From Methanobrevibacter smithii ATCC 35061 (GTDB taxonomy: Archaea; Methanobacteriota; Methanobacteria; Methanobacteriales; Methanobacteriaceae), in NCBI RefSeq assembly GCF_000016525.1, contig NC_009515.1, forward strand, positions 894,501-958,500: 64,000 nucleotides of DNA. Direction: 5' to 3'. Below are positions 1 through 64,000 of this stretch, piece by piece; within the stretch, counting starts at the first letter, position 1, and each line of letters starts with the position of its first letter. The translations under genes and the position numbers were made by a program. Under the pieces are notes generated by a model. It saw nothing but the letters and a program-made list of their open reading frames with translations. It did not search any database and had not been told where the DNA came from.

Positions 1-492
1 CAAAGCTGTTGTTAAAATTGAAGATTTAGATACCATTTCACAAATGATTATTGCAGCTATACATTCATAATCCAAAACATTGTAAAGTCCTGCGATTGTT
101 AAAATAGCTACTAAAAATAAAGTTGCAACTCCACCAGCACCTACTGATGAATCTTTCATTACACTTATTTTTCTTTGGGGGTCACCATGAACCATGACTC
201 CATCTGCCATGTCCATTACACCATCCAAATGATTATATCCTGTTATTAACATTAAAAATGCATAAATAAGTGCTGCTGTGAAAAATGGATTTAAATGCAA
301 CACATCTGCACAAACTATTCCAAACACAGCTGCTAAAATACCTACAACTAAATGAATGAAAGGCCAGCACCAAACCAACCTTGTCATATATTCTATTGAA
401 GTATACTGTTTAACTGGAATAATAGTTGAAAAAGACAAAAGTCCTAACAGAGATTTGATTGGTGAAAATCTTTCATGTTCATTATTTTCCAT
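1..492 (-). CDS. cobS: Adenosylcobinamide-GDP ribazoletransferase (cobalamin synthase), N-terminal part; runs off the window
   Basis: CobS joins adenosylcobinamide-GDP to alpha-ribazole(-phosphate) in the membrane, the last assembly step of cobamides. The 164 visible residues start at ATG 492 and stay open to base 1, so the C-terminal part is missing. Visible: an N-terminal segment like FSTIIPV, several hydrophobic helices, and the family's acidic motif in NHLDGVMDMADG, followed by HGDPQRKISVMKDSSVGAGG, which is highly typical of CobS. It sits directly upstream of a CbiS/CobZ-like gene, only 7 bases away, in the same direction, which fits a nucleotide-loop assembly operon. Identification is by motif recognition and is strong. 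Confidence 0.93.
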   Translation of the reverse strand, partial: MENNEHERFSPIKSLLGLLSFSTIIPVKQYTSIEYMTRLVWCWPFIHLVVGILAAVFGIVCADVLHLNPFFTAALIYAFLMLITGYNHLDGVMDMADGVMVHGDPQRKISVMKDSSVGAGGVATLFLVAILTIAGLYNVLDYECIAAIIICEMVSKSSILTTAL

Positions 493-499
493 ATTTTAT

Positions 500-1600
500 C
501 TACTCCTCAAAAATTTTTGACATACATCCCGCAATTAAACCGGCAAATATGTCATCTACCATAGGTCCTAAACCACCAATAATTCCAGGTTTTGCTTCAT
601 CATAGCGTTTAAAGTTAAATGTTGCTTTAGTTCCCGCAATCTGATTAGAAATAGCTAATCCCAACACTTCATCAGTGTAGAGATATGCCGGATCATCACT
701 TACATCAACTTCCCTTATTCTTCCACCGGTAAAATCAGCTTCCGTCCTGATAGCTGCCATCAACAAAGCAATAACATTAATATCACATAATGATTTTAAG
801 ATTTGTGCCTCAAGTTTTTCTGAAATTTCTTCAGTAACTTCCACACCTGCAACAAGTGCCAATCCTGCTTCCACCAAATCCCCTAACAAAATACCTTCAG
901 ATACAAAGTAATCCAATATTCCAAAAGACAATTCAAGCTTTTCTATTGCGTCTTCACAGCTGATTATAACTGCTTCCTCAATTGAAGTAGCCAACTCTTC
1001 AAAAATCAGCTGGTCATCTTCATATTGATTATTTATAATATCCACACTGTTTTCATCAATTAAGCTAGTTTGAGCCACATTACAAAGCACTGCCAGAAAA
1101 TCATTTTTATTTAAAATATTTTCTATATGTAACGGTAGGCAAAGACCACGTAAAAACTCTGCTTTAGCTTTAACAACAGTTTTATAAATTTTTAACAACA
1201 TTCCAGGAGATAAAGTTTTATTAATATATAAAACATGATTTATATCAATTCTGGCATCTGCGAAACCTTTAGGAGAATTGGCTACTTTAAGATTTTCAGT
1301 GAAATCTTCAATAACCACATCATTAGCCATAAAAGTAAATAATGTTAAATCCCCATAAGTATTTGAAAAATAATCAATTGAATTAACTGCCTGTGCAATA
1401 TATGATCCTTCAGAATGGTTGAAAGCTTCTGCTTTTTTAGCAGTTTTCTCAAAATCATCTTTACTTTTTAAAATATTGACATTTTCAACAATGTCAATAC
1501 CATCACTAACAGTAAAGTCGCTAAATGCTAGAAAATAATCAGAATTATTAATACATATCCCATAATCTTTAGTGATAATATTCAAATTAGTATTTTCCAT
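500..1600 (-). CDS. cbiS: CbiS-like fusion: CbiZ-type adenosylcobinamide hydrolase domain plus CobZ/PgpA-type alpha-ribazole phosphatase domain
   Basis: The last ~150 of 366 residues match the PgpA/CobZ family: an all-helical phosphatase with the C-terminal signature [19 protein letters not shown]. CobZ dephosphorylates alpha-ribazole-5-phosphate or the cobamide phosphate. Residues ~1-190 resemble CbiZ, which removes the aminopropanol arm of adenosylcobinamide for salvage: the stretch [16 protein letters not shown] followed by a helix [10 protein letters not shown] corresponds to the family's conserved strand-helix. The glycine/threonine-rich TGTGTD-like motif before the last CbiZ strand is not visible ([12 protein letters not shown] instead), so the hydrolase half may be weak or inactive. 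It lies downstream of nothing else here and directly 5' of cobS in transcription order. The phosphatase assignment is stronger than the hydrolase one. Confidence 0.72.
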
Positions 1601-1701
1601 GATTTAACCTGTTATTATTTATATGTAGTATATGGTATATAGTAATTCTTAATATAAATTTTTTAATAATGAAAATAAATAAGAAATATAGGGGAAAAAT
1701 C

Positions 1702-2883
1702 ATGACACTTATTATCGACCCACAAACCGGAGGAATAGCTGGAAATATGATTATAGGTGCTTTAGTTGATTTGGGAGCCAATCCTAAAGAACTTAAAGAA
1801 ATTATGGAATCAGTTACCTCCCAATTTGGAAAAGTGAAAGTGAGCTTTAATAAAGTAAACAAATGCGGAATTGATTCAACTTACTGTAATGTAGAATTAC
1901 TAAGTGAAAATAAACACATCCACTATAAAGATTTAATATCCAAAATTGACAATTTGGAACTGGATGAAAAAGTAAAGGAAACTTCTAAAAATATTTTTAA
2001 AAGAATAGCTATTGCAGAATCAAAAGTTCATGGTGAAAGCTTAGATGAAATTCATTTTCATGAAGTTGGATCAAGTGATGCAGTAGCAGATGTTATCGGA
2101 TCAGTTTATGGATTCTACAGTTTAAATTTAGACAAAGAAGAAGTAATCGGACTGCCTGTAGCTTTAGGCGGTGGCCGAATTAAAACAACACACGGAATAT
2201 TGCCTGTTCCAGCACCTGCAGTGCTGGAAATTCTAAAAGATATAAACTGTATCGGAGGACCTGTTGAGAGTGAACTGGCTACACCTACAGGCTGTGCAAT
2301 TTATGCTGAACTATGCAGTGAATTTAAAAAATTTATTCCACAATGTAAAACCTCAAAAATAGCTTATGGTGCAGGAAAAAAAGATTTTGATTTCCCTAAT
2401 GTATTAAGAATAATTAAAACTAAAGAAATAACTGAAAGCGATAGGATAGATGTTATTGAAACAAATATTGACCATTTAACCGGTGAAGAAATAGGTTATT
2501 TATTTGACAAATTACTTGACGAAGGAGCCTCTGACGTGTCAGTTACTCCAATTATAATGAAGAAAAACAGACAGGGAAGCCTTTTAAAAGTAATAGCTAA
2601 CCGCAGCAAAAGAAATCATTTAATTGATGTGATGTTTAAAGAAATAGGTACATTAGGTATTAGAATATCTCCAAATTTACATAGAGGAATAGCTAAAAGA
2701 GAATTCATTAAAAAATCCGTTGAAATTAACGGAAACATCTTTGATGTAACCTTTAAGGTTGCATATGTAAACGGAGAAATTATTTCCGGCAGACCGGAGT
2801 ATGAAGATTTGTTAAAAATAGCCAATAAAACAGATATACCTTTAATAGAAGTAAAAAAAATAGTAGGGAATTATGATGACTAA
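1702..2883 (+). CDS. larC: Nickel pincer cofactor insertion protein LarC
   Basis: LarC inserts nickel into pyridinium-3,5-bisthiocarboxylic acid mononucleotide, the last step of the nickel-pincer cofactor known from lactate racemase. The protein (394 residues from this start) opens with the family's DPQTGGIAGNMIIGAL, then has IHFHEVGSSDAVADVIGS, VALGGGRIKTTHGILPVPAPA and ESELATPTGCAI, all classic LarC signatures. An upstream in-frame ATG at 1669 exists, but the SD-like AGGGGA at 1690-1695 and family length both favour 1702. The stop overlaps the start of queC, so the two are co-transcribed. No larA, larB or larE is visible in this window; LarC in methanogens probably serves another nickel-pincer enzyme. 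Confidence 0.9.
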   Translation: MTLIIDPQTGGIAGNMIIGALVDLGANPKELKEIMESVTSQFGKVKVSFNKVNKCGIDSTYCNVELLSENKHIHYKDLISKIDNLELDEKVKETSKNIFKRIAIAESKVHGESLDEIHFHEVGSSDAVADVIGSVYGFYSLNLDKEEVIGLPVALGGGRIKTTHGILPVPAPAVLEILKDINCIGGPVESELATPTGCAIYAELCSEFKKFIPQCKTSKIAYGAGKKDFDFPNVLRIIKTKEITESDRIDVIETNIDHLTGEEIGYLFDKLLDEGASDVSVTPIIMKKNRQGSLLKVIANRSKRNHLIDVMFKEIGTLGIRISPNLHRGIAKREFIKKSVEINGNIFDVTFKVAYVNGEIISGRPEYEDLLKIANKTDIPLIEVKKIVGNYDD

Positions 2884-3556
2884 AAAAGCAATAACAGTTT
2901 TATCTGGAGGACTGGACTCCTGTGTAGCAACATGTGTTTATGCCGAAGACTATGAAATTCATGGAATAACTTTCAATTACGGTCAGAAAAGTTTTAAACA
3001 GGAATTGAAAGCATCCGAAGAAATCTGTAAAAAAATGGGTTTTACCCACGAAGTTATTGACTTGCCTTGGCTTAATAAAATAAGCAATTCATCACTTACA
3101 AGTGATAATGAAATTCCAACTTTAACCCATGAAGAATTGGATGATTTAGACATATGTGAAGACACAGCAAGCAGCGTTTGGGTTCCGGGAAGAAATATTG
3201 TATTTACATCCATAGCCACATCATATGCTGAAAGTATAGGTGCTGAAATAATAATTGTTGGATGGGACAAAGAAGAAGCTGCAACATTTCCAGACAACTC
3301 CAAAGAATTTTTAGAAAGTTTCAACAATATGCTAAATGTGGGATCACCGCAAAATATTGAAATTAAAGCACCTGCCATTGACTTGAACAAAGATGAAATT
3401 GTAAAACTAGGAGATGAAATTAAAGCTCCTATGGAATTAAGTTATTCCTGCTATACAGGACATGAAAAACATTGCGGTGTTTGTGAAAGCTGCATGAGAA
3501 GAAAAAGAGCTTTTAAGTTAGCCGACGTTAAAGATCCAAGTGAGTACAATGAATAG
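2876..3556 (+). CDS. queC: 7-cyano-7-deazaguanine synthase QueC
   Basis: QueC converts 7-carboxy-7-deazaguanine to preQ0 with ATP and ammonia; in archaea preQ0 feeds archaeosine in tRNA. Visible: the N-type ATP pyrophosphatase loop LSGGLDSCVA near the N terminus, GWDKEEAATFPDNS in the middle, and the C-terminal zinc site with CGVCESCMRRKRAF. About 226 residues, normal for the family. Two adjacent ATGs (2873, 2876) are possible; 2876 gives better spacing from the AGGGA upstream. It overlaps the larC stop and the next HD-domain gene overlaps its own stop, so the three genes form one tightly packed operon. Confidence 0.95.
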   Translation: MTKKAITVLSGGLDSCVATCVYAEDYEIHGITFNYGQKSFKQELKASEEICKKMGFTHEVIDLPWLNKISNSSLTSDNEIPTLTHEELDDLDICEDTASSVWVPGRNIVFTSIATSYAESIGAEIIIVGWDKEEAATFPDNSKEFLESFNNMLNVGSPQNIEIKAPAIDLNKDEIVKLGDEIKAPMELSYSCYTGHEKHCGVCESCMRRKRAFKLADVKDPSEYNE

Positions 3557-4040
3557 AATAGCACCATTAATTCAAAAAATGATTGCATATAATCATGGAG
3601 ATGCAAAAAGAATAAGCCATGCACTTAAAGTCCACAATTATGCAAAAACAATAGCTATTTTGGAAAAAGTTAATGAATATGATTTATTTAATTTGGAAAG
3701 TGCTGCTATTTTACATGATATTGGAATTAAAGTTTGTGAGAAAAAATATAATTCAACTGAAGGAAAATTACAGGAAAAAGAAGGGCATGCAGTTGCAAGA
3801 GAAATATTGGAAAACCTGGATTATAAAAACATCAATAGGATACTGTTTTTAATAGGACACCACCACACATACATTAATGTTTCAGGGCTAGATTACCAAA
3901 TACTAATTGAAGCTGACTTATTAGTTAATTTTGAAGAAGAAAACACTTCCAAGGAAGATATAAAAAAGGTTTATGAAAATATTTTTAAAACAAAAACAGG
4001 AAAAGAATTTTGCAGAGAGATATTTGATATTTCTCCCTAA
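3549..4040 (+). CDS. HD-domain metal-dependent phosphohydrolase
   Basis: About 163 residues forming a compact HD domain: the first His in RISHALKVHNYAK, the HD dyad in AAILHDIGIK, and a further HHH cluster in IGHHHTYINVSG with a late Asp in EADLLVNF. This is the metal site of HD hydrolases acting on phosphate esters or nucleotides; the substrate cannot be told. A GTG at 3540 is in frame, but ATG 3549 gives the conventional start. It overlaps the queC stop by 8 bases, so it is translationally linked to the preQ0 gene. It overlaps the convergent gene at 4037-4402 by four bases. Confidence 0.8.
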   Translation: MNRIAPLIQKMIAYNHGDAKRISHALKVHNYAKTIAILEKVNEYDLFNLESAAILHDIGIKVCEKKYNSTEGKLQEKEGHAVAREILENLDYKNINRILFLIGHHHTYINVSGLDYQILIEADLLVNFEEENTSKEDIKKVYENIFKTKTGKEFCREIFDISP

Positions 4041-4402
4041 ATTGTATGGATGTCGAAAGTAAATCCGTCTGGCTTTTGAGGAAGTTTTGTAGTGGTATTC
4101 ACACTAAAATCTTTAAAACTGTCACCAGTTACTACTGTATCATTAGTTCCAATTAATTTACCGTCCTTATAGAATGCCAATGTAACTTTTAAAACATCAT
4201 AGCTTCCGCCATCATTGGAAGCAAAATTCTGAAACACACTGCATTCCTGTGTTGTATCATTCCAATCTATTTGAGAATCTCCAACAAGGTTAAAATTACC
4301 ATTAATTATTATTTTATCATTATCATAATTTATAATTGCAAATACTGCAACAATTAAAATTACGGCAGCTATTGCAATTCCCACAATTAACCTCTTATCC
4401 AA
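4037..4402 (-). CDS. Small membrane-anchored extracytoplasmic protein, function unknown
   Basis: A 121-residue protein with one strong N-terminal hydrophobic helix (about residues 5-24, IVGIAIAAVILIVAVFAII) preceded by MDKR, so it is probably an uncleaved signal anchor with the rest outside. The outer part is beta-rich with NDT sequons (WNDTTQ, TNDTVV) that could be N-glycosylated. Its strand pattern (DVLKVTLAFYKDGKLIGT) suggests a small Ig-like or FxLYD-like sandwich of the kind seen in many archaeal surface proteins, but I recognise no named family. It is convergent with the HD gene with a 4-base overlap. Confidence 0.7.
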   Translation of the reverse strand: MDKRLIVGIAIAAVILIVAVFAIINYDNDKIIINGNFNLVGDSQIDWNDTTQECSVFQNFASNDGGSYDVLKVTLAFYKDGKLIGTNDTVVTGDSFKDFSVNTTTKLPQKPDGFTFDIHTI

Positions 4403-4492
4403 AACACATCATCAAATAAGATTATTTCTCATTAAGTATATAAATATTCTTATTTAGTGAACTTATAAAAGAAAAAAAATTAAATGGTTATC

Positions 4493-6202
4493 CTATTCAA
4501 TAACCATTAGAATATCACCGGAATTAACTGCATCTCCAGCTTCTACAAAGATTTCTTTTACAACACCGTCTTCTTCAGCCTGAATATCATTTTCCATTTT
4601 CATAGCTTCAATGACCGCCACAGTTGATCCTTTAGTTACTTTATCCCCAACATTTACGGTAAGTTTAATAACCATACCCTGCATAGTTGAAATTAATCCA
4701 CCTTCAACAGGAGTGAATGGTCCTTTTTCAGTTTCTTCAACTTCCATAAATCCGGTAGGCATGATTTTAACTTCATATACGTCTCCGTCAACTTCAACAT
4801 TATATTGAGTTGGAATTCCAATTTCATTATCGCTTGGAAGAGCAACACTTTTAAGTTCTTCTTCAACTGCTTCTCCTTTAAGGAATTTTGGAGCGATTGA
4901 TGGATATAAGGCATAAGTAAGTGCATCTTCATCAGATTTGACAAAACCTTTTTGTTCCCCTTCTGTTTTATATTTGTCAAATTCATCTTCAAGTAAATCT
5001 GCAGGCCTGCAGGTAATAACTTCTTCATCACCAATAATTTTATTAGCTATTTTAGCATTAACTGGTGCAGGAGGTTTACCATAGAAACCTTTCATATATT
5101 CTTTTACTTCATTGGAAACTGTTTTGTACCTTTCTCCACCTAATACATTCATTACAGCCTGGATACCTACAATTTGACTAGTTGGAGTTACAAGAGGTGG
5201 GTAACCCATGTCTTTTCTTACACGAGGCATTTCATCAAGTACATCATTATATCTATCTAAAGCATTTTGTTCTTTAAGCTGTGAAATTAAGTTTGAAAGC
5301 ATTCCTCCAGGGATTTGATACATTAAAACATCAGTATCAATACTTTCAGCAATAGGATCAATTAAAGCCAAATATTTTTCTTTAATTTGATCAAAGTATT
5401 TCTTAATAGCGGTTAATGATTTTAAATCCAATTCAGTATCATAAGGAGTTCCCTGTAATGCAGCAACCATACTTTCAGTAGGCGGCTGGCTTGTTCCTCC
5501 GGAAAGTGGGGAAATAGCTGTGTCTAAAACATCTACACCTGCCTGACAAGCTGCATAATAACTGATTTGAGTCATTCCACTAGTACAGTGACAATGCAAA
5601 TCAACCAATAAATCAGTTTCTTCTTTTAATCTGCTTACTAATTCATAAGCTGCTGAAGGAGTTATTAAACCAGCCATATCTTTAATAGATACTGAATCAC
5701 AGTCAAGAGCTTCAAGTTCTTTAGCTAAATCCACAAAATCATCTAAAGTATGAACAGGACTTAAAGTATAACTTATAGTCCCTTGTACATGAGCTCCTTG
5801 ATCTTTAGCAACTTTAATTGTTTGTTTCATGTTACGAACATCATTTAAAGCATCAAAAACTCTAAATATGTCAACACCATTTTCATAGGATTTTTCTACA
5901 AATTTTGTAACAATGTCATCAGGATAATGTTTATATCCTACTAAATTTTGTCCCCTAATTAACATCTGAATTGGAGTTTTAGTAAATTCAGATTTTAAGC
6001 TTCTTAACCTTTCCCATGGGTCTTCGTTTAAATATCTTATACATGTATCAAAAGTAGCTCCACCCCATGCTTCAACAGAGAAAAAACCTATTTTATCCAT
6101 TTCTTCAGCAATAGGAATCATATCCCTGGTTCTCATCCTAGTTGCAAGTAAGGATTGGTGAGCATCACGAAGTGCAGTTTCGGTAAATCTTACTTTAGTC
6201 AT
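4493..6202 (-). CDS. pycB: Pyruvate carboxylase subunit B (carboxyltransferase plus biotin carrier)
   Basis: PycB transfers CO2 from carboxybiotin to pyruvate, making oxaloacetate for the incomplete reductive TCA pathway of methanogens. Residues 1-~300 are the TIM-barrel carboxyltransferase (FTETALRDAHQSLLATRMR, GGATFDTCIRYLNEDPWERL, HCHCTSGM metal-site region), then the conserved carboxylase domain, and a C-terminal biotinyl domain with EAMKMEND, whose Lys is biotinylated. Length 569 is right for PycB. SD GAGGTG lies just upstream of ATG 6202. The biotin carboxylase partner PycA is not in this window; separate pycA and pycB loci are known in Methanothermobacter. Confidence 0.96.
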   Translation of the reverse strand: MTKVRFTETALRDAHQSLLATRMRTRDMIPIAEEMDKIGFFSVEAWGGATFDTCIRYLNEDPWERLRSLKSEFTKTPIQMLIRGQNLVGYKHYPDDIVTKFVEKSYENGVDIFRVFDALNDVRNMKQTIKVAKDQGAHVQGTISYTLSPVHTLDDFVDLAKELEALDCDSVSIKDMAGLITPSAAYELVSRLKEETDLLVDLHCHCTSGMTQISYYAACQAGVDVLDTAISPLSGGTSQPPTESMVAALQGTPYDTELDLKSLTAIKKYFDQIKEKYLALIDPIAESIDTDVLMYQIPGGMLSNLISQLKEQNALDRYNDVLDEMPRVRKDMGYPPLVTPTSQIVGIQAVMNVLGGERYKTVSNEVKEYMKGFYGKPPAPVNAKIANKIIGDEEVITCRPADLLEDEFDKYKTEGEQKGFVKSDEDALTYALYPSIAPKFLKGEAVEEELKSVALPSDNEIGIPTQYNVEVDGDVYEVKIMPTGFMEVEETEKGPFTPVEGGLISTMQGMVIKLTVNVGDKVTKGSTVAVIEAMKMENDIQAEEDGVVKEIFVEAGDAVNSGDILMVIE

Positions 6203-6330
6203 AGATTAACACCTCTCATTAATTGTTTTTTATAAATCGATAAGTAGAATAAATTATACCAAATATTATATATTATTTTAACTAGTATTAATATGTTTGT
6301 TTAAAAATATAAAAAAAAGAAAATGAAAAA

Positions 6331-7425
6331 TTATCTTTCCAAATCGCCAGAAATAAATTTTTCAACATTTTCATAAGCTTCATCATCAGTAACTTGGACT
6401 GGAGGATGTTTCATTACATAAGAAGAAATTGAAGTTAACTGACCGCCAATACCCCTTTCTAAACCAAGCTTACAGCATCTAACAGCATCAATAACACATC
6501 CTGCAGAGTTTGGAGAGTCTTCAACACTTAATCTAAGTTCAATATTCATTGGAACATCACCAAAAGTACGACCTTCCATCCTAAGGAAACATAACTTGTT
6601 ATCATCCTGCCATGGAACATAATCACTAGGCCCAATATGAATATCCCTGTCATCCATTCTTTCAGCTACAACAGCCTGGACAGCTTCAGTTTTAGATTCT
6701 TTTTTAGAGTCTAATCTGTCCCTGTTAAGCATGTTTAAAAAGTCAGTGTTTCCGCCTGTGTTAATCTGATAAGTCCTGTCCAGCTTAACTCCTCTATCTT
6801 TAAATAAATTAGCTAATGTTCTGTGAGTTATTGTAGCTCCAATTTGTGCCTTAATATCATCCCCAACAATAGGAATTCCTTTTTGTCTGAATTTAGCATC
6901 CCACTCACTATCACTTACAATAAAAACAGGCATACAATTCACATAAGCAATTCCCGCATCAAGAGCACATTGTGCATAGAACCTTGCTGCCTTTTCAGAT
7001 CCAACTGGCAAATAATTCACTAAAATTTCAGCACCGCTTTTCTTTAAAACTTCAACAACATCAACTGGTTCTTCATCACTAACAACAAAAGTGTAATCAT
7101 CGTCATAATTAGACATATGTGGTGCAACACCATCCAAAACATGCCCCATACTTACGCAAACATCATATTTTGGGATTTCTTCTTGAAAAATAGTTGTACA
7201 ATTTGGTTTTGCAAAAATAGCTTCATCAATGCTCTTACCTACTTTTCTAGCATCAATATCAAAAGCTGCAACAACATCAATATCTGAAGGTGAATATCCT
7301 CCGATATCCCAATGCATCAATCCTATTGCATCATCAGGATTTTTTCCATCATAATAATGTATTCCTTGAATAAGGGAACTTGCACAATTCCCCATTCCCA
7401 CAATTGCTATTTTAATTTTATTCAC
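6331..7425 (-). CDS. ino1: Inositol-3-phosphate synthase, archaeal type
   Basis: Converts glucose-6-phosphate to 1L-myo-inositol-1-phosphate with NAD, which in Methanobrevibacter feeds inositol-containing ether lipids. Visible: the Rossmann motif VGMGNCASSLIQG near the N terminus, VNYLPVGSEKAARFYA, CMPVFIVSD, GDDIKAQIGATITHR and TGGNTDFLNM, which are core motifs of the family; length 364 fits the prokaryotic type. The start is GTG at 7425, with GGTG upstream. A T-rich run on the coding strand follows the stop, probably the terminator. It diverges from the prenyltransferase gene at 7520, so two ether-lipid genes share this intergenic region. Confidence 0.94.
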   Translation of the reverse strand: MNKIKIAIVGMGNCASSLIQGIHYYDGKNPDDAIGLMHWDIGGYSPSDIDVVAAFDIDARKVGKSIDEAIFAKPNCTTIFQEEIPKYDVCVSMGHVLDGVAPHMSNYDDDYTFVVSDEEPVDVVEVLKKSGAEILVNYLPVGSEKAARFYAQCALDAGIAYVNCMPVFIVSDSEWDAKFRQKGIPIVGDDIKAQIGATITHRTLANLFKDRGVKLDRTYQINTGGNTDFLNMLNRDRLDSKKESKTEAVQAVVAERMDDRDIHIGPSDYVPWQDDNKLCFLRMEGRTFGDVPMNIELRLSVEDSPNSAGCVIDAVRCCKLGLERGIGGQLTSISSYVMKHPPVQVTDDEAYENVEKFISGDLER

Positions 7426-7519
7426 AATAACACCAGCCTATTTTAATTAACCATAAATATTAATATAGTTATTTTACCTTAATATAGTTTATAAAAGTAT
7501 TTATTAAAGAGGAAAAATT

Positions 7520-8371
7520 ATGAATCCATATGTTGAAATAATCCGCCCAGGAAATGTAATAATGGCAATAATAGCAGTTATTTTAGTAGCTATTCTTGCA
7601 AAAAGTGTTGATATTCCCATAATATTAGCCATGTTAGCTGTATTTTTTGCTATGAGTGCTGGAAATGTAATTAACGATTATTTTGACTATAAAATAGATT
7701 TAATCAACAAACCTCAAAGACCCATCCCTTCAGGAAGAATTTCACTTGACAATGCAAAAAACTATGCATATCTTTTATTTATTCTTGCGGCAATTGTTGG
7801 GTTTTTAATATCCTGTTTGGTAGACACATGGATTCCCTGCACAATAGTAATCTTTTCAGACATTATACTTTACCTCTATGCATATAAATTAAAATCCACA
7901 CCACTAATAGGTAATTTAACTGTCGGATTCATGACAGGATTATGCTTTATATTTGCAGGATACACCTTTAATGAAGGATTGATAATTTATGAATCATATT
8001 TGCTTGCATTTTTCGCACTGATAATGACTACTGCCCGTGAAATAACAAAAGATATTGAAGATATGGAAGGGGACATGGCAGAAGGAGCCAAAACATTTCC
8101 AATATTATACGGTCCAAAAATATCTGCAATTATTGCAATTAGCCTAATAATCATCGATTGTGCATTATGTCCTCTGCTCTATATTTATCATATTTTTAAC
8201 ATCAATTATCTGATTGTTGTAAGTATAGCTGTGTTAATATTCCTTTATGGAGCTGTATTACTTAGAAATCAGGATTCAAAAACAGCAAATAAAGTTTCAA
8301 AATACTTAAAAACCGGAATGCTAATTGCATTTATTGCATTTGCTATTGGAACATTTACAATAACTTTTTAA
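7520..8371 (+). CDS. Geranylgeranylglycerol-phosphate geranylgeranyltransferase (UbiA family)
   Basis: A 283-residue polytopic membrane prenyltransferase that adds the second geranylgeranyl chain to GGGP, giving digeranylgeranylglyceryl phosphate, the core archaeal lipid precursor. It shows both Asp-rich UbiA motifs: NDYFDYKIDLINKPQRPIPSG at about residues 56-76 and DIEDMEGDMAEGAKTFP at about 183-199, with roughly eight hydrophobic helices. The NKPxRPIPSG form is the one seen in archaeal DGGGP synthases. SD AGAGGAAA precedes ATG 7520. Divergent from ino1 and followed 26 bases later by a membrane glycosyltransferase. Confidence 0.9.
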   Translation: MNPYVEIIRPGNVIMAIIAVILVAILAKSVDIPIILAMLAVFFAMSAGNVINDYFDYKIDLINKPQRPIPSGRISLDNAKNYAYLLFILAAIVGFLISCLVDTWIPCTIVIFSDIILYLYAYKLKSTPLIGNLTVGFMTGLCFIFAGYTFNEGLIIYESYLLAFFALIMTTAREITKDIEDMEGDMAEGAKTFPILYGPKISAIIAISLIIIDCALCPLLYIYHIFNINYLIVVSIAVLIFLYGAVLLRNQDSKTANKVSKYLKTGMLIAFIAFAIGTFTITF

Positions 8372-8397
8372 AAAATAAATTATAAAAAAATTATTTA

Positions 8398-9975
8398 ATG
8401 ATTTTTAATGATTTAAATTTAAAAAGTAATGATGCTAAGTTTATATTAGTCGTCCTTATAATCAGTTCATTATTAGTTGCTTATTACATCCAGTTTACAG
8501 AATCAATCGGAATATACTGTTCTGATGTTTTTGTTTACTTGTTAAATGCACTGTATTACTCCGGAGCCAATATAAACTCAACATCAACGATTTATTTATA
8601 TCCTTTAATCTCATTTATAACTTCATTATTATTTGATTTGGGATTTAAAAGCGAACTTTCTATTTATTTAGTTACTGGTGTATTCGCAATACTTGGAAAT
8701 ATCGGATTTTATATTTTGCTTAGAACCAGATTTGATGAAGTATTGAGTTTAACTGGAACTATAATGTATGCTACTTTTGCACTTAATTTAGCATGGTTAG
8801 CTAATGGAACTTTGGATATACCTGCGGTGGCTGTAACCATATGGTGTGTTCTTATCTCATATATGGCTATTAAATTAAATCCAAAATATTATGCAATAGC
8901 TATGCCTCTTTTTGTAATCTGTTTATTTACAAGATACACAGCAGGACTAATTCTACCGGTTTTAATATTATACTATGTTTATGAAAAAGGATTTAAAATA
9001 ACTCCTGAAGACAAACCATACATCATTAAAGGAATCCTGTACTCTATAGGTATTTTTGCCATTGTTTTAATCATATTAACTGTAATGAGTAATTTTGAAT
9101 TACCGTTAATTCATGAAACTGCAATAAGAGTAGAAGGAAAACGCGGAATGACTGTAAATCAAGCATACAATCCAGATATGAAATATTACTTTACCAATTT
9201 CCCAGAATTCATTTCTGCTTCAAAAACAACCTTTGTAAATGCTACCCCACTACTTGAAAATTCAACAGTACTTTCATGGATAAGTCTTGGACTATTAGCT
9301 GTTGGAACTGTTCTTGGAGCAATGAAAATAAGAATCAAACGCAATAAAGAAAGTATTGGAGCAGCAATTGCATTTTTAATATCTGTTGCAATATTTACCC
9401 AGGTCAGTTCCATTGTTACAATAATAATTACATTTATCGGCCTTTATTTAATTGGTAAAGACTCCCAACATAAAGAATACCTTGCAATGTTAGGCTGGAT
9501 ACTGTCATTTTACATATTTTTTACTTATTTCAATATCCGAGTTAACAGATATATTATTCCAGCAATTCCTCCAATCATATACTTCATTATGCTAAGTATC
9601 GAATTGATTCATGAAAAAATTAAAATCAACAAAAATATAATTCCACTGATTTTAATTATAATGTTTGTAATTCAAGGATTCACATTTACATCAACTTACG
9701 AAGACATTCCAAATTTCAAAGCTCCCGAAGAAATATCTAATTACATAATCCAAAATAACCCTGATTATGAAAATCAATCAATTGGAGTTTATAATTTAAG
9801 ACCTTACAGCTGGTATTTACAAACAGACGTTGAAGGAATTCCAACAGGCAATACTACATACATAGATCAATCCAATGTAACGTATTACATTTCCAACAAA
9901 GAACTAAGCAATTTAACTAATTATACTCAAATAAAAAACATAGATAACCTATATTTATATGAAAAAAATAAGTAA
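8398..9975 (+). CDS. Polytopic GT-C-fold glycosyltransferase-like membrane protein (PMT/ArnT-like)
   Basis: A 525-residue protein with about 11 hydrophobic helices and a C-terminal extracytoplasmic tail. The first outside loop contains acidic IYCSDVFVYLLNALYY, in the position of the catalytic Asp of GT-C enzymes that use polyprenyl-phosphate sugars. Later features are TLDIPAVAVTIWCVL, FTRYTAGLILPVL and FNIRVNRYIIPAIPPIIY, where the RY-I-x-PxxP pattern is common in the PMT/ArnT superfamily. The tail is rich in N-x-S/T sequons. No SD is visible, and it starts 26 bases after the upstream gene, so it may depend on upstream translation. Acceptor and sugar unknown; surface protein or cell-wall glycosylation is an inference. 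Confidence 0.7.
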   Translation: MIFNDLNLKSNDAKFILVVLIISSLLVAYYIQFTESIGIYCSDVFVYLLNALYYSGANINSTSTIYLYPLISFITSLLFDLGFKSELSIYLVTGVFAILGNIGFYILLRTRFDEVLSLTGTIMYATFALNLAWLANGTLDIPAVAVTIWCVLISYMAIKLNPKYYAIAMPLFVICLFTRYTAGLILPVLILYYVYEKGFKITPEDKPYIIKGILYSIGIFAIVLIILTVMSNFELPLIHETAIRVEGKRGMTVNQAYNPDMKYYFTNFPEFISASKTTFVNATPLLENSTVLSWISLGLLAVGTVLGAMKIRIKRNKESIGAAIAFLISVAIFTQVSSIVTIIITFIGLYLIGKDSQHKEYLAMLGWILSFYIFFTYFNIRVNRYIIPAIPPIIYFIMLSIELIHEKIKINKNIIPLILIIMFVIQGFTFTSTYEDIPNFKAPEEISNYIIQNNPDYENQSIGVYNLRPYSWYLQTDVEGIPTGNTTYIDQSNVTYYISNKELSNLTNYTQIKNIDNLYLYEKNK

Positions 9976-10067
9976 TATCCACTACAAAATGTGAAATATT
10001 AGAAACATATATAATAAAACAGTTATAAAAATTAACACATAAAATAAGGCAAACTAAAGAGGGTAAT

Positions 10068-11588
10068 ATGAAAGTTGTATGCTGTAAGAACTGTGGTGCT
10101 AAATACCAACTCGATGATGATGATGACATAAGTGCATTCGAGTGTTCTTCATGCTCAGGAGATTTAGAAGTTGTTGAAAATTATTCTGATGACGACAATT
10201 CCTCAAAATCTACAATTATAACTTCACAAAAGTATGATGATTCATATATCGTCCAATGTAGCGAATGTGGATTAAAATATAAACTAAATAAAAATGATAA
10301 CATACTTGATTATGAATGTGATAGTTGTGGCGGACCTTTAAGATATTTAGACGAAAATATGAACCAAGAAGTAGACCGATATCTTGAAGAGAGAAAAAAT
10401 GAAGCTCCTGAAACAGTTTATGAAGAAACCGACAGCGCTGATGAATATACATCTACTGAAAAGAATACAATAACACCTATACATTCTGTTACACATAGAA
10501 TAGAAAATTTTTTCTCAGAAGATCATATGCAAAAAATTGCAGATGAAGAACTGGAAAAACAATTGGAACATCAACCTGCTCCAAGAACTGCAAGAACTAC
10601 AATTCCACAAGCAGTACTGTCCAAGTTTGGAAAAGAATTTTCCATACCTAAATCAAATGATTATAATGTTTTGAAAAAATATCTAAAAGATGAATTTTTC
10701 AAAGGAATGGAATCATATTATGCAGACATTCCGGAAACTGAAAAATCACATAAGTTTTTAGAAAAAATAGGTGACAAATTAGCAATAAAGGAACCAAGCA
10801 CTAACATCACATCTGTAAATGATGAAAACACTCAAATAAACGAAATTAAGAATTATAGTAACACAAACAACATCATTATTGCAATTGGAGCTATAATCTT
10901 CGTTTTAAGTATTGTAGAAATATTAACTATTGATAGCGGATTTGGTATATTTACCTTGTTAATTGGTGTATTAGTATTATGTTACGGAATATATAAAACT
11001 AGAGACACCAAAGAAACAGAAACAAGAACTAGAATTATCAGAGAACATTTATTAACTCTTCCAGAGGAGTATTATGTTTTCTACAATGTAAAAATACCTG
11101 CATCATCTACAGGTATAAACCATGTAGTTATAGGACCTTCAGGAATTTATGCACTTATTTCACAAAAATACAAAGCAAAAAATAAATTAGAATCAGAAAA
11201 TGAAAATTTAAATTTAATTGATTCTATTGAAAATGATGACAAAATAGAAGAAATTAACTCCCATTACGGCAGACGTTTTAAGTATACAACTAAACAGGCA
11301 AAATTCTCACAGGACAATAAAATAAAACAAAAATCATTAATATTAGGTGAAAACCTGATTAATTTCCTTAATGAAAACAATATAAGGCATTGTTTTGTTG
11401 AGCCTTTAGTTGGTTTCATAAATCATGAAGTTGTTGTAATAAACACTCCATTAACTGATGAAGATTTATTTATGGAAGAACTGCTGTATAAAATTGAATA
11501 CGGCCCTACCAAATTAAATTCTGAAACAATAGACAAATGTGCAGTTTTACTTAACAAATATTCTGCAGACTGTTCTTCAGAATTTTAA
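10068..11588 (+). CDS. Membrane protein with two N-terminal zinc ribbons and a NERD-like C-terminal domain
   Basis: 506 residues. Residues ~5-32 and ~62-95 are two CxxC...CxxC zinc ribbons (CCKNCGAKYQL...CSSC and CSECGLKYKL...CDSCGGPL). A charged, probably disordered stretch follows, then two hydrophobic helices at about 265-307 (NIIIAIGAIIFVLSIVEIL and IFTLLIGVLVLCYGI). Residues ~320-470 look like a NERD domain: HLLTLPEEYYVFYNVKIP, then INHVVIGPSGIYALISQKYK. In nuclease-active NERD proteins this region reads Dhvv...E-x-K; here the Asp is Asn and the Glu is Ser, so cleavage activity is doubtful. SD GAGGGTAAT precedes ATG 10068. Function unknown. Confidence 0.68.
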   Translation: MKVVCCKNCGAKYQLDDDDDISAFECSSCSGDLEVVENYSDDDNSSKSTIITSQKYDDSYIVQCSECGLKYKLNKNDNILDYECDSCGGPLRYLDENMNQEVDRYLEERKNEAPETVYEETDSADEYTSTEKNTITPIHSVTHRIENFFSEDHMQKIADEELEKQLEHQPAPRTARTTIPQAVLSKFGKEFSIPKSNDYNVLKKYLKDEFFKGMESYYADIPETEKSHKFLEKIGDKLAIKEPSTNITSVNDENTQINEIKNYSNTNNIIIAIGAIIFVLSIVEILTIDSGFGIFTLLIGVLVLCYGIYKTRDTKETETRTRIIREHLLTLPEEYYVFYNVKIPASSTGINHVVIGPSGIYALISQKYKAKNKLESENENLNLIDSIENDDKIEEINSHYGRRFKYTTKQAKFSQDNKIKQKSLILGENLINFLNENNIRHCFVEPLVGFINHEVVVINTPLTDEDLFMEELLYKIEYGPTKLNSETIDKCAVLLNKYSADCSSEF

Positions 11589-11644
11589 CTTTTTTTATTT
11601 TTTAAATTAAATACTGTTTTTTAAAAAAAAGAATTGTAAAGAAT

Positions 11645-13312
11645 TTATTTAGCATTATCCAAATTAAATTCCCTATACTTAGACTTAACAACACTCCAAC
11701 ATTCTTCAAAACCATGTTTTAAATCAATTTCCAACATTTTGTTATTCATTGCCTGTCTAAGTTCAAAATCATTAGCCACAATATTAAACTGTTCTATAAT
11801 GTCTTCCTGAGTCAAATAAGATCCAAGACCCATATTTACAAATCCGTGTTCAGGACTTCCAAATAGATTTTTCTCTTCTCTTTCATCCTTACATATAACA
11901 ATACATGGAACACCTAAAGAACAGACCTGATACATGATTCTTCCCCCAGAAGTGAAAATAACATCTGCAGAAATCATGAAGTCACTGATAGAATTTACTG
12001 TTGTATAAAACTGAACATTTTGCATAAGCTCATATTTAGCTGACAATTCTTCAAAATTTTCATGTCCTGAACCTAAAATAACATTGATTCTGCCAGAAAA
12101 CCCACTAGCTAAAAGAGCATCCAAAACTTTTTGAGACAAGTTAAGTGTATCATTTGGAGCAAAATCAATCAAAACAGTTTTAACATCATTTGTAATTATT
12201 TTTGGCTGATGCAAATAAAATTCATCTTTTAAAATGTAATATTCATGCCCCACAAAGAATTTTTCATCACCTTCATGTTCATATAATGAATCAAATACCA
12301 GATCCGCAAGATCTGAACCGCTTCCAAAATCTTCAAAATTAATTATATAATAACCCTTATTTGTCAAATCGACCATATACTCATAAGAAGTATTACCCAC
12401 ATCATTAATAATAATCTTCGGATCAAACTGTTCAAATAAACCAAGCAACTCAGATTTACCTCCATATGTTTGATATTTGTAATTATACCCTTCAATAATG
12501 TCAATTCCCAACTGATGGGTTCTATTAATAAAGAATACTACGTCATGGAATACAAGTTTTGATGCCATTGACAAACAGCGGTACATATGACCTGTTCCAA
12601 TCTGGTCATAAGCATCAACAACAAAAGCTATTTTTATTTTATTAAGATAATTATTTGCAATCCACCAGTCTTCATAAGTATTTATTTCAACACTTTCTTC
12701 ACGAGAAATCTCAATCAGGTCTATATTCAAACCTAAACGAGATGTTTCAGTTACAAAATTACGGCGAGTAGCTAATATACCTCCGGTTTCTTTAAAAGTT
12801 TTAGGAAGCAAATCCCTATATAATCTTTCAGAATAAAATGGAAAATACCTTCCATTTTCATCATCGAATCCCCACCTCAGATTCTTATCATCAACAACAG
12901 AAATTACACTATCAATATTAAAATCAGCGAATTTTTCAATAGCTTTATCTAATGTTTCAGTTTTTAGTAACGGAGAAGAAGGTTGAATTGTAATTACAAT
13001 ATCATATTCGTCAAAAGCCTGTTTTTCTTTTTGTAACATTGCATCATAAATAACAGTATCCAATAATGTTTCATCAGTAGCTAATTCTACAGGACGCTTC
13101 ACAACACTAGTACCATACTTTTCAACAATCGATGCAATTTCAGAATCCTCAGTAGACACCACTACATCATCAACATATTTTGACGATTTAGCTATATCTA
13201 TTGAGTAATAAATAAGAGGTTTTTCACCAAGTAAACGTAAATTTTTACGAGGAATGTTTTTTGAATAACCTCTAGCAGGAATCACCACCAATATCTTATT
13301 ATTTTCAAACAT
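11645..13312 (-). CDS. Fusion of an acylneuraminate cytidylyltransferase (NeuA-like) and a PseG-like nucleotide-sugar hydrolase
   Basis: 555 residues in two domains. Residues 1-~225 are an NTP-sugar transferase with VVIPARGYSKNIPRKNLRLL and PLIYYSIDIAK, the signature of CMP-sialic, pseudaminic and legionaminic acid synthetases. Residues ~228-550 are PseG/MurG-like (GT-B fold): IAFVVDAYDQIGTGHMYRCL is the UDP-sugar hydrolase start GxGHxxR, and FTSGGRIMYQVCSLGVPCIV is the nucleotide-binding turn. Together they would supply two steps of nonulosonate synthesis, sugar release from UDP and activation as CMP-sugar. The window holds no synthase (NeuB/PseI). SD TAGGGAT precedes ATG 13312. The exact nonulosonic acid is unknown. 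Confidence 0.85.
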   Translation of the reverse strand: MFENNKILVVIPARGYSKNIPRKNLRLLGEKPLIYYSIDIAKSSKYVDDVVVSTEDSEIASIVEKYGTSVVKRPVELATDETLLDTVIYDAMLQKEKQAFDEYDIVITIQPSSPLLKTETLDKAIEKFADFNIDSVISVVDDKNLRWGFDDENGRYFPFYSERLYRDLLPKTFKETGGILATRRNFVTETSRLGLNIDLIEISREESVEINTYEDWWIANNYLNKIKIAFVVDAYDQIGTGHMYRCLSMASKLVFHDVVFFINRTHQLGIDIIEGYNYKYQTYGGKSELLGLFEQFDPKIIINDVGNTSYEYMVDLTNKGYYIINFEDFGSGSDLADLVFDSLYEHEGDEKFFVGHEYYILKDEFYLHQPKIITNDVKTVLIDFAPNDTLNLSQKVLDALLASGFSGRINVILGSGHENFEELSAKYELMQNVQFYTTVNSISDFMISADVIFTSGGRIMYQVCSLGVPCIVICKDEREEKNLFGSPEHGFVNMGLGSYLTQEDIIEQFNIVANDFELRQAMNNKMLEIDLKHGFEECWSVVKSKYREFNLDNAK

Positions 13313-13395
13313 ATAAATCCCTAAATTACAAAATTTATTTAAACGTTACTAAATAATATAATAATACTAATATTAAATCTTTTAGGTGTTAATGA

Positions 13396-14442
13396 ATGAA
13401 AAATATGACAAAAGAGTTGTTAGACAAAATAAATGAAATAGCTACTCCAGTAAAAATAATGCATGTTTGTGGTTCACATGAACACGCAATTATGGAAAAT
13501 GGAATAAGGTCTTTACTTCCACCAGAAGTAGAAATCATTGCAGGACCCGGCTGTCCGGTATGTGTTGTACCTTCCCGTGAAATTGACGAATGTCTAGAAT
13601 TAGTCGACAGGGGAGTGACAGTGACTACTTTTGGAGATATGTTGAGAGTTCCTGGTTCTGAACGTTCACTTGCAGAAGCAAAAGCAGAAGGTGGAGATGT
13701 AAGAGTAGTGTATGGAATTAATAAAGCTATTGAAATAGCTGAAAAAGAGGATAATGACGTTGTATTTATGGCTGCAGGATTTGAAACCACAGCACCAACA
13801 ACTGCTGCAGAAATTTTGGCAGAACCTCCTGAAAATTTCTCAGTCTTATCCTGTCATAGATTAATCCCCCCAGCTATCGATTATTTAATAAATTCTGGGG
13901 AAACCAATCTTAATGCATTAATTGAACCTGGACATGTCTGTACAATCATAGGAACCAAGCCTTTTGAATATCTTTCAACAGACTATGGTATACCTCAGGC
14001 AGTTGCCGGATTTAATCCTTTAGACATTTTAATGTCTGTTTATATGATTTTAAGACAAATACGTGATGATACACCTAAAATAGATAACGAATACAACAGA
14101 GCAGTTAGAGACGAAGGAAATATAATAGCTCAAAAAGTTATCGATCAAGTATTTGATGTAGGTAGCAGAGAATGGAGAGGATTTCCGAAAATACCTAATT
14201 CCATTCTAGAAATTAAAGATGAATTCAGCCAGTACAATGCAAGAGCCAAATATGACATTGAAGTAAAAGATGTTAAAGAAGCTCCTAAAGGCTGTATTTG
14301 CGGACCTATTTTAAGAGGATTGGCCAGACCTGAAGACTGCAAATTATTTAGAAAATCCTGTAACCCCCTACATCCAATCGGAGCATGTATGGTCAGTAAA
14401 GAAGGAACCTGTAATATAGCCCACAGATATTCAAGGGATTAA
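13396..14442 (+). CDS. hypD: Hydrogenase maturation protein HypD
   Basis: HypD is the Fe-S scaffold on which, with HypC, the Fe(CN)2CO unit of [NiFe]-hydrogenases is built. Visible: VCGSHEH near residue 25, AGPGCPVCVVPSREID, AAGFETTAPTTAA, EPGHVCTIIGTKPFE, and the Cys-rich C-terminal part CICGPILRGL...CKLF...CNPLHPIGACM, which holds the [4Fe-4S] cluster. 348 residues, normal length. AGGTG at 13384-13388 sets ATG 13396 as start. The next gene starts two bases after its stop. The organism's hydrogenases are encoded elsewhere. Confidence 0.97.
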   Translation: MKNMTKELLDKINEIATPVKIMHVCGSHEHAIMENGIRSLLPPEVEIIAGPGCPVCVVPSREIDECLELVDRGVTVTTFGDMLRVPGSERSLAEAKAEGGDVRVVYGINKAIEIAEKEDNDVVFMAAGFETTAPTTAAEILAEPPENFSVLSCHRLIPPAIDYLINSGETNLNALIEPGHVCTIIGTKPFEYLSTDYGIPQAVAGFNPLDILMSVYMILRQIRDDTPKIDNEYNRAVRDEGNIIAQKVIDQVFDVGSREWRGFPKIPNSILEIKDEFSQYNARAKYDIEVKDVKEAPKGCICGPILRGLARPEDCKLFRKSCNPLHPIGACMVSKEGTCNIAHRYSRD

Positions 14443-14443
14443 A

Positions 14444-15148
14444 ATGAATATAGATGCAATAGCTGTAGATATTGATGGAACAATAACTGATAATAAAAGA
14501 AGACTTTGTTACTCAGCTATGGAAGCTATACGAAAAGCAGAAGATGCAGGAGTCCCTACAATTATTGTAACTGGAAATATTGTAACTTATGCCTATGCAA
14601 CATTAGTACTCCTCGGAGCTAGCGGAGGAGTAGTGGGAGAAAACGGAGGAGTAATATTTAAAGAAAATTACAATAACAACCAGATAAAAACAGTAGTTGA
14701 CAGAACTTATGTAAATGCTGCTGATAAACACTTAAAAGAAAGATTAGGTTCAAAGTTTGATAAAAACATTTCAAATGACAACATGTACAGGTTGACTGAA
14801 AGTGTATTTTACAAAACCATAACTAAAAAAGAGCTGGAAGAGGGATTGAAAGGCTTTGAATACCTAGATAAAATAGAATTATACGATAGTGGATTTGCCC
14901 TACATGTCACAGACAAAAGAGTAAATAAAGGAAGTTCATTAAAGTATCTTTGTAATGAAAACGGCATCGACATGGAAAATGTAATGGCTATGGGAGACAG
15001 CGAAAATGATGAAGCATTCCTGAAAGAAGCCGGAATGAAGGTGGCTGTTGGAAATGCTGAAGATTTTCTGAAAAAAAATAGTGACTATGTTTGCAAAAAT
15101 AACTATGGTGACGGCGTAAAGGAAGCTATTGAAAAATTTGTATTATAA
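14444..15148 (+). CDS. Phosphoglycolate phosphatase, archaeal HAD type
   Basis: A 234-residue HAD-superfamily phosphatase. Motif I is VDIDGTITDNKRRL, with the nucleophile and acid Asp at residues 9 and 11; motif II is IIVTGN; motif IV is MAMGDSENDEAFL, the metal-binding loop. The C2-type cap between motifs II and III and the length match archaeal phosphoglycolate phosphatase, related to sucrose-phosphatase and Cof enzymes. It removes phosphoglycolate or similar phosphate esters. It begins two bases after hypD stops, with GGGAT of the hypD end acting as SD. A general Cof-type phosphatase role cannot be excluded. Confidence 0.85.
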   Translation: MNIDAIAVDIDGTITDNKRRLCYSAMEAIRKAEDAGVPTIIVTGNIVTYAYATLVLLGASGGVVGENGGVIFKENYNNNQIKTVVDRTYVNAADKHLKERLGSKFDKNISNDNMYRLTESVFYKTITKKELEEGLKGFEYLDKIELYDSGFALHVTDKRVNKGSSLKYLCNENGIDMENVMAMGDSENDEAFLKEAGMKVAVGNAEDFLKKNSDYVCKNNYGDGVKEAIEKFVL

Positions 15149-15159
15149 GAGCTGATAAA

Positions 15160-16470
15160 ATGATATATGAAATGGCTGAAAAATGTGAAAAGGAAGTTAA
15201 AAAAATCTGTGATGATTACGAGGTATACATCAGTTCTGGAAAAACAATAGAACTTGATTCTAAAAACGATGAATTGAATTTTGCAAAAGAAGAAATTACC
15301 CAAGGAATTGGAATTAGGGTACTGAAAGATAATAAAATGGGATTTGCATTTACTTCAGATATGGATAAAATTAATCAAACTGCACTTCAGGCCCTGGAAA
15401 ATACTAAATTAAATAATCCTGATGAAAATTATGCATTTTCACAAAAAGAAAAAGTAAATGACATTGACAAACTCTATGATAAAAAATTTGAAAACTTGGA
15501 TTTGGATGAATCCATTGATTTTTTAAATAACATCATAACAAAAGCTAATGAAACCCAATGTGATGTAACTTCAGCAGGATTTTCAGCAAGCCGCGGTGAA
15601 TCACTTATCTTAAATTCAAATGGAGTTTCAATTGCCAATAAAAGTACTGGATTTGGTGCTGGATTATCTGTAAATATTGAAGCAAAAGAAAATGTAGCTA
15701 CAGCATATGATTCCATTTCTTCAAGATTTTATGATTTGGATGGTGATAAATTAGCCGAAGATGTTTGTAAATTAGCTATGGATTCTGTTGATACAAAGGC
15801 TATTGAAACTAAAGATTACGATGTAGTTCTTGATTATTATGCTGCTACCGGTCTTTTATCCACTTTTTTAGAAGCATTTAACGGAGAAAATGTTCAAAGA
15901 CAAAGATCAATTCTTCATGACAAAATGAACAGCGAAATTGTAAGTCCAAACCTATCAATAACAAATGATGCCACTTTAGAAAAAGGAATGTATTCTACAA
16001 AGTGTGACGGTGAAGGAACTGTATCTAAGAAAACCAAGCTTGTAGAAAATGGTGTGTTAAAATCATTCATGTATGATATTTACACTGCAAATAAAGGAAA
16101 TACAACAAGTACTGGAAACGGTTACAGAAACTCATACTTATCTACACCGTCAGTCAGTCCGTCAAATATAATTCTTGATTTTGATGAAAAAATCGGGACA
16201 GATGAAATATCTGAAGGAGTTTTAACTACCAGCGTTTTAGGAGCACATACTGCAAATCCTATTTCAGGTGATTTTTCAGTAGAAGCAAGTAATGCTTTTA
16301 AAATAGAAAATGGTGAGATTAGCTATCCTATAAATAAAGCAATGATTTCAGGAAATATATTTGAAATAATGAAAAAATGTGAAGGAGTCAAATCCGAAAT
16401 TAAACAATACGGACCGTTTATCCTTCCAAAAATCTTAGTCCACAACTTAAGAGTTGTTGGACAACATTAA
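15160..16470 (+). CDS. pmbA: TldD/PmbA family protein, PmbA (TldE)-like
   Basis: 436 residues with the TldE/PmbA layout: an N-terminal alpha/beta domain (YISSGKTIELDSKNDELN, GIGIRVLKDNKMGFAFTSD) and a C-terminal beta-rich domain with NGVLKSFMYDIYTANKGNTTSTGNG split into shorter motifs, then FILPKILVHNLRVVG. In bacteria TldD and TldE form a heterodimeric metallopeptidase that degrades small unfolded peptides; the zinc HExxxH site lies in TldD. I see no such motif here, which agrees with the TldE half. The TldD partner is not in the window. It follows the phosphatase gene by 11 bases. Its stop overlaps the convergent small gene by four bases. Confidence 0.87.
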   Translation: MIYEMAEKCEKEVKKICDDYEVYISSGKTIELDSKNDELNFAKEEITQGIGIRVLKDNKMGFAFTSDMDKINQTALQALENTKLNNPDENYAFSQKEKVNDIDKLYDKKFENLDLDESIDFLNNIITKANETQCDVTSAGFSASRGESLILNSNGVSIANKSTGFGAGLSVNIEAKENVATAYDSISSRFYDLDGDKLAEDVCKLAMDSVDTKAIETKDYDVVLDYYAATGLLSTFLEAFNGENVQRQRSILHDKMNSEIVSPNLSITNDATLEKGMYSTKCDGEGTVSKKTKLVENGVLKSFMYDIYTANKGNTTSTGNGYRNSYLSTPSVSPSNIILDFDEKIGTDEISEGVLTTSVLGAHTANPISGDFSVEASNAFKIENGEISYPINKAMISGNIFEIMKKCEGVKSEIKQYGPFILPKILVHNLRVVGQH

Positions 16471-16721
16471 ATTTTTTTTAATTTTCGTCTGTAATTATCA
16501 ATAGTGGATGAAGAAAAATCTGTTGATAAATATTTGCCCACTAACTCTTTACTTTTGTCAAAGTCTTTAATTTGAGTTTGAGAAGCTTTTTCAATTTCTT
16601 TTTCTAAATTTTTAATCCTATTATCAAATGTTCTTTCAGATTTAAGGAAATCAACATTAGTTTTACGGGAAATTCTTTTAATCTCTTCATCAATGTCTAT
16701 TTCTTCATTCTTTTTAGCCAT
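16467..16721 (-). CDS. Small charged, helical hypothetical protein
   Basis: 84 residues, highly charged and predicted helical, with heptad-like spacing in RTFDNRIKNLEKEIEKAS that suggests a coiled coil. No membrane segment, Cys or recognised motif. The start ATG 16721 is preceded by TAGGT. It is the last gene of a minus-strand series with moeA and the GyrI-like gene and starts 9 bases after the latter's stop, so co-transcription is likely. Function unknown. Confidence 0.6.
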   Translation of the reverse strand: MAKKNEEIDIDEEIKRISRKTNVDFLKSERTFDNRIKNLEKEIEKASQTQIKDFDKSKELVGKYLSTDFSSSTIDNYRRKLKKI

Positions 16722-16729
16722 GCTATGAC

Positions 16730-17191
16730 CTACATTTTAATGATTGGCAATCTTATTTCAGTAATATATTCTTCTTCGCTGTCTGCATTGTGAATATTTT
16801 TTACTAAAACTTCAGTAGGTGAACCAATAATATCATAATTGTTTTCTTGAGCTACTTTAACCATTGTATCATAGCTATCTAAAATATTATCAATAGAACC
16901 TTCATGAATTCCACTTAAAACGCCATGTTCAAATAAATCCGCAGTTTTAATAATATCTTTTGCTTGTGCATTACCTTCAATAGCTATACCTACATCAAAT
17001 ACTGCATCCCCTTGATTTACACTATGTCTTGGAGAGTAATATATTATAAAAGGTTCCCCAATTGTTTTAATTTCTTCTGTTTCAACCCAATCCATTAATT
17101 TGGAAAGCAATACTTCCAAATCAGAAATTGGACCTTTATAATTAATAACAGCTATTTTTTGATCAGGAATAATTTTATCTTGAATTTGCAT
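16730..17191 (-). CDS. GyrI-like / effector-binding domain protein
   Basis: About 153 residues with the AraC-effector-binding (GyrI-like, SOUL-related) fold: VINYKGPISDLEVLLSKLMDWV near the N terminus, FIIYYSPRHSVNQGDAVFDVGIAI in two shorter blocks in the middle, and a C-terminal strand EYITEIRLPI, which is the usual end of this domain. Such stand-alone domains bind small amphipathic molecules. There is no DNA-binding domain. ATG 17191 is preferred over the in-frame GTG 17200, because AAGGTG is then properly spaced. It sits 20 bp downstream of moeA, in the same direction. Confidence 0.78.
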   Translation of the reverse strand: MQIQDKIIPDQKIAVINYKGPISDLEVLLSKLMDWVETEEIKTIGEPFIIYYSPRHSVNQGDAVFDVGIAIEGNAQAKDIIKTADLFEHGVLSGIHEGSIDNILDSYDTMVKVAQENNYDIIGSPTEVLVKNIHNADSEEEYITEIRLPIIKM

Positions 17192-17219
17192 TTGATTCAC
17201 CTTTTTTTATTTAATATTT

Positions 17220-18449
17220 TTAATTTATGTTAAATAAATATACCTCAACTTCTTCTCCTTCATCAAGAAGTTCAACAGATTTTGGAACTTTAACATAACC
17301 GTCAGCAGTAGATAAAGAAAATATAGCTCCAGAGTCTTTAAATATCGGTTGGATATCTTCACCGTCAACTTTTACTAACTGATACTGCATCCTACCCACT
17401 GGAGAATGTATTCTTCTGGTTAGTTTACCTTTAACTACACTTTTTTCGAAATTTTTGTCAATACCTGCCAATTTTGTTAAAGGAGGAGCTACAAATGCAT
17501 TAAATATCATTAAAGCAGATACCGGATTTCCAGGCAATCCAATAACAATTTTACCATCTACAATACCCACAATAGTAGGTTTTCCAGGCTGGACAGAAAT
17601 TCCATGAATATAAACCTGACCCAGTTCATCCAAAACATGTTTCATTACATCTCCCAGACCTGCAGAAGTTCCTCCAGATCCGATTAAAATATCCACATCA
17701 TCTAAAGATTCCTGAATTTTAGCTTTAAGTTGATCATAATTATCCTTAACAGTTCCTAAAAACTTAGCATCAGCTCCACAGGATATTGCATCATTTTTAA
17801 TCATGTTTCCATTGACATCATAAATTTTACCGTACGGCAATTCATTGCCCTGAAGAGTAATTTCATTTCCGGTTGATATGACCCCAACAGTAGGTTTTTT
17901 ATAAACTTCAATTGTTTCAAATCCCTGAGAAAGTAAAACACCAATTTTACCAGGAGTTAAAACATCACCTTTCTTTAAAATTAATTTGGATTCTTCAGTA
18001 TCAGAACCTTTTTTAGCTACATCCTGAGTAGGAGTAACAGTAGTCAAGATATTAACTGCAGAATCCATTTTTTCACAGTATTCAACCATTACAACTGCAT
18101 CTGCCCCTTCAGGCATAGCTGCACCAGTACTTATTTCAACACATTTGCCTTCTTCAACAATCTTATCCGTTGTTGAACCTGCCTCTAAAAAATCAATAAC
18201 TTCCAAAGTCTTTGGAGACTCTTCACTAGCTCCAAAACTGTCCTGTGAAAGAATTGCAAAACCATCTTTTAAAGCTTTATCAAATGGAGGAAAATCCATC
18301 CTACTGTACACATCACCAGAAAGTACTCTGCCGTATGCATCTTCAACAGCAATCTCTTCACTTTGAAGAGTGTAATATTTATCAAATAAGTTTTGAATAA
18401 TTTCTAAAGCATCTTCGGATTCTTTAATTTTTAAAAATTCAGTTCCCAT
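17220..18449 (-). CDS. moeA: Molybdopterin molybdotransferase MoeA
   Basis: MoeA inserts molybdate (or tungstate) into adenylylated molybdopterin; methanogens need this for formylmethanofuran dehydrogenase and formate dehydrogenase. Visible: SRMDFPPFDKALKDGFA at the N-terminal domain, STGAAMPEGADAVVMVE, then the MoCF-binding domain with GVISTGNEI, DILIGSGGTSAGLGDV and GLPGNPVSALMIF. 409 residues, normal. SD AAGGGGAT precedes ATG 18449. Two small genes follow in the same direction. Divergent from aIF1A. Confidence 0.96.
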   Translation of the reverse strand: MGTEFLKIKESEDALEIIQNLFDKYYTLQSEEIAVEDAYGRVLSGDVYSRMDFPPFDKALKDGFAILSQDSFGASEESPKTLEVIDFLEAGSTTDKIVEEGKCVEISTGAAMPEGADAVVMVEYCEKMDSAVNILTTVTPTQDVAKKGSDTEESKLILKKGDVLTPGKIGVLLSQGFETIEVYKKPTVGVISTGNEITLQGNELPYGKIYDVNGNMIKNDAISCGADAKFLGTVKDNYDQLKAKIQESLDDVDILIGSGGTSAGLGDVMKHVLDELGQVYIHGISVQPGKPTIVGIVDGKIVIGLPGNPVSALMIFNAFVAPPLTKLAGIDKNFEKSVVKGKLTRRIHSPVGRMQYQLVKVDGEDIQPIFKDSGAIFSLSTADGYVKVPKSVELLDEGEEVEVYLFNIN

Positions 18450-18559
18450 ATTATCCCCTTTAATGAATACATTAATATATTAATAAAAGTAATATATAAA
18501 TAGTTTAATTTATCATCAACCAAATGGAAAATATAAACTATATTGATGGAGGAGAGTAC

Positions 18560-18868
18560 TTGTCAAAACCAAATAATAACAATGACCAGCAAGAATTTAG
18601 AAGAGTAAGAACACCTAAAAAAGGGGAAATTCCAGGAGCCGTGGAACAAATCATGGGTCATGGTAAATTAAAAGTTAGATGTGCTGATGGAAATATTAGA
18701 ATGACCAGAATCCCTGGAAAAATGAAAAAACGTATTTGGATTCGTGAAGGAGACATCATTCTTGTAAAACCATGGGATTTCCAATCAGATGAAAAAGCGG
18801 ATGTAATCTGGAGATATACCAAAACTGAATCTAACTGGCTTGAAAGAAAAGGCTATTTAAAAATGTAA
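18560..18868 (+). CDS. eif1A: Translation initiation factor aIF1A
   Basis: An OB-fold factor that helps the 30S subunit select the start codon. Visible: EFRRVRTPKKGEIPGAVEQI, GHGKLKVRCADG, IPGKMKKRIWIREGD and ILVKPWDFQ, diagnostic of IF1A. An ATG at 18524 would add 12 residues, but GGAGGAGAG at 18548-18556 lies inside that extension and is well placed for TTG 18560, giving the usual ~102-residue protein. I choose TTG. It leads the archaeal cluster aIF1A-rio1-dim2-top6. Confidence 0.94.
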   Translation: MSKPNNNNDQQEFRRVRTPKKGEIPGAVEQIMGHGKLKVRCADGNIRMTRIPGKMKKRIWIREGDIILVKPWDFQSDEKADVIWRYTKTESNWLERKGYLKM

Positions 18869-18906
18869 ATACCCTTTTTACCCTCTTATTATTTTAACTG
18901 ATTTTA

Positions 18907-19680
18907 ATGGATTCAAAAATCAATAAAGCCGATGCAAAAGTCCAAAAAATACGAGAACGTAAAAGGCGAAAAGGTAGTGAAGATAGAAAAGTCGGAAGCG
19001 AAGTCTTCGACAAAATAACTTTAGAAACCCTATATAAATTAGCTAAACAGGATTATATTGATATTTTAAATGGTGCTATAAGTACCGGAAAAGAAGCTAA
19101 TGTTTTAAAGGGAATAACTAAAGATGAAACTTATGTAGCTGTTAAAATTTACAGAATAGCTACTTCTGATTTTAAAAAAATGGATTATTATGTCCATGGC
19201 GACCCAAGATTTAATGTTAAAACTAAAAATAAAAGACAACTGATTTATGCCTGGGTAAGTAAAGAATTTAAAAACCTTAAAAGATTGTATAATGCAGGAG
19301 TTAATGTTCCTGAGCCTTACATCAGTGCAAATAATGTTTTGATAATTGAATTTATTGGAGATGAAAAAGGAAATCCTGCACAGCCCGTTAGAAATCAGCC
19401 TCCAAAAAATCCTGAAGAATTTTTCAATAAGCTTTTAGTGCAACTGAAAAAGTTCGTGCATGAAGGAAAATTGGTTCATGGAGATTTATCCAATTATAAC
19501 ATTCTTAATCAAAATGAAGAACCAGTTATTATTGATGTTTCACAGTCTGTCGTTTTAGACAATCCTATATCTCACGAATTGCTCCAAAGGGATATTAAAA
19601 CATTAGTGAATGAATATAAAAAATTAGGTGTAAAAACAAGTTATGATGAAGTATACGAATATGTAGACTTCAAACTTTAA
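18907..19680 (+). CDS. rio1: Rio1 serine/threonine protein kinase / ATPase
   Basis: RIO1 kinases act late in small-subunit ribosome maturation. Visible: the modified P-loop ISTGKEANVLKG, VAVKIYRIATSDFKKMDYY, the loop HGDPRF, the catalytic HGDLSNYNIL (Asp at about residue 196) and the metal-binding IIDVSQSVVLDNP. A basic N-terminal tail precedes the kinase. 257 residues. It follows aIF1A by 38 bases. Its stop overlaps the convergent exporter gene by 11 bases, which separates it from its usual neighbour, the Dim2-like KH gene. Confidence 0.95.
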   Translation: MDSKINKADAKVQKIRERKRRKGSEDRKVGSEVFDKITLETLYKLAKQDYIDILNGAISTGKEANVLKGITKDETYVAVKIYRIATSDFKKMDYYVHGDPRFNVKTKNKRQLIYAWVSKEFKNLKRLYNAGVNVPEPYISANNVLIIEFIGDEKGNPAQPVRNQPPKNPEEFFNKLLVQLKKFVHEGKLVHGDLSNYNILNQNEEPVIIDVSQSVVLDNPISHELLQRDIKTLVNEYKKLGVKTSYDEVYEYVDFKL

Positions 19681-20569
19681 CTTCTTCTTTTTTAGACGGT
19701 TTGCATAAAATCACCAATGCAACAATAACAATCACCAAACCGCAAAGCATTAAAACTGTTGGAATTTCAAAGTAACAAATAATACCAAATATTAATGCTG
19801 CAATAGGTTCACATCCAGACAATAATATTGATGCCACCCCTGATTCCACATAATTTAAAGCTGTTGTTAAACAAATATATGGCAAAGCAAATGAAATAAA
19901 TGAATGCAATATTAAAAACAACACATTTGAAAGCTGATTAACATTAACATAATGATTTATCTGTCCAAAATTTGTAAAAGGGAGCAATAAAATTACAATC
20001 AATATTAAAGAATAAAATAAAATACAGTAAGTATGACATCCCTTATTGATTACTTTTGTTGAATCTAATGTATAAACCGCACAAAATATTGCAGCTCCAA
20101 CACCGCCTAAAACACCGATTAATGAAATTGAACCTATACTGCTTTCTAAAAATCCACTAGCCAAAATACATCCTACAATTGCCAAAAACATCGACCCTAT
20201 TTTTTTAACAGTTATTTTTTCACCTAATGTAAAATAAGCGCCGATTATAACAAATATCGGAGAGGTACCCAGCAATACTGCTGCAAGAGACAAATGAATT
20301 GAATTCATAGCCTCATTATAACAAAGATTTAATCCTACAATACTAATGGCTGCAATGATAAAATAAGGCAAATACTCTTTTTTGATTTTAAATAATGATT
20401 TGTCAGTCAGCAACACGCAAACAAACATTACCACAGCAGCTATTGAAAATCTTAAAAACAGCAATGTTGTTGGATCAATCCCATTTTCAGTTAAAGTTCT
20501 GACAAAAATCCCACTTGATCCAAACATTATTCCTGCTAAAGCAGGCAATAAAAAATAAATATTTTTCAT
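19670..20569 (-). CDS. EamA-family (drug/metabolite) transporter
   Basis: 299 residues with ten predicted hydrophobic helices in two EamA halves: LPALAGIMFGSSGIFVRTL at the start of the first, SLAAVLLGTSPIFVII with TLGEKITVKK at its end, and ESGVASILLSGCEPIAALI in the second half, followed by a short cytoplasmic KPSKKEE tail. A GTG at 20596 is in frame, but AAGGAAAAG sits correctly for ATG 20569. Substrate unknown. It is placed on the opposite strand between rio1 and the KH-domain gene, genes that are adjacent in many archaea, so it is probably a later insertion. Confidence 0.88.
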   Translation of the reverse strand: MKNIYFLLPALAGIMFGSSGIFVRTLTENGIDPTTLLFLRFSIAAVVMFVCVLLTDKSLFKIKKEYLPYFIIAAISIVGLNLCYNEAMNSIHLSLAAVLLGTSPIFVIIGAYFTLGEKITVKKIGSMFLAIVGCILASGFLESSIGSISLIGVLGGVGAAIFCAVYTLDSTKVINKGCHTYCILFYSLILIVILLLPFTNFGQINHYVNVNQLSNVLFLILHSFISFALPYICLTTALNYVESGVASILLSGCEPIAALIFGIICYFEIPTVLMLCGLVIVIVALVILCKPSKKEEVKV

Positions 20570-20706
20570 AATACTTTTCCTTAATTTTTCGTACACCGAT
20601 AATTTTTATCAAAACTTCTATTAAAAAGTATGTTCCATAAAAAATTTTAGAAATTATTAAATAAAACAATACAAATAATTTATATTACTTATAAAAGGTG
20701 ATAAGT

Positions 20707-21327
20707 ATGCCAGAAACAGATTATTTAAAAATACCTCAAAATAGAATTGGGGCACTAATTGGAAACAAAGGAGATGTAAAAAAATCAATTGAAAAGGCTA
20801 CTGAAACAATCTTAGATATTGATAGTGAAGACGGAACTGTTTACATCACCCCACAAGAAAACATGAGCGACCCACTTGGCGTATGGAATGCAAATCACAT
20901 TGTAAAAGCAGTAGCTCGTGGATTTAATCCTGAAGTTGCTCTTAAATTAGTTGATGATGATATTTATTTAGAAGTCATAAAATTGCCATTATATATTGGA
21001 AAATCTAAAAATGCACTTTCTAGATACAAAGGGAGAATAATTGGGCAAAATGGAAAAACACGTGAAATAATTATGGATATGGCTGAAGTACAAATGGCCA
21101 TATACGGAAAAACTGTTTCATTAATCGGTGAAATGGATAATATCATGATAGCTAAAGAAGCTATTGAAATGATTCTAAAAGGATCAAGACACAAATCAGT
21201 TTATTCTTTTTTAGAACGTAAAAAAGATGAATTAAAACTTAAAGAATTTAAAGATCTTGTTGGAATCAAGGACGATGAAATCGAATTTAAAGACGGAATC
21301 GAATTTGATGAAGAAATGATGAAATAG
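20707..21327 (+). CDS. Dim2/Krr1-like KH-domain RNA-binding protein
   Basis: 206 residues with two KH domains: the first with IPQNRIGALIGNKGDVKKSI (GxxG = GNKG) and the second with YKGRIIGQNGKTREII (GQNG). This is the archaeal homologue of Dim2/Pno1, which works with Rio kinase in 16S rRNA 3'-end maturation and has been reported to interact with aIF2alpha. AGGTG at 20696-20700 fixes ATG 20707 rather than the in-frame ATA/ATG codons upstream. A hairpin terminator begins at the last base of its stop codon. Confidence 0.9.
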   Translation: MPETDYLKIPQNRIGALIGNKGDVKKSIEKATETILDIDSEDGTVYITPQENMSDPLGVWNANHIVKAVARGFNPEVALKLVDDDIYLEVIKLPLYIGKSKNALSRYKGRIIGQNGKTREIIMDMAEVQMAIYGKTVSLIGEMDNIMIAKEAIEMILKGSRHKSVYSFLERKKDELKLKEFKDLVGIKDDEIEFKDGIEFDEEMMK

Positions 21328-21358
21328 TAACATTTGAAAAAAAATGTTACTTAAACTT
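21327..21358 (+). terminator. Hairpin terminator of the KH-domain gene
   Basis: A perfect 9-bp stem (21327-21335 with 21342-21350) and a 6-base loop, followed by TTAAAC and a run of T at 21357-21363. The first stem base is the last base of the TAG stop codon. Confidence 0.65.
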
Positions 21359-21629
21359 TTTTTACAATATTTTTTAAAGCAGCGCAATATTTTGCTTTGA
21401 AGTCAAAAATTCCAAAATAAATAGCAAAATATTATATACTTTACTTAGCATATATAGATAGTGTAATGAAAATATCATGTTTTCTACAATAAATTTATTA
21501 CTTTTTTATCTATAACTTAGTCAAAACAGATAGAGTACTCTAAAAATATTACTTTTAAAATGCTCTCTGACTTGATTTAAATAAAAAATAGATTCATAAA
21601 TAAATTATAAAATTTTGAGGAGGAAAAAT
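21328..21629 (+). other. 302-base intergenic region before top6B
   Basis: No coding sequence or RNA gene visible. It contains the terminator above, the inverted repeat at 21386-21433, and AT-rich TATA-like stretches (TTATATAC around 21431-21438, and CATATATAG around 21449) that could be the top6B promoter. The last 14 bases contain GAGGAGG, the Shine-Dalgarno of top6B. Confidence 0.5.
21386..21433. repeat. 11-bp inverted repeat upstream of top6B
   Basis: AATATTTTGCT at 21386-21396 is perfectly complementary to AGCAAAATATT at 21423-21433, with a 26-base spacer. The right arm touches the TATA-like sequence at 21431-21438. It could be a regulator site or a second terminator structure; there is no T-run after it. 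Confidence 0.45.
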
Positions 21630-23330
21630 TTGTCTCAACAAGCAAATGAACTCTTTGACAATTTCCAACAATTGACACCATCAGAGTTCTTTAGAAAAAA
21701 CAAGCAAATGTTAGGATTCACTGGTAAAATCCGCTCATTAACAATTGTTTTTCACGAATTGATTACAAACAGTTTTGATGCAGCTGAAGAAGCAGGTATC
21801 CTTCCAGAAATCAATATTGAATTAAAAAGAATTGACAAAGAACATTACATTCTCAGACATTCAGATAACGGTCCGGGAATTCCTGAAGACTTTGTAATGC
21901 AGGTATACTGTAGTATGTTTGCAGGGTCCAAGTTCAGAAACATCCAATCAAGAGGGCAACAAGGTTTAGGTTGTAGTGGTTGTGTGCTTTTATCACAAAT
22001 GACTACTGGTGAACCTGCCCGTGTAATCTCCTGTTATCAAGAGGGAGATGACCTCAAAGGAGTTAAAATGAAATTTAAAATGGATGTTAAGAAAAATAAA
22101 GGTATGTTAATGGAAAGAGAAGATTTCCCTGCAGAACATACTGGAGTTTGTATAGAATTACAATTCAAAGATGTTTCTTACTCTATGGCAGAACAGGGTG
22201 CTTTTGAATACATCAGAAGAACCATGATTGGAAACCCTCATGCAAAAATTACATTTAGAGACCCGACAGGACACAAATACATATTCAAAAGAGCTGCAAA
22301 TATTGTTCCGATACTTCCAAAAGAAGTTTTACCACATCCAAAAGGAGTTAGTGCAGATGATATCCTCTTTATGGCCAAACATACTGATAAAAGAAGATAC
22401 AAAAGTATGTTAACCAGTTCACTTTCCAGAATGTCCAATAAGAGAGTAAACGAAATTGAGGAACTAACCGGTATTGATATGAATAAACGTCCAAAAGATA
22501 TGACCTGGGCGGAAGCAGAAGCTATCGTAAACTGCTTCAAAAAAATGAAATTCATGGCGCCTCCAAGTAACGGACTCATACCTATCGGATCAGAACAAAT
22601 TGAAAAAGGTATGAAACAAATTCTCAAACCTGAATTCATAGCCACACTTACAAGAAAACCTGTAACTTACGGAGGAGGTGTTTCTTTCATTATTGAAGCA
22701 GGAATCGCTTATGGTGGAGATTCAGGAAGAGTTGTAAATGAACAAAGAAAATCAGAGATTATGAGGTTTGCAAATAGAGTTCCATTAACCTTTGACCAAG
22801 GAAGCTGTGCAATTACAGAAGCACTGAAAAGTATTGATTGGAAACGTTATGGAATTAAAGACTTCGACAATTCCCCAGTTACTTTATTTGTAAATATTAT
22901 TTCAACACAGGTCCCTTACCTTTCTACAGGAAAACAAAGTGTATCTCCAGAACCTGAAATTGTTCATGAAATAAGGCAAGCTACTATGACTTTAGCCCGT
23001 AAACTTCAAAAACACTTAAGAGCTAAAAAAGCTGCAAAAGAAAAAGCAATGCGTTCAAAAGTATTTGAAGACTACCTTCCAGTTATTATTGAAGAAGCTG
23101 CAAAATTAGGAGAAACTGCAGTACCTGAATATAATCAGGTTTTAGCTAAAGTAACTAAAAGAGCTCTTGCTGAATTACTTGGTGAAAAAGTTGAAGAAGA
23201 GGAAGAAGAAGTAGAAGAAGAAGCATTGATTATGGAAGAACTTGATGAATTTGGATATGCTGTTGATGACGACCACAGTAATCTTAAAAACATTGAAGAA
23301 GACATTCCAGAATATGAAAAAGAAGAATAA
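21630..23330 (+). CDS. top6B: DNA topoisomerase VI subunit B
   Basis: The ATPase subunit of the archaeal type IIB topoisomerase. GHKL motifs: [27 protein letters not shown] and [11 protein letters not shown]; the transducer domain carries the switch-lysine region LSTGKQS. 566 residues from TTG 21630. A TTG at 21615 is in frame but is itself part of the SD (GAGGAGG at 21617-21623), so 21630 is the start. The C-terminal tail is very acidic ([10 protein letters not shown]). top6A begins 13 bases after it. Confidence 0.97.
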
Positions 23331-23343
23331 ACAGGTGATTTAA

Positions 23344-24444
<1,101 letters not shown>

Positions 24445-24462
24445 ATTTATTCCTTAAAATTC

Positions 24463-24498
24463 AAGCAAATTTTTTAATTTGCTTTTTTCTTATTTTTT
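24463..24498 (+). terminator. Hairpin terminator after top6A
   Basis: Perfect 9-bp stem AAGCAAATT (24463-24471) with AATTTGCTT (24476-24484), a 4-base T loop, and a T-rich tail running to about 24498. It ends the aIF1A-to-top6A region. Confidence 0.75.
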
Positions 24499-24844
24499 TA
24501 TTTTAATAATTTCATAACATAACCACTATTTTTAAAAATTATTATTCATTTAATAGATTTCATTAAATATTACTCCATTTCAATTTTTGGAAAGCCAATA
24601 ACCTCAGTAACTTTATAAAACATTTATTTAACTATCATTTTAAAGTTTCATCGAAAGTTTATCATTTCACATCCTTTTTGTTTTATCTACCGTTATTTTT
24701 TATTTTTTTATTGAAAAAACAATAATATGTTTTAGATGAAACCAGAGAATATTAACCCTTAAAATAAAATATAAAAAAGTGATGAATTTCAGAAGCACAT
24801 TACATCAAAAATAAACTGAAATAGTGTTATTTTTCCTAAAAAGT

Positions 24845-24852
24845 TTATATAA
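24845..24852 (+). promoter_or_regulatory. TATA box of the surface hydrolase gene
   Basis: TTATATAA within AAAAAGTTTATATAATG. Transcription would start about 25 bases downstream, near 24875, only a few bases before ATG 24883, so the mRNA would be nearly leaderless. No good SD is visible. A similar AAAGTTTATATA box precedes the HMA gene at 29525. Confidence 0.5.
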
Positions 24853-24882
24853 TGAAGTACAAAATGATTATCGTGTTGTCAT

Positions 24883-26745
24883 ATGAAAAATTTAATATTT
24901 AAAAAACAGTTGATAATCCTAATATCAGTTTTTATATTGGTAGCAGGAATTTCTGCTGTAAGTGCAAATGAAAATACTACTGATTTACATCAAAGTATGG
25001 AAGCATATGATAATAACGTTATTAACACTGATTTAGAAGTTGATGATAATAATATTATCCAACCAAATAACACTGATGTTAAATCCAATGTTAGTATTGA
25101 TATAAACAACTTTGAAATGTATTATAAAAATGGTACTAAATTAACCGGAAAATTATTAGATAACAATAGCAACCCAATAATTAACCAAACTGTTAGTATT
25201 ACCATTAATGGCGTAAGCTATAATAAAATTACTGATGGCAATGGTACATTTGGAATGAATATCAATTTAGATCCGAATGTTTATAATTTCACAGTAGCAT
25301 ATAACGGTTCAGACATTTATAATTCCGCATTTAAAAATGCTAAAGTTACAGTTTTATCTGTTATTAAATCAAATGATTTAGTCAAGTATTATAAAAATGA
25401 ATCTCAGTTTTATGCTACTTTATTAGACGAAAAAGGAAATCCAATAGCTAACAACACAGCAGTCCAATTCAATGTAAACGGTGTATTCTACACCAGATAT
25501 ACCAATGAAAACGGTACTGCCAAGTTAAACATCAAACTTTATCCAGAACATTATATCATTACAATTATACACCCTAAAGGTGAAAAAAAAGGATATAATA
25601 TTACTGTTTTACCTACAATTATTTCAAAGGATTTGGTTAAGTATTATAAAAATGAATCTCAATTTTATGCTACTTTCTTAAATGGACAAGGAAAACCAAT
25701 AGCTAACAATACTGAAGTTCACTTTAATGTAAACGGTGTTTTCTACACCAGCTATACCAATGAAAACGGAACTGCTAAGTTAAATATTAACCTTTATCCT
25801 GGAAATTATATTATAACTTCCATGCACCCTGACGGATTCCAAATGGGAGTTAATATTTTTGTAAATAAAACTTTAATCACATATGATATTAGTCAGCCAT
25901 GTAATAAAACAGGTACTGCAACTTTTAATGCAGAAGTTTTAGACGGACAAGGCAGACCTCTCAGTAATGCTTCTGTAACATTCCTTATTGCAGGTAAAGT
26001 TTTAACCAAAATTACTGATGAAAAAGGTATTGCTTCTATTAATATTAAAGCATATCCAGGAGTTTATACCATTACAACAACTTACAATGGTTACTCTGTA
26101 GGAAAAACTTTAGAGATTTATAACAATGAAACAGGATTTAAAAGATATAATTTAGGTTCAAATGAAAATGGTACTGTCCATTTATACAAATCAATTGGTA
26201 ATACCAGTTCAAATGTAAGAATAGCTTATATTATTGGTGTTCATATAACCGAAAATGCTGTTCACAAAGCATTATTTGATGAATTAACCAATAAATCCAG
26301 CGAATTAAATTACTGTTATGATATTTATAAAATAAATGTAGTTCCAATCGGCAAACCTATTGATGACATTAACAGGATGAGAGGGCAGCTTTTAGGACGT
26401 GATTATGTAGTTCCTGAAGCTATAAAAAACAATTATTCTCTTGTAGTTGATGTACACTCCAATCAGGGAGGAGCATATGTCATTACTAACTTTGTTTTTG
26501 CTCCTGCACAGGATAATGTATCCAAAGCTATAGCTACCAAAATAATCAATGATAATCCAGGTTTACAGGAATACTTCCCGGCTTCACAAACAAGCCCGGC
26601 ATATGTAACTCTTCCTATACAAAGGTCAGGTACACCTACCATACTTTATGAAACATATAAATACGAAGATTATAATAATGTAACTGTACCGTATGTTGAT
26701 TTATTGATTGAATCAGTCGATACCATATTTGATTATATATCATAA
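24883..26745 (+). CDS. Secreted protein with Ig-like repeats and a C-terminal M14-like (AstE/aspartoacylase-type) metallohydrolase domain
   Basis: 620 residues. A signal peptide (residues ~1-28, ending SAVSAN) is followed by four Ig-like repeats from ~65 to ~415, each with a YYKNxTxFxAxLLDxxGNPI start and an NGVFYTxxTNENG core, the adhesin-like repeat of Methanobrevibacter. Residues ~440-620 form a different domain: GVHITE (His454, Glu457), VVDVHSN (His525) and ILYETY (Glu590). That HxxE...H...E order and spacing match the zinc ligands and catalytic Glu of the M14/AstE-aspartoacylase fold. It would therefore be a surface zinc amide hydrolase, possibly trimming pseudomurein peptides; the substrate is inference. 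No C-terminal anchor. Confidence 0.75.
   Translation: MKNLIFKKQLIILISVFILVAGISAVSANENTTDLHQSMEAYDNNVINTDLEVDDNNIIQPNNTDVKSNVSIDINNFEMYYKNGTKLTGKLLDNNSNPIINQTVSITINGVSYNKITDGNGTFGMNINLDPNVYNFTVAYNGSDIYNSAFKNAKVTVLSVIKSNDLVKYYKNESQFYATLLDEKGNPIANNTAVQFNVNGVFYTRYTNENGTAKLNIKLYPEHYIITIIHPKGEKKGYNITVLPTIISKDLVKYYKNESQFYATFLNGQGKPIANNTEVHFNVNGVFYTSYTNENGTAKLNINLYPGNYIITSMHPDGFQMGVNIFVNKTLITYDISQPCNKTGTATFNAEVLDGQGRPLSNASVTFLIAGKVLTKITDEKGIASINIKAYPGVYTITTTYNGYSVGKTLEIYNNETGFKRYNLGSNENGTVHLYKSIGNTSSNVRIAYIIGVHITENAVHKALFDELTNKSSELNYCYDIYKINVVPIGKPIDDINRMRGQLLGRDYVVPEAIKNNYSLVVDVHSNQGGAYVITNFVFAPAQDNVSKAIATKIINDNPGLQEYFPASQTSPAYVTLPIQRSGTPTILYETYKYEDYNNVTVPYVDLLIESVDTIFDYIS
25375..25884 (+). repeat. 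Two tandem 255-bp direct repeats (Ig-like modules)
   Basis: The segment from 25375 recurs in register at 25630 (offset exactly 255 bases, 85 codons), with long near-identical blocks such as the one encoding KYYKNESQFYAT and the one encoding YTNENGTAKLNI. The high DNA identity suggests recent duplication and possible copy-number change by recombination. Confidence 0.75.
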
Positions 26746-26783
26746 ATGGGAATTTGATAATAAACTAAAAATGGAGAGATAAT

Positions 26784-27218
26784 TTGCAGAAAAATAATAT
26801 TATAATTGCAATTATTATTGTCTGTATTATTCTCGTAGGTTTAGTATTTTATGCAACAAACATGAATACTGACTCAGATAATGCAACAAAAGATGGAAAT
26901 AATTCTTCAATTAATTTGACAAATAATAGTACTTTATCCAATCCAAGTTCAGATTCAGGTTCCAGTTCCGGAGGAAGCTCATCAGCTTCTGATTCAGGTT
27001 CCAGTTCATCTGGTTCCAGTTCCGGAGGAAGCTCTTCAAGTGGAAGTTCCAGCCATTCAGGCGGATCAAGTCATACTGGAGGATCAAGCCATAGCGGAGG
27101 GTCTTCAAGTGGAGGTTCCGACCATAGTGGCGGATCATCCGGAGGAAGCTCATCCGGCGGAGATTCCGGATCAGGCAGTGGATCCGGTGATGGATCAGGT
27201 ATTATAGATGTAAGCTAA
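26784..27218 (+). CDS. Membrane-anchored Ser/Gly-rich extracellular stalk protein
   Basis: 144 residues. One N-terminal hydrophobic helix (IIIAIIIVCIILVGLVFYA, residues ~6-24), then Asn sequons and a low-complexity Ser/Gly/Asp/His tail from ~50 to the end, ending GSGIIDVS. The start is TTG 26784, with GGAG upstream. The tail could be a flexible, possibly O-glycosylated spacer or a metal-binding His/Asp stretch. It lies 38 bp downstream of the surface hydrolase and may be co-transcribed with it. Its coding DNA has visibly higher GC than the neighbours because of GGA/TCC/AGC codons and carries a 54-base direct repeat (26958-26980 and 27012-27034). Function unknown. Confidence 0.65.
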   Translation: MQKNNIIIAIIIVCIILVGLVFYATNMNTDSDNATKDGNNSSINLTNNSTLSNPSSDSGSSSGGSSSASDSGSSSSGSSSGGSSSSGSSSHSGGSSHTGGSSHSGGSSSGGSDHSGGSSGGSSSGGDSGSGSGSGDGSGIIDVS

Positions 27219-27241
27219 ATGTTTACATCATTTTTTCTTTT
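27207..27241 (+). terminator. Hairpin terminator overlapping the stop codon of the Ser/Gly-rich gene
   Basis: GATGTAA (27207-27213) pairs with TTACATC (27223-27229), loop 9 bases containing the TAA stop, followed by ATTTTTTCTTTTTTTA. Confidence 0.65.
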
Positions 27242-27298
27242 TTTATAATTAATTTACAAACTTAAATTTCTTTTTGCAGTTTCATCAACTCAAAATAT

Positions 27299-27336
27299 TT
27301 ATATACTACAAATAATCATATACCCTACTAGGTATA
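27299..27336 (+). promoter_or_regulatory. csoR promoter with CsoR-type operator
   Basis: TATA-like TTATATAC at 27299-27306, then an inverted repeat TATACC-N6-GGTATA at 27319-27336, covering the expected transcription start near 27325. The same TATACC-N6-GGTATA arrangement recurs before the ATPase gene. A bound repressor would block initiation, as expected of an autoregulated CsoR gene. Confidence 0.65.
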
Positions 27337-27348
27337 GGTTGTGTTATT

Positions 27349-27621
27349 TTGAAAAAATGTATGGATTCTGAAAACCTCCACAGAAGATTAAAAAAAATAA
27401 TAGGTCAGCTAAATGCAATTGACCGCATGATCGACGAAGATGTTCCTTGTGAAAATATTTTAATGCAAATAAATGCATCAAAATCAGCACTGCACAAAGT
27501 AGGGCATATAATTGTCGAGGGACATCTTGAACATTGTATTAAAGAAAGTATGGAAAAAGGAGACACTGATGAAGCATTGGCTGATGTATCTACAATTTTA
27601 GAATATTATTCTAGAATTTAA
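27349..27621 (+). CDS. csoR: CsoR/RcnR-family copper-sensing repressor
   Basis: 90 residues, all-helical DUF156 protein. With the TTG start at 27349 the Cu(I) ligands are Cys34, His59 and Cys63, spaced exactly as in CsoR (C-x24-H-x3-C): VPCENIL, GHLEHC. SD-like AGGTTGTG at 27336-27343 supports TTG 27349; ATG 27361 is an alternative that removes four residues. CsoR binds DNA without metal and releases it on binding Cu(I). The operators flanking the gene and the P1B ATPase just downstream make a copper-efflux regulon likely. Confidence 0.9.
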   Translation: MKKCMDSENLHRRLKKIIGQLNAIDRMIDEDVPCENILMQINASKSALHKVGHIIVEGHLEHCIKESMEKGDTDEALADVSTILEYYSRI

Positions 27622-27639
27622 TTTTTTTTAAAATAATTT

Positions 27640-27657
27640 TATACCTATAGGGGTATA
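27640..27657 (+). promoter_or_regulatory. Second CsoR-type operator, before the P1B ATPase
   Basis: TATACC-N6-GGTATA again, here with GG in the spacer so that the right part also forms the palindrome GGTATACC (27652-27659). It lies 19-36 bases upstream of ATG 27677, in the short csoR-ATPase gap. Confidence 0.6.
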
Positions 27658-27676
27658 CCTATATCAAGGTGATTTA

Positions 27677-29503
27677 ATGAATATTAAAAATTGGTTAAGA
27701 AAAGAGGAATTAATAGAAATAACACTAATGTTTATTTCAGCTATCACACTGATAATCAGATTTATAAAACCAAACTTATTATTCTTTGATTTATCAGGGA
27801 TAGCAATCATATTGTGCGGACTGCCAATAATTAAAGAAGCAATAGAAGCACTGATACACGAAAAAGACATAAAAGCAGATTTGCTTGTTTCAATAGCCAT
27901 TATATCCTCAACAATAATTGGAGAATTATTTGCTGCAGGAGTTATTGCTTTAATAATGACTATTGGCGGGTTTTTAGAAGAATATACAGTAAGCAAAACT
28001 CAAAATGAAATTAAAAATCTAATCAACATTACTCCAACAACTGCAACATTAATAAAAGACAATAATACTGAAAAAAAGATAAATGCCAAAGACATTAAAA
28101 CAAATGACATTATAAAAGTTTTGCCGGGAGAAATAATTCCCGGAGACGGAATAATCATTGACGGCAATTCATCTATTAACCCGGCAGCTTTAACTGGAGA
28201 ATCTCTGCCTGTTGATAAAAGTACAGGTGATGAAGTATTCAGTGGTACAATAAATTTATACGGTTCAATAATCATTAAAGCAACTAAAAATGGAGAAAAC
28301 AGTTCTGTAAACCAATTAATAAAATTAATTGAATCATCAAAACCTGAAAATGCAAAAATCGTAAAAGCAGCCGACAAATGGGCAACATGGATTGTAGCAG
28401 TTGCATTTGTTTGTTCTATCGGAACATGGATTGTAACTCATGAAATTTTAAGATCAGTTACAGTACTTGTAGTATTCTGCCCATGTGCATTAGTCCTAGC
28501 TACACCCACTGCAATTATGGCAGCTATCGGAAATCTAAGCAAAAAAGGAATTCTTGTTAAGGATGGGGAGTCTCTTGAAGAACTGGCTAAAGTGAATGAC
28601 TTAATTTTAGATAAAACCGGAACTTTAACATGTGGAGAACCTGAAGTAAGTGAAATAATTTCATGTAATGATAAATACTCCAAAAAAGAAATAATACACA
28701 TTCTTGCATCTCTTGAAAATAAATCAGAACATCCCTTAGCTAAATCAATTGTAAAATATTATAAAAATCATGAAAATAAAACATTGAAAGAGGTAAATGA
28801 CTTTGAAATTATTCCCGGAACCGGAGTTAAAGGAAAAATCAGAAATGATGAGCTAATCGCAGGAAATAGGAAAATTCTAAATAAAACATATGAAACTGAA
28901 TTAGATGATGAAACAACTGCAGTATATCTTTGTAAAAATAACCAATTAATTGGAGCAGTACTGCTGTCTGATTTTTTAAGAAAAAATGCAGTTGATGTTA
29001 TTCTTAATTTAAAAGCCATGAATGTTACTCCAATACTTATGAGTGGAGACAATAAAAATACCACCAGAAATATTGCTGCAAAAGCTGGAATTGACAATTA
29101 TAAATATGATTGTTTACCTGAAGATAAAAGTAATTACATTAAAGAATTACAATTAAATGACAAGAAAGTAGCTATGATTGGAGATGGATTAAATGATGCA
29201 CCTTCACTTAAAAAGGCCAATGTAGGAATTTCAATGGGCAGTATTGGCAGCGATATTTCAATTGAAGCATCAAATATTACTTTAATTCATGACAACATCC
29301 GCGATTTGCCCCATTTATTTAAATTATCAAGAAAGACTTTAAAGACTATCAATGTCGGCATTGCATTTGCATTGATTTTAAATCTAATCGCAACAATTTT
29401 AGCCATATTCGGCCTGTTAAATCCAATTGAAGGAGCATTTGTCCACAATATAGGTTCAGTTATTGTAATTATTTATGCATCCTCTTTATTAAAATACAAA
29501 TAG
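27677..29503 (+). CDS. P1B-type heavy-metal-transporting ATPase (copper-type by context)
   Basis: 608 residues. It has no N-terminal HMA domain and opens directly with membrane helices. Motifs in order: TGES in PAALTGESLPVDKS (actuator), VVFCPCALVLATP (CPC-x6-P metal site in TM6), ILDKTGTLTCGEP (phosphorylated Asp), KSEHPLAKSI (HP motif), MIGDGLNDAPSL. The last helices read INVGIAFALILNLIA and HNIGSVIVIIYASSLL; the MxxSS of typical Cu+ pumps is not there, nor the DxG of Zn/Cd pumps. Context (CsoR gene upstream, HMA chaperone downstream) suggests Cu(I) efflux. SD AAGGTGA precedes the ATG. Confidence 0.87.
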   Translation: MNIKNWLRKEELIEITLMFISAITLIIRFIKPNLLFFDLSGIAIILCGLPIIKEAIEALIHEKDIKADLLVSIAIISSTIIGELFAAGVIALIMTIGGFLEEYTVSKTQNEIKNLINITPTTATLIKDNNTEKKINAKDIKTNDIIKVLPGEIIPGDGIIIDGNSSINPAALTGESLPVDKSTGDEVFSGTINLYGSIIIKATKNGENSSVNQLIKLIESSKPENAKIVKAADKWATWIVAVAFVCSIGTWIVTHEILRSVTVLVVFCPCALVLATPTAIMAAIGNLSKKGILVKDGESLEELAKVNDLILDKTGTLTCGEPEVSEIISCNDKYSKKEIIHILASLENKSEHPLAKSIVKYYKNHENKTLKEVNDFEIIPGTGVKGKIRNDELIAGNRKILNKTYETELDDETTAVYLCKNNQLIGAVLLSDFLRKNAVDVILNLKAMNVTPILMSGDNKNTTRNIAAKAGIDNYKYDCLPEDKSNYIKELQLNDKKVAMIGDGLNDAPSLKKANVGISMGSIGSDISIEASNITLIHDNIRDLPHLFKLSRKTLKTINVGIAFALILNLIATILAIFGLLNPIEGAFVHNIGSVIVIIYASSLLKYK

Positions 29504-29524
29504 ATATTTTGGTATAACTAAAGT

Positions 29525-29532
29525 TTATATAG
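29525..29532 (+). promoter_or_regulatory. TATA box of the HMA-chaperone gene
   Basis: TTATATAG within CTAAAGTTTATATAGG, with a predicted start near 29555, about 25 bases before ATG 29581. SD AAGGAGAA lies between. The chaperone can therefore be transcribed separately from the ATPase. Confidence 0.5.
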
Positions 29533-29580
29533 GATTTCTAGCCAAATAAATAATCATAAACAATAAAGGAGAATAAAATT

Positions 29581-29793
29581 ATGGCAACTGAAGAAAAAAC
29601 CATTAACGTTGTTGGAATGCATTGTCCATCTTGTGTGGCTGCTGTTGAACTTTCTATAAAAGATTTAGACGGGGTAGAAGATGCTAAAGCTGATTTGGAA
29701 AGCAACACTGCAAAAGTTACATTTGATTCAGACAAAGTATCTGATTCTGATTTAGCTGAAGCAGTCAAAGAAGCTGGATTTAAGGTAGAATAA
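29581..29793 (+). CDS. copZ: HMA-domain metallochaperone (CopZ-like)
   Basis: 70 residues, one complete HMA domain (beta-alpha-beta-beta-alpha-beta). The metal loop is GMHCPSCVAAVE with Cys15 and Cys18. Ferries Cu(I) to the ATPase, which lacks its own HMA domain. The rest (VEDAKADLESNTAKVTF, LAEAVKEAGFKVE) is standard for the family. Strong SD and its own TATA box. A T-rich stretch after the stop probably terminates it. Confidence 0.9.
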   Translation: MATEEKTINVVGMHCPSCVAAVELSIKDLDGVEDAKADLESNTAKVTFDSDKVSDSDLAEAVKEAGFKVE

Positions 29794-29929
29794 ATTATCT
29801 GCCTTTGAATCTTTTTTATTATTCTTTTTTACTAATTTTAAAATATCAAATTTTATATAATTTAACTTACAAATTTTAATCCATATAACAAATTTTTTTA
29901 AAAATTTAATATTAAAATTAGGGATTAAA

Positions 29930-30946
29930 ATGAAATCTGTAGCTATAAACGGATATGGAACCATAGGAAAAAGAGTAGCAGATGCAGTAGCTGCTCAAGA
30001 TGATATGAAAGTAATTGGTGTAAGTAAAACTAGACCTAATTACGAATCAAGAACTGCAGTTGAAGAAAAAGGTTATGATTTATACATTGGAATTCCAGAA
30101 AGAGCAGACCAGTTTAAAGAAGCAGGAATTGAAATAGCTGGAACTGTAGAAGACATGATTCAGGAAGCGGATGTTGTTGTAGACTGTACTCCAGGAACTA
30201 TCGGTCCGCAAAACTTGGAAATGTATAAAAAAGCCGGAGTTAAAGCAATTTATCAAGGTGGAGAAGACCACGAATTAACTGGCCTTTCATTTAATGCTAT
30301 TTCAAACTATGATGACTCATATGGTAAAGATTACACAAGAGTTGTTTCATGTAACACTACCGGACTTACACGTACATTAAGTACTATTGACCCAATTGCA
30401 GATATTAAAAAGGTTAGAGCAGTAATGGTTAGAAGAGGATCAGATCCTTCAGAAGTTAAAAAAGGACCTATCAACTCTATTGTACCAAACCCTCCAAAAG
30501 TACCTTCTCACCACGGACCTGATGTAAAAACTGTTATGGAAGGTATTGACGTGACAACAATGGCATTGCTTGTTCCTACAACTCTTATGCACCAACACAA
30601 CATAATGGTTGAAATTAATAACGAAGTGGAAACCCAAGAAATTATTGATGCATTAGAAAAACGTTCCAGAGTTCTTGTTGTGGATGCTAGTGAAGGTTTA
30701 GGTTCAACTGCAGAGCTTATGGAATATGCTAAAGAACTTGGAAGAAACAGAAATGATTTATACGAAATTCCAGTTTGGAGAGAATCAATAAATGTTGTAG
30801 GTAACGAATTATACTACATGCAGGCTGTTCACCAGGAATCAGATGTTGTTCCAGAAAACATTGATGCAATTCGTGCATTACTTGAAATGGAATCAGACAA
30901 TGAAAAATCAATAGCTAAAACCAACAAAGCAATGGGAATCTTATAA
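29930..30946 (+). CDS. gap: Glyceraldehyde-3-phosphate dehydrogenase, archaeal class II
   Basis: 338 residues. NAD(P)-binding [15 protein letters not shown] at the N terminus; catalytic Cys in [13 protein letters not shown] at about residue 140; [10 protein letters not shown] and [12 protein letters not shown] are typical of the archaeal class. Catalyses the phosphorylating oxidation of GAP, used mostly for gluconeogenesis in methanogens. SD-like GGGAT precedes ATG 29930. Confidence 0.97.
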
Positions 30947-30972
30947 TTTCCCACCAACACTTTTTTGATAAA

Positions 30973-31809
30973 ATGAAACATAAAGTAATGTTTGGACCTG
31001 CAGGAAGTCCTGTCAATTATAAAGGAGCAGCCTACAAGGCACCGAAATATATTAAAGAAGAAGGTCTTGATTCTTATGAATATCAGTCACCTTACGGAGT
31101 AAGGATTGGTGAAAAATCAGCTAAAATTTTAAAAGAAGAATCTGAAAAACATGACATTCTAATTTCAATGCACGGTCCATATTACATAAATTTATGTTCT
31201 AAAGAAGAGGAAAAAATTAAAAAAAGCCTCAACCATTTAATTGCAACAGCACGTGCAGGAGAATGGATGGGTGCATACAGATTAGTGTTCCATCCAGGTT
31301 TTTATTCAAATAGAAAACCGGGAAAAGCTATGGAAATTTCCAAAAACACTATTAACCAATTATTTGAAGAGCTGGAAGCTGAAGGTATTGAAGAATTTAC
31401 CTTTGCGCCAGAAACTACAGGTAAACGTTCACAGCAGGGAAATGTTTCAGAAATTATCGAATTATGTGCAAGTTTTGATCATTTTGAACCAACAGTTGAT
31501 TTCGCCCATGTTCATGCACGAGGCAGAGGGTTTTTAAATAAAAAAGAAGACTATAACTGTATTTTTTCACAGCTGGAAGATAACCTAGATATTGATATCC
31601 TTCATTGCCATTTTACAACAATTGAATACGGTAACGGCGGTGAAGTAAAACACCATACACTTGCTGAAAGTAATGAATATGGACCTGACATTAAGGATTT
31701 GCTTGCAAATCTCATAGACAATGGCTGGAGAGCAAATATTATTTGTGAAACTCCCCTAAGAGATGAAGATGCTCTAAAGATGAAAGAGCTTTATGAATCT
31801 ATGATTTAA
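30973..31809 (+). CDS. Endonuclease IV-like (AP endonuclease family 2) TIM-barrel protein
   Basis: 278 residues of the xylose-isomerase-like TIM barrel. Zinc-site features resemble Nfo: SMHGPYYINL, LVFHPGF, FAPETTGK (Glu), PTVDFAHVHARG (Asp-His), ILHCHFT and ICETP (Glu). Acts on abasic sites in DNA if a true Nfo; the archaeal branch is distant, so a sugar-isomerase-like role is possible. It follows gap by 26 bases and may be read through from it. Its stop is one base from the convergent phosphoesterase gene. Confidence 0.8.
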   Translation: MKHKVMFGPAGSPVNYKGAAYKAPKYIKEEGLDSYEYQSPYGVRIGEKSAKILKEESEKHDILISMHGPYYINLCSKEEEKIKKSLNHLIATARAGEWMGAYRLVFHPGFYSNRKPGKAMEISKNTINQLFEELEAEGIEEFTFAPETTGKRSQQGNVSEIIELCASFDHFEPTVDFAHVHARGRGFLNKKEDYNCIFSQLEDNLDIDILHCHFTTIEYGNGGEVKHHTLAESNEYGPDIKDLLANLIDNGWRANIICETPLRDEDALKMKELYESMI

Positions 31810-31810
31810 A

Positions 31811-32881
31811 CTATTTTTTTCTTAATTTTAATATAACTAATTCAGAATCAGTCCTCCACCTCATTGGAGTATCCATTGAACCTACTCCAGTAGTAACTGA
31901 CAGATAACTGCCATTTTTTTCAAAAATTCCCATATTATATTTGAACATCAATTTGCAAAACCACCTCATCGGATAAAATTGCCCTCCGTGAGTATGGCCC
32001 GATAGCTGAAGATTATAACCTAAGCGAGTAAACAAATCCCAGCCATAAGGAACATGATAATTTATAATATTTACTGCATCTTCATCAGTAGCCTGTTTTA
32101 ACTGTTCATTAGAGACATCTTCCTTATCTCCAAAAGTAAAAGATAATCCGAAGATATTCAATCCATTGAATTCCATTTTTTCATCATCCAAAATAATCAT
32201 TCCCGCTTTTTTAGCGGCCCTGCAAACGTTTTCAATTCCAGGATAGAAATCATGATTTCCAGGTGTAAATACAATCGGCATATTTACCTTTTTAAATGCC
32301 TGAAAATCATCTTCTTTAACTACACAAGACCCGTCAGCCAAATCTCCTGAAACAATAGCTATATCACACCTATCAGACAATTCATTTAACTTATCAGCTA
32401 CATGATTAATTATTTTTTTATGTCTTACAGCACCAAAATGTATATCTGACAAATGGACAATGTTAACTTCCTCTTTTAAATTATCAAATTTCAAAGTATG
32501 CTCTTTAACTACTAATTTATGAGCATGAAAATAACTGTAAACTCCCAAAATTGGCACAACAGCAAGTAAAATACATACTGCAAAAAGTGAAATGCCAATA
32601 AACTGTTTTATTGCATAAATAACAATTAAATCTATTAAAATCATCAACATTGCCCACTGCCAAATCCCGAATATTTCAGTGCAAAATCTTCCAGCAGCTG
32701 TTGATTTTTTCTCTTCAAATATCATTGGAATGCATTGCAGGCCACCTAACAATAAAGTAGCTATGAACAAATAAACATCCTTAACTCCTCCAAAAAGTAA
32801 AAAGAAATATTTCAACAGGAAAAATTCAAAAAGCATGTAAAATGGGGTTGCTATAAAAACTCTTTTTGTTCTAAAACTCAT
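31811..32881 (-). CDS. Membrane-anchored calcineurin-like metallophosphoesterase (YkuE/YaeI type)
   Basis: 356 residues: about four N-terminal hydrophobic helices (residues ~8-120), then a metallophosphoesterase domain with all five motifs: HLSDIHFGA, IVSGDLADGS, FTPGNHDFYPG, INYHVPYG and LSGHTHGGQFYP. Proteins of this kind sit on the membrane and cleave phosphodiesters or pyrophosphate of lipid-linked substrates; the actual substrate is unknown. The ATG is at 32881. The gene is divergent from the 3-hydroxyacyl-CoA dehydrogenase gene. Confidence 0.88.
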   Translation of the reverse strand: MSFRTKRVFIATPFYMLFEFFLLKYFFLLFGGVKDVYLFIATLLLGGLQCIPMIFEEKKSTAAGRFCTEIFGIWQWAMLMILIDLIVIYAIKQFIGISLFAVCILLAVVPILGVYSYFHAHKLVVKEHTLKFDNLKEEVNIVHLSDIHFGAVRHKKIINHVADKLNELSDRCDIAIVSGDLADGSCVVKEDDFQAFKKVNMPIVFTPGNHDFYPGIENVCRAAKKAGMIILDDEKMEFNGLNIFGLSFTFGDKEDVSNEQLKQATDEDAVNIINYHVPYGWDLFTRLGYNLQLSGHTHGGQFYPMRWFCKLMFKYNMGIFEKNGSYLSVTTGVGSMDTPMRWRTDSELVILKLRKK

Positions 32882-33023
32882 TTTTTCATCTCTAAACAGC
32901 TAATTAGTTGATTTATTTTAAAATTATTTAAATCTTTAGCCAGATTATAACGAAATTAATAAAAATAATGACTTTCTTAATTATGAAACATAGGATATTA
33001 CTATGTATCCCAGAGGTGTAAAA

Positions 33024-33959
33024 ATGAATATGAAGAAAATTGTAGTAGCAGGTGGTGGAGTATTAGGCAGTCAAATTGCTCTTCAATCTGCTTTTTGTGG
33101 CTTTGATGTAACTATATGGTTAAGAAGCGAAGGATCAATCGAAAGAGCACAACCTAAACTTTTAAGATTGAAAGAAATTTATTTAAACACTCTTGAAGCA
33201 ATGAAAACAAATCCTGCAGCATACTGCAGAGGATTCAGCTGTGAAAACGAACTGTCAGCAGACAAAATCAACGAGCTTAAGCAAAAAGTTGAAGATGCAT
33301 ATGACAGCATAACTTTAACAACAAGCTATGAAGAAGCAGGAAATGATGCTGATTTAATTATTGAAGCTATTGCTGAAGATCCTAAACAGAAAATAGCATT
33401 TTATCAGGAATTAGCTAAACACATTCCTGAAAAAACAATTATTGCAACAAATTCCTCTACAATGCTCCCAAGTGCATTTGCCCAATACACAGGACGTCCT
33501 GAAAAGTACCTTGCACTCCATTTTGCAAATGAAATCTGGAGAAACAATACTGCAGAAATTATGGGCCATCCTGATACTGGTCAAGAATATTACGATGCAG
33601 TATGCGAATTTGCTGAAAACATTAATATGATTCCGTTAAAACTTAAAAAAGAACAACCAGGATACATTCTTAATTCCATGCTTGTTCCGTTTTTAAGTGC
33701 TGCAGAAGCATTATATGCAGATGGAGTAGCTGACTTTGAAACTATTGACAAAACATGGATGTTGGCTACAGGTGCACCATTAGGTCCATTTAGAATACTT
33801 GATGTTGTAGGTCTAACTACTGCATATAACATTGGTATGATGAATCCGAAAGCCAGCGATCCGGACACCATTGAAGGAAAAGTTGCAGCTATGCTTAAAG
33901 AAAAAATAGATGCTGGAAAAACCGGTATAAACTCCGGTGAAGGATTCTACAAATATTAA
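33024..33959 (+). CDS. 3-hydroxyacyl-CoA dehydrogenase family protein
   Basis: About 311 residues. Rossmann start IVVAGGGVLGSQIALQSAFCGF with the NAD motif, the central IIEAIAEDPKQKIAFYQEL and ATNSSTMLPS (conserved Ser), LHFANEIW in place of the usual LHFFNP, and the C-terminal domain ending NSGEGFYKY, the family hallmark. AGAGGTG at 33012-33018 sets ATG 33024 rather than ATG 33003. No thiolase, enoyl-CoA hydratase or acyl-CoA dehydrogenase gene lies nearby, so the substrate is unclear; a short 3-hydroxyacyl-CoA or another hydroxy acid is possible. Probably acquired from bacteria (inference). Confidence 0.85.
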   Translation: MNMKKIVVAGGGVLGSQIALQSAFCGFDVTIWLRSEGSIERAQPKLLRLKEIYLNTLEAMKTNPAAYCRGFSCENELSADKINELKQKVEDAYDSITLTTSYEEAGNDADLIIEAIAEDPKQKIAFYQELAKHIPEKTIIATNSSTMLPSAFAQYTGRPEKYLALHFANEIWRNNTAEIMGHPDTGQEYYDAVCEFAENINMIPLKLKKEQPGYILNSMLVPFLSAAEALYADGVADFETIDKTWMLATGAPLGPFRILDVVGLTTAYNIGMMNPKASDPDTIEGKVAAMLKEKIDAGKTGINSGEGFYKY

Positions 33960-34174
33960 ACTAAGAATTTAACCATTATTATTTTTTATGAACAGTTAAA
34001 AATCACCTTACCATCACCATAACATTTAACAACAAATGCAACAGCTATCTTAACACACAAACAACTACTTTTAAATCAGCTACCTTATTGAGGGCAAATT
34101 TATTATATTTTTATATAGTAAAACAAATAAAATACATAGGTAATAAAAAACAACTGTTGCAAGTTGGTGACTAA

Positions 34175-35299
34175 ATGAAAACAAACAACAAAACCCAAGA
34201 GACAAAACCATCTAACCCAAAATCAAAAACCGCACAAAAAGAAAACACTCCTTTTGCTGAAAGTGTAGTTTTAAAACCTGTAGGTTATCCTTTTGATTTT
34301 GCAATGATGGAAAATAATCTTGAAATTATCGATAAAACACTCTTTGAAGAGTATGCTCGTGAACAATGGTTAGGGTTAGTTGTAAAAGAAAATTCATATC
34401 TTTTCGATCAAAAAATAATTCCTGATTACGGTTTTCAAATAGTATCTGTTAGCCCCAACAACTCAATAATCGCTGAAAACACTGAAATTAAACTTTTAGA
34501 TATTGAAGAAAGAAATTTGGATACTGTCAAGCGTATTAAAACAAATGTCAAAATTTCAGATATTGTTGGTCAGGAAAATGCTAAAAATAAAACCAAAGTT
34601 CTAATCAAATATCTTGAAGAGCCTGACAAATTCGGTGAATGGGCTCCGAAAAACATTTTATTTTATGGGTTTCCAGGTACCGGTAAAACCATGCTTGTAA
34701 AGGCACTAGCCAATGAACTTGACGTTCCGCTGTATTTAATAAAAGCAACTTCATTAATTGGAGAACATGTTGGAGACAGTGCATCTAAAATACAGGAATT
34801 ATTTGAAAAAGCTCAAAAAACAGCACCATCCATAATATTTATTGATGAAATTGATGCAATTGCACTTCACAGAAGCTTTCAATCACTTAGAGGAGATGTT
34901 GCCGAAATTGTAAATTCCCTTTTAACTGAAATGGATGGAATTAATGACAATAAAGCAGTAGTGACAATAGGAGCTACAAATAACCCAAATTCAATTGATT
35001 ATGCTGTAAGAAGCAGATTTGAAGAAGAAATTGAATTTGTCTTACCTGATGATAACGAAAGAAAATCTATCTTTGAAAACAATCTTAAAACATTTCCACT
35101 CAAATATGATTTGAATATTGAAAAGCTAGTTAAAATCAGCAAAAATATGTCCGGAAGAGACATTAAAGAAAAGATTTTGAAAACAGCTCTTCACCATGCG
35201 ATTTCACATGACAAAGAAACTGTAGATAACAAAGATGTGGAATATGCTCTAAAAGCAAGTAAAATTAAAAATAGTGAAGTAAAAGGAATGTTTGAATAA
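34175..35299 (+). CDS. AAA-family ATPase with a single Cdc48/PAN-like AAA module
   Basis: 374 residues. Residues 1-~120 (a charged tail, then an unrecognised domain with EEYAREQWLGLVVKEN) precede one AAA module: ISDIVGQENAK, Walker A YGFPGTGKTML, Walker B IIFIDEIDAIALH, sensor-1 IGATNNPNSID, and the SRH with arginine in RSRFEEEIEF. A C-terminal helical lid ends the protein. It resembles uncharacterised archaeal AAA proteins more than PAN, because the N-terminal coiled coil and OB domain of PAN are not evident. SD GGTGA precedes ATG 34175. The 215-base leader region has a TATA-like TTTTATATAG around 34110-34118. Confidence 0.8.
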   Translation: MKTNNKTQETKPSNPKSKTAQKENTPFAESVVLKPVGYPFDFAMMENNLEIIDKTLFEEYAREQWLGLVVKENSYLFDQKIIPDYGFQIVSVSPNNSIIAENTEIKLLDIEERNLDTVKRIKTNVKISDIVGQENAKNKTKVLIKYLEEPDKFGEWAPKNILFYGFPGTGKTMLVKALANELDVPLYLIKATSLIGEHVGDSASKIQELFEKAQKTAPSIIFIDEIDAIALHRSFQSLRGDVAEIVNSLLTEMDGINDNKAVVTIGATNNPNSIDYAVRSRFEEEIEFVLPDDNERKSIFENNLKTFPLKYDLNIEKLVKISKNMSGRDIKEKILKTALHHAISHDKETVDNKDVEYALKASKIKNSEVKGMFE

Positions 35300-35312
35300 A
35301 AACCTTCTTTAA

Positions 35313-36512
35313 TTATTTTTCTTCAAACATAAATTCAATAGCTCTGATCAATTCTTCATCATTTTCATGAGCTGCCTGTTTAATTTTTTTAGAAATATCA
35401 AAAAATATTTTGTTGACAATAGAATTTGTTAAATTATCTATTATTTTAGCATTTGCATCTACATCAGAAAGTTTGGCAATCGCCTTTTCAGTTTCTCTTT
35501 CTCGTATATTTTCCATAGATACTCTTAAATTAGCAATAATATCTTCAACACCAATTAACTTAAAGGATTCTTTAAGTAAACTGAACTCTTCATCGATGAT
35601 ATTTTCAGCTTCTGCAAATTCTTTTTTTCTGAGTTTAGTATTTTCATCTGCAATCTCACGCAAATCATCAATGTTAAATAATTTAACTCCCAATTCGCAG
35701 ACATCTTCGCAAATATCTCTTGGATTAGCTATATCAATCATTAACAAGTCTTTAAAATCTCCATCAGTCTTTTCCAAACGTTCTTTATTTAAAATATAAT
35801 GAGGAGCACCTGTTGCACTTATTATCAGGTCTGCTGTTTGGACATATTTGCCTAATTCGTTAAAAAGAACAGCATGACCGTTTAAATCATTAGCCAGTTC
35901 AACTGCAACATAATAAGTTCTGTTTGCAACAAATATTGCATTTAAATTTTTCTCAGCCAAAGCCTTAGCCACCAGCTTACCCATCTTCCCTGCACCAATA
36001 ACCAAAACAGACTTGTTTTCAAGATTCCCCAAATGCTTTTCAGCCAAATCAACAGCTGCAGAACCTATGGAAATTGATCCTTTGTTAATATTGGTTTTAT
36101 TTCTCACTACACGACCGACATGAATAGCTTTAGTAAAAATAGAATCCAAAATCTTTCCGCAATGACGTTCTTTAAATGCCTTTTGCTTAGCATCACTAAC
36201 CTGGCCTAAAATCTGGTCTTCACCTACAATCATAGACTCCAGACCTGAAGTCATACGGAAAAGATGCTTAATAACACTGTCTCCATAATCAATAATAATG
36301 CTTTTATTTTCATGAGATAAAAGAGAATCAGAAGCATCTATATTGTCATTATGAATGTAATATTCCTTACGATTACATGTAGATATTTCCACATATTCTA
36401 CAATTGAATACTTTTCCTGCAATTCCAAAAATAACTGATCCATTTCCTTTGCAATATTTTCCATAGCATCAATATTTGCAATTTTATGGTCAACTCTTAA
36501 ATTAAGTATCAT
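35313..36512 (-). CDS. hemA: Glutamyl-tRNA reductase
   Basis: Reduces glutamyl-tRNA to glutamate-1-semialdehyde, the first step to tetrapyrroles (F430, sirohaem, cobamides). Visible: catalytic Cys in EISTCNRKEYYI, the conserved MTSGLESMIVGEDQILGQV, NADPH-binding VLVIGAGKMGKLVAKAL and SATGAPHYIL. About 399 residues. The start is ATG 36512, after AGGGG; the in-frame TTG just before is less well spaced. It overlaps the precorrin-2 dehydrogenase stop by 11 bases, so the two form an operon. Confidence 0.96.
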   Translation of the reverse strand: MILNLRVDHKIANIDAMENIAKEMDQLFLELQEKYSIVEYVEISTCNRKEYYIHNDNIDASDSLLSHENKSIIIDYGDSVIKHLFRMTSGLESMIVGEDQILGQVSDAKQKAFKERHCGKILDSIFTKAIHVGRVVRNKTNINKGSISIGSAAVDLAEKHLGNLENKSVLVIGAGKMGKLVAKALAEKNLNAIFVANRTYYVAVELANDLNGHAVLFNELGKYVQTADLIISATGAPHYILNKERLEKTDGDFKDLLMIDIANPRDICEDVCELGVKLFNIDDLREIADENTKLRKKEFAEAENIIDEEFSLLKESFKLIGVEDIIANLRVSMENIRERETEKAIAKLSDVDANAKIIDNLTNSIVNKIFFDISKKIKQAAHENDEELIRAIEFMFEEK

Positions 36513-37128
36513 CAAATCCCCTTATCAAATCATCGATATACTCTTTAGCTTCATCTATTTTATGGTTATCAAGTAATCCTTTAATATTTTCATCATTGAA
36601 AATTTCATAAAGATACTGTCTTCTTTTTTTCTGGTCGGATATCCTGGATTTAAGCAATTTACGGCTGTAATCCTGAAGTTCAATTTCTAAAATATCCTCT
36701 TCAGTAATAATAGATTGAATCTTTTTTCTTAATTGGCGAGCCATTAATGGACTTTTTCCATTTGTAAAAATAGATATCTCAACATCACCAATATTAAAAC
36801 TTGTAGGGACAATAATATTTCCATTATCCGGAAAATCCGCCCTATTTAATAGTTTATCCTCAGCTATTTTACTGACATAATCAGACAATTCCCTATCACC
36901 GCTGGCTATTACAACTACATCAGACCATTGAACTAAGTTAACCACATCATCAACTGAAGCCAAAACAGCTCCTTTATCGATTAATTCCTTATCTAAAACA
37001 TCCCCTGCTAATTTAACATTAGCTCCATGGTCAAGAAATTTATTTGCCCTTCTTGTAGCCACTTCACCAGTACCTAATATAAATACATTTAAATTGGCTG
37101 TTTTAAGATATAGGGAAGTCCAATCCAT
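36502..37128 (-). CDS. Precorrin-2 dehydrogenase / sirohydrochlorin ferrochelatase-like (Met8/CysG-N type)
   Basis: 208 residues. MDWTSLYLKTANLNVFILG then TGEVATRRANKFLDHGA is the family's NAD-binding start; VVIASGDRELSDYVS and NIIVPTSFNIGDVEISIFT plus TNGKSPLMARQLRKKI are diagnostic. Makes sirohydrochlorin, the branch point to F430, cobamides and sirohaem. ATG 37128 is chosen over 37140 because the family starts there and spacing is better. Sits between the marker-9-like gene and hemA, all overlapping or abutting. Confidence 0.92.
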   Translation of the reverse strand: MDWTSLYLKTANLNVFILGTGEVATRRANKFLDHGANVKLAGDVLDKELIDKGAVLASVDDVVNLVQWSDVVVIASGDRELSDYVSKIAEDKLLNRADFPDNGNIIVPTSFNIGDVEISIFTNGKSPLMARQLRKKIQSIITEEDILEIELQDYSRKLLKSRISDQKKRRQYLYEIFNDENIKGLLDNHKIDEAKEYIDDLIRGFDDT

Positions 37129-37129
37129 T

Positions 37130-37612
37130 TTAATCAGCATTTCCTAAGGATTTAACACGTAATAATTTTACAGCCATTCTCAAATCATTATTACAATCAT
37201 TTAAAACACTCATAGCTTCCATTTCACCAATATTGAAAGTTTCAGCTAATACTTTTACACTTTCATCAGGAGTAGGCTTATCAACACCAACCAATTTATC
37301 AGACAATTCTTTTTTCAAGTCCAAATATTCATCATGAGTCATACCGATATTTTTTAAAGTAATATCACGTAACGGGCATGGTTTAGACGGTTTACAACAC
37401 CATACTAATGATCCAAAACAAGTCCCTGTCCCTTCACCTAATTTAGTTTCTTTTGCGAATTCAGTTTTAATATCAATATATTCTTGAGGAGTTAAGTTAA
37501 CTTCGTCCAAAGCATTTAATATTGGACAAGGTTTAACTGGAGGGCAACAGAAAGCCAAACCCCTTTTATCTCCACCTCTGCAAATATGAGATGGTGCATC
37601 TTCCCAAGTCAT
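37130..37612 (-). CDS. Two-module Cys-rich protein, methanogenesis marker 9-like
   Basis: 160 residues with an internal duplication. Module 1 (~10-58) has [20 protein letters not shown] and module 2 (~63-112) has [16 protein letters not shown]; each is followed by a helix of the form [13 protein letters not shown] / [13 protein letters not shown]. The repeated C-x(6-10)-CC-x-P-x-KPCP pattern suggests a metal or Fe-S site. The last ~40 residues look like a UBA/TS-N-like three-helix bundle ([16 protein letters not shown]). I recall this Cys pattern as putative methanogenesis marker 9, restricted to methanogens. SD GGAGGT precedes ATG 37612. First gene of the hemA operon, which suggests a link to F430/tetrapyrrole supply. 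Confidence 0.72.
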
Positions 37613-37711
37613 AATAAACCTCCAAATTAATAATCATTTCCATGAAATAATTTATACATACATAATTTATTTTAGTTTATATATAATCTTTTTTATGAAA
37701 AAATAGGTTAA

Positions 37712-38026
37712 TCAATACTCAATCGTATGACTGATACACTTAAATTCATTGCCGAAATCATCCAAATAACTTTCACCTTTAAGTAAATTGAAGTATTTTA
37801 ATGTTGAAGGAGACAATTTATGAAAAACCTGATATTTAGTAAAATTATTTTCAAAATCTTCAATAATCACATCATATACTTCGGCTTTAGGAACAAAGCA
37901 GATACTGTATTTAATATTATTTGAAACAAGTAAAGTTTCTTCAAATAAAACTGAATCAGAATCATAAAGTTGTTTAATCTTTCTTTTTGAATCCTTTGTC
38001 TTTTCAATAACCGGCAATCTGTTCAC
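37712..38026 (-). CDS. Hypothetical protein, 104 residues
   Basis: No signal, membrane segment or Cys cluster. Charged N terminus (KTKDSKRKIKQLYDSDS), then a beta-rich body (IKYSICFVPKAEVYDVIIEDF) and a short C-terminal part FKCISHTIEY. I recognise no family. Two starts are plausible: GTG 38026 with AGGGA, or TTG 38017 with AGGTG; both are correctly spaced. It lies alone between atwA and the marker-9-like gene. Confidence 0.55.
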   Translation of the reverse strand: MNRLPVIEKTKDSKRKIKQLYDSDSVLFEETLLVSNNIKYSICFVPKAEVYDVIIEDFENNFTKYQVFHKLSPSTLKYFNLLKGESYLDDFGNEFKCISHTIEY

Positions 38027-38213
38027 CTAAAAATCCCTGTCATCAAAATTAAAAAAATAATAATATTAAACTATAAATCCCAATAAGTTTAAATTTAATG
38101 TTGCTTAAAATGCTTAGTTATATCATTAATGGAAACATATTAAACAAATCCGGCCAGTTTTAGCTGTAAAAAAAATATTTAATTTTAAGTAAAATGAAAA
38201 TAAAAAAAAGGAA

Positions 38214-39809
38214 TTAATTTTTAAACATTCCTTCTTTTTCATCTGCAGTTAACTGTTTAACTATTTCATCAGGAGTTCCTACATCAAGGATTTTTCCTCC
38301 CCTCATTAAAGCAGATCTATCACAAACATCCAATACAAAGTCCATATCGTGAGAAATAATAATAAATGTTTGTTCTAATTCTTTTCTAGCTTTTAAAATA
38401 GAATCAGTTACAATTACACGAGTAATTGGATCCATTGTACCTGTCGGTTCATCTAAAATAATTATTTTAGGCTCTTTAATAAGAACCTGTGCAAGAGCTA
38501 CCCTGTGTTTTTCCCCAACACTTAATTCGTCAGGATATTTGTTAAGTAAACCTTCAGCTATATTTTCATCAAAACCAACTGTTGTCAATACATGAATAGC
38601 CTTGATTTTTGCAAATTCAGCAGGCAATTCCAAACTAATAGCATCAGTTAAGTTTCCTAAAATAGTCCTGTGAGGATATAAAGAATATTCCTGATGTAAT
38701 AGTCCCATATATGGAATTACACGACCCCTGTTAAGAGGACCGCTTTTACTCATGTCAACCCATTCTTCACCAAGTTTTACTTCAATTTTACCACTACTTG
38801 GTTCAGTCAACCCAATTAACATTTTAGTAAGAGTTGTTTTTCCAGCACCACTTAAACCTACAATACCAAAGATTTCCTCTTTGTTTATGGTTAAATCAAT
38901 TCCATCAACAGCTTTGACTACTCCCCTTTCAATTGAATAGTAATGTTTTTTAACATCATCCATTTGAACTTCAGGAGCACCAATTTCAGGATTTTCCACT
39001 TTTTCAGGTACCGGTACAGTTTCAAGGAAATGATTTACAACACCTTCAGGTTCTCCTTCTTCTTTGATTTCCCCATTTTCTAACCATATAACATGATCAG
39101 CCAAATCATTCATGATTTCAGGCCAGTGAGAGGTGATTAACATAGTGATTCCTTTATCTTTTACACCTTCAATTAAAGTATTATGAAGTTTTTCAGCAGT
39201 CTGAGGGTCAAGAGTACCTGTTGGTTCATCAGCTAAAAACATCATAGGTTGTTTTGCTAATTGTCTTGCAAGAACTACTCTTTGTTTTTCTCCACCACTT
39301 AAATCACGTGCAACATGAGTAATCCTGTGGTTCATCTGAACCATTTCCAGTAAGTCTAGAGCATCATAGAGATTATCTTCATAATCATTCTCATCACTCA
39401 TTGCCCTCATAACATTTTCAATTACAGTTTCTTCATCATATAATGCGAAGTTACGCTGTAACATAATAGCGATTCTTCTTTTAATACTTGCGAACTCTTT
39501 TCTTTCAGCATTGAAGAAATCAATTTCTTTTGCTTCATAAGTTCCGCCACATGAACATTTTTCACCTGCATGGGACGGGGATTCAACAGCCAAACAATCT
39601 GGACAAATAGCCAAATTAAAGATAACCTGACCTGCATCAGGTTTGTAATCCAATGTACCCCTGAGCATGTTAATTAATACAGATTTTCCACTGCCACTAC
39701 GTCCTAAAATACCTAAAGTTTCTCCTTCTTTGATTTTCAAATTAATATTTTTAAGAACATCGACACCATTGAATGTCTTTGTAATATTCTTAAGAGTAAT
39801 AAAATCCAT
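38214..39809 (-). CDS. atwA: Methyl-coenzyme M reductase activation component A2 (AtwA)
   Basis: 531 residues: two ABC ATPase domains in one chain without membrane helices. First: Walker [10 protein letters not shown], a zinc-like insert CPDCLAVE...CSCGG, signature [13 protein letters not shown], Walker [14 protein letters not shown]. Second: [35 protein letters not shown]2 supplies ATP for the reductive activation of methyl-CoM reductase (Ni(II) to Ni(I) in F430). SD AAGGTGAT precedes ATG 39809. A T-rich run after the stop (coding-strand) is likely its terminator. Note its position near tetrapyrrole genes. Confidence 0.95.
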
Positions 39810-39900
39810 GAAATCACCTTTATATAATCAGTATTTATTTATCTTTTAAACCATTTATAATATTTTCTAATAATTATTGTTATATAATGGTGTTATATAT

Positions 39901-40629
39901 TTAAAAATCAGATATATTAAAGTTTAATTTACCGGAAATAACCGCCCTAGCTATTGAAAAGCCAAAAACTCCTGTTTTAAGCATTTTTTCAATTTTTTGT
40001 TCGCTATCTATAGAATTATTTCCAATAACTTTAATATTGGTGTTAGAACAGATTTTCGCCAACAAATCATAGTCGGCATCAAAAATTCCAACTTTCATTG
40101 CATCAATATGCAGATAGTCAGCCCCTGTGTTTTCAATTAATTTAGCTATTTTTAAAGTGTCAATACCATCAACATTAGCTCGAATTTTAACTGAAACTTC
40201 ACAAGAAGCATTGTCAACAACATCCCCAATATACTCAGCCAAATCATCTCTTTTCAACATATTTTGACCACAGCCAATAGCCAAAATTTCATCCTGACGA
40301 CAATGACAATTAATTTCAACAATATCCAAATTGTCTATGTTACTTACTTCAATAATAGGCCTAGGAGTAGTTGATCTAACATTAGCTGAAACTTTAACAT
40401 TCGGATGTTGTTTTTTAATCAGATTAACTTCTTTTTCAATATGGTTAACAATTTCATCTTGAGGAAAATGAAATTCATTTCTTCCCCTTTTAATTATTTT
40501 TTCACTAGCTTCTATTGTTTTAGCATCTAAACTGTAACCACCTAATGTAGCTGTGTCAAATCCAAATGGAATAACCTTATTTAAAAATTCAGCATCAGTT
40601 ATTCCAGCCATTGGAGCTATGACTTTAAT
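39901..40629 (-). CDS. DUS-like FMN-binding TIM-barrel protein; apparent ATT start codon
   Basis: A TIM barrel related to tRNA-dihydrouridine synthase and dihydroorotate dehydrogenase: (K)VIAPMAGITDAEF at the N terminus, VSANVRSTTPRP, VEINCHCRQDE, VSVKIRANVD (Lys/Arg near FMN phosphate) and IKVIGNNSIDSE. Conventional starts allow only ATG 40611, which deletes the first conserved strand (IKVIAP) and has no SD. An in-frame ATT at 40629-40627 follows an in-frame TAA and is preceded at 7 bases by AAGGGGG (40643-40637). I therefore place the start at ATT 40629, 243 residues. Last gene of the F420/purine-related minus-strand run, 12 bases after arfA. Exact substrate unknown. Confidence 0.7.
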   Translation of the reverse strand: MKVIAPMAGITDAEFLNKVIPFGFDTATLGGYSLDAKTIEASEKIIKRGRNEFHFPQDEIVNHIEKEVNLIKKQHPNVKVSANVRSTTPRPIIEVSNIDNLDIVEINCHCRQDEILAIGCGQNMLKRDDLAEYIGDVVDNASCEVSVKIRANVDGIDTLKIAKLIENTGADYLHIDAMKVGIFDADYDLLAKICSNTNIKVIGNNSIDSEQKIEKMLKTGVFGFSIARAVISGKLNFNISDF

Positions 40630-40641
40630 TTAGAAGCCCCC

Positions 40642-41406
40642 TTAATATTCTTTTTCAATAACCCATGTCCACATTCCATTATCATGATCACGGATTTCTT
40701 CAAGTCCCAAATCAGCCATATATGCAGCATCTTCCATATTGCGGCCAACACCAATACCTGCTTTAAGACCAATTCCAATTTCATCATTGATTTCAACTAA
40801 AATATCTTCAATTTCCTTTTCAGACAATCCATTACATGGAGCCATGAAGTTATCTCCACCAATGAAGAACAGTAATGCTCCTTTTTTAATTAATTTAGTC
40901 ATTAAATAATGCTGTGCTTTATTAACCATGAAATTAGTGTCAAATGCAGATTCAATATCAGTCAATGTTTCTGTAACACTATTAATATCAATATGTGCTG
41001 CCTGAACCAAATTATTTTCATCTGCTGGAGCTAAACTATCAATAGCTAAAATTTCTTTTCTTTTTGAAGATTGAGCTCCACCTTCTTTTTGTAAAGCAAT
41101 AGTAGCTAATTTTTGAGCTTCATGAGGAGTTTCAGCCGCCCCAACACCCATACTAATAGTAATTGGATATCTATTTCTAATAGATCTTTGAATCCTCAAG
41201 TGGTCTTCCTCATCAATACCGTTTGTAACAGCAAGTAAATTATCAAATCTAGTAAAGAAAACTAATCCTTTCTTATTTGCAAATTGCCTTTCTAAATCTG
41301 CATATAATTCTGCCTGTAAAATTTGTAAATCTGATTCATTACGTGGTCTTGGAGTTACAGTCCATGGACCATAATTATCAATTTGTATTAAAGTCATTTG
41401 TATCAT
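40642..41406 (-). CDS. arfA: GTP cyclohydrolase III (archaeal)
   Basis: Makes 2-amino-5-formylamino-6-ribosylaminopyrimidinone phosphate from GTP, the first step of archaeal riboflavin and F420 deazaflavin synthesis. Visible: [21 protein letters not shown] at residues 4-23 (split here: [18 protein letters not shown]), [40 protein letters not shown] (GGDN metal site of the GGDEF-related palm), [11 protein letters not shown]. 254 residues. GGTGG precedes ATG 41406. The next upstream genes cofD and cofE also serve F420. Confidence 0.94.
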
Positions 41407-41423
41407 TTAAGCCACCATTTTCC

Positions 41424-42329
41424 CTAAGAAATATCATTTAAGATTATTTTAGCTAATTTTTTCTTATCATCTAAATTTTTCATAATTGTATTTGTAACAA
41501 TTACTTCACTAACAATTTTTTCTAAATCATCCTTTAAATTATTATCTTTTTTGTCAATAACAATCGTATCTAAAAAACTTTCATATAAAGAAGCAACACC
41601 TAATGATGAAACTTCAATTCCAAGTGCATCCATAAATTTACTGGCCGGACCACTTACTGAATCAGTACCAATAATTGGAGAAACTGCTATTACATGAGTA
41701 TTTTCCAAAGCTTCTTTAACTCCATCTAAAGACAATATTGGAGATATTGAAGTTATCGGATTAGATGGTCCAATAATAACTGCATCAGAATTATTAATAG
41801 CATCAATAATCCCTTCCGCAGGAGTCACTTTGGAAAATTTGACATCCAAAACTTCAGGATTGCACTGATGTTTTATTAAAAAGTCATGAAATTCCAATTC
41901 ACCGATGTCTGTAATGATTTTAATATCTGAATTTTCATTACTCATAGGTAAAATTTTGGAAGGGATATGCATATTATTTGCCTGAATATCAACAGCTTCA
42001 GCAAGTGAATGATTTTCCATCAATAGAGTCTTTTGTATTTTAGTAGCTCTATCAATATCTCCTATCCTAAGCAACTCCGGAGTGCCTAATTCTTCAAGCC
42101 TTTCATGAGTGATAAATGTATCATCTTTAACACCATACCAAAATTCTTCATTAATCATATCAGCCATAGTGTACAATACCGTGTCAATGTCTGCTGACAC
42201 ATAAACACCTGAAAAATATTCATTTTCTAAAGTATTGACAACAATAGTAATATCTTTAGGATCAATAACTTCTTTTAAACCTTGTAATAATTTTGGAGTT
42301 CCAGTTCCCCCAGACAGTACAGTAATCAT
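41424..42329 (-). CDS. cofD: 2-phospho-L-lactate transferase (CofD)
   Basis: Joins the phospholactyl group to the deazaflavin FO, giving F420-0. Visible: the GTP/PPi loop [33 protein letters not shown] with [39 protein letters not shown] and [16 protein letters not shown]. 301 residues. SD GGAG upstream. It sits between cofE and arfA in the same direction with 18-base gaps, so this is an F420 operon. Confidence 0.96.
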
Positions 42330-42347
42330 ATTAATTTAATCTCCAGA

Positions 42348-43112
42348 CTAATTTCTAAATACGTCAAATTCTTTTGGTCTAAGTAATGGATTAATTCCGG
42401 TTTTCGTATCTCTTAATTTATCAAAATTATCAAATCCTCGGATAATAACCACAGGAAGACCTTCATCAGCCTGACCCATAACAAGAGAAGCTGCGGCTGC
42501 CAATTCATCACCTGTAGCTACTTCACTAGTTTGAAGCTCACGACCATACAAATCTTTTTCGCCGGCCCTTTTCCATAACGGATTGATTCCAGAACATCCA
42601 ATAGCTACACCAACAGCACCATTTCTAAAAGCTCTGCCCTGAGTATCAGTAATTAAAACTGCCACTTCCTCATCAAATTCATTTTCTAAAAATTCCCTTA
42701 TTTGTTTTGCAGACCTGTCAGCATCTTCAGGCATAGGAGTAGCCAATCCTTCATCAACATTGGATTCGTCAATACCTGAATTTGCACAAACAAAACCCTG
42801 TTTAGTTTCAGTAATGATAAAATCAGGACCGACAGCAACTACTTCTCTAGATTCATTTATAATAGCTTCAACCAATTTAGAATCTTTTTTGGACTGTTTA
42901 GCAATGATAATGGATTCTTCAGATGGAATTATGTCCCCCAATTTGATAACATTACCTTCTGCTTTTGAAATTAATGTTTCAGCTATTAAAATAATATCCC
43001 CATGTTTTAATAAACAACCTTGTTTTTCAATTGCATCTTTAATTATTTGACAAACATCGTCATTAGGTTCAACTAATGGAATATTGTCTAAACCAATTAA
43101 TTCTATTGACAT
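42348..43112 (-). CDS. cofE: Coenzyme F420:L-glutamate ligase (CofE)
   Basis: Adds one then a second gamma-linked glutamate to F420-0, GTP-dependent. Visible: [69 protein letters not shown] in two blocks, [19 protein letters not shown]. 254 residues from ATG 43112; ATG 43121 is an alternative, but GATGAT before 43112 is the better SD. It is followed by cofD. Confidence 0.95.
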
Positions 43113-43144
43113 ATTAATCATCTTTTAAAAAAAAATAAAAAAAA

Positions 43145-43771
43145 TTAAGGATTGAAATTACCTATATTCCATTCCCCATCAAAAACAGCCGCACCAGCAG
43201 TTACTGCTTTTTTGTAATTGGCAAAAATACCTCCATCAAAAATAAATTTTGCAGCATCATCAGCTGTTTTTGCATCAAAATCTACAGGGTCGTAGAATTG
43301 ACTTCCATATGTGGAAATAAATACGGCTTCGCCGTATGGGATTTTGTCAACCAATAATTTTTCATCATTAGCTATCCCCACATAGCAAACATAATCATCC
43401 TTTTTATTTGTAGATGTAACAACTCCTGCAATACGTGGAGTATGATAATCATCTTTTTCATAATCCAAAGTAAGCAATGAATAAGCTATTGCATCTTTAA
43501 TATTCATCCCCAAAGCTATTTTATCAGCTATTACATCTGTATGTGAACCATTAGACACAATAGCCATATCTTTTACAATACGTATACAATTATATGTAAT
43601 GTAAGTATTTTCAAAAATATCTTTTTCGAAACCTTCTTTCGGCACAATAGATGCCCTATTATCAAATTTTAAGCATTGCCTATTAGGAAATGATCTGCTA
43701 GACACCCTATATGCCACAAAAGGTTTACCTTCACAATTCATACCAATTGATAAAATTCTTCCCGTATACAT
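43145..43771 (-). CDS. purO: IMP cyclohydrolase, archaeal PurO type
   Basis: Closes the purine ring from FAICAR to IMP, replacing the PurH cyclohydrolase domain in many archaea. 208 residues with [23 protein letters not shown] at the N terminus (split: [25 protein letters not shown]), [27 protein letters not shown] at the end, all PurO features. It belongs to the Ntn-hydrolase-like fold family known from Methanothermobacter. SD AGAGGTTG. It lies between exbD and cofE, in the same direction. Confidence 0.93.
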
Positions 43772-43783
43772 TTTTCAACCTCT

Positions 43784-44200
43784 TTAAGTAGTATTTGGAC
43801 TTCTGACAGCTTCTTCAGGAGACACACCTGCAGGAGTAGTTATAATAATCTCTCCAGGTTTTATTTGTATTTGCCCCTCATCGATAACATTAGCTTTAAC
43901 AGCAATAGCATTATTCGATATTAAATTAGACATGTCTTTACCATCAACAACTACTTTATGCAAATTAGCTACAGGCATAATATAATACTCCGCATCACCA
44001 GAAACATCAGTCACATTCGGTTTACCAGTTCCAGAGTCAGTAGAAGATGCATCATCAGCAGACATATCTGTTGCTGAGAAATTACTAGTCACAACCAAAA
44101 AAATCATAATCGTAAATAAAATATCTATAAGTGGGACTAAGTTAATAGCAGGTTTCCTATTAAGAACCTTCTCTTTATATGATTTAACATCAATTGTCAT
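43784..44200 (-). CDS. exbD: ExbD/TolR-like biopolymer transport protein
   Basis: 138 residues. A short cytoplasmic part, one membrane helix with the proton-carrying Asp26 in LVPLIDILFTIMIFLVV, then an outside domain of ~95 residues. In bacteria ExbD/TolR/MotB work with ExbB/TolQ/MotA to turn proton or sodium motive force into movement. The outside domain begins with a Ser/Asp-rich linker (SADDASSTDSGTG) and ends TTPAGVSPEEAVRS, without an obvious peptidoglycan-binding motif. It is preceded 8 bases earlier by exbB. Confidence 0.88.
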   Translation of the reverse strand: MTIDVKSYKEKVLNRKPAINLVPLIDILFTIMIFLVVTSNFSATDMSADDASSTDSGTGKPNVTDVSGDAEYYIMPVANLHKVVVDGKDMSNLISNNAIAVKANVIDEGQIQIKPGEIIITTPAGVSPEEAVRSPNTT

Positions 44201-44208
44201 AAAATCAC

Positions 44209-45048
44209 TTATTGTCTTAATTTACTTTCAATTATTTCAGCATTAACATTACACTTTTCCAATATAATATTTGAAATACTTTTATCTAACATACTAGGTT
44301 TAAATGAAACCTTGATATTCGCATAAGGATCAGAAATTAGTCTAGTGTTAACAACACCTTCAGCTTCTTGAAGAGCTTCCAGGGCACATTCAACATTAGC
44401 TTCAACTCTTACTTTAACTACTGCATAACCCCAGTTGGTCATTTTAGTAGCCAATTCAATTTTATCCATTTCATTTTCAACTAAACCTTGAATATAGGTA
44501 TGAAGAGGTAATAATACAATAGCTACAAATAAACCTGCAATAGTTGTTGTTAATGCCACATAAATACCCTCAGCCATAGCAGAAGGATTAGGAGTAACAC
44601 CTAATGCTTTAAAGGTCATCCAGATACCAATTACAGTACCAATCAAACCTAAAAATGGAGCTAATTCAATAATAGTTTTAATTGAATTTAATCCTTTAGT
44701 CATTTTACTTACTTCAACAATGAAAATTTGTTCCATACTTTCTTCAACTTCGGTTTTATTTTTATAACCAATTTTTAAAGTTTCAGAAATGATTTTAGAA
44801 ATAGGATTTTTAAAAGAATTAATTTGTTTTAATGCTTCAACTGCCCCTCCCCTTTCCATAGAAGAAGAAACAATACCTAAAATTTCAGTTGTATCCACCT
44901 TACTAATTTTCTTAAGATACACAATTTTTCTTAATGAAACAAGAAGACCATAAATACCAATGAAAAGAATTATATATGTAATAATTCCTCCCTGTGTAAA
45001 TATCTCCATGAGATTTTCGAAAAATTGAGTCAGATATTCAACTATCAT
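44209..45048 (-). CDS. exbB: ExbB/TolQ/MotA-like proton channel protein with an extra C-terminal domain
   Basis: 279 residues. N-terminal helix (GGIITYIILFIGIYGLLVSL), cytoplasmic helical part, then the two conserved channel helices: IKTIIELAPFLGLIGTVIGIWMTF (in two blocks) and VALTTTIAGLFVAIVLLPLH, the ExbB/TolQ signature. Residues ~200-279 go beyond a usual ExbB: YAVVKVRVEANVECALEAL, VVNTRLISDPYANIKVSF and a last helix-strand look like a ferredoxin/HMA-type beta-alpha-beta-beta-alpha-beta module without CxxC. ATG 45048 is chosen; the earlier TTG 45060 lies in the SD (GAGG). No TonB, TolA or outer-membrane protein is expected in this organism. Confidence 0.88.
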   Translation of the reverse strand: MIVEYLTQFFENLMEIFTQGGIITYIILFIGIYGLLVSLRKIVYLKKISKVDTTEILGIVSSSMERGGAVEALKQINSFKNPISKIISETLKIGYKNKTEVEESMEQIFIVEVSKMTKGLNSIKTIIELAPFLGLIGTVIGIWMTFKALGVTPNPSAMAEGIYVALTTTIAGLFVAIVLLPLHTYIQGLVENEMDKIELATKMTNWGYAVVKVRVEANVECALEALQEAEGVVNTRLISDPYANIKVSFKPSMLDKSISNIILEKCNVNAEIIESKLRQ

Positions 45049-45121
45049 TTTTATCCTCAATATAATATTTTATAAAAATAATTTATTTAACCATATACTT
45101 AATAGTTTTTAAAAAAAATAG

Positions 45122-45745
45122 CTATTGAGAATTTTTCATTTTCTCAACAGTTGCCCATGATTTCCTTACAAAATCAGGCATTTCATCATATGTAAAATTA
45201 GTTAAAAATTTTTTAGTGATTGGGTCGGAAGGATAACCTGAACCAATTCCACCCATTTTAATATAATCTTTGTTAATTTCAGCTATATGTGCATCCCTTT
45301 CCTGTTTGGCTATAATAGATGCTGCACTAACTTCAATATAATTATCATCTGCTTTATGTTCAGCTACAACATTTACTCCAGTGTCATTTGCAAGTTTGTT
45401 TTGAAAACGTTCTGCCTTAATATCAACTGCATCAACAATAGCCTTTTCAGGATTTAAATTAGAAAGAATTTTCTCCATTCCAATTCTTTCAATTTCATTA
45501 AGGTTGATTCCGTCTGCTCTCATATTATCAATATCCTGAGCAGAAATTACTACCAAATCATATTCAAACATTTTTTTTAATTTACGGGACAGAATTGTTC
45601 TTCTATTAGGAGTCAAACGCTTAGAGTCTTTTACACCCATTCTTTCTAAAACAATATCCATTTTCTCAGGAACAATAACCCCTGCAATAACCAATGGTCC
45701 TAAAACAGATCCCCGACCTGCTTCATCAATTCCCAATACATCCAT
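45122..45745 (-). CDS. rnhB: Ribonuclease HII
   Basis: Removes RNA from RNA-DNA hybrids and single ribonucleotides. Visible: GIDEAGRGSVLGPLVIAG (catalytic Asp-Glu), GVKDSKRLTPNRR, KAIVDAVD (third Asp), AEHKADDNYIEVSAASIIAK (Asp and the HKAD motif), GGIGSGYPSDPIT. 207 residues, archaeal type. SD is weak. It sits between mreB-like and exbB in the same direction, an odd but probably operonic place. Confidence 0.96.
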   Translation of the reverse strand: MDVLGIDEAGRGSVLGPLVIAGVIVPEKMDIVLERMGVKDSKRLTPNRRTILSRKLKKMFEYDLVVISAQDIDNMRADGINLNEIERIGMEKILSNLNPEKAIVDAVDIKAERFQNKLANDTGVNVVAEHKADDNYIEVSAASIIAKQERDAHIAEINKDYIKMGGIGSGYPSDPITKKFLTNFTYDEMPDFVRKSWATVEKMKNSQ

Positions 45746-45789
45746 AAAAATCAGCGCAAAAAAAGTTAAAAAAGAAATAATTGAAAAAA

Positions 45790-46863
45790 TTATTTCATAG
45801 CTCTAAGACGAACTTCAGGTTCTAATGCAAGAGGTTCTGCAGCTACAATAGCAGTACCTTTTGCTACAACAGTCATAGGATCATCAGAAACTTCAATAGG
45901 AATAGATATTTCATCGAAAACCCTTTCTTTTAATCCACGGAGTCTTGAACTTCCTCCAACTGCCACTGCATTATTATAAACACCCATCATCAATTCAGGA
46001 GATAATCTTTCTAAAATAACATTTAAACCATCTACAATTTCTTGCATAAATGGTTCTACAGCATCAGCAACTAACATTGAGTCGATGACAACTTTTTTAG
46101 GCCTGTTGGTTTCTAATGATTTACCAATAACTTCAACACTTAAGTTTTCAAGTTGTTCGCTACAGTGAATCATACCAACTTCTATTTTTGCAGATTCTGC
46201 ATCATGAATACCAATAGCTACATTATATTTTTCTGCAACCAATTCAACTATTCTGTTATCAATGTCATCTCCACCGCATCTAACTGTTTCAATATCGTTA
46301 ATACCACCAAGGGAAATGATAACAATATCTGTTGATCCTGCACCAATATCAATAACCATAGTTCCGTTTGGTTCAGCAATAGGTAAACCTGCACCAATAG
46401 CTGCTGCCAATCCTTCACTAATTACAAGAATGTTTTCTGCTCCAGCTTTCCTACCAATCTCTTCAGCTGCATTTTTTTCTACTTCAGAGGAATCTCCAGG
46501 AATACCAATAACGATTCTTCCAACACTTTCCCCCTCTTCTATACCAATTTGCATAGCTTTAATAAGTAAAGCTTGTGCTTGAGCTACGTTTTCAATGACT
46601 CCTTTTTTCAAAGGTCTTACAGCAAGAATATCTTCAGGAGTTCTACCAAGCATTTTTTTAGCTTCTTCCCCAACTGCTAAAACTTCAGACGGATCATCTT
46701 TTTTAACAGCAACAACTGATGGAATTTGATATAAATCAAATTTATCTCCAGATGGTTTTGCAATTACAGTGTTTAAAGTTCCTAAATCTATTCCCAAGCT
46801 GTTACTAATGATTCTAGTATCATTAACTTGTGATTCCTCTTCTTCATTTCCAAAAATATTCAT
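45790..46863 (-). CDS. mreB: MreB-like actin homologue
   Basis: 357 residues of the actin/HSP70 ATPase fold. Phosphate-1 loop NSLGIDLGTLNTV, connect-1 RIVIGIPGDSS, phosphate-2 MVIDIGAGSTDIVI, adenosine motif AVGGSSRLRGLKE. The RPLKKGVIEN and EGLAAAIGAGLPI stretches are close to MreB. MreB-like proteins in archaea are largely limited to pseudomurein-walled lineages, where they probably guide cell-wall growth. The N-terminal ~18 residues are acidic (GNEEEESQVND) and lack the amphipathic helix of bacterial MreB. SD GGAGGATT overlaps the stop region of the upstream unknown gene. Confidence 0.9.
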   Translation of the reverse strand: MNIFGNEEEESQVNDTRIISNSLGIDLGTLNTVIAKPSGDKFDLYQIPSVVAVKKDDPSEVLAVGEEAKKMLGRTPEDILAVRPLKKGVIENVAQAQALLIKAMQIGIEEGESVGRIVIGIPGDSSEVEKNAAEEIGRKAGAENILVISEGLAAAIGAGLPIAEPNGTMVIDIGAGSTDIVIISLGGINDIETVRCGGDDIDNRIVELVAEKYNVAIGIHDAESAKIEVGMIHCSEQLENLSVEVIGKSLETNRPKKVVIDSMLVADAVEPFMQEIVDGLNVILERLSPELMMGVYNNAVAVGGSSRLRGLKERVFDEISIPIEVSDDPMTVVAKGTAIVAAEPLALEPEVRLRAMK

Positions 46864-46865
46864 GA

Positions 46866-47501
46866 CTAATCCTCCGTTACAATATCTTTAAAATCAATGA
46901 CAAATATCCTATTAGATGTAGCTATACTCTGGACTTTTTCAATATCCTCATCTTTTTCAACTGAAATCAGAATTGTTGATAATACAACATCGCTTATATT
47001 ATATAATGGCTTTAAAGCAGATTTAATAAAATTTGGTAGTTTAACATTAGAATTTATATCAACATCAATAAAACCTGTAGTTTGAGATTCCTGTAAAATT
47101 GCAAATGAAACTTTAGATTTCTCAAGAACATAAACAAGATTTTTAATCATGTCCTCCGGAGCAACTAAAACCATTAAATTAGGTTCTTCAGTTAAATAAT
47201 GGCGAGTTATTTGTATAAAAGCCCCACCTCTCTGATTACAAAGTCTTTTAAATTGATTAATTTTCCTTGAATTACCATATAACATGATAAAATCAAATTT
47301 TTTATTCAATCGTTTATCCTTTAATATAACATGCTCCCTAAATAGAATTTTTACAGAATGCTTAGAAGCAATTGCTTTATAGGCTATGTCATCTATTAAA
47401 TTAACATTTCCTGCAGCTATACACCAAACTTTTTCATCTTGGTTTTCATTATCCGGTGTTAACCGTGCAGCTTGTCTAAGTGCTTGTATATCCTCTATCA
47501 T
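46866..47501 (-). CDS. Unknown protein encoded directly upstream of mreB-like
   Basis: 211 residues, no signal peptide or membrane helix, alternating alpha/beta with two similar halves: WCIAAGNVNLIDDIAYKAIA and VILKDKRLNKKFDFIMLY in the first, LMVLVAPEDMIKNLVYVL and VLSTILISVEKDEDIEK in the second. I recognise no family. Its TAG stop is two bases from ATG of the mreB-like gene, whose SD lies in its last codons, so the two are translationally coupled and probably functionally linked. Confidence 0.65.
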   Translation of the reverse strand: MIEDIQALRQAARLTPDNENQDEKVWCIAAGNVNLIDDIAYKAIASKHSVKILFREHVILKDKRLNKKFDFIMLYGNSRKINQFKRLCNQRGGAFIQITRHYLTEEPNLMVLVAPEDMIKNLVYVLEKSKVSFAILQESQTTGFIDVDINSNVKLPNFIKSALKPLYNISDVVLSTILISVEKDEDIEKVQSIATSNRIFVIDFKDIVTED

Positions 47502-47845
47502 TTAACTACTCGCATTATATTAATATTTTACTTCAACTTAAAATAAATTACAACAAAGTAATTGAATTTATTAAAGTTTAACAATTAATAATTACCCATT
47601 ATTATTATATATATTTTATCTTTAAAAATATAACTTTAACCATAACAATTAGCATAAAGCATAACAATAATTAAAATCAAAAATTAATTCAAGAAATAAA
47701 TAAATTTTCAAAACTCATATAAATTAGTTTATTTTACTAAAAATACCATTATTCAATCATTAAATAAGGACACAAGAAAAAATAATGAGTAAAACAAGAA
47801 AAAATTAATAACAAATGAGTTAAAAAGTATTTAATGGAGTTTTAC
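47502..47845. other. 344-base intergenic region between divergent genes
   Basis: Very AT-rich, no ORF with coding character, no tRNA. It must hold the promoters of the minus-strand mreB run and of the plus-strand pssA run. TATA-like ATTATTATATATATT at about 47600-47615 is the clearest candidate. GGAG at 47836-47839 is the SD of pssA. Confidence 0.45.
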
Positions 47846-48544
47846 ATGAAATTAGAAAGTACAAAGATTCAAAGTTTTTTTGCAATATCTGATGGAATAT
47901 CACTGATGAACATGCTATGTGGATTTATCTCAATTCTTCTTGCGATAAATCATAATTTTGAATTATCAGCAATTCTGATGATAATAGCTATCATGTTTGA
48001 CTCTGTAGATGGATGGGTAGCTAGGAAAATTAATAGAAATGATAAATTAAAATTTGGGCAAAATATAGACTCCCTTTCAGACGCCATATCCTTCGGTGCG
48101 GCACCTGCAGTATTCCTCTATACTATCAGTAGTACAATACCTCATAATCTTTCAATACTTCCGGCAATCATTAGTTTATTAATTGTAGCTTGTGGTGTCT
48201 TAAGATTAACCAGATACAATGCAATAGCAGATTACATCCAAACACATGACTTTATAGGATTTCCAATTCCAGGAATAGCTATTATATTAGCTACATTCTA
48301 TTTAAGCGGATTGTTCAATATTTATATTGCTTTAATATTAATGACAATAGTGTCTTTATTGATGATTAGCAATGTTACATACCCAAAATTTGACAATTTA
48401 ATTATAATCGGAATTTCTGTAGTGCTAATAGTGTTAATTATACTTCCAATAAGTCTAACACTCTTCGGCATAAACATACCTGCATTGATACTATTGATAT
48501 TTTCCTTATATTACCTGTTAATTAATTTAATTAAAATCAATTAA
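47846..48544 (+). CDS. pssA: Archaetidylserine synthase (CDP-alcohol phosphatidyltransferase family)
   Basis: 232 residues, about seven membrane helices. The CDP-alcohol motif is complete: FDSVDGWVARKINRNDKLKFG then QNIDSLSDAISFG (D-x2-DG-x2-AR-x(8)-G-x3-D-x3-D). NMLCGFISILLA before it and the PLAYLLP-like FPIPGIAIILA later match PssA. It makes archaetidylserine from CDP-archaeol and L-serine; a decarboxylase would give archaetidylethanolamine. ATG 47846 follows GGAG at good spacing; ATG 47834 has no SD. It is the first gene of a run with a DUF515 protein and a sortase. Confidence 0.92.
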   Translation: MKLESTKIQSFFAISDGISLMNMLCGFISILLAINHNFELSAILMIIAIMFDSVDGWVARKINRNDKLKFGQNIDSLSDAISFGAAPAVFLYTISSTIPHNLSILPAIISLLIVACGVLRLTRYNAIADYIQTHDFIGFPIPGIAIILATFYLSGLFNIYIALILMTIVSLLMISNVTYPKFDNLIIIGISVVLIVLIILPISLTLFGINIPALILLIFSLYYLLINLIKIN

Positions 48545-48547
48545 ATT

Positions 48548-48580
48548 ACCCATCTACTTTTTTAAACTAAAAGTAGGGGT
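48548..48580 (+). promoter_or_regulatory. Hairpin that sequesters the Shine-Dalgarno of the DUF515 gene
   Basis: ACCC (48548-48551) and CTACTTTT (48554-48561) pair with AAAAGTAG (48569-48576) and GGGT (48577-48580), with an AT bulge and a 7-base loop: 12 pairs. The right arm contains AGGGGT, the SD 8 bases before ATG 48589. It starts three bases after the pssA stop and has no T-run, so translational control or RNA processing is more likely than termination. Confidence 0.55.
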
Positions 48581-48588
48581 ATAAATCA

Positions 48589-49761
48589 ATGATTGACCAA
48601 AAACCAAGAGATCCATTATATCCTCAAGGATTTGAGGATATAGATAACCTTAAAAACCGTCAAATACCACGACCAAAACCTAAAGAAAACGAAGATAATG
48701 ATTTAAAAATATTAAAATCATTCAATCAGAAATTAGGAAAATATATTGGTCCGAAACCAAAAAATATAATTGAAAATGAAGAAAAGAAAAAAATAGGTAT
48801 GATAATTACAACTTTAATTATCCTAACTTTAGTAATATCCACATATTATTTCTTAATTTATGAACCGTCACAGGAAGAGCTAAATTTAGCAAAAACAACC
48901 AAACTTAATGAACTCCACAGTCTTTATACAGGTGCACTAACAAGCTCCAGCGAAGCTATGATATTAGAAAATGAAATCAACAATGCCAGAAGCAAAAATG
49001 AAGTGGAATCAATAAATATACTGTCACCCGCAACTAAAGCCTGGAAATCATTTCATAAAAAGTCCATAAATGCAAATTTAGACCCGTACAACAGAACCAT
49101 GGCAACATATACTGACAACAATACCAAAAATGCAATAATGCCTGCAAGTGAAGCTTTAACAATTGTTGATGAAAACAATGCAGAAGTTCTCTCCAAAATT
49201 AAATTTGAAAAACCGAATACAGTGTCAGTGCCTATTTTAGTTTCAAGACTGCAGGCAGGAGCCGGACTTGTAAATGTAGGAAGTGTTGTTGATATCTACA
49301 CCAGCTCAAATTATACGGAAAATGGAACACCAAACAATCAAACAAATCCAGATATAAAGGGATGTACTGTAGTTTCCATAATGAGATGTGAAGAAAACGG
49401 AGAAATTGACAGTGAATACTCAAAAGCAAATACAGTTGTTCATGGAAACAACACAAATCCAAATGAAAATACACAAACCTTCAAATCCAATGTTTTAGAA
49501 CTTTTAAAAGGTTCAATAATAAACGGATACAATGAAAAACAGACAGCCGAATTATTGCAGAATTACGGTATAAAATTATCCAATTATGAAAGGCAAATTA
49601 ATCTTGGAGATTTAGATGCACAGTATATGTTACTTGTTGAAACCCCTCAGGATAAGGTTAATTTCTTATTGGACAATATGGATCAAATCATATTAACAAT
49701 TCCAACAACAAATGCACCTTCATGGATGGTTAATGAAATAAATTCAACTTACAACAAATAG
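48589..49761 (+). CDS. DUF515-like membrane protein with CpaB/SAF-like features
   Basis: 390 residues. Residues 1-~65 are cytoplasmic, Pro/Lys-rich; one membrane helix at ~67-88 (GMIITTLIILTLVISTYYF); the rest is outside, with several NxT sequons. SVPILVSRLQAGAGLVNVG with VDIYTSS resembles the conserved block of CpaB/RcpC pilus-assembly proteins. I recall a methanobacterial family DUF515 with this layout. It lies between archaetidylserine synthase and a sortase, which suggests a cell-surface assembly job; it could be a sortase partner or scaffold. Confidence 0.72.
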   Translation: MIDQKPRDPLYPQGFEDIDNLKNRQIPRPKPKENEDNDLKILKSFNQKLGKYIGPKPKNIIENEEKKKIGMIITTLIILTLVISTYYFLIYEPSQEELNLAKTTKLNELHSLYTGALTSSSEAMILENEINNARSKNEVESINILSPATKAWKSFHKKSINANLDPYNRTMATYTDNNTKNAIMPASEALTIVDENNAEVLSKIKFEKPNTVSVPILVSRLQAGAGLVNVGSVVDIYTSSNYTENGTPNNQTNPDIKGCTVVSIMRCEENGEIDSEYSKANTVVHGNNTNPNENTQTFKSNVLELLKGSIINGYNEKQTAELLQNYGIKLSNYERQINLGDLDAQYMLLVETPQDKVNFLLDNMDQIILTIPTTNAPSWMVNEINSTYNK

Positions 49762-49799
49762 GTAAAATATTTTAAACTAAAAAATAAAAAGTTGATAAC

Positions 49800-50522
49800 A
49801 TGGACAAACCAAAAATTACAACCATAGTTGTTATAATTTGTATAATCATATTAGGATTATATGCAGCAGGAGAAGTTAATTATTACTCATCAAAAATAGC
49901 TATTGAGAAAAATATTGATTCTCCTGTTGTAAATATACCAACCATTGGAATTGAAGAGAAGATAAATAATGTATCTCTTTCACAAGGTGTTATGCATGAT
50001 GCAAAATCATTTACACCGACAAATGGAGATGTTATACTGTCAGGACACAGAACTCTTCAGGGATCACCATTTTTAAGACTTAATGAGTTGAATAATGGAG
50101 ATGTAATTACTTTAGAATGGCCGGGAATCGGGGAAGTAAACTATACTGTCATAAACAAGACTATAGTCGAACCAACTGCCCGCATCAATACTCAAAGTAA
50201 TGGAACACACATATATCTAATTACCTGTGACCCAATCGGATCTACAGCACATAGATTAATTATTGAAGGGGAGTTAAGTGATGTTGGTCCAATAAATGAT
50301 AAAATAATTCAAAATAACCCACATGAATCATATGCATTAATAATAACTACTGCATTTTTAGTTATAGGGTTAATATTCAGTTATTTCTATCCTAAGGACA
50401 ATAGAATTTACATATTAGCTATAGTGCTGATTATATCAGCAATATTATTCTATTTCTACCTTTTCCCAATAGATTCTAATATAATTTATGAAAAGATATT
50501 ATGGTTAAACGGAGGAATGTAA
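49800..50522 (+). CDS. Sortase (class E-like) with N- and C-terminal membrane helices
   Basis: 240 residues. One N-terminal helix (~8-25), a beta-barrel sortase domain, then two C-terminal helices (~180-200 and ~207-225). Catalytic triad: His83 in ILSGHRTLQGSPF, Cys143 in YLITCDPIG, Arg152 in AHRLIIEGEL; the spacing is as in SrtD/E. Sortases cut a C-terminal sorting signal and transfer the protein to an amine acceptor. In a pseudomurein archaeon the acceptor could be the wall peptide or a lipid amine; see the neighbouring pssA. Archaeosortases (ArtA) are a different family. It starts 38 bp after the DUF515 gene and is followed after 3 bp by mptD. Confidence 0.9.
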   Translation: MDKPKITTIVVIICIIILGLYAAGEVNYYSSKIAIEKNIDSPVVNIPTIGIEEKINNVSLSQGVMHDAKSFTPTNGDVILSGHRTLQGSPFLRLNELNNGDVITLEWPGIGEVNYTVINKTIVEPTARINTQSNGTHIYLITCDPIGSTAHRLIIEGELSDVGPINDKIIQNNPHESYALIITTAFLVIGLIFSYFYPKDNRIYILAIVLIISAILFYFYLFPIDSNIIYEKILWLNGGM

Positions 50523-50525
50523 AGT

Positions 50526-50894
50526 ATGGATGTAGATGAAAAATACTTTTCAAATATAACCTCAAGAGAAAGAGCAATATTTGAAGGTGCAATAAGTATG
50601 GGAGCACTATTTCACCAATTTGTTGGAACTCCCGTAAATAAAAGTTCTAAAAAAAGCTTAGAAACAAGTATGGAAGAATCATTAAAATTACAGCCAGCTA
50701 TTGAAGATGTTGATGTTAAAATCAGATTTGATAAACTAGAAGAATCAATGAGCGACTTTGATTACACTTCTTTAACTGGAGATATGCTTGATGTTAAAAT
50801 ATATACAAAAGTAAAGGATGTTCAGGCTACAATAAGAATAGAATTTATTGAAGAGTTAAATTATCCTTTAATGTATGTAGAAGACATCAATTAA
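50526..50894 (+). CDS. mptD: Dihydroneopterin aldolase, archaeal MptD type
   Basis: 122 residues. ERAIFEGAISMGALFHQFVGTPVN is split as ERAIFEGAISMGALFHQF and VGTPVN and is the hallmark of the archaeal DHNA family (formerly DUF381). Cleaves 7,8-dihydroneopterin to 6-hydroxymethyl-dihydropterin, a step in tetrahydromethanopterin synthesis. It begins 3 bases after the sortase stop, with GGAGG in the sortase's last codons serving as SD. Its association with surface genes looks like operon hitch-hiking. Confidence 0.92.
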   Translation: MDVDEKYFSNITSRERAIFEGAISMGALFHQFVGTPVNKSSKKSLETSMEESLKLQPAIEDVDVKIRFDKLEESMSDFDYTSLTGDMLDVKIYTKVKDVQATIRIEFIEELNYPLMYVEDIN

Positions 50895-50904
50895 ATTATT
50901 GCAG

Positions 50905-50927
50905 GTGTTGTTATACAAACAACACCC
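50905..50927. terminator. Bidirectional hairpin terminator between convergent mptD and bsh
   Basis: Perfect 9-bp stem GGTGTTGTT (50905-50913) / AACAACACC (50919-50927), loop ATACA, then ATAAACTATTTTTTAA on the plus strand. It lies between the two convergent stop codons. Confidence 0.75.
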
Positions 50928-50939
50928 ATAAACTATTTT

Positions 50940-51890
50940 TTAATCAACCAACTCAAAATTAATTAACTGATTGGTTTCCAAATCCTCATCATGTATATTA
51001 ACAGATGTTTGAGGACCATCATATGTTTTATAATACAATATTCCCTTATCTGTATTGTAACAGTCTGAATAAATAGTATACTCAAATTTATCAGGTTCTT
51101 CCACTAACGTACATCCTTTTTGCTGTTCAACAGATGCCAGAATATGGAAAAACTGAGACACACTTTCTTTTTCAGAATCTCCGGAAACGGAATTTTCTTT
51201 AACAAAAGCTGCTTTTACAAAACGGGACTGTGAAGAAACATCCCCCGGAAGACCAATTGAACCCATTCCCCGACTATAAGTTGCCAAATCCAAATTGCCT
51301 CCAAAGGTATTTTCAGGCGTTCTGTTTGATAATGCCATATAATTATTTAAATTAAATAGCTGTTTATCAAAAGGAGGGTTGTTTGTTAAAACTCCTACAG
51401 GATTATCATAAATATCCAGTCCTTCCTCTACAACCTCTACAACAATTGAAGCATTCCTATCTGAAATAATCCAATGAAGTGGAGATGGAGGCAACTGGGC
51501 GGAAAATTTCTCATCTGAAATATTTAAGTTTTCCAATAACCTTTCGGCATCACTGATGGTTTTTGCTTGAGATAATATATATGGAATAATCTCAAAAGAA
51601 GCTATGTTAACTTTAGATTTATCTAGTGGTTTGTAGTCACAGTAATCCGGAAAGTTTAATCCCCCCATAGCTAATCCTTTCTCATTACATGCATCATAAT
51701 ACAAAGGATATTCATCAATACCTGCAGCTATGCCAATAATCCCATAATGATTTTCAATGTCCTCAGTATCCCTGAATATTAAAGGATAGTTTCTAGGAGT
51801 TATCGTTACTCTTTCATTATATGAAATTTCATAGTCAAAATTACGGCCAAAATAATGGCATTTTGTTAAATAATTTGCAGCAGTACACAT
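50940..51890 (-). CDS. bsh: Choloylglycine hydrolase (bile salt hydrolase)
   Basis: 316 residues, Ntn-hydrolase. Starting at ATG 51890 the protein begins MCT, so Cys2 becomes the N-terminal nucleophile once Met is removed; the in-frame TTG 51899 would bury it and is rejected. Other active-site features: GRNFDYE (Arg16, Asp19), VLTNNPPFDKQ (Asn), SRGMGSIGLPGDVSSQSRFVK in two blocks (Arg). Deconjugates glycine/taurine bile salts, giving bile tolerance in the gut; a functional archaeal BSH is known from M. smithii. Probably acquired from gut Firmicutes. GGAGG lies upstream. Confidence 0.94.
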   Translation of the reverse strand: MCTAANYLTKCHYFGRNFDYEISYNERVTITPRNYPLIFRDTEDIENHYGIIGIAAGIDEYPLYYDACNEKGLAMGGLNFPDYCDYKPLDKSKVNIASFEIIPYILSQAKTISDAERLLENLNISDEKFSAQLPPSPLHWIISDRNASIVVEVVEEGLDIYDNPVGVLTNNPPFDKQLFNLNNYMALSNRTPENTFGGNLDLATYSRGMGSIGLPGDVSSQSRFVKAAFVKENSVSGDSEKESVSQFFHILASVEQQKGCTLVEEPDKFEYTIYSDCYNTDKGILYYKTYDGPQTSVNIHDEDLETNQLINFELVD

Positions 51891-51980
51891 AATTACCAAA
51901 CCTCCGTTGATAATTAATTATGTATAATCCATATTTATACTTAATTATATATTCTAAAAAAAAGAGCAGAAACAAAAAAA

Positions 51981-53138
51981 TTAATAAATTTCTGTTAAAT
52001 CATCCAATAAATCAGTCAAATGCTGTTTAGTGATATGATTCATTAAAACTACACGAATAGCTATAGGACATTTAGCTACTGAAACTCTCCATCCCAAATC
52101 TTCCAGTTTATCAGCCAAATCATGAGCTTCCATATCCGGATGATTAAATGCTACAATGTTCAATTCAGGTTCTACAACAACATCATAACCTATTTTTTCC
52201 AGACCTTCTTTAAAATAATGAGTATTATCCATCAAGTTTCCTGCAAGCTTTTCATAGCCTTCGTTTCCAAGATATTTCATGATTGCATAAGTAGCTGCAG
52301 AAGCTGCTCCTGAACGAGTTCCAACAATTGTAGATTGTGTTTTAACAGTCAGATATGGAGAATCAACAGCCATCACTTCCAGATACTCTTTTTTTCTAAA
52401 CAGAATTCCTCCGGCAGGAATTGGTGCCAAACCCATTTTATGAGGATCAACAGTAATTGAACATACCCCCGGTAATGAAAAATCAAAAGGCGGAAATTCA
52501 TAACCAATTTTTCTTAAAAATGGTATTGAAAAACCTCCAAATGCCGCGTCAACATGGAAGTAAATATTATTTTCATAAGCTATTTCAGACAATTCTTCAA
52601 TAGGATCAACCAAACCCAATTCAGTAGTTCCTGCAATAGCTACAATAGCCACAGTATTATCGGAAATATTTTCTTTAACTGAATCAACATCGATTTTGTA
52701 ATTTTCATCCAGTTTAGCTTCAATAATTTTTAAATTCATCATATCTGCAGCTTTTTTAAATGAGAAATGAGCAGAATCCGGAATTATGATTTCTCCTTCT
52801 TTAATTCCCTTATATTTTCGGGCATGATTTCTTGCTGCCCTCATCGCCATGATATTAGCTTCAGTACCACCAGTTACAATATTTCCATAAGGTTCACTAA
52901 TCGATAATAATTCACCAATAGATTTTATAACTTCATTTTCAATATATTTTGTTCCTTTAAAAAGACCAGGATCTCCCAAATTAGAATCTAAAAATTTACA
53001 ATAAACTTCTTTAGCAAATGGATGTGCTTCTGTACACATAGAACCTAATATTCTACCATCACTATATTTATGGTCTTTTGATTGGATTTCATTTAATTCT
53101 TTAAGTATGTCTTTTTTAGATATTGGTTTATCTTCCAT
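51981..53138 (-). CDS. mfnA: L-tyrosine/L-aspartate decarboxylase MfnA
   Basis: 385-residue PLP-dependent group II decarboxylase. PLP lysine in [16 protein letters not shown], aspartate in [24 protein letters not shown] for the PLP phosphate. Makes tyramine for methanofuran and can make beta-alanine for coenzyme A. Archaeal length and sequence pattern fit MfnA. SD AAGGTTG precedes ATG 53138. It lies between ppsA and bsh, all on the minus strand. Confidence 0.94.
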
Positions 53139-53189
53139 AGTACAACCTTATAAGGTGATATTTAAAAAAAATAAAAAAGAAAATAAAAT

Positions 53190-55472
53190 TTATTCTTGAG
53201 ATTTGCGAGCAGCATCAAGAATAATTTTTTTCTCAGCTCTAGCTACAGTTTTTCTAACTTCAGCTACAGCATCAGCATTTGAGGATACACTGGTAATTCC
53301 AAATCCTACAAGTTTTTCAACAATGTGAGGTACACTACCTGCTTGACCACAAATACTGCAAGTAACTCCAGCTTCAACACATTTTTTAATTGTTCTTTCA
53401 ATTAATTTCATTACAGCAGGGTGTTCTTCAGTATAATGTTTTGCAACAAATTCGTTGTTTCTGTCTACTGCAAGAGTATATTGTGTTAAATCATTAGTTC
53501 CTAAACTTACGAAATCAACACCAATTTCAAGATAATCTTCAATAGTTAAAGCAGCTGCAGGTATTTCTACCATCATACCAAAGTCAATGTCTTTATGAGG
53601 GATTAAACCTACACTAGCACAAAGTTCTTTTGCTTGTTTAAGTTCAGCAGGACTTTGTGATAATGGAATCATGATTCCTAAGTTGGTGTAACCTTTATCA
53701 TAAAGTTTTTTAATAGCTTTGAATTCACATTTAAGAATTTCAGGTTGGTCAAGTTCCCTTCTGATTCCTCTCCAACCTAACATTGGATTGTGTTCTTCAG
53801 GTTCGTTTTCTCCACCTTCCAAAGTGATGAATTCGTCAGTTGGCGCATCTAAAGTTCTGTACCATACAGGTTTTGGATAAAATGCGTCTGCCACAATCAT
53901 TACATTTTCTGCAATGGTGTCGATTAATTCATCTTCCCTTCCATCAGCAATGAATTTTCCAGGGTGAATACCTGCAGTCAACATCAAATGTTCAGTTCTG
54001 AGCAATCCAACTCCATCTGCACCAGTAGCTGCTGCTCTTTGGGCTGCTTCAGGCATACTTACATTAGCTTTTACTTCAGTAACAGTTATGATTGGAGCTG
54101 CTTCAACATTAGATGTAGCTGTTTGAACTGCTTCCTCTTTGTTTTCATGAATTCCTTCATAAACCAAACCTTTTTTACCATCTAAAGTAACTCCAACATT
54201 CTCTTTTAATGTAGTTGTAGCTGAACCAGTTCCTACAACACAAGGAATTCCAAGTTCACGGGAAATGATAGATGCATGACAAGTTACTCCCCCTTCATCA
54301 GTAATGATTCCGCTAGCTCTTCTCATAGCTGGAACCATATCAGGAGTAGTCATAGTTGTAACCATAATGTCTCCATCTTTAATTTTATCCAATTCATCAA
54401 TGTCTAAAATGATTTTGACTTTACCTGAAGCAGTACCTGGACTTGCTCCAAGACCTTTAACAATGACATTTTTATCACTGATAGAAGAGTCTTCACCAGC
54501 TACGCCATTGTCATCACCTAATGTAGTAATTGGCCTTGCCTGTAATAAGAATAAATTGCCTCTTTCAAAAGCCCATTCAGTATCCATTGGTTCGCCATAA
54601 TGAGCTTGAATCCTTTTACCCATTTCAGTTAACTCAACAAGCTCTTCATCAGATAAAACTCTTTCGTTTCTTTTATCTTCAGGAACATCTACTCTTACAC
54701 TGGTTCCGTCTTCGTCTTTTACATACATTAATTTTTTATCACTTATAGTGACACTTACAACTTCATCATTGCTTTTGTCTACAACATAATTATCAGGAGT
54801 CACGTCACCTGACACAACAGCTTCACCAAGACCCCATGATCCTTCAATTAAAGCTATTTCTTCACCGGTAGATGGGTTTACAGTAAACATTACACCTGCC
54901 TTATCTGCAATAGCCATTTTTTGAACAACAACAGCAATGTATACTTTTGAGTGATCAAAACCGTTTTCTTCCCTGTAAAAAATAGCTCTTGCTTCAAATA
55001 AAGATGCCCAACATTTTCTTATGTAATCAATTACATCTTCACTACCTGAAACATGTAAAAAAGTGTCTTGCTGACCTGCAAATGAAGCATCAGGTAAATC
55101 TTCTGCAGTAGCTGAAGAACGAATAGCTACATCAGTATCATCTTCATCAACTCTTTGGCAAAGTTGATTATAAGCTTCAATAATTAAAGTGGACATGTCT
55201 TCTGGAACTGGAGTTCCAATAATGATGGATTTAATTTCTTCAGCAGCAGCTTGAAGTTCTTTAGTATTGTTGATATCTGTTTTAGCAAGAATATCCAATA
55301 CCTTACCATTAATTCCAGCATCTTCCATGAATTTTCCGTAAGTTTCGGCAGTTACTACAAAACCAGGCGGAACAGGAATGCCTGCTTGAGTCAATTCTCC
55401 TAAGTTAGCTCCTTTTCCCCCTGCAATTCCAATATCAGATTTGCCTAAATCCTCAAATTTTACAACATACAT
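53190..55472 (-). CDS. ppsA: Phosphoenolpyruvate synthase
   Basis: 760 residues. N-terminal ATP-grasp (GGKGANLGELTQAGIPVPPGF in two blocks, IRSSATAEDLPDASFAGQQ), swivelling domain with the phospho-His in GGVTCHASIISREL, and a C-terminal PEP/pyruvate TIM barrel with EIPAAALTIEDYL, SLGTNDLTQYTLAVDR and catalytic Cys in CSICGQAGS. Makes PEP from pyruvate for gluconeogenesis. SD GAGGTT. A T-rich coding-strand run at 53163-53188 follows the stop. Confidence 0.97.
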   Translation of the reverse strand: MYVVKFEDLGKSDIGIAGGKGANLGELTQAGIPVPPGFVVTAETYGKFMEDAGINGKVLDILAKTDINNTKELQAAAEEIKSIIIGTPVPEDMSTLIIEAYNQLCQRVDEDDTDVAIRSSATAEDLPDASFAGQQDTFLHVSGSEDVIDYIRKCWASLFEARAIFYREENGFDHSKVYIAVVVQKMAIADKAGVMFTVNPSTGEEIALIEGSWGLGEAVVSGDVTPDNYVVDKSNDEVVSVTISDKKLMYVKDEDGTSVRVDVPEDKRNERVLSDEELVELTEMGKRIQAHYGEPMDTEWAFERGNLFLLQARPITTLGDDNGVAGEDSSISDKNVIVKGLGASPGTASGKVKIILDIDELDKIKDGDIMVTTMTTPDMVPAMRRASGIITDEGGVTCHASIISRELGIPCVVGTGSATTTLKENVGVTLDGKKGLVYEGIHENKEEAVQTATSNVEAAPIITVTEVKANVSMPEAAQRAAATGADGVGLLRTEHLMLTAGIHPGKFIADGREDELIDTIAENVMIVADAFYPKPVWYRTLDAPTDEFITLEGGENEPEEHNPMLGWRGIRRELDQPEILKCEFKAIKKLYDKGYTNLGIMIPLSQSPAELKQAKELCASVGLIPHKDIDFGMMVEIPAAALTIEDYLEIGVDFVSLGTNDLTQYTLAVDRNNEFVAKHYTEEHPAVMKLIERTIKKCVEAGVTCSICGQAGSVPHIVEKLVGFGITSVSSNADAVAEVRKTVARAEKKIILDAARKSQE

Positions 55473-55664
55473 GAATTATAACCTCTTTGGTTTAAAATGA
55501 ATTAATATTAATACTTGACAGCATGTTCTCAATAAATAAAAAACATCGCCAATATTATATTTAATGTATAAATTTTAACACTTAAATATTTAATCAAAAG
55601 AAGCTGTAAAAAAAGTGATTGAAAAAAATTTAAAAAAAAAATAGTAAGTAAAAATTAGTTAAAT

Positions 55665-56147
55665 TTATAAAACTAATTCTTCGCCTTTGTCAACAACAAT
55701 TCTACAGGAAACTGGTAATTTCATCCCTGCTCTTTTTAATGCTAATTTAGCATCTTCAAAGTTTTTCTTGTTGGTGTCAATGGTAATAATCCTTTGACCT
55801 GCTTTAACAATAGCTTCAACACTGATTGGTTTACCAAATGCGTTTCTCATACCACTTTGAACCCTATCTGCTCCTGCACCGGTAGCCATAGGATTTTCCC
55901 TTACAATTTGGTGAGGGTAAGTTCTTAATTTTAAGTGGTAACCTAATCTTCCAGCTTTTCTTTGCATAAGCCTGTTAGATGCAATCCTTGCTGCTTCTAA
56001 AGAGTTATGTCTAATTTGAGCAGGTTTTTTTACAGCTAAACTTACTGAAACTGGAAACTCGTCAGTTAAATTACCCATATCATATTGAACAATTCTTGAA
56101 TTTGGGGTTTTTCTAATATAATCTCTTCTTGTATAAGCACGAACCAT
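55665..56147 (-). CDS. rpl10e: Ribosomal protein L10e (uL16)
   Basis: 160 residues. [21 protein letters not shown] (in two blocks), [25 protein letters not shown] and [16 protein letters not shown] are all L10e motifs. It sits in the large-subunit near the peptidyl-transferase region. SD GGAGGAAT. Single-gene unit with AT-rich flanks on both sides (192 and 188 bases) and a T-rich coding-strand run after the stop. Confidence 0.97.
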
Positions 56148-56335
56148 TATAATTCCTCCGAAAATAATCCAAACATCTAATTATATATGTTTGATTAAAA
56201 AATAGCTATCTATAATAAAATTATAGTGTATCTCTAAATAGCTATGTAAAAATTATATATAATCAATATATAGAATACTTAACTATTTAAACTTAGTTAT
56301 TAATAAATGTTGTCCTATTTGAAAAATTAAAAAAA

Positions 56336-57085
56336 TTATTTATTTAAAATAAATTTTGTTCTTTCCAATAATTTTTCAACAAAAGGAGTTGCCGGATGAT
56401 TTAACACCTCATTTGGAGTATCAAACTGATGAACAATCCCATTTTGCATAACCAATACTTTATCAGCAAGATACAATGCTTCCCTAATATCATGAGTAAC
56501 AAACATTACAGTAATTTTTGTTTTTTCATGGATTTCTTTCATTTCTTTTTGCAGCTGAGTTCTTGTTATCTCATCAACGGCACTGAAAGGCTCATCCATC
56601 AATAAAATCGCAGGTGACGCAGCAAGTGCTCTTGCAATACCTACTCTTTGCTGTTGACCTCCGGAAAGTTCATGAGGATACCTGTTTAAAATAGAAGAAT
56701 CCAACCCAACAATATCCAGCCACTTATCAATAGCCTCATCAGTTTTTTCACTGTCATTTTCATGGATCAAATTAGGAACATAAGCTATATTTTCCCGAAC
56801 ATTCAAATGAGGAAACAACATTGTTCCCTGAATTGCATATCCGATTCTTCGCCTTAATTCAACAATATCAGATTCAGAAACATCCTTCCCATTTACAATG
56901 ACACTACCTCTATCAGGAGTGATTAATCCATTAATCATTTTTAAAATAGTGGTTTTTCCACATCCTGAACCGCCAATCATCGTGACAAAATCCCCTTTTT
57001 CAACACTTAAATTGAAATTATCTATTGAAAAATCACTATCAGAATAATGTTTACTTATATCTTTAAATTCAATGATTGAACTCAT
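56336..57085 (-). CDS. ABC transporter ATPase, OpuCA/betaine-type
   Basis: 249 residues. Walker A MIGGSGCGKTTILKMI, Q-loop RIGYAIQGTMLFPHLNV, signature ELSGGQQQRVGIARAL, Walker B LLMDEPFSAVD. The LTR-x-LQ-x-EM (ITRTQLQKEMKEIHE) is typical of the quaternary-ammonium uptake branch. CBS domains present in long OpuA ATPases are absent. SD AGGTGAT. Downstream partner of the permease-binding-protein fusion gene, 9 bases apart. Confidence 0.92.
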   Translation of the reverse strand: MSSIIEFKDISKHYSDSDFSIDNFNLSVEKGDFVTMIGGSGCGKTTILKMINGLITPDRGSVIVNGKDVSESDIVELRRRIGYAIQGTMLFPHLNVRENIAYVPNLIHENDSEKTDEAIDKWLDIVGLDSSILNRYPHELSGGQQQRVGIARALAASPAILLMDEPFSAVDEITRTQLQKEMKEIHEKTKITVMFVTHDIREALYLADKVLVMQNGIVHQFDTPNEVLNHPATPFVEKLLERTKFILNK

Positions 57086-57094
57086 ATAATCACC

Positions 57095-58639
57095 TCATAT
57101 TAAATGTTTACTTACTAAAAAGTCATGTGCTACATCTGAAGGGTCTTTTCCTTCAATATCAACTTCATAATTCATATGTTTCATATCTTCAGTTGAAATA
57201 TTTCCAGTCAAATAATCAAGTGCATCAGCTACTTCAGGATGATCTATTAAAGTTTGCTGATTTATTACTGTTCCTGCATAATAAGAAGGATAGAAATCCT
57301 TATCGTCTTCCAGAACTACAATATTGGAGTTTTCCAAGCGCCCATCTGTTGTATAAACATCAATCACGTCAACCTGACCCTGTTTAACTGCATCATATTT
57401 AATGCTTACATCCAAATCCATTGTATCTTTAAAGTTCATCCCATAATCATCACAGATTGCATCATAACCGTCTTCACGTGCAAAAAAATCAGATTCTGCT
57501 CCAAATGACAATTGGTTAGAAACTTTAGCCAAATCAGAGTAAGTCTTTAAATTATATTTATCTGCAACTTCTTTTGTAACTCCGATTCCATAAGTATCTT
57601 CAAAACCGTACTTATTATACCAGGTCATATTGTAGTTATCTTCATAATATGAATTTAAATCATCAAACTGTGTTTCATCATAAGTGCTGTTTTTATGCAA
57701 AATACTTAACCAGGCTACTCCAGTATATTCAGGATACAAATCAAAATCCCCAGATTCCATACCCCTGTGAATTGTACCTGATCCACCAGCTACTCCAGAA
57801 GTAAGTTCCACATTTAAATCTGTGTGTGCTTCAATAACCTGTTTTAAAAGTTCTCCTGTAATGTATTCTTCAGTATATGATTTGCTTGCAATATGAATTG
57901 TATTTGCAGGGTTTTGCTCATATGCAACATATCCCCCAATAAGAATACAAACAATAATTATGCAAGCCCATACTTTCTTATTTTTAAAATATTTTAAGAA
58001 TTTTGGCCTTTTTGCACCTGGAGCAGATATTTTTTCAAAGTATCCCAATATCAAATCAATACATATTGCTAAAACAGAAATCAGTACACTTCCTGCAACA
58101 ATCAAAGGCATATTATTTGTAGTAATACCCCTGTAAATAGCTACCCCCAAACCTCCGGCACCAATAAATGATGCAATACCTGCTAAAGCAATTGTCATAA
58201 CTGCCATATTACGAATTGCAGACATAATATGAGGTAAAGCCAATGGCAATTTAATTTTTAATAAAATTTGCAAATCAGTACTGCCCATTCCCTTTGCAGC
58301 TTCAATAATCCTGTCATCAATAGTTCGAATTCCAGTGTAAGTATTCCTAACCATAGGCAGCAAACCATAAATGGTTAAAGCTATAACTGCACTGGTATTG
58401 CCCACTCCGGAAACTGGAATTAAAAACCCGAATAATGCTATTGATGGAATTGTATAAATAAGATTAACAATTGCCAAAACCCATTTATTTTTCGGATACT
58501 CACTTATAAAAATACCCAAACCCAATCCAATAATTATTGCAAAAACAACAGAAATTAAAGAAATTTCCAAATGCTGAATCATTAAATCCGTAAAAAAATC
58601 ACTTTGATTAACAATTAATGACCATGTTTCAGATAACAT
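57095..58639 (-). CDS. ABC permease fused to its substrate-binding protein (OpuC/EgtU type)
   Basis: 514 residues. Residues ~1-215 are a BPD-type permease with six helices and the EAA-like loop EAAKGMGSTDLQILLKIKLP; IASFIGAGGLGVAIYRGI is typical. A further helix (~228-245) links to an extracytoplasmic binding protein (~250-514) of the glycine-betaine/choline family (IHIASKSYTEEYITGELL, GGSGTIHRGMESGDFDLYPEYTG). Similar fusions carry choline, betaine, carnitine or ergothioneine (EgtU/BilE) in Firmicutes. The ligand here is unknown. The promoter region upstream has a palindrome (58679-58696) likely to bind a repressor. SD GGGTGAA. Confidence 0.9.
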   Translation of the reverse strand: MLSETWSLIVNQSDFFTDLMIQHLEISLISVVFAIIIGLGLGIFISEYPKNKWVLAIVNLIYTIPSIALFGFLIPVSGVGNTSAVIALTIYGLLPMVRNTYTGIRTIDDRIIEAAKGMGSTDLQILLKIKLPLALPHIMSAIRNMAVMTIALAGIASFIGAGGLGVAIYRGITTNNMPLIVAGSVLISVLAICIDLILGYFEKISAPGAKRPKFLKYFKNKKVWACIIIVCILIGGYVAYEQNPANTIHIASKSYTEEYITGELLKQVIEAHTDLNVELTSGVAGGSGTIHRGMESGDFDLYPEYTGVAWLSILHKNSTYDETQFDDLNSYYEDNYNMTWYNKYGFEDTYGIGVTKEVADKYNLKTYSDLAKVSNQLSFGAESDFFAREDGYDAICDDYGMNFKDTMDLDVSIKYDAVKQGQVDVIDVYTTDGRLENSNIVVLEDDKDFYPSYYAGTVINQQTLIDHPEVADALDYLTGNISTEDMKHMNYEVDIEGKDPSDVAHDFLVSKHLI

Positions 58640-58678
58640 TTATTTCACCCATAATTTTCCACAATATAATCACAATTG

Positions 58679-58707
58679 AATAAATAGTTATTTATTTCAT
58701 TATATAA
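58679..58707 (-). promoter_or_regulatory. Promoter of the permease operon with an overlapping palindrome
   Basis: TTATATAA at 58700-58707 (read on the minus strand) is the TATA box; start of transcription expected near 58678. Directly between them lies AATAAATA-GT-TATTTATT (58679-58696), an 8-2-8 palindrome, in the position of a repressor operator in archaea. Confidence 0.5.
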
Positions 58708-58906
58708 TTTCAAGGATTATAAAAGAAATATTGAAAATTAAATAATATTCAACAAAATTATATTATAATAATACAATGACTATAAAAATTAACAAATTAA
58801 ATATGATTATTCATGTTACAATTATGACAAGGAAGTAAATAAATGTTACGATTAGCTGAAACTTACTTAAAAATATTAAATAGTTTAAAAAACATAATTT
58901 TTAAAG

Positions 58907-59140
58907 ATGAAAATAAAAGGAAATCTGCAACTTAAATACAAAAATTCAAAGACTGCTAAAACTGTTTATGAATCTTTAGAAGTTGACAATATTGGATTTT
59001 TAGAATCAAAGTTGAAAAATAACACAATTGAATATGAATTAGACAATGATTCACTTGAAACTTTTTTATCAACAGCTGACGATTTAATAGCATCTGAAAT
59101 TGTTGTAGAAAAAATTCTTGAAACAACAAAAAAAGAATGA
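58907..59140 (+). CDS. pcc1: KEOPS complex subunit Pcc1
   Basis: 77 residues. Small ferredoxin-like fold: SKTAKTVYESLEVDNIG then EYELDNDSLETFLSTADDLI with a C-terminal helix VVEKILETTKK. Pcc1 dimerises and holds Kae1 in the complex that makes t6A37 in ANN-decoding tRNAs. No SD is visible (upstream TTTTTAAAG), so it may be leaderless. The other KEOPS genes are elsewhere. Confidence 0.86.
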   Translation: MKIKGNLQLKYKNSKTAKTVYESLEVDNIGFLESKLKNNTIEYELDNDSLETFLSTADDLIASEIVVEKILETTKKE

Positions 59141-59295
59141 AAAAACCATTCACCTATTTAAAAACTCAATTTATATTAGCCTATTAAACATTTTAACTAT
59201 ATAATAGGAACTTTTATATAAATAAAAAATATAAATATATTTTATAAATAATTTCTTGATTTATTAAATAAATACAAATTAGAGAGTGTATATTT

Positions 59296-60642
59296 ATGGA
59301 ATGTTACTATCATCCAAACAAAGAAGGTGTTAATACCTGTGCCATCTGCGGAAAATCTGTATGTGAAGAATGCAGTTTGGAAATTGCTGGCAAAATGTAT
59401 TGTAAAGAATGTTTGGAAAAAATTGTAGGAATCGGATTAAATAATAAAACTGATGAAAAAAAAGAAACACAGAATACAGCTAGCGAAGAAATTACAGAAA
59501 GACCTGAACCTGTAAGGCTTGGTAAAAAAGAAGAACCAAACATATACCAAGAACCTCAAGATATTTATGAGGAATCTATTTACCAATCTCCAAAAGAAGA
59601 AAAAGCTATTTTTGCCAGTGATTTAAGTAGCAATTTAGACCAGAACAATGAAAGTATTTATGCAAGTGATTTGCAAAAAGAATCACAAGTTTATAACAAT
59701 TCACCACAACAGGATTATTATCCTGAAGAAGAGGTTAGCAAAGCTATTGCAGAGGATTCCCCATACAATATAAAAGGAATGGATTATTCTAAAGAAATTA
59801 ATGAAACACCAAAATCATACTTTAAAAAAGAAAGCGCACCTTATTTAGAACCGTCCAATAATATAAATCAAGATCAAAGTATAGGTCAAAATATTGTTGA
59901 AAATCAACAGCAAACATTGAGACAGCAACCACAAAGTGCTCAAAATGAATTTGACTACTATTCACAGGAACAGATAGCACCGCAGCAACAAGGACCTCAG
60001 GATTACATTTATCCAGATCATACTTACGAACCTGAAGAAACAAGTGCAAGAAAAGCTTTAGAAGAAAAATACGAAAGATATTTGGATGATTTATACTTTG
60101 ATGAAACAGAAGTTCCTTTAGAAGAACAATTAGCTAAAGATGAAGCAGAATACGGTTCATTAACTAAAAAACCATATGTTCCTCCAACATCCCAACCAAT
60201 AGAAGAATATACACCGCAAACAATGGAAGAACCTGCTTATGCTCCTCAGCAAATTGGAGAACAAACACACATCCCACAGGCTAATGAAGAAATGTATGGA
60301 CAACAACAAAGTTACTACCAACAAGAACCCCAAATAAGGCAACCACGTAGAAGTTATGAAGAAGAACAGGAATTAGACAGACAAATACGTGAACAATTAA
60401 ATATCCGTAGAGAACAGCCAAAAAAATCCAAAAAACCTATTCATAACATCAGATACGAAGATGAAAAAGAGTCTTTTGGAATTGTGGATATTATATTAAC
60501 TATTATACTGATAATAGCTATAATAATCGTATTATTCTACATTGTATACCTGTTATTCTTAACTAGCAGCTACCCTACATTTTTAGATGCTATATTTGGT
60601 CTTCAAGACCCTGGAGAATTAATAGGTAATTTAATGAAATAA
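59296..60642 (+). CDS. Membrane protein with an N-terminal B-box-like zinc finger and a long Q/E-rich disordered region
   Basis: 448 residues. Residues 1-~40: CYYHPNKEGVNTCAICGKSVCEECSLEI and CKECLEK form a B-box-like zinc site (C-x2-H...CxxC...CxxC...CxxC). Residues ~60-385 are low complexity with Q, E, P and Y repeats and short EPxY-like motifs, probably disordered. A C-terminal membrane helix at ~394-420 (FGIVDIILTIILIIAIIIVLFY in parts) anchors it, ending in a short amphipathic tail FLDAIFGLQDPGELIGNLM. It could be a membrane-bound protein-binding scaffold. Function unknown. Its 3' end overlaps the convergent nucleotidyltransferase gene by 12 bases. Confidence 0.65.
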   Translation: MECYYHPNKEGVNTCAICGKSVCEECSLEIAGKMYCKECLEKIVGIGLNNKTDEKKETQNTASEEITERPEPVRLGKKEEPNIYQEPQDIYEESIYQSPKEEKAIFASDLSSNLDQNNESIYASDLQKESQVYNNSPQQDYYPEEEVSKAIAEDSPYNIKGMDYSKEINETPKSYFKKESAPYLEPSNNINQDQSIGQNIVENQQQTLRQQPQSAQNEFDYYSQEQIAPQQQGPQDYIYPDHTYEPEETSARKALEEKYERYLDDLYFDETEVPLEEQLAKDEAEYGSLTKKPYVPPTSQPIEEYTPQTMEEPAYAPQQIGEQTHIPQANEEMYGQQQSYYQQEPQIRQPRRSYEEEQELDRQIREQLNIRREQPKKSKKPIHNIRYEDEKESFGIVDIILTIILIIAIIIVLFYIVYLLFLTSSYPTFLDAIFGLQDPGELIGNLMK

Positions 60643-61713
60643 TTCAATTTCATTATTTACTTTTTTTCTAAATTTTTCTAAAACTTCACTGTTTTTATAA
60701 TCCAACACTCTAATTTTTGCAGGATAATTTTCAATATATTCTGAAATTACCTTTTTAGAAATAGGAACTTCTAAAATGCTTAGTATTCTTTCACTGAAAT
60801 GTGTTGAAAAACCTCTTCCAATGACTTTTTGAACTTCATCAACATTATCAAAAGGAGCATTATTGAAAATAGTGTTGGCCAATCTTTCATTAAACATGTT
60901 TAAACTAGCTAAAGTGTCAAAATCAAAAGTATTTGCAGTATTTAAAATAGCTTCCTCATCTCTGACATTATAAATTAGATTATCATTAGCTATTTCATGT
61001 TTCAAAACTTCAATTGTTTTGTCAGGCATCATATCCTTAACTTTATCAAAGTTATTTTCAACAATAGACTGCCTAATCAGAGTTCCGCTTACACCTTCAA
61101 TCCGTTTTACAAAAATGAACTTGTTTTCATAATCAAAGTTGATTTTACTTAAAGAATTTGAAAAAGAAGCTATAACATAATTATCCTCTTCAAGTTTGTC
61201 TCTCAGAAGAACTTCATTAACTGTTTTATCAATTATTTTATAAGGTTTTGGAGCTACCCAATGGCCTTTAGATATTCTATCCATTATTAAATCAAAATTT
61301 GGAACTTCTTTATAACCTCTCGGAATATAATCCGTGTTTAAAGCTTTAAACATCTTGGCCAATGACAGAGAATACTGGCCGGAGCCCATAATTCCCATAG
61401 GCGGACCTTCAACAACAATATCTGCACCTACTGAAATGGCTATTTTTGCCCTAATTTCACGTGGAAGTATATATGGAATACCTCTCCCACTTCGCTCAAA
61501 GAGCCCAGGCACAATAGCTACAAATAATGCATCAGGAACTTGTGACTTTGCAACTTTCATGCAATGAAAATGACCATTATGTAAAGGATTATACTCAGTA
61601 AAGTCAGCAACCAATTTCGTTTCAGAATTGTTGTCCAAAGTTTCGGAAGTTATATTCAAATCATTGAAAAATAATTCCTCATCACGCCTAAGAATATCTT
61701 CAGTTAATGACAT
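60631..61713 (-). CDS. HIGH-motif nucleotidyltransferase, TmcAL/YlbM-like family
   Basis: 360 residues. A short N-terminal extension, then FTEYNPLHNGHFHCMKVAK with the HNGH nucleotide-binding motif, LPREIRAKIAISVGADIVVEGPP, MGSGQYSLSLAKMFKALN, and VSGTLIRQ (the ISGT-x-IR motif). The C-terminal part (~255-350) is helical. Related to bacterial TmcAL, which forms ac4C in elongator tRNA-Met using acetate and ATP; archaeal members are uncharacterised and acetate ligase or nucleotidyl-transfer roles are both possible. No SD visible upstream of ATG 61713. Confidence 0.75.
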   Translation of the reverse strand: MSLTEDILRRDEELFFNDLNITSETLDNNSETKLVADFTEYNPLHNGHFHCMKVAKSQVPDALFVAIVPGLFERSGRGIPYILPREIRAKIAISVGADIVVEGPPMGIMGSGQYSLSLAKMFKALNTDYIPRGYKEVPNFDLIMDRISKGHWVAPKPYKIIDKTVNEVLLRDKLEEDNYVIASFSNSLSKINFDYENKFIFVKRIEGVSGTLIRQSIVENNFDKVKDMMPDKTIEVLKHEIANDNLIYNVRDEEAILNTANTFDFDTLASLNMFNERLANTIFNNAPFDNVDEVQKVIGRGFSTHFSERILSILEVPISKKVISEYIENYPAKIRVLDYKNSEVLEKFRKKVNNEIELFH

Positions 61714-61803
61714 GATTTATAATATGAAAGTTAAATTAAAAAAATTTTATGATTTATAATTTTAAAAAAAAAGAAAGAAAAATGAGATTTAATTAAATCC
61801 CCT

Positions 61804-64000
61804 TTAAGCTATTTTTATAGTGTTTCCCACTTGGAAACTGTTCCAATATGAAGTAATAATATATTGTCCAGCCATTAACCTTATATTCAATGATGCAATA
61901 CCATCTTTATCAGTTACTTTGTGATAGAATACACCATTTACATTAAATGATACATTCTGATTAGCTAATGGATTGCCTTGACCGTCTAATGCTTGAGCAG
62001 TAAAACTGCTGCCGTCAAGGTATTTCATAGAGAGATCACTTGTTACTAAAGTCGGCAATACATTTACATTATTACCCATAGCCAAATCATCAACAATAGT
62101 AGTAATAATGTAATTTCCAGGTCTTAAAGCAATACCTAAACTAGCTACACCATTTTCATCAGTAGTTTTGTGATAGAATACACCGTTAATATTGAAAGTT
62201 ACATTTTTATTGATAGCTAAAGTTCCATCTTTATTGTAGATAGTTGCTTCAAATCTTGATGCATTCATATAATATTTAGTTAAATCATTAGCTGCAATTA
62301 AAGATTTGACAGTTACATCAAATCCTTTTTCTTCACCAGTTATATCATTATAAGCAGTTAAAATATAAGCTCCAGGCCTCAACCTAATACCTAATTTAGC
62401 AATACCCTCAGCATCAGTAGTTTTAGTGTAGAACACCCCATTGATGTTGAATTTAACTGAAGTATTAGCTAATGCTTTTCCGGTTTTATCCAAGAATTTT
62501 GCAACAAACTCAGTGCCGTCCTTATACATTAAAACAGTATCATTAGCTAAAATAGTTGGATTGACAGTTACAGTAATGTTTTTAGAGAGCTTATCATAAA
62601 TATCTGAACCATTATAAGAAACAGTTGCATTATATATTTTTGATACTAAATTAATGCCTAAAGAAGCAGTTCCATTAGCATCAGTAGTTTTCTTATATGT
62701 TTGACCGTTAATTGTAAAGTATAATGTTGCATTAGCTATAGGATTGCCTTTAATATCAGTTAAAATAGCTGCCATTCTTGTTCCATCACGATAGAACATT
62801 ACAACATCAGAAATATTTAAATTAACTTTCATTGGATTAACAGCTAAATTAAATACATTATTTGAAACTTCATAAGTTTTATCTCCTGAATATGTAACAT
62901 TTACTTTATAATCACCAGCAATTAAAGAGTTGATTTTTACACTAGCTACTCCATCAGTTACATTTGCTTTGTATGAATCTTTTCCAACAGTAACATTGAC
63001 AACACCAGTTGCATCTTCAGGTAAAATTATAACAAGAGTTGAATTTTCACCGGCGACAACATCAGTAGTGTTTAAAGTTACATTATAATCAGAAATTTTG
63101 CCAATTGAAAAAGTTTTAGTAATGTTGGTTGCATTATATTTAGCATTGCCATTATAAATTACAGTAACCTCATAATCTCCAACACCTAAAACTCCCAAAT
63201 CATAAACAATAGTTTGTGAAGCGTTGAAATTAATAGTTTCAGATTTTCCATTAAACTTAATAGTTACATTACCATTAGCATCAAATGGTAAAACATCAAT
63301 TTTGATTGTAGCATTTTTATTTATGATAGCAGATATATCTGCATTGATTGAAGCACCAGCAGGAGTGTTGTTTTCTATTATTGTATCGTTGCTTTTTGAA
63401 GTAACCGCACCATTTCCATAATAGTCTTTAGAAATAATATAATTGTTAGTTATGGATGTATTGGTACCTGTAGTACCTGCAACAGATACTGCATAATTTT
63501 TACCGGAAATAATCACATTATTGTCTACAGTAATATTTTTTGCATTTGCAGCAAGTTGAATTCCATCTCCAACAGCATCAATTGTGTTATTTTCAATTAT
63601 ACCATATCCTTTTTTAAGTGAAATACCAATATTAGATACATTTATAGAGTTGCCTTTAACAACTATACCCCCACCAACAACATTAGTGGACACATCAATT
63701 CCTGTTTTAATATTAACAAAAGTGTTATTAATTATAACTACTTCCCCAACATCTGCCACAGCATTAACACCTACAAATGCATTAGATATGACATTACCTA
63801 TAAAAGTATTCTGACCAACGAGTTTATTCTGCTTGGAATTGCCCTGCAACTTAATTGCATAACACCCCGCAGAACTTATACCAGTAGTTCCATTTATGAT
63901 GTTGTTTTTAAATATGTTGAATTCACTAATACCAGCTACACTATAAGTATTGAAACCCATTCCTATAAAAATAACATTTGAAGCTTTAGAATATATTTTA
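61804..64000 (-). CDS. Adhesin-like surface protein, C-terminal part; continues beyond the window
   Basis: About 732 visible residues. The frame stays open to base 64000; the first internal ATG is at 63960, but there is no SD or signal peptide there, so the real start lies outside. Visible residues ~1-230 are right-handed beta-helix repeats (NNTFVNIKTGIDVS, ENNTIDAVGDGIQL, VDNNVIISGKNYAV). From ~230 on there are six or so Ig-like domains (NATLYFTINGQTY, KFNINGVFYTKTTD, FNVNGVFYHKVTD), closely related to those of the protein at 24883. It ends with a plain GNTIKIA, with no hydrophobic anchor or LPxTG-like signal. Rich in NxT sequons. Likely a secreted adhesin. Confidence 0.85.
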   Translation of the reverse strand, partial: KIYSKASNVIFIGMGFNTYSVAGISEFNIFKNNIINGTTGISSAGCYAIKLQGNSKQNKLVGQNTFIGNVISNAFVGVNAVADVGEVVIINNTFVNIKTGIDVSTNVVGGGIVVKGNSINVSNIGISLKKGYGIIENNTIDAVGDGIQLAANAKNITVDNNVIISGKNYAVSVAGTTGTNTSITNNYIISKDYYGNGAVTSKSNDTIIENNTPAGASINADISAIINKNATIKIDVLPFDANGNVTIKFNGKSETINFNASQTIVYDLGVLGVGDYEVTVIYNGNAKYNATNITKTFSIGKISDYNVTLNTTDVVAGENSTLVIILPEDATGVVNVTVGKDSYKANVTDGVASVKINSLIAGDYKVNVTYSGDKTYEVSNNVFNLAVNPMKVNLNISDVVMFYRDGTRMAAILTDIKGNPIANATLYFTINGQTYKKTTDANGTASLGINLVSKIYNATVSYNGSDIYDKLSKNITVTVNPTILANDTVLMYKDGTEFVAKFLDKTGKALANTSVKFNINGVFYTKTTDAEGIAKLGIRLRPGAYILTAYNDITGEEKGFDVTVKSLIAANDLTKYYMNASRFEATIYNKDGTLAINKNVTFNINGVFYHKTTDENGVASLGIALRPGNYIITTIVDDLAMGNNVNVLPTLVTSDLSMKYLDGSSFTAQALDGQGNPLANQNVSFNVNGVFYHKVTDKDGIASLNIRLMAGQYIITSYWNSFQVGNTIKIA

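Follow-up and report, generated by a model that had tools for sequence, protein, structure and literature searches.

A sortase, a TGxP sorting signal and candidate surface substrates in Methanobrevibacter smithii and other Methanobacteriales

The locus and its gene products

We analysed a window of 64,000 nucleotides from the Methanobrevibacter smithii PS genome, which is a single contig of 1,853,160 bp. An archaetidylserine synthase, a DUF515 protein and a sortase are encoded there by three co-directional genes, with a divergent block containing mreB on the other strand. The features, in window coordinates, are:

43784..45745, minus strand: exbD, exbB and rnhB, the rest of the conserved divergent block (Pfam ExbD 6.9e-9, MotA_ExbB 7.9e-29, RNase_HII 1.4e-53)
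45790..46863, minus strand: MreB-like actin (Pfam MreB_Mbl 8.2e-97)
46866..47501, minus strand: 211-aa protein of unknown fold (the 'coiled coil' OG0001176 of Lupo et al. 2025), 2 bp from mreB
47846..48544, plus strand: pssA, archaetidylserine synthase, a CDP-alcohol phosphatidyltransferase (Pfam CDP-OH_P_transf 5.5e-16; motif DSVDGWVARKINRNDKLKFGQNIDSLSD)
48589..49761, plus strand: DUF515 protein (Pfam DUF515 8.9e-12)
49800..50522, plus strand: sortase, 240 aa (Pfam Sortase, PF04203, 8.6e-17; 61.5 bits against a cut-off of 26.6)
50046..50048, plus strand: codon of the predicted catalytic His83, invariant in 42 of 42 orthologues
50226..50228, plus strand: codon of the predicted catalytic Cys143, invariant in 42 of 42 orthologues
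50253..50255, plus strand: codon of the predicted catalytic Arg152, invariant in 42 of 42 orthologues
50526..50894, plus strand: mptD-type dihydroneopterin aldolase of pterin synthesis (Pfam DHNA 2.2e-42), adjoining the sortase gene in 69 of 72 loci

The positions, shared plus strand and short gaps of pssA, the DUF515 gene and the sortase gene agree with the initial annotation, with 44 bp between the first two, 38 bp between the second and third, and a further 3 bp before mptD. A Pfam search with the 211-aa protein gave no match. The order exbD-exbB-rnhB-mreB-211-aa gene, divergent from (asd-)pssA-DUF515-(X)-sortase-mptD, was found in most genera sampled from the Methanobacteriales, from Methanothermobacter to Methanobrevibacter, with exbD, exbB and rnhB unchanged in order in most genera, and again in 72 named loci of a second, separate collection. 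The three genes are therefore not neighbours in this strain only, and a gene order shared so widely within the Methanobacteriales far exceeds chance. The gene cluster itself is ordinary and was previously listed as 'cluster C' of Lupo et al. 2025 (MreB, coiled coil, RcpC/CpaB and 'Sortase E'; PMC11915815). According to the accessible part of that paper, the groups of cluster C occur in each of the five pseudomurein species studied there, which include one from the Methanopyrales; its authors judged that the cluster has no connection with pseudomurein synthesis and left it aside.

Judged by sequence and model, the third gene product belongs to the sortase superfamily and is predicted to act as a membrane-bound cysteine transpeptidase. 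It scores 47.5 bits against the curated superfamily (peptidase C60) model TIGR01076, above the cut-off of 39.35. The AlphaFold model is confident (pLDDT 89) and comprises an N-terminal membrane helix (residues 6-36), a barrel (43-163) and two C-terminal membrane helices (178-196 and 202-221). By Foldseek, the best matches of this model are class C sortases (SrtC, E 7e-11), followed by other classes. The Pfam match, the invariant triad and the fold thus bear out the sortase identity that was first proposed, irrespective of class. The accompanying 'class E-like' label did not survive: the class E model gives 38.5 bits against a cut-off of 160, and was outscored by both class C (51.4 against 160) and class D (42.8). 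Since none of the curated NCBI class models reaches its cut-off, we dropped the class E assignment and left the class open.

The enzyme shares its triad, barrel and membrane attachment with the Gram-positive housekeeping and class E sortases (SrtE1 of Streptomyces, with LAXTG/LPXTG substrates), but it falls below the class E model cut-off, carries two C-terminal membrane helices and belongs to a cell with pseudomurein rather than murein. Class C pilin sortases (SrtC1 of Actinomyces oris, 2xwg, and SrtC2, 8t28) are the closest by HMM and fold and have the C-terminal membrane segment in common; unlike them, the M. smithii sortase misses the class C cut-off and shows no sign of pilin operons or polymerisation.

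The DUF515 protein comprises a cytosolic N-terminal tail, a single membrane helix, a helical stalk and an outer domain that may be of RcpC/CpaB-like (SAF) type. It had been described as a single-pass protein with a CpaB-like block. The single helix stands; the RcpC/CpaB match is weak in M. smithii (0.0029, 18 bits, under the Pfam cut-off of 28.8) and rises above the cut-off in the Methanothermobacter orthologue (L062, 30.1 bits). Its best PDB match is the Tad-pilus RcpC, 9gzr (E 0.05, probability 0.97), from a weak model (pLDDT 70) that we used for outer-domain similarity alone. Any likeness to Tad RcpC/CpaB lies in this PDB match and the RcpC Pfam match, the latter being weak in M. smithii. 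A search of the open-access literature on DUF515 returned nothing relevant.

The TGxP tail and its carriers

Between the DUF515 and sortase genes, Methanothermobacter, its sister lineages and Methanobacterium-type genera encode a secreted protein of about 300 aa, here called X. Searches of Pfam and NCBIfam assigned X to no family. Its C terminus follows the pattern xTG-[AVIT]-P-Y-G, then a hydrophobic stretch and a basic end, as in VPSKETGVPYG-hydrophobic-YARFMR. A putative dedicated substrate of this kind, borne by the locus, is found in 19 of 150 genomes, in deep lineages, and TGxP-tailed genes also lie less than 12 kb from the sortase gene at L233, L241 and L292.

A profile of the X tails matched further proteins elsewhere, with tails of the PMQKTGVPIG type. 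The signal in secreted proteins of sortase-bearing genomes can be written as [M/L]-x-x-T-G-x-P followed by some 16 hydrophobic residues and then a basic (K/R) tail. Among 60 distinct tails, gathered with a TGx[P/A] filter, the last motif position is P in 58, M is commonest three residues before T, and K or Q two residues before. A first tail profile (A1) missed the M. smithii tails and a widened one (A4) recovered five; the tails that built the profiles were taken from the same genomes later searched.

At the DNA level, M-[K/Q]-x-T-G-x-P matched 344 times in 130 non-Methanosphaera genomes and its reversed-pattern control 21 times; the counts for the 20 Methanosphaera genomes were 3 and 2. The best single genomes held 32, 31, 25 and 19 matches with zero in the control. 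Of 30 pattern loci read, 20 place the motif 26-36 residues from the stop, with a hydrophobic segment after it and, nearly always, a K/R end; the remaining 10 resemble chance matches. A shared C-terminal sorting motif, which the initial annotation had suggested looking for, is thus present in these proteomes.

Tail counts in individual genomes were also compared with the presence of the enzyme. G107, in which the sortase gene is cleanly deleted between DUF515 and mptD, yields a single weak tail match (E 0.036), against 7 in G002 and 12 in G016, two relatives that bear the sortase. Counting against the pairing, the sortase is present in genus g13 with zero M[KQ]xTGxP matches and few profile matches, and in G070 with a single weak tail match. 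Several draft genomes with tails (G086, G132) gave no sortase match, most likely owing to assembly gaps.

Could the tails be plain C-terminal membrane anchors, with the sortase acting on something else? They do consist of a hydrophobic helix and a basic end, the kind of helix that Gupta & Seedorf 2024 interpret as a membrane anchor (PMC11532034). A bare anchor, however, requires no conserved T-G-x-P at a set distance from the helix; the motif is at background in sortase-less Methanosphaera, and deep lineages encode a TGxP protein beside the sortase. We regard plain anchoring as improbable and read the tails as sorting signals. In form, they share the (L/M)xxTG core, hydrophobic segment and basic tail of class E sortase substrates and differ in the near-invariant Pro two residues after TG and in often having Met-Lys/Gln in place of Leu-Pro.

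The xxTG, hydrophobic and basic tail that would mark substrates of a peptidase C60 enzyme is encoded five times in M. smithii and many more times in its relatives. The M. smithii candidate substrates, in genome contig coordinates, are:

C1:166884: about 2880 aa, LPNTGNP, DUF11 repeats
C1:391480: about 1414 aa, LPKTGLP, DUF11 repeats
C1:1569262: about 2709 aa, AMAKTGNP, DUF11 repeats
C1:53161: 251 aa, DLAKTGIP
C1:23794: 354 aa, ASTGLP

These five came from the profile search and selected stretches of the genome, and the list may be incomplete; two of the five signals deviate from the core just before TG (AKTGIP and ASTGLP). A plain LPxTG scan of M. smithii gave 45 matches against 35 in the control, with two C-terminal among those read, and was replaced by the tail profile. 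DUF11 is a domain known from adhesin stalks (PMC12617251). Leahy et al. 2010, in the accessible part of their paper, remarked on two LPxTG proteins (msm0173 and msm0411) and a sortase in M. smithii, and the candidates at 166884 and 391480 are presumably these two.

Within the open-access literature, the substrate side is new: we found no earlier account there of the sorting signal, the dedicated substrate or the wider substrate set, although a subscription journal may contain one. The locus is the one that Lupo et al. 2025 (cluster C) and Leahy et al. 2010 (LPxTG and sortase remark) dealt with, and the accessible portions of those papers mention neither a general TGxP signal nor a dedicated substrate, and neither the wider substrate set nor the joint loss described below. 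Gupta & Seedorf 2024 reported 11 M. smithii adhesin-like proteins (ALPs) with membrane helices at both termini, and M. stadtmanae ALPs of which 39 of 42 have a single N-terminal anchor; they read the helices as membrane anchors, and the word 'sortase' is absent from their paper (PMC11532034). The presence of the sortase in one species and its absence from the other would explain this contrast.

The enzyme might instead be a class C-like pilin polymerase that joins subunits via Lys. Its best HMM and fold matches are to class C, it has C-terminal membrane helices, the candidate substrates bear stalk repeats, and X, its neighbour in Methanothermobacter, could be a subunit. Yet no class model is reached at cut-off, and the signal is common to many unrelated large adhesins, as would suit an enzyme with a general housekeeping role. 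Outside the two-sortase genera, moreover, this is the single sortase encoded by most genomes. We give polymerisation little credence and favour a general anchoring enzyme.

The acceptor and the place of pssA

We know of no account of how archaea with pseudomurein walls attach their surface adhesins. Sortases attack the T-G bond of their substrates, hold the protein as a thioester and transfer it to an amine. We think it probable that the locus encodes the enzyme of an archaeal sortase pathway, with a membrane-bound transpeptidase, TGxP-tailed surface adhesins and, most likely, a pseudomurein amine as acceptor. The substrates would be secreted proteins of the cell surface that end in the TGxP signal, the majority of them large stalk proteins resembling adhesins. 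By analogy with known sortases, Cys143 would attack the Thr-Gly bond, retain the protein as a thioester and pass it to a cell-surface amine, most likely a Lys (or Orn) side chain of pseudomurein or of its lipid-linked precursor. The wall is our first choice as acceptor because pseudomurein peptides offer Lys side chains, and Orn too in some species, and because the lineage is defined by its pseudomurein wall. Older lineages would have retained the dedicated substrate gene between DUF515 and sortase, and M. smithii would draw on its five scattered signal-bearing genes. In this scheme pssA would serve general membrane-lipid synthesis, and the DUF515/CpaB-like protein and divergent MreB block may position the process at sites of wall growth. 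With a sortase signal and a short substrate list to hand for the main methanogen of the human gut, covalent anchoring can be tested directly, and Methanosphaera and G107 provide naturally sortase-free controls; if true, sortase display would extend from murein to pseudomurein.

The initial annotation had proposed a lipid partnership, in which the C termini of substrates are attached by the sortase to the amino group of archaetidylserine or archaetidylethanolamine (PssA, Asd), giving lipid-linked proteins like those of ArtA, with the DUF515 protein as a putative guide. ArtA processing in Haloferax needs PssA/PssD, and artA of Methanosarcina lies beside pssA and pssD (PMC7157517); in Methanothermobacter-type genera the order is asd-pssA-DUF515-substrate-sortase. 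The two systems have analogous tripartite C-terminal signals and adjacency to pssA and asd/pssD. ArtA differs in being an unrelated polytopic enzyme with the motif PGF instead of TGxP, and the M. smithii PssA is of the general type NF038087, not NF038086.

The M. smithii PssA does carry the complete CDP-alcohol motif with which it was annotated, with an AR-to-G spacing of 10 residues like that of the M. thermautotrophicus enzyme, and it scores 299 bits against NF038087, the ordinary archaetidylserine synthase family (cut-off 240). Against the 'protein sorting system' family NF038086 it scores 93 bits and does not reach the cut-off of 200. In Methanosphaera, pssA is present and the sortase absent in 20 of 20 genomes, and the two genes show no association across 150 genomes (Fisher p = 0.3). 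The complete genome G033 has pssA near 1.15 Mb and an intact DUF515-sortase-mptD block at 2.13 Mb, about 1 Mb away; in G072 (90% complete) pssA was not found, and the locus is intact from the 211-aa gene via DUF515 to mptD. More generally, of the 47 loci showing both the 211-aa gene and DUF515, 38 have pssA between them and 9 do not, asd does not adjoin pssA in Methanobrevibacter-type loci, and some termite lineages have the pssA-DUF515 pair separate from the sortase-mptD pair (L074, L076, L286, L287, L291).

Adjacency at this locus does not imply shared function, because mptD, an unrelated gene of pterin synthesis, adjoins the sortase in 69 of 72 loci, a linkage as tight as that of DUF515 (66 of 72), and we dropped the reading of function from gene adjacency. 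We conclude that pssA is a long-standing conserved neighbour, probably outside the function of the sortase, and that the lipid partnership is unlikely. An amino-lipid acceptor is possible, gene order being the one positive point in its favour. In its furthest form, a classical sortase unrelated to ArtA would use archaetidylserine or archaetidylethanolamine from the adjacent PssA and Asd, so that amino-lipid anchoring evolved twice with different enzymes; this seems very unlikely to us, the asd-pssA-DUF515-substrate-sortase order in deep lineages being what speaks for it.

MreB and the loss of the sortase in Methanosphaera

Among good genomes, MreB was found in 72 of the 74 that bear the sortase and in 3 of the 16 that do not (72/2/3/13 in 90 genomes); across 150 genomes the association between the two has p = 6e-14. 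The sortase and, at the threshold used, MreB are missing from all 20 Methanosphaera genomes; pssA and DUF515 are retained, and the 211-aa gene was not found among the Methanosphaera genomes listed. Because Methanosphaera is a single clade, the co-loss of sortase and MreB is essentially one event, and it drives most of the statistic. A link between sortase and MreB is suggested by the shared locus, the joint loss and the report that the Bacillus subtilis sortase YhcS has an MreB-like pattern (PMC12445088).

We speculate that, in addition to anchoring proteins to the wall, the sortase could work alongside the 211-aa protein and DUF515 as a component of a wall elongation machine directed by MreB. 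The conserved divergent block, the co-occurrence in 90 good genomes, the YhcS pattern and the joint loss in coccoid Methanosphaera, nested among rods (PMC13135261), are consistent with such a machine. The weight that a single clade carries in the statistic argues against it, as does G107, in which the sortase alone was lost and MreB kept. Other members of the block (rnhB, mptD) are housekeeping genes, and Methanosphaera keeps DUF515 in all 20 genomes without sortase and MreB. We therefore hold this addition to the anchoring pathway as tentative and rather doubtful. The MreB neighbourhood is a first lead on where surface proteins join these cells. Three Methanosphaera loci read directly (L081, L298 and L299) contain the gene set minus mreB, the 211-aa gene and the sortase gene, DUF515 persisting there, unlike the sortase.

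Natural loss of the sortase and variation in DUF515

The Methanobrevibacter-related genome G107 retains MreB, the 211-aa gene, pssA and DUF515; its sortase is cleanly gone between DUF515 and mptD. G107 is a sortase-free control provided by nature.

L294 (G107, contig C61), between 6374 and 6565: sortase deletion site, DUF515 on one side and mptD on the other

DUF515 proteins range from 361 to more than 700 aa (L069, L070, L258, L283), apparently through large differences in their cytosolic N-terminal tail, with long versions in the M. ruminantium and termite lineages.

A second sortase in Methanothermobacter-type genera

These genera carry an additional, shorter sortase (about 200 aa) in a different conserved neighbourhood with a mechanosensitive-channel-like gene and an RNase Z-like gene.

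L300 (M. thermautotrophicus, G017), 7849-8445 (-): second sortase
L306, 8209-8808 (-): second sortase

Its top class model was class E, at 59 bits, below the cut-off of 160. In L300, a surface protein with the TGxP tail VVGMERTGSPVAG lies approximately 3.5 kb from this sortase.

Genes flanking the main locus and a genomic repeat

Window 43784-45060 (-): ExbB/ExbD-like pair, adjoining rnhB and mreB
Window 50940-51899 (-): choloylglycine (bile salt) hydrolase-like gene, by resemblance

The ExbB/ExbD-like pair, here in an archaeon, is conserved order-wide next to rnhB and mreB. The hydrolase-like gene immediately follows mptD in M. smithii; in relatives, mptD is followed by mfnA without it in between. 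In G032 (L070, 11649-13557), mreB and the 211-aa gene have relocated beyond mptD, remaining less than 5 kb from the sortase.

CTTCCACAAACTGG occurs, identical in sequence, at about 10 sites scattered over the M. smithii genome (G000, C1), with a 50-codon frame common to those sites examined. The repeat is probably an insertion element, and it raises the naive LPQTG count in this genome.
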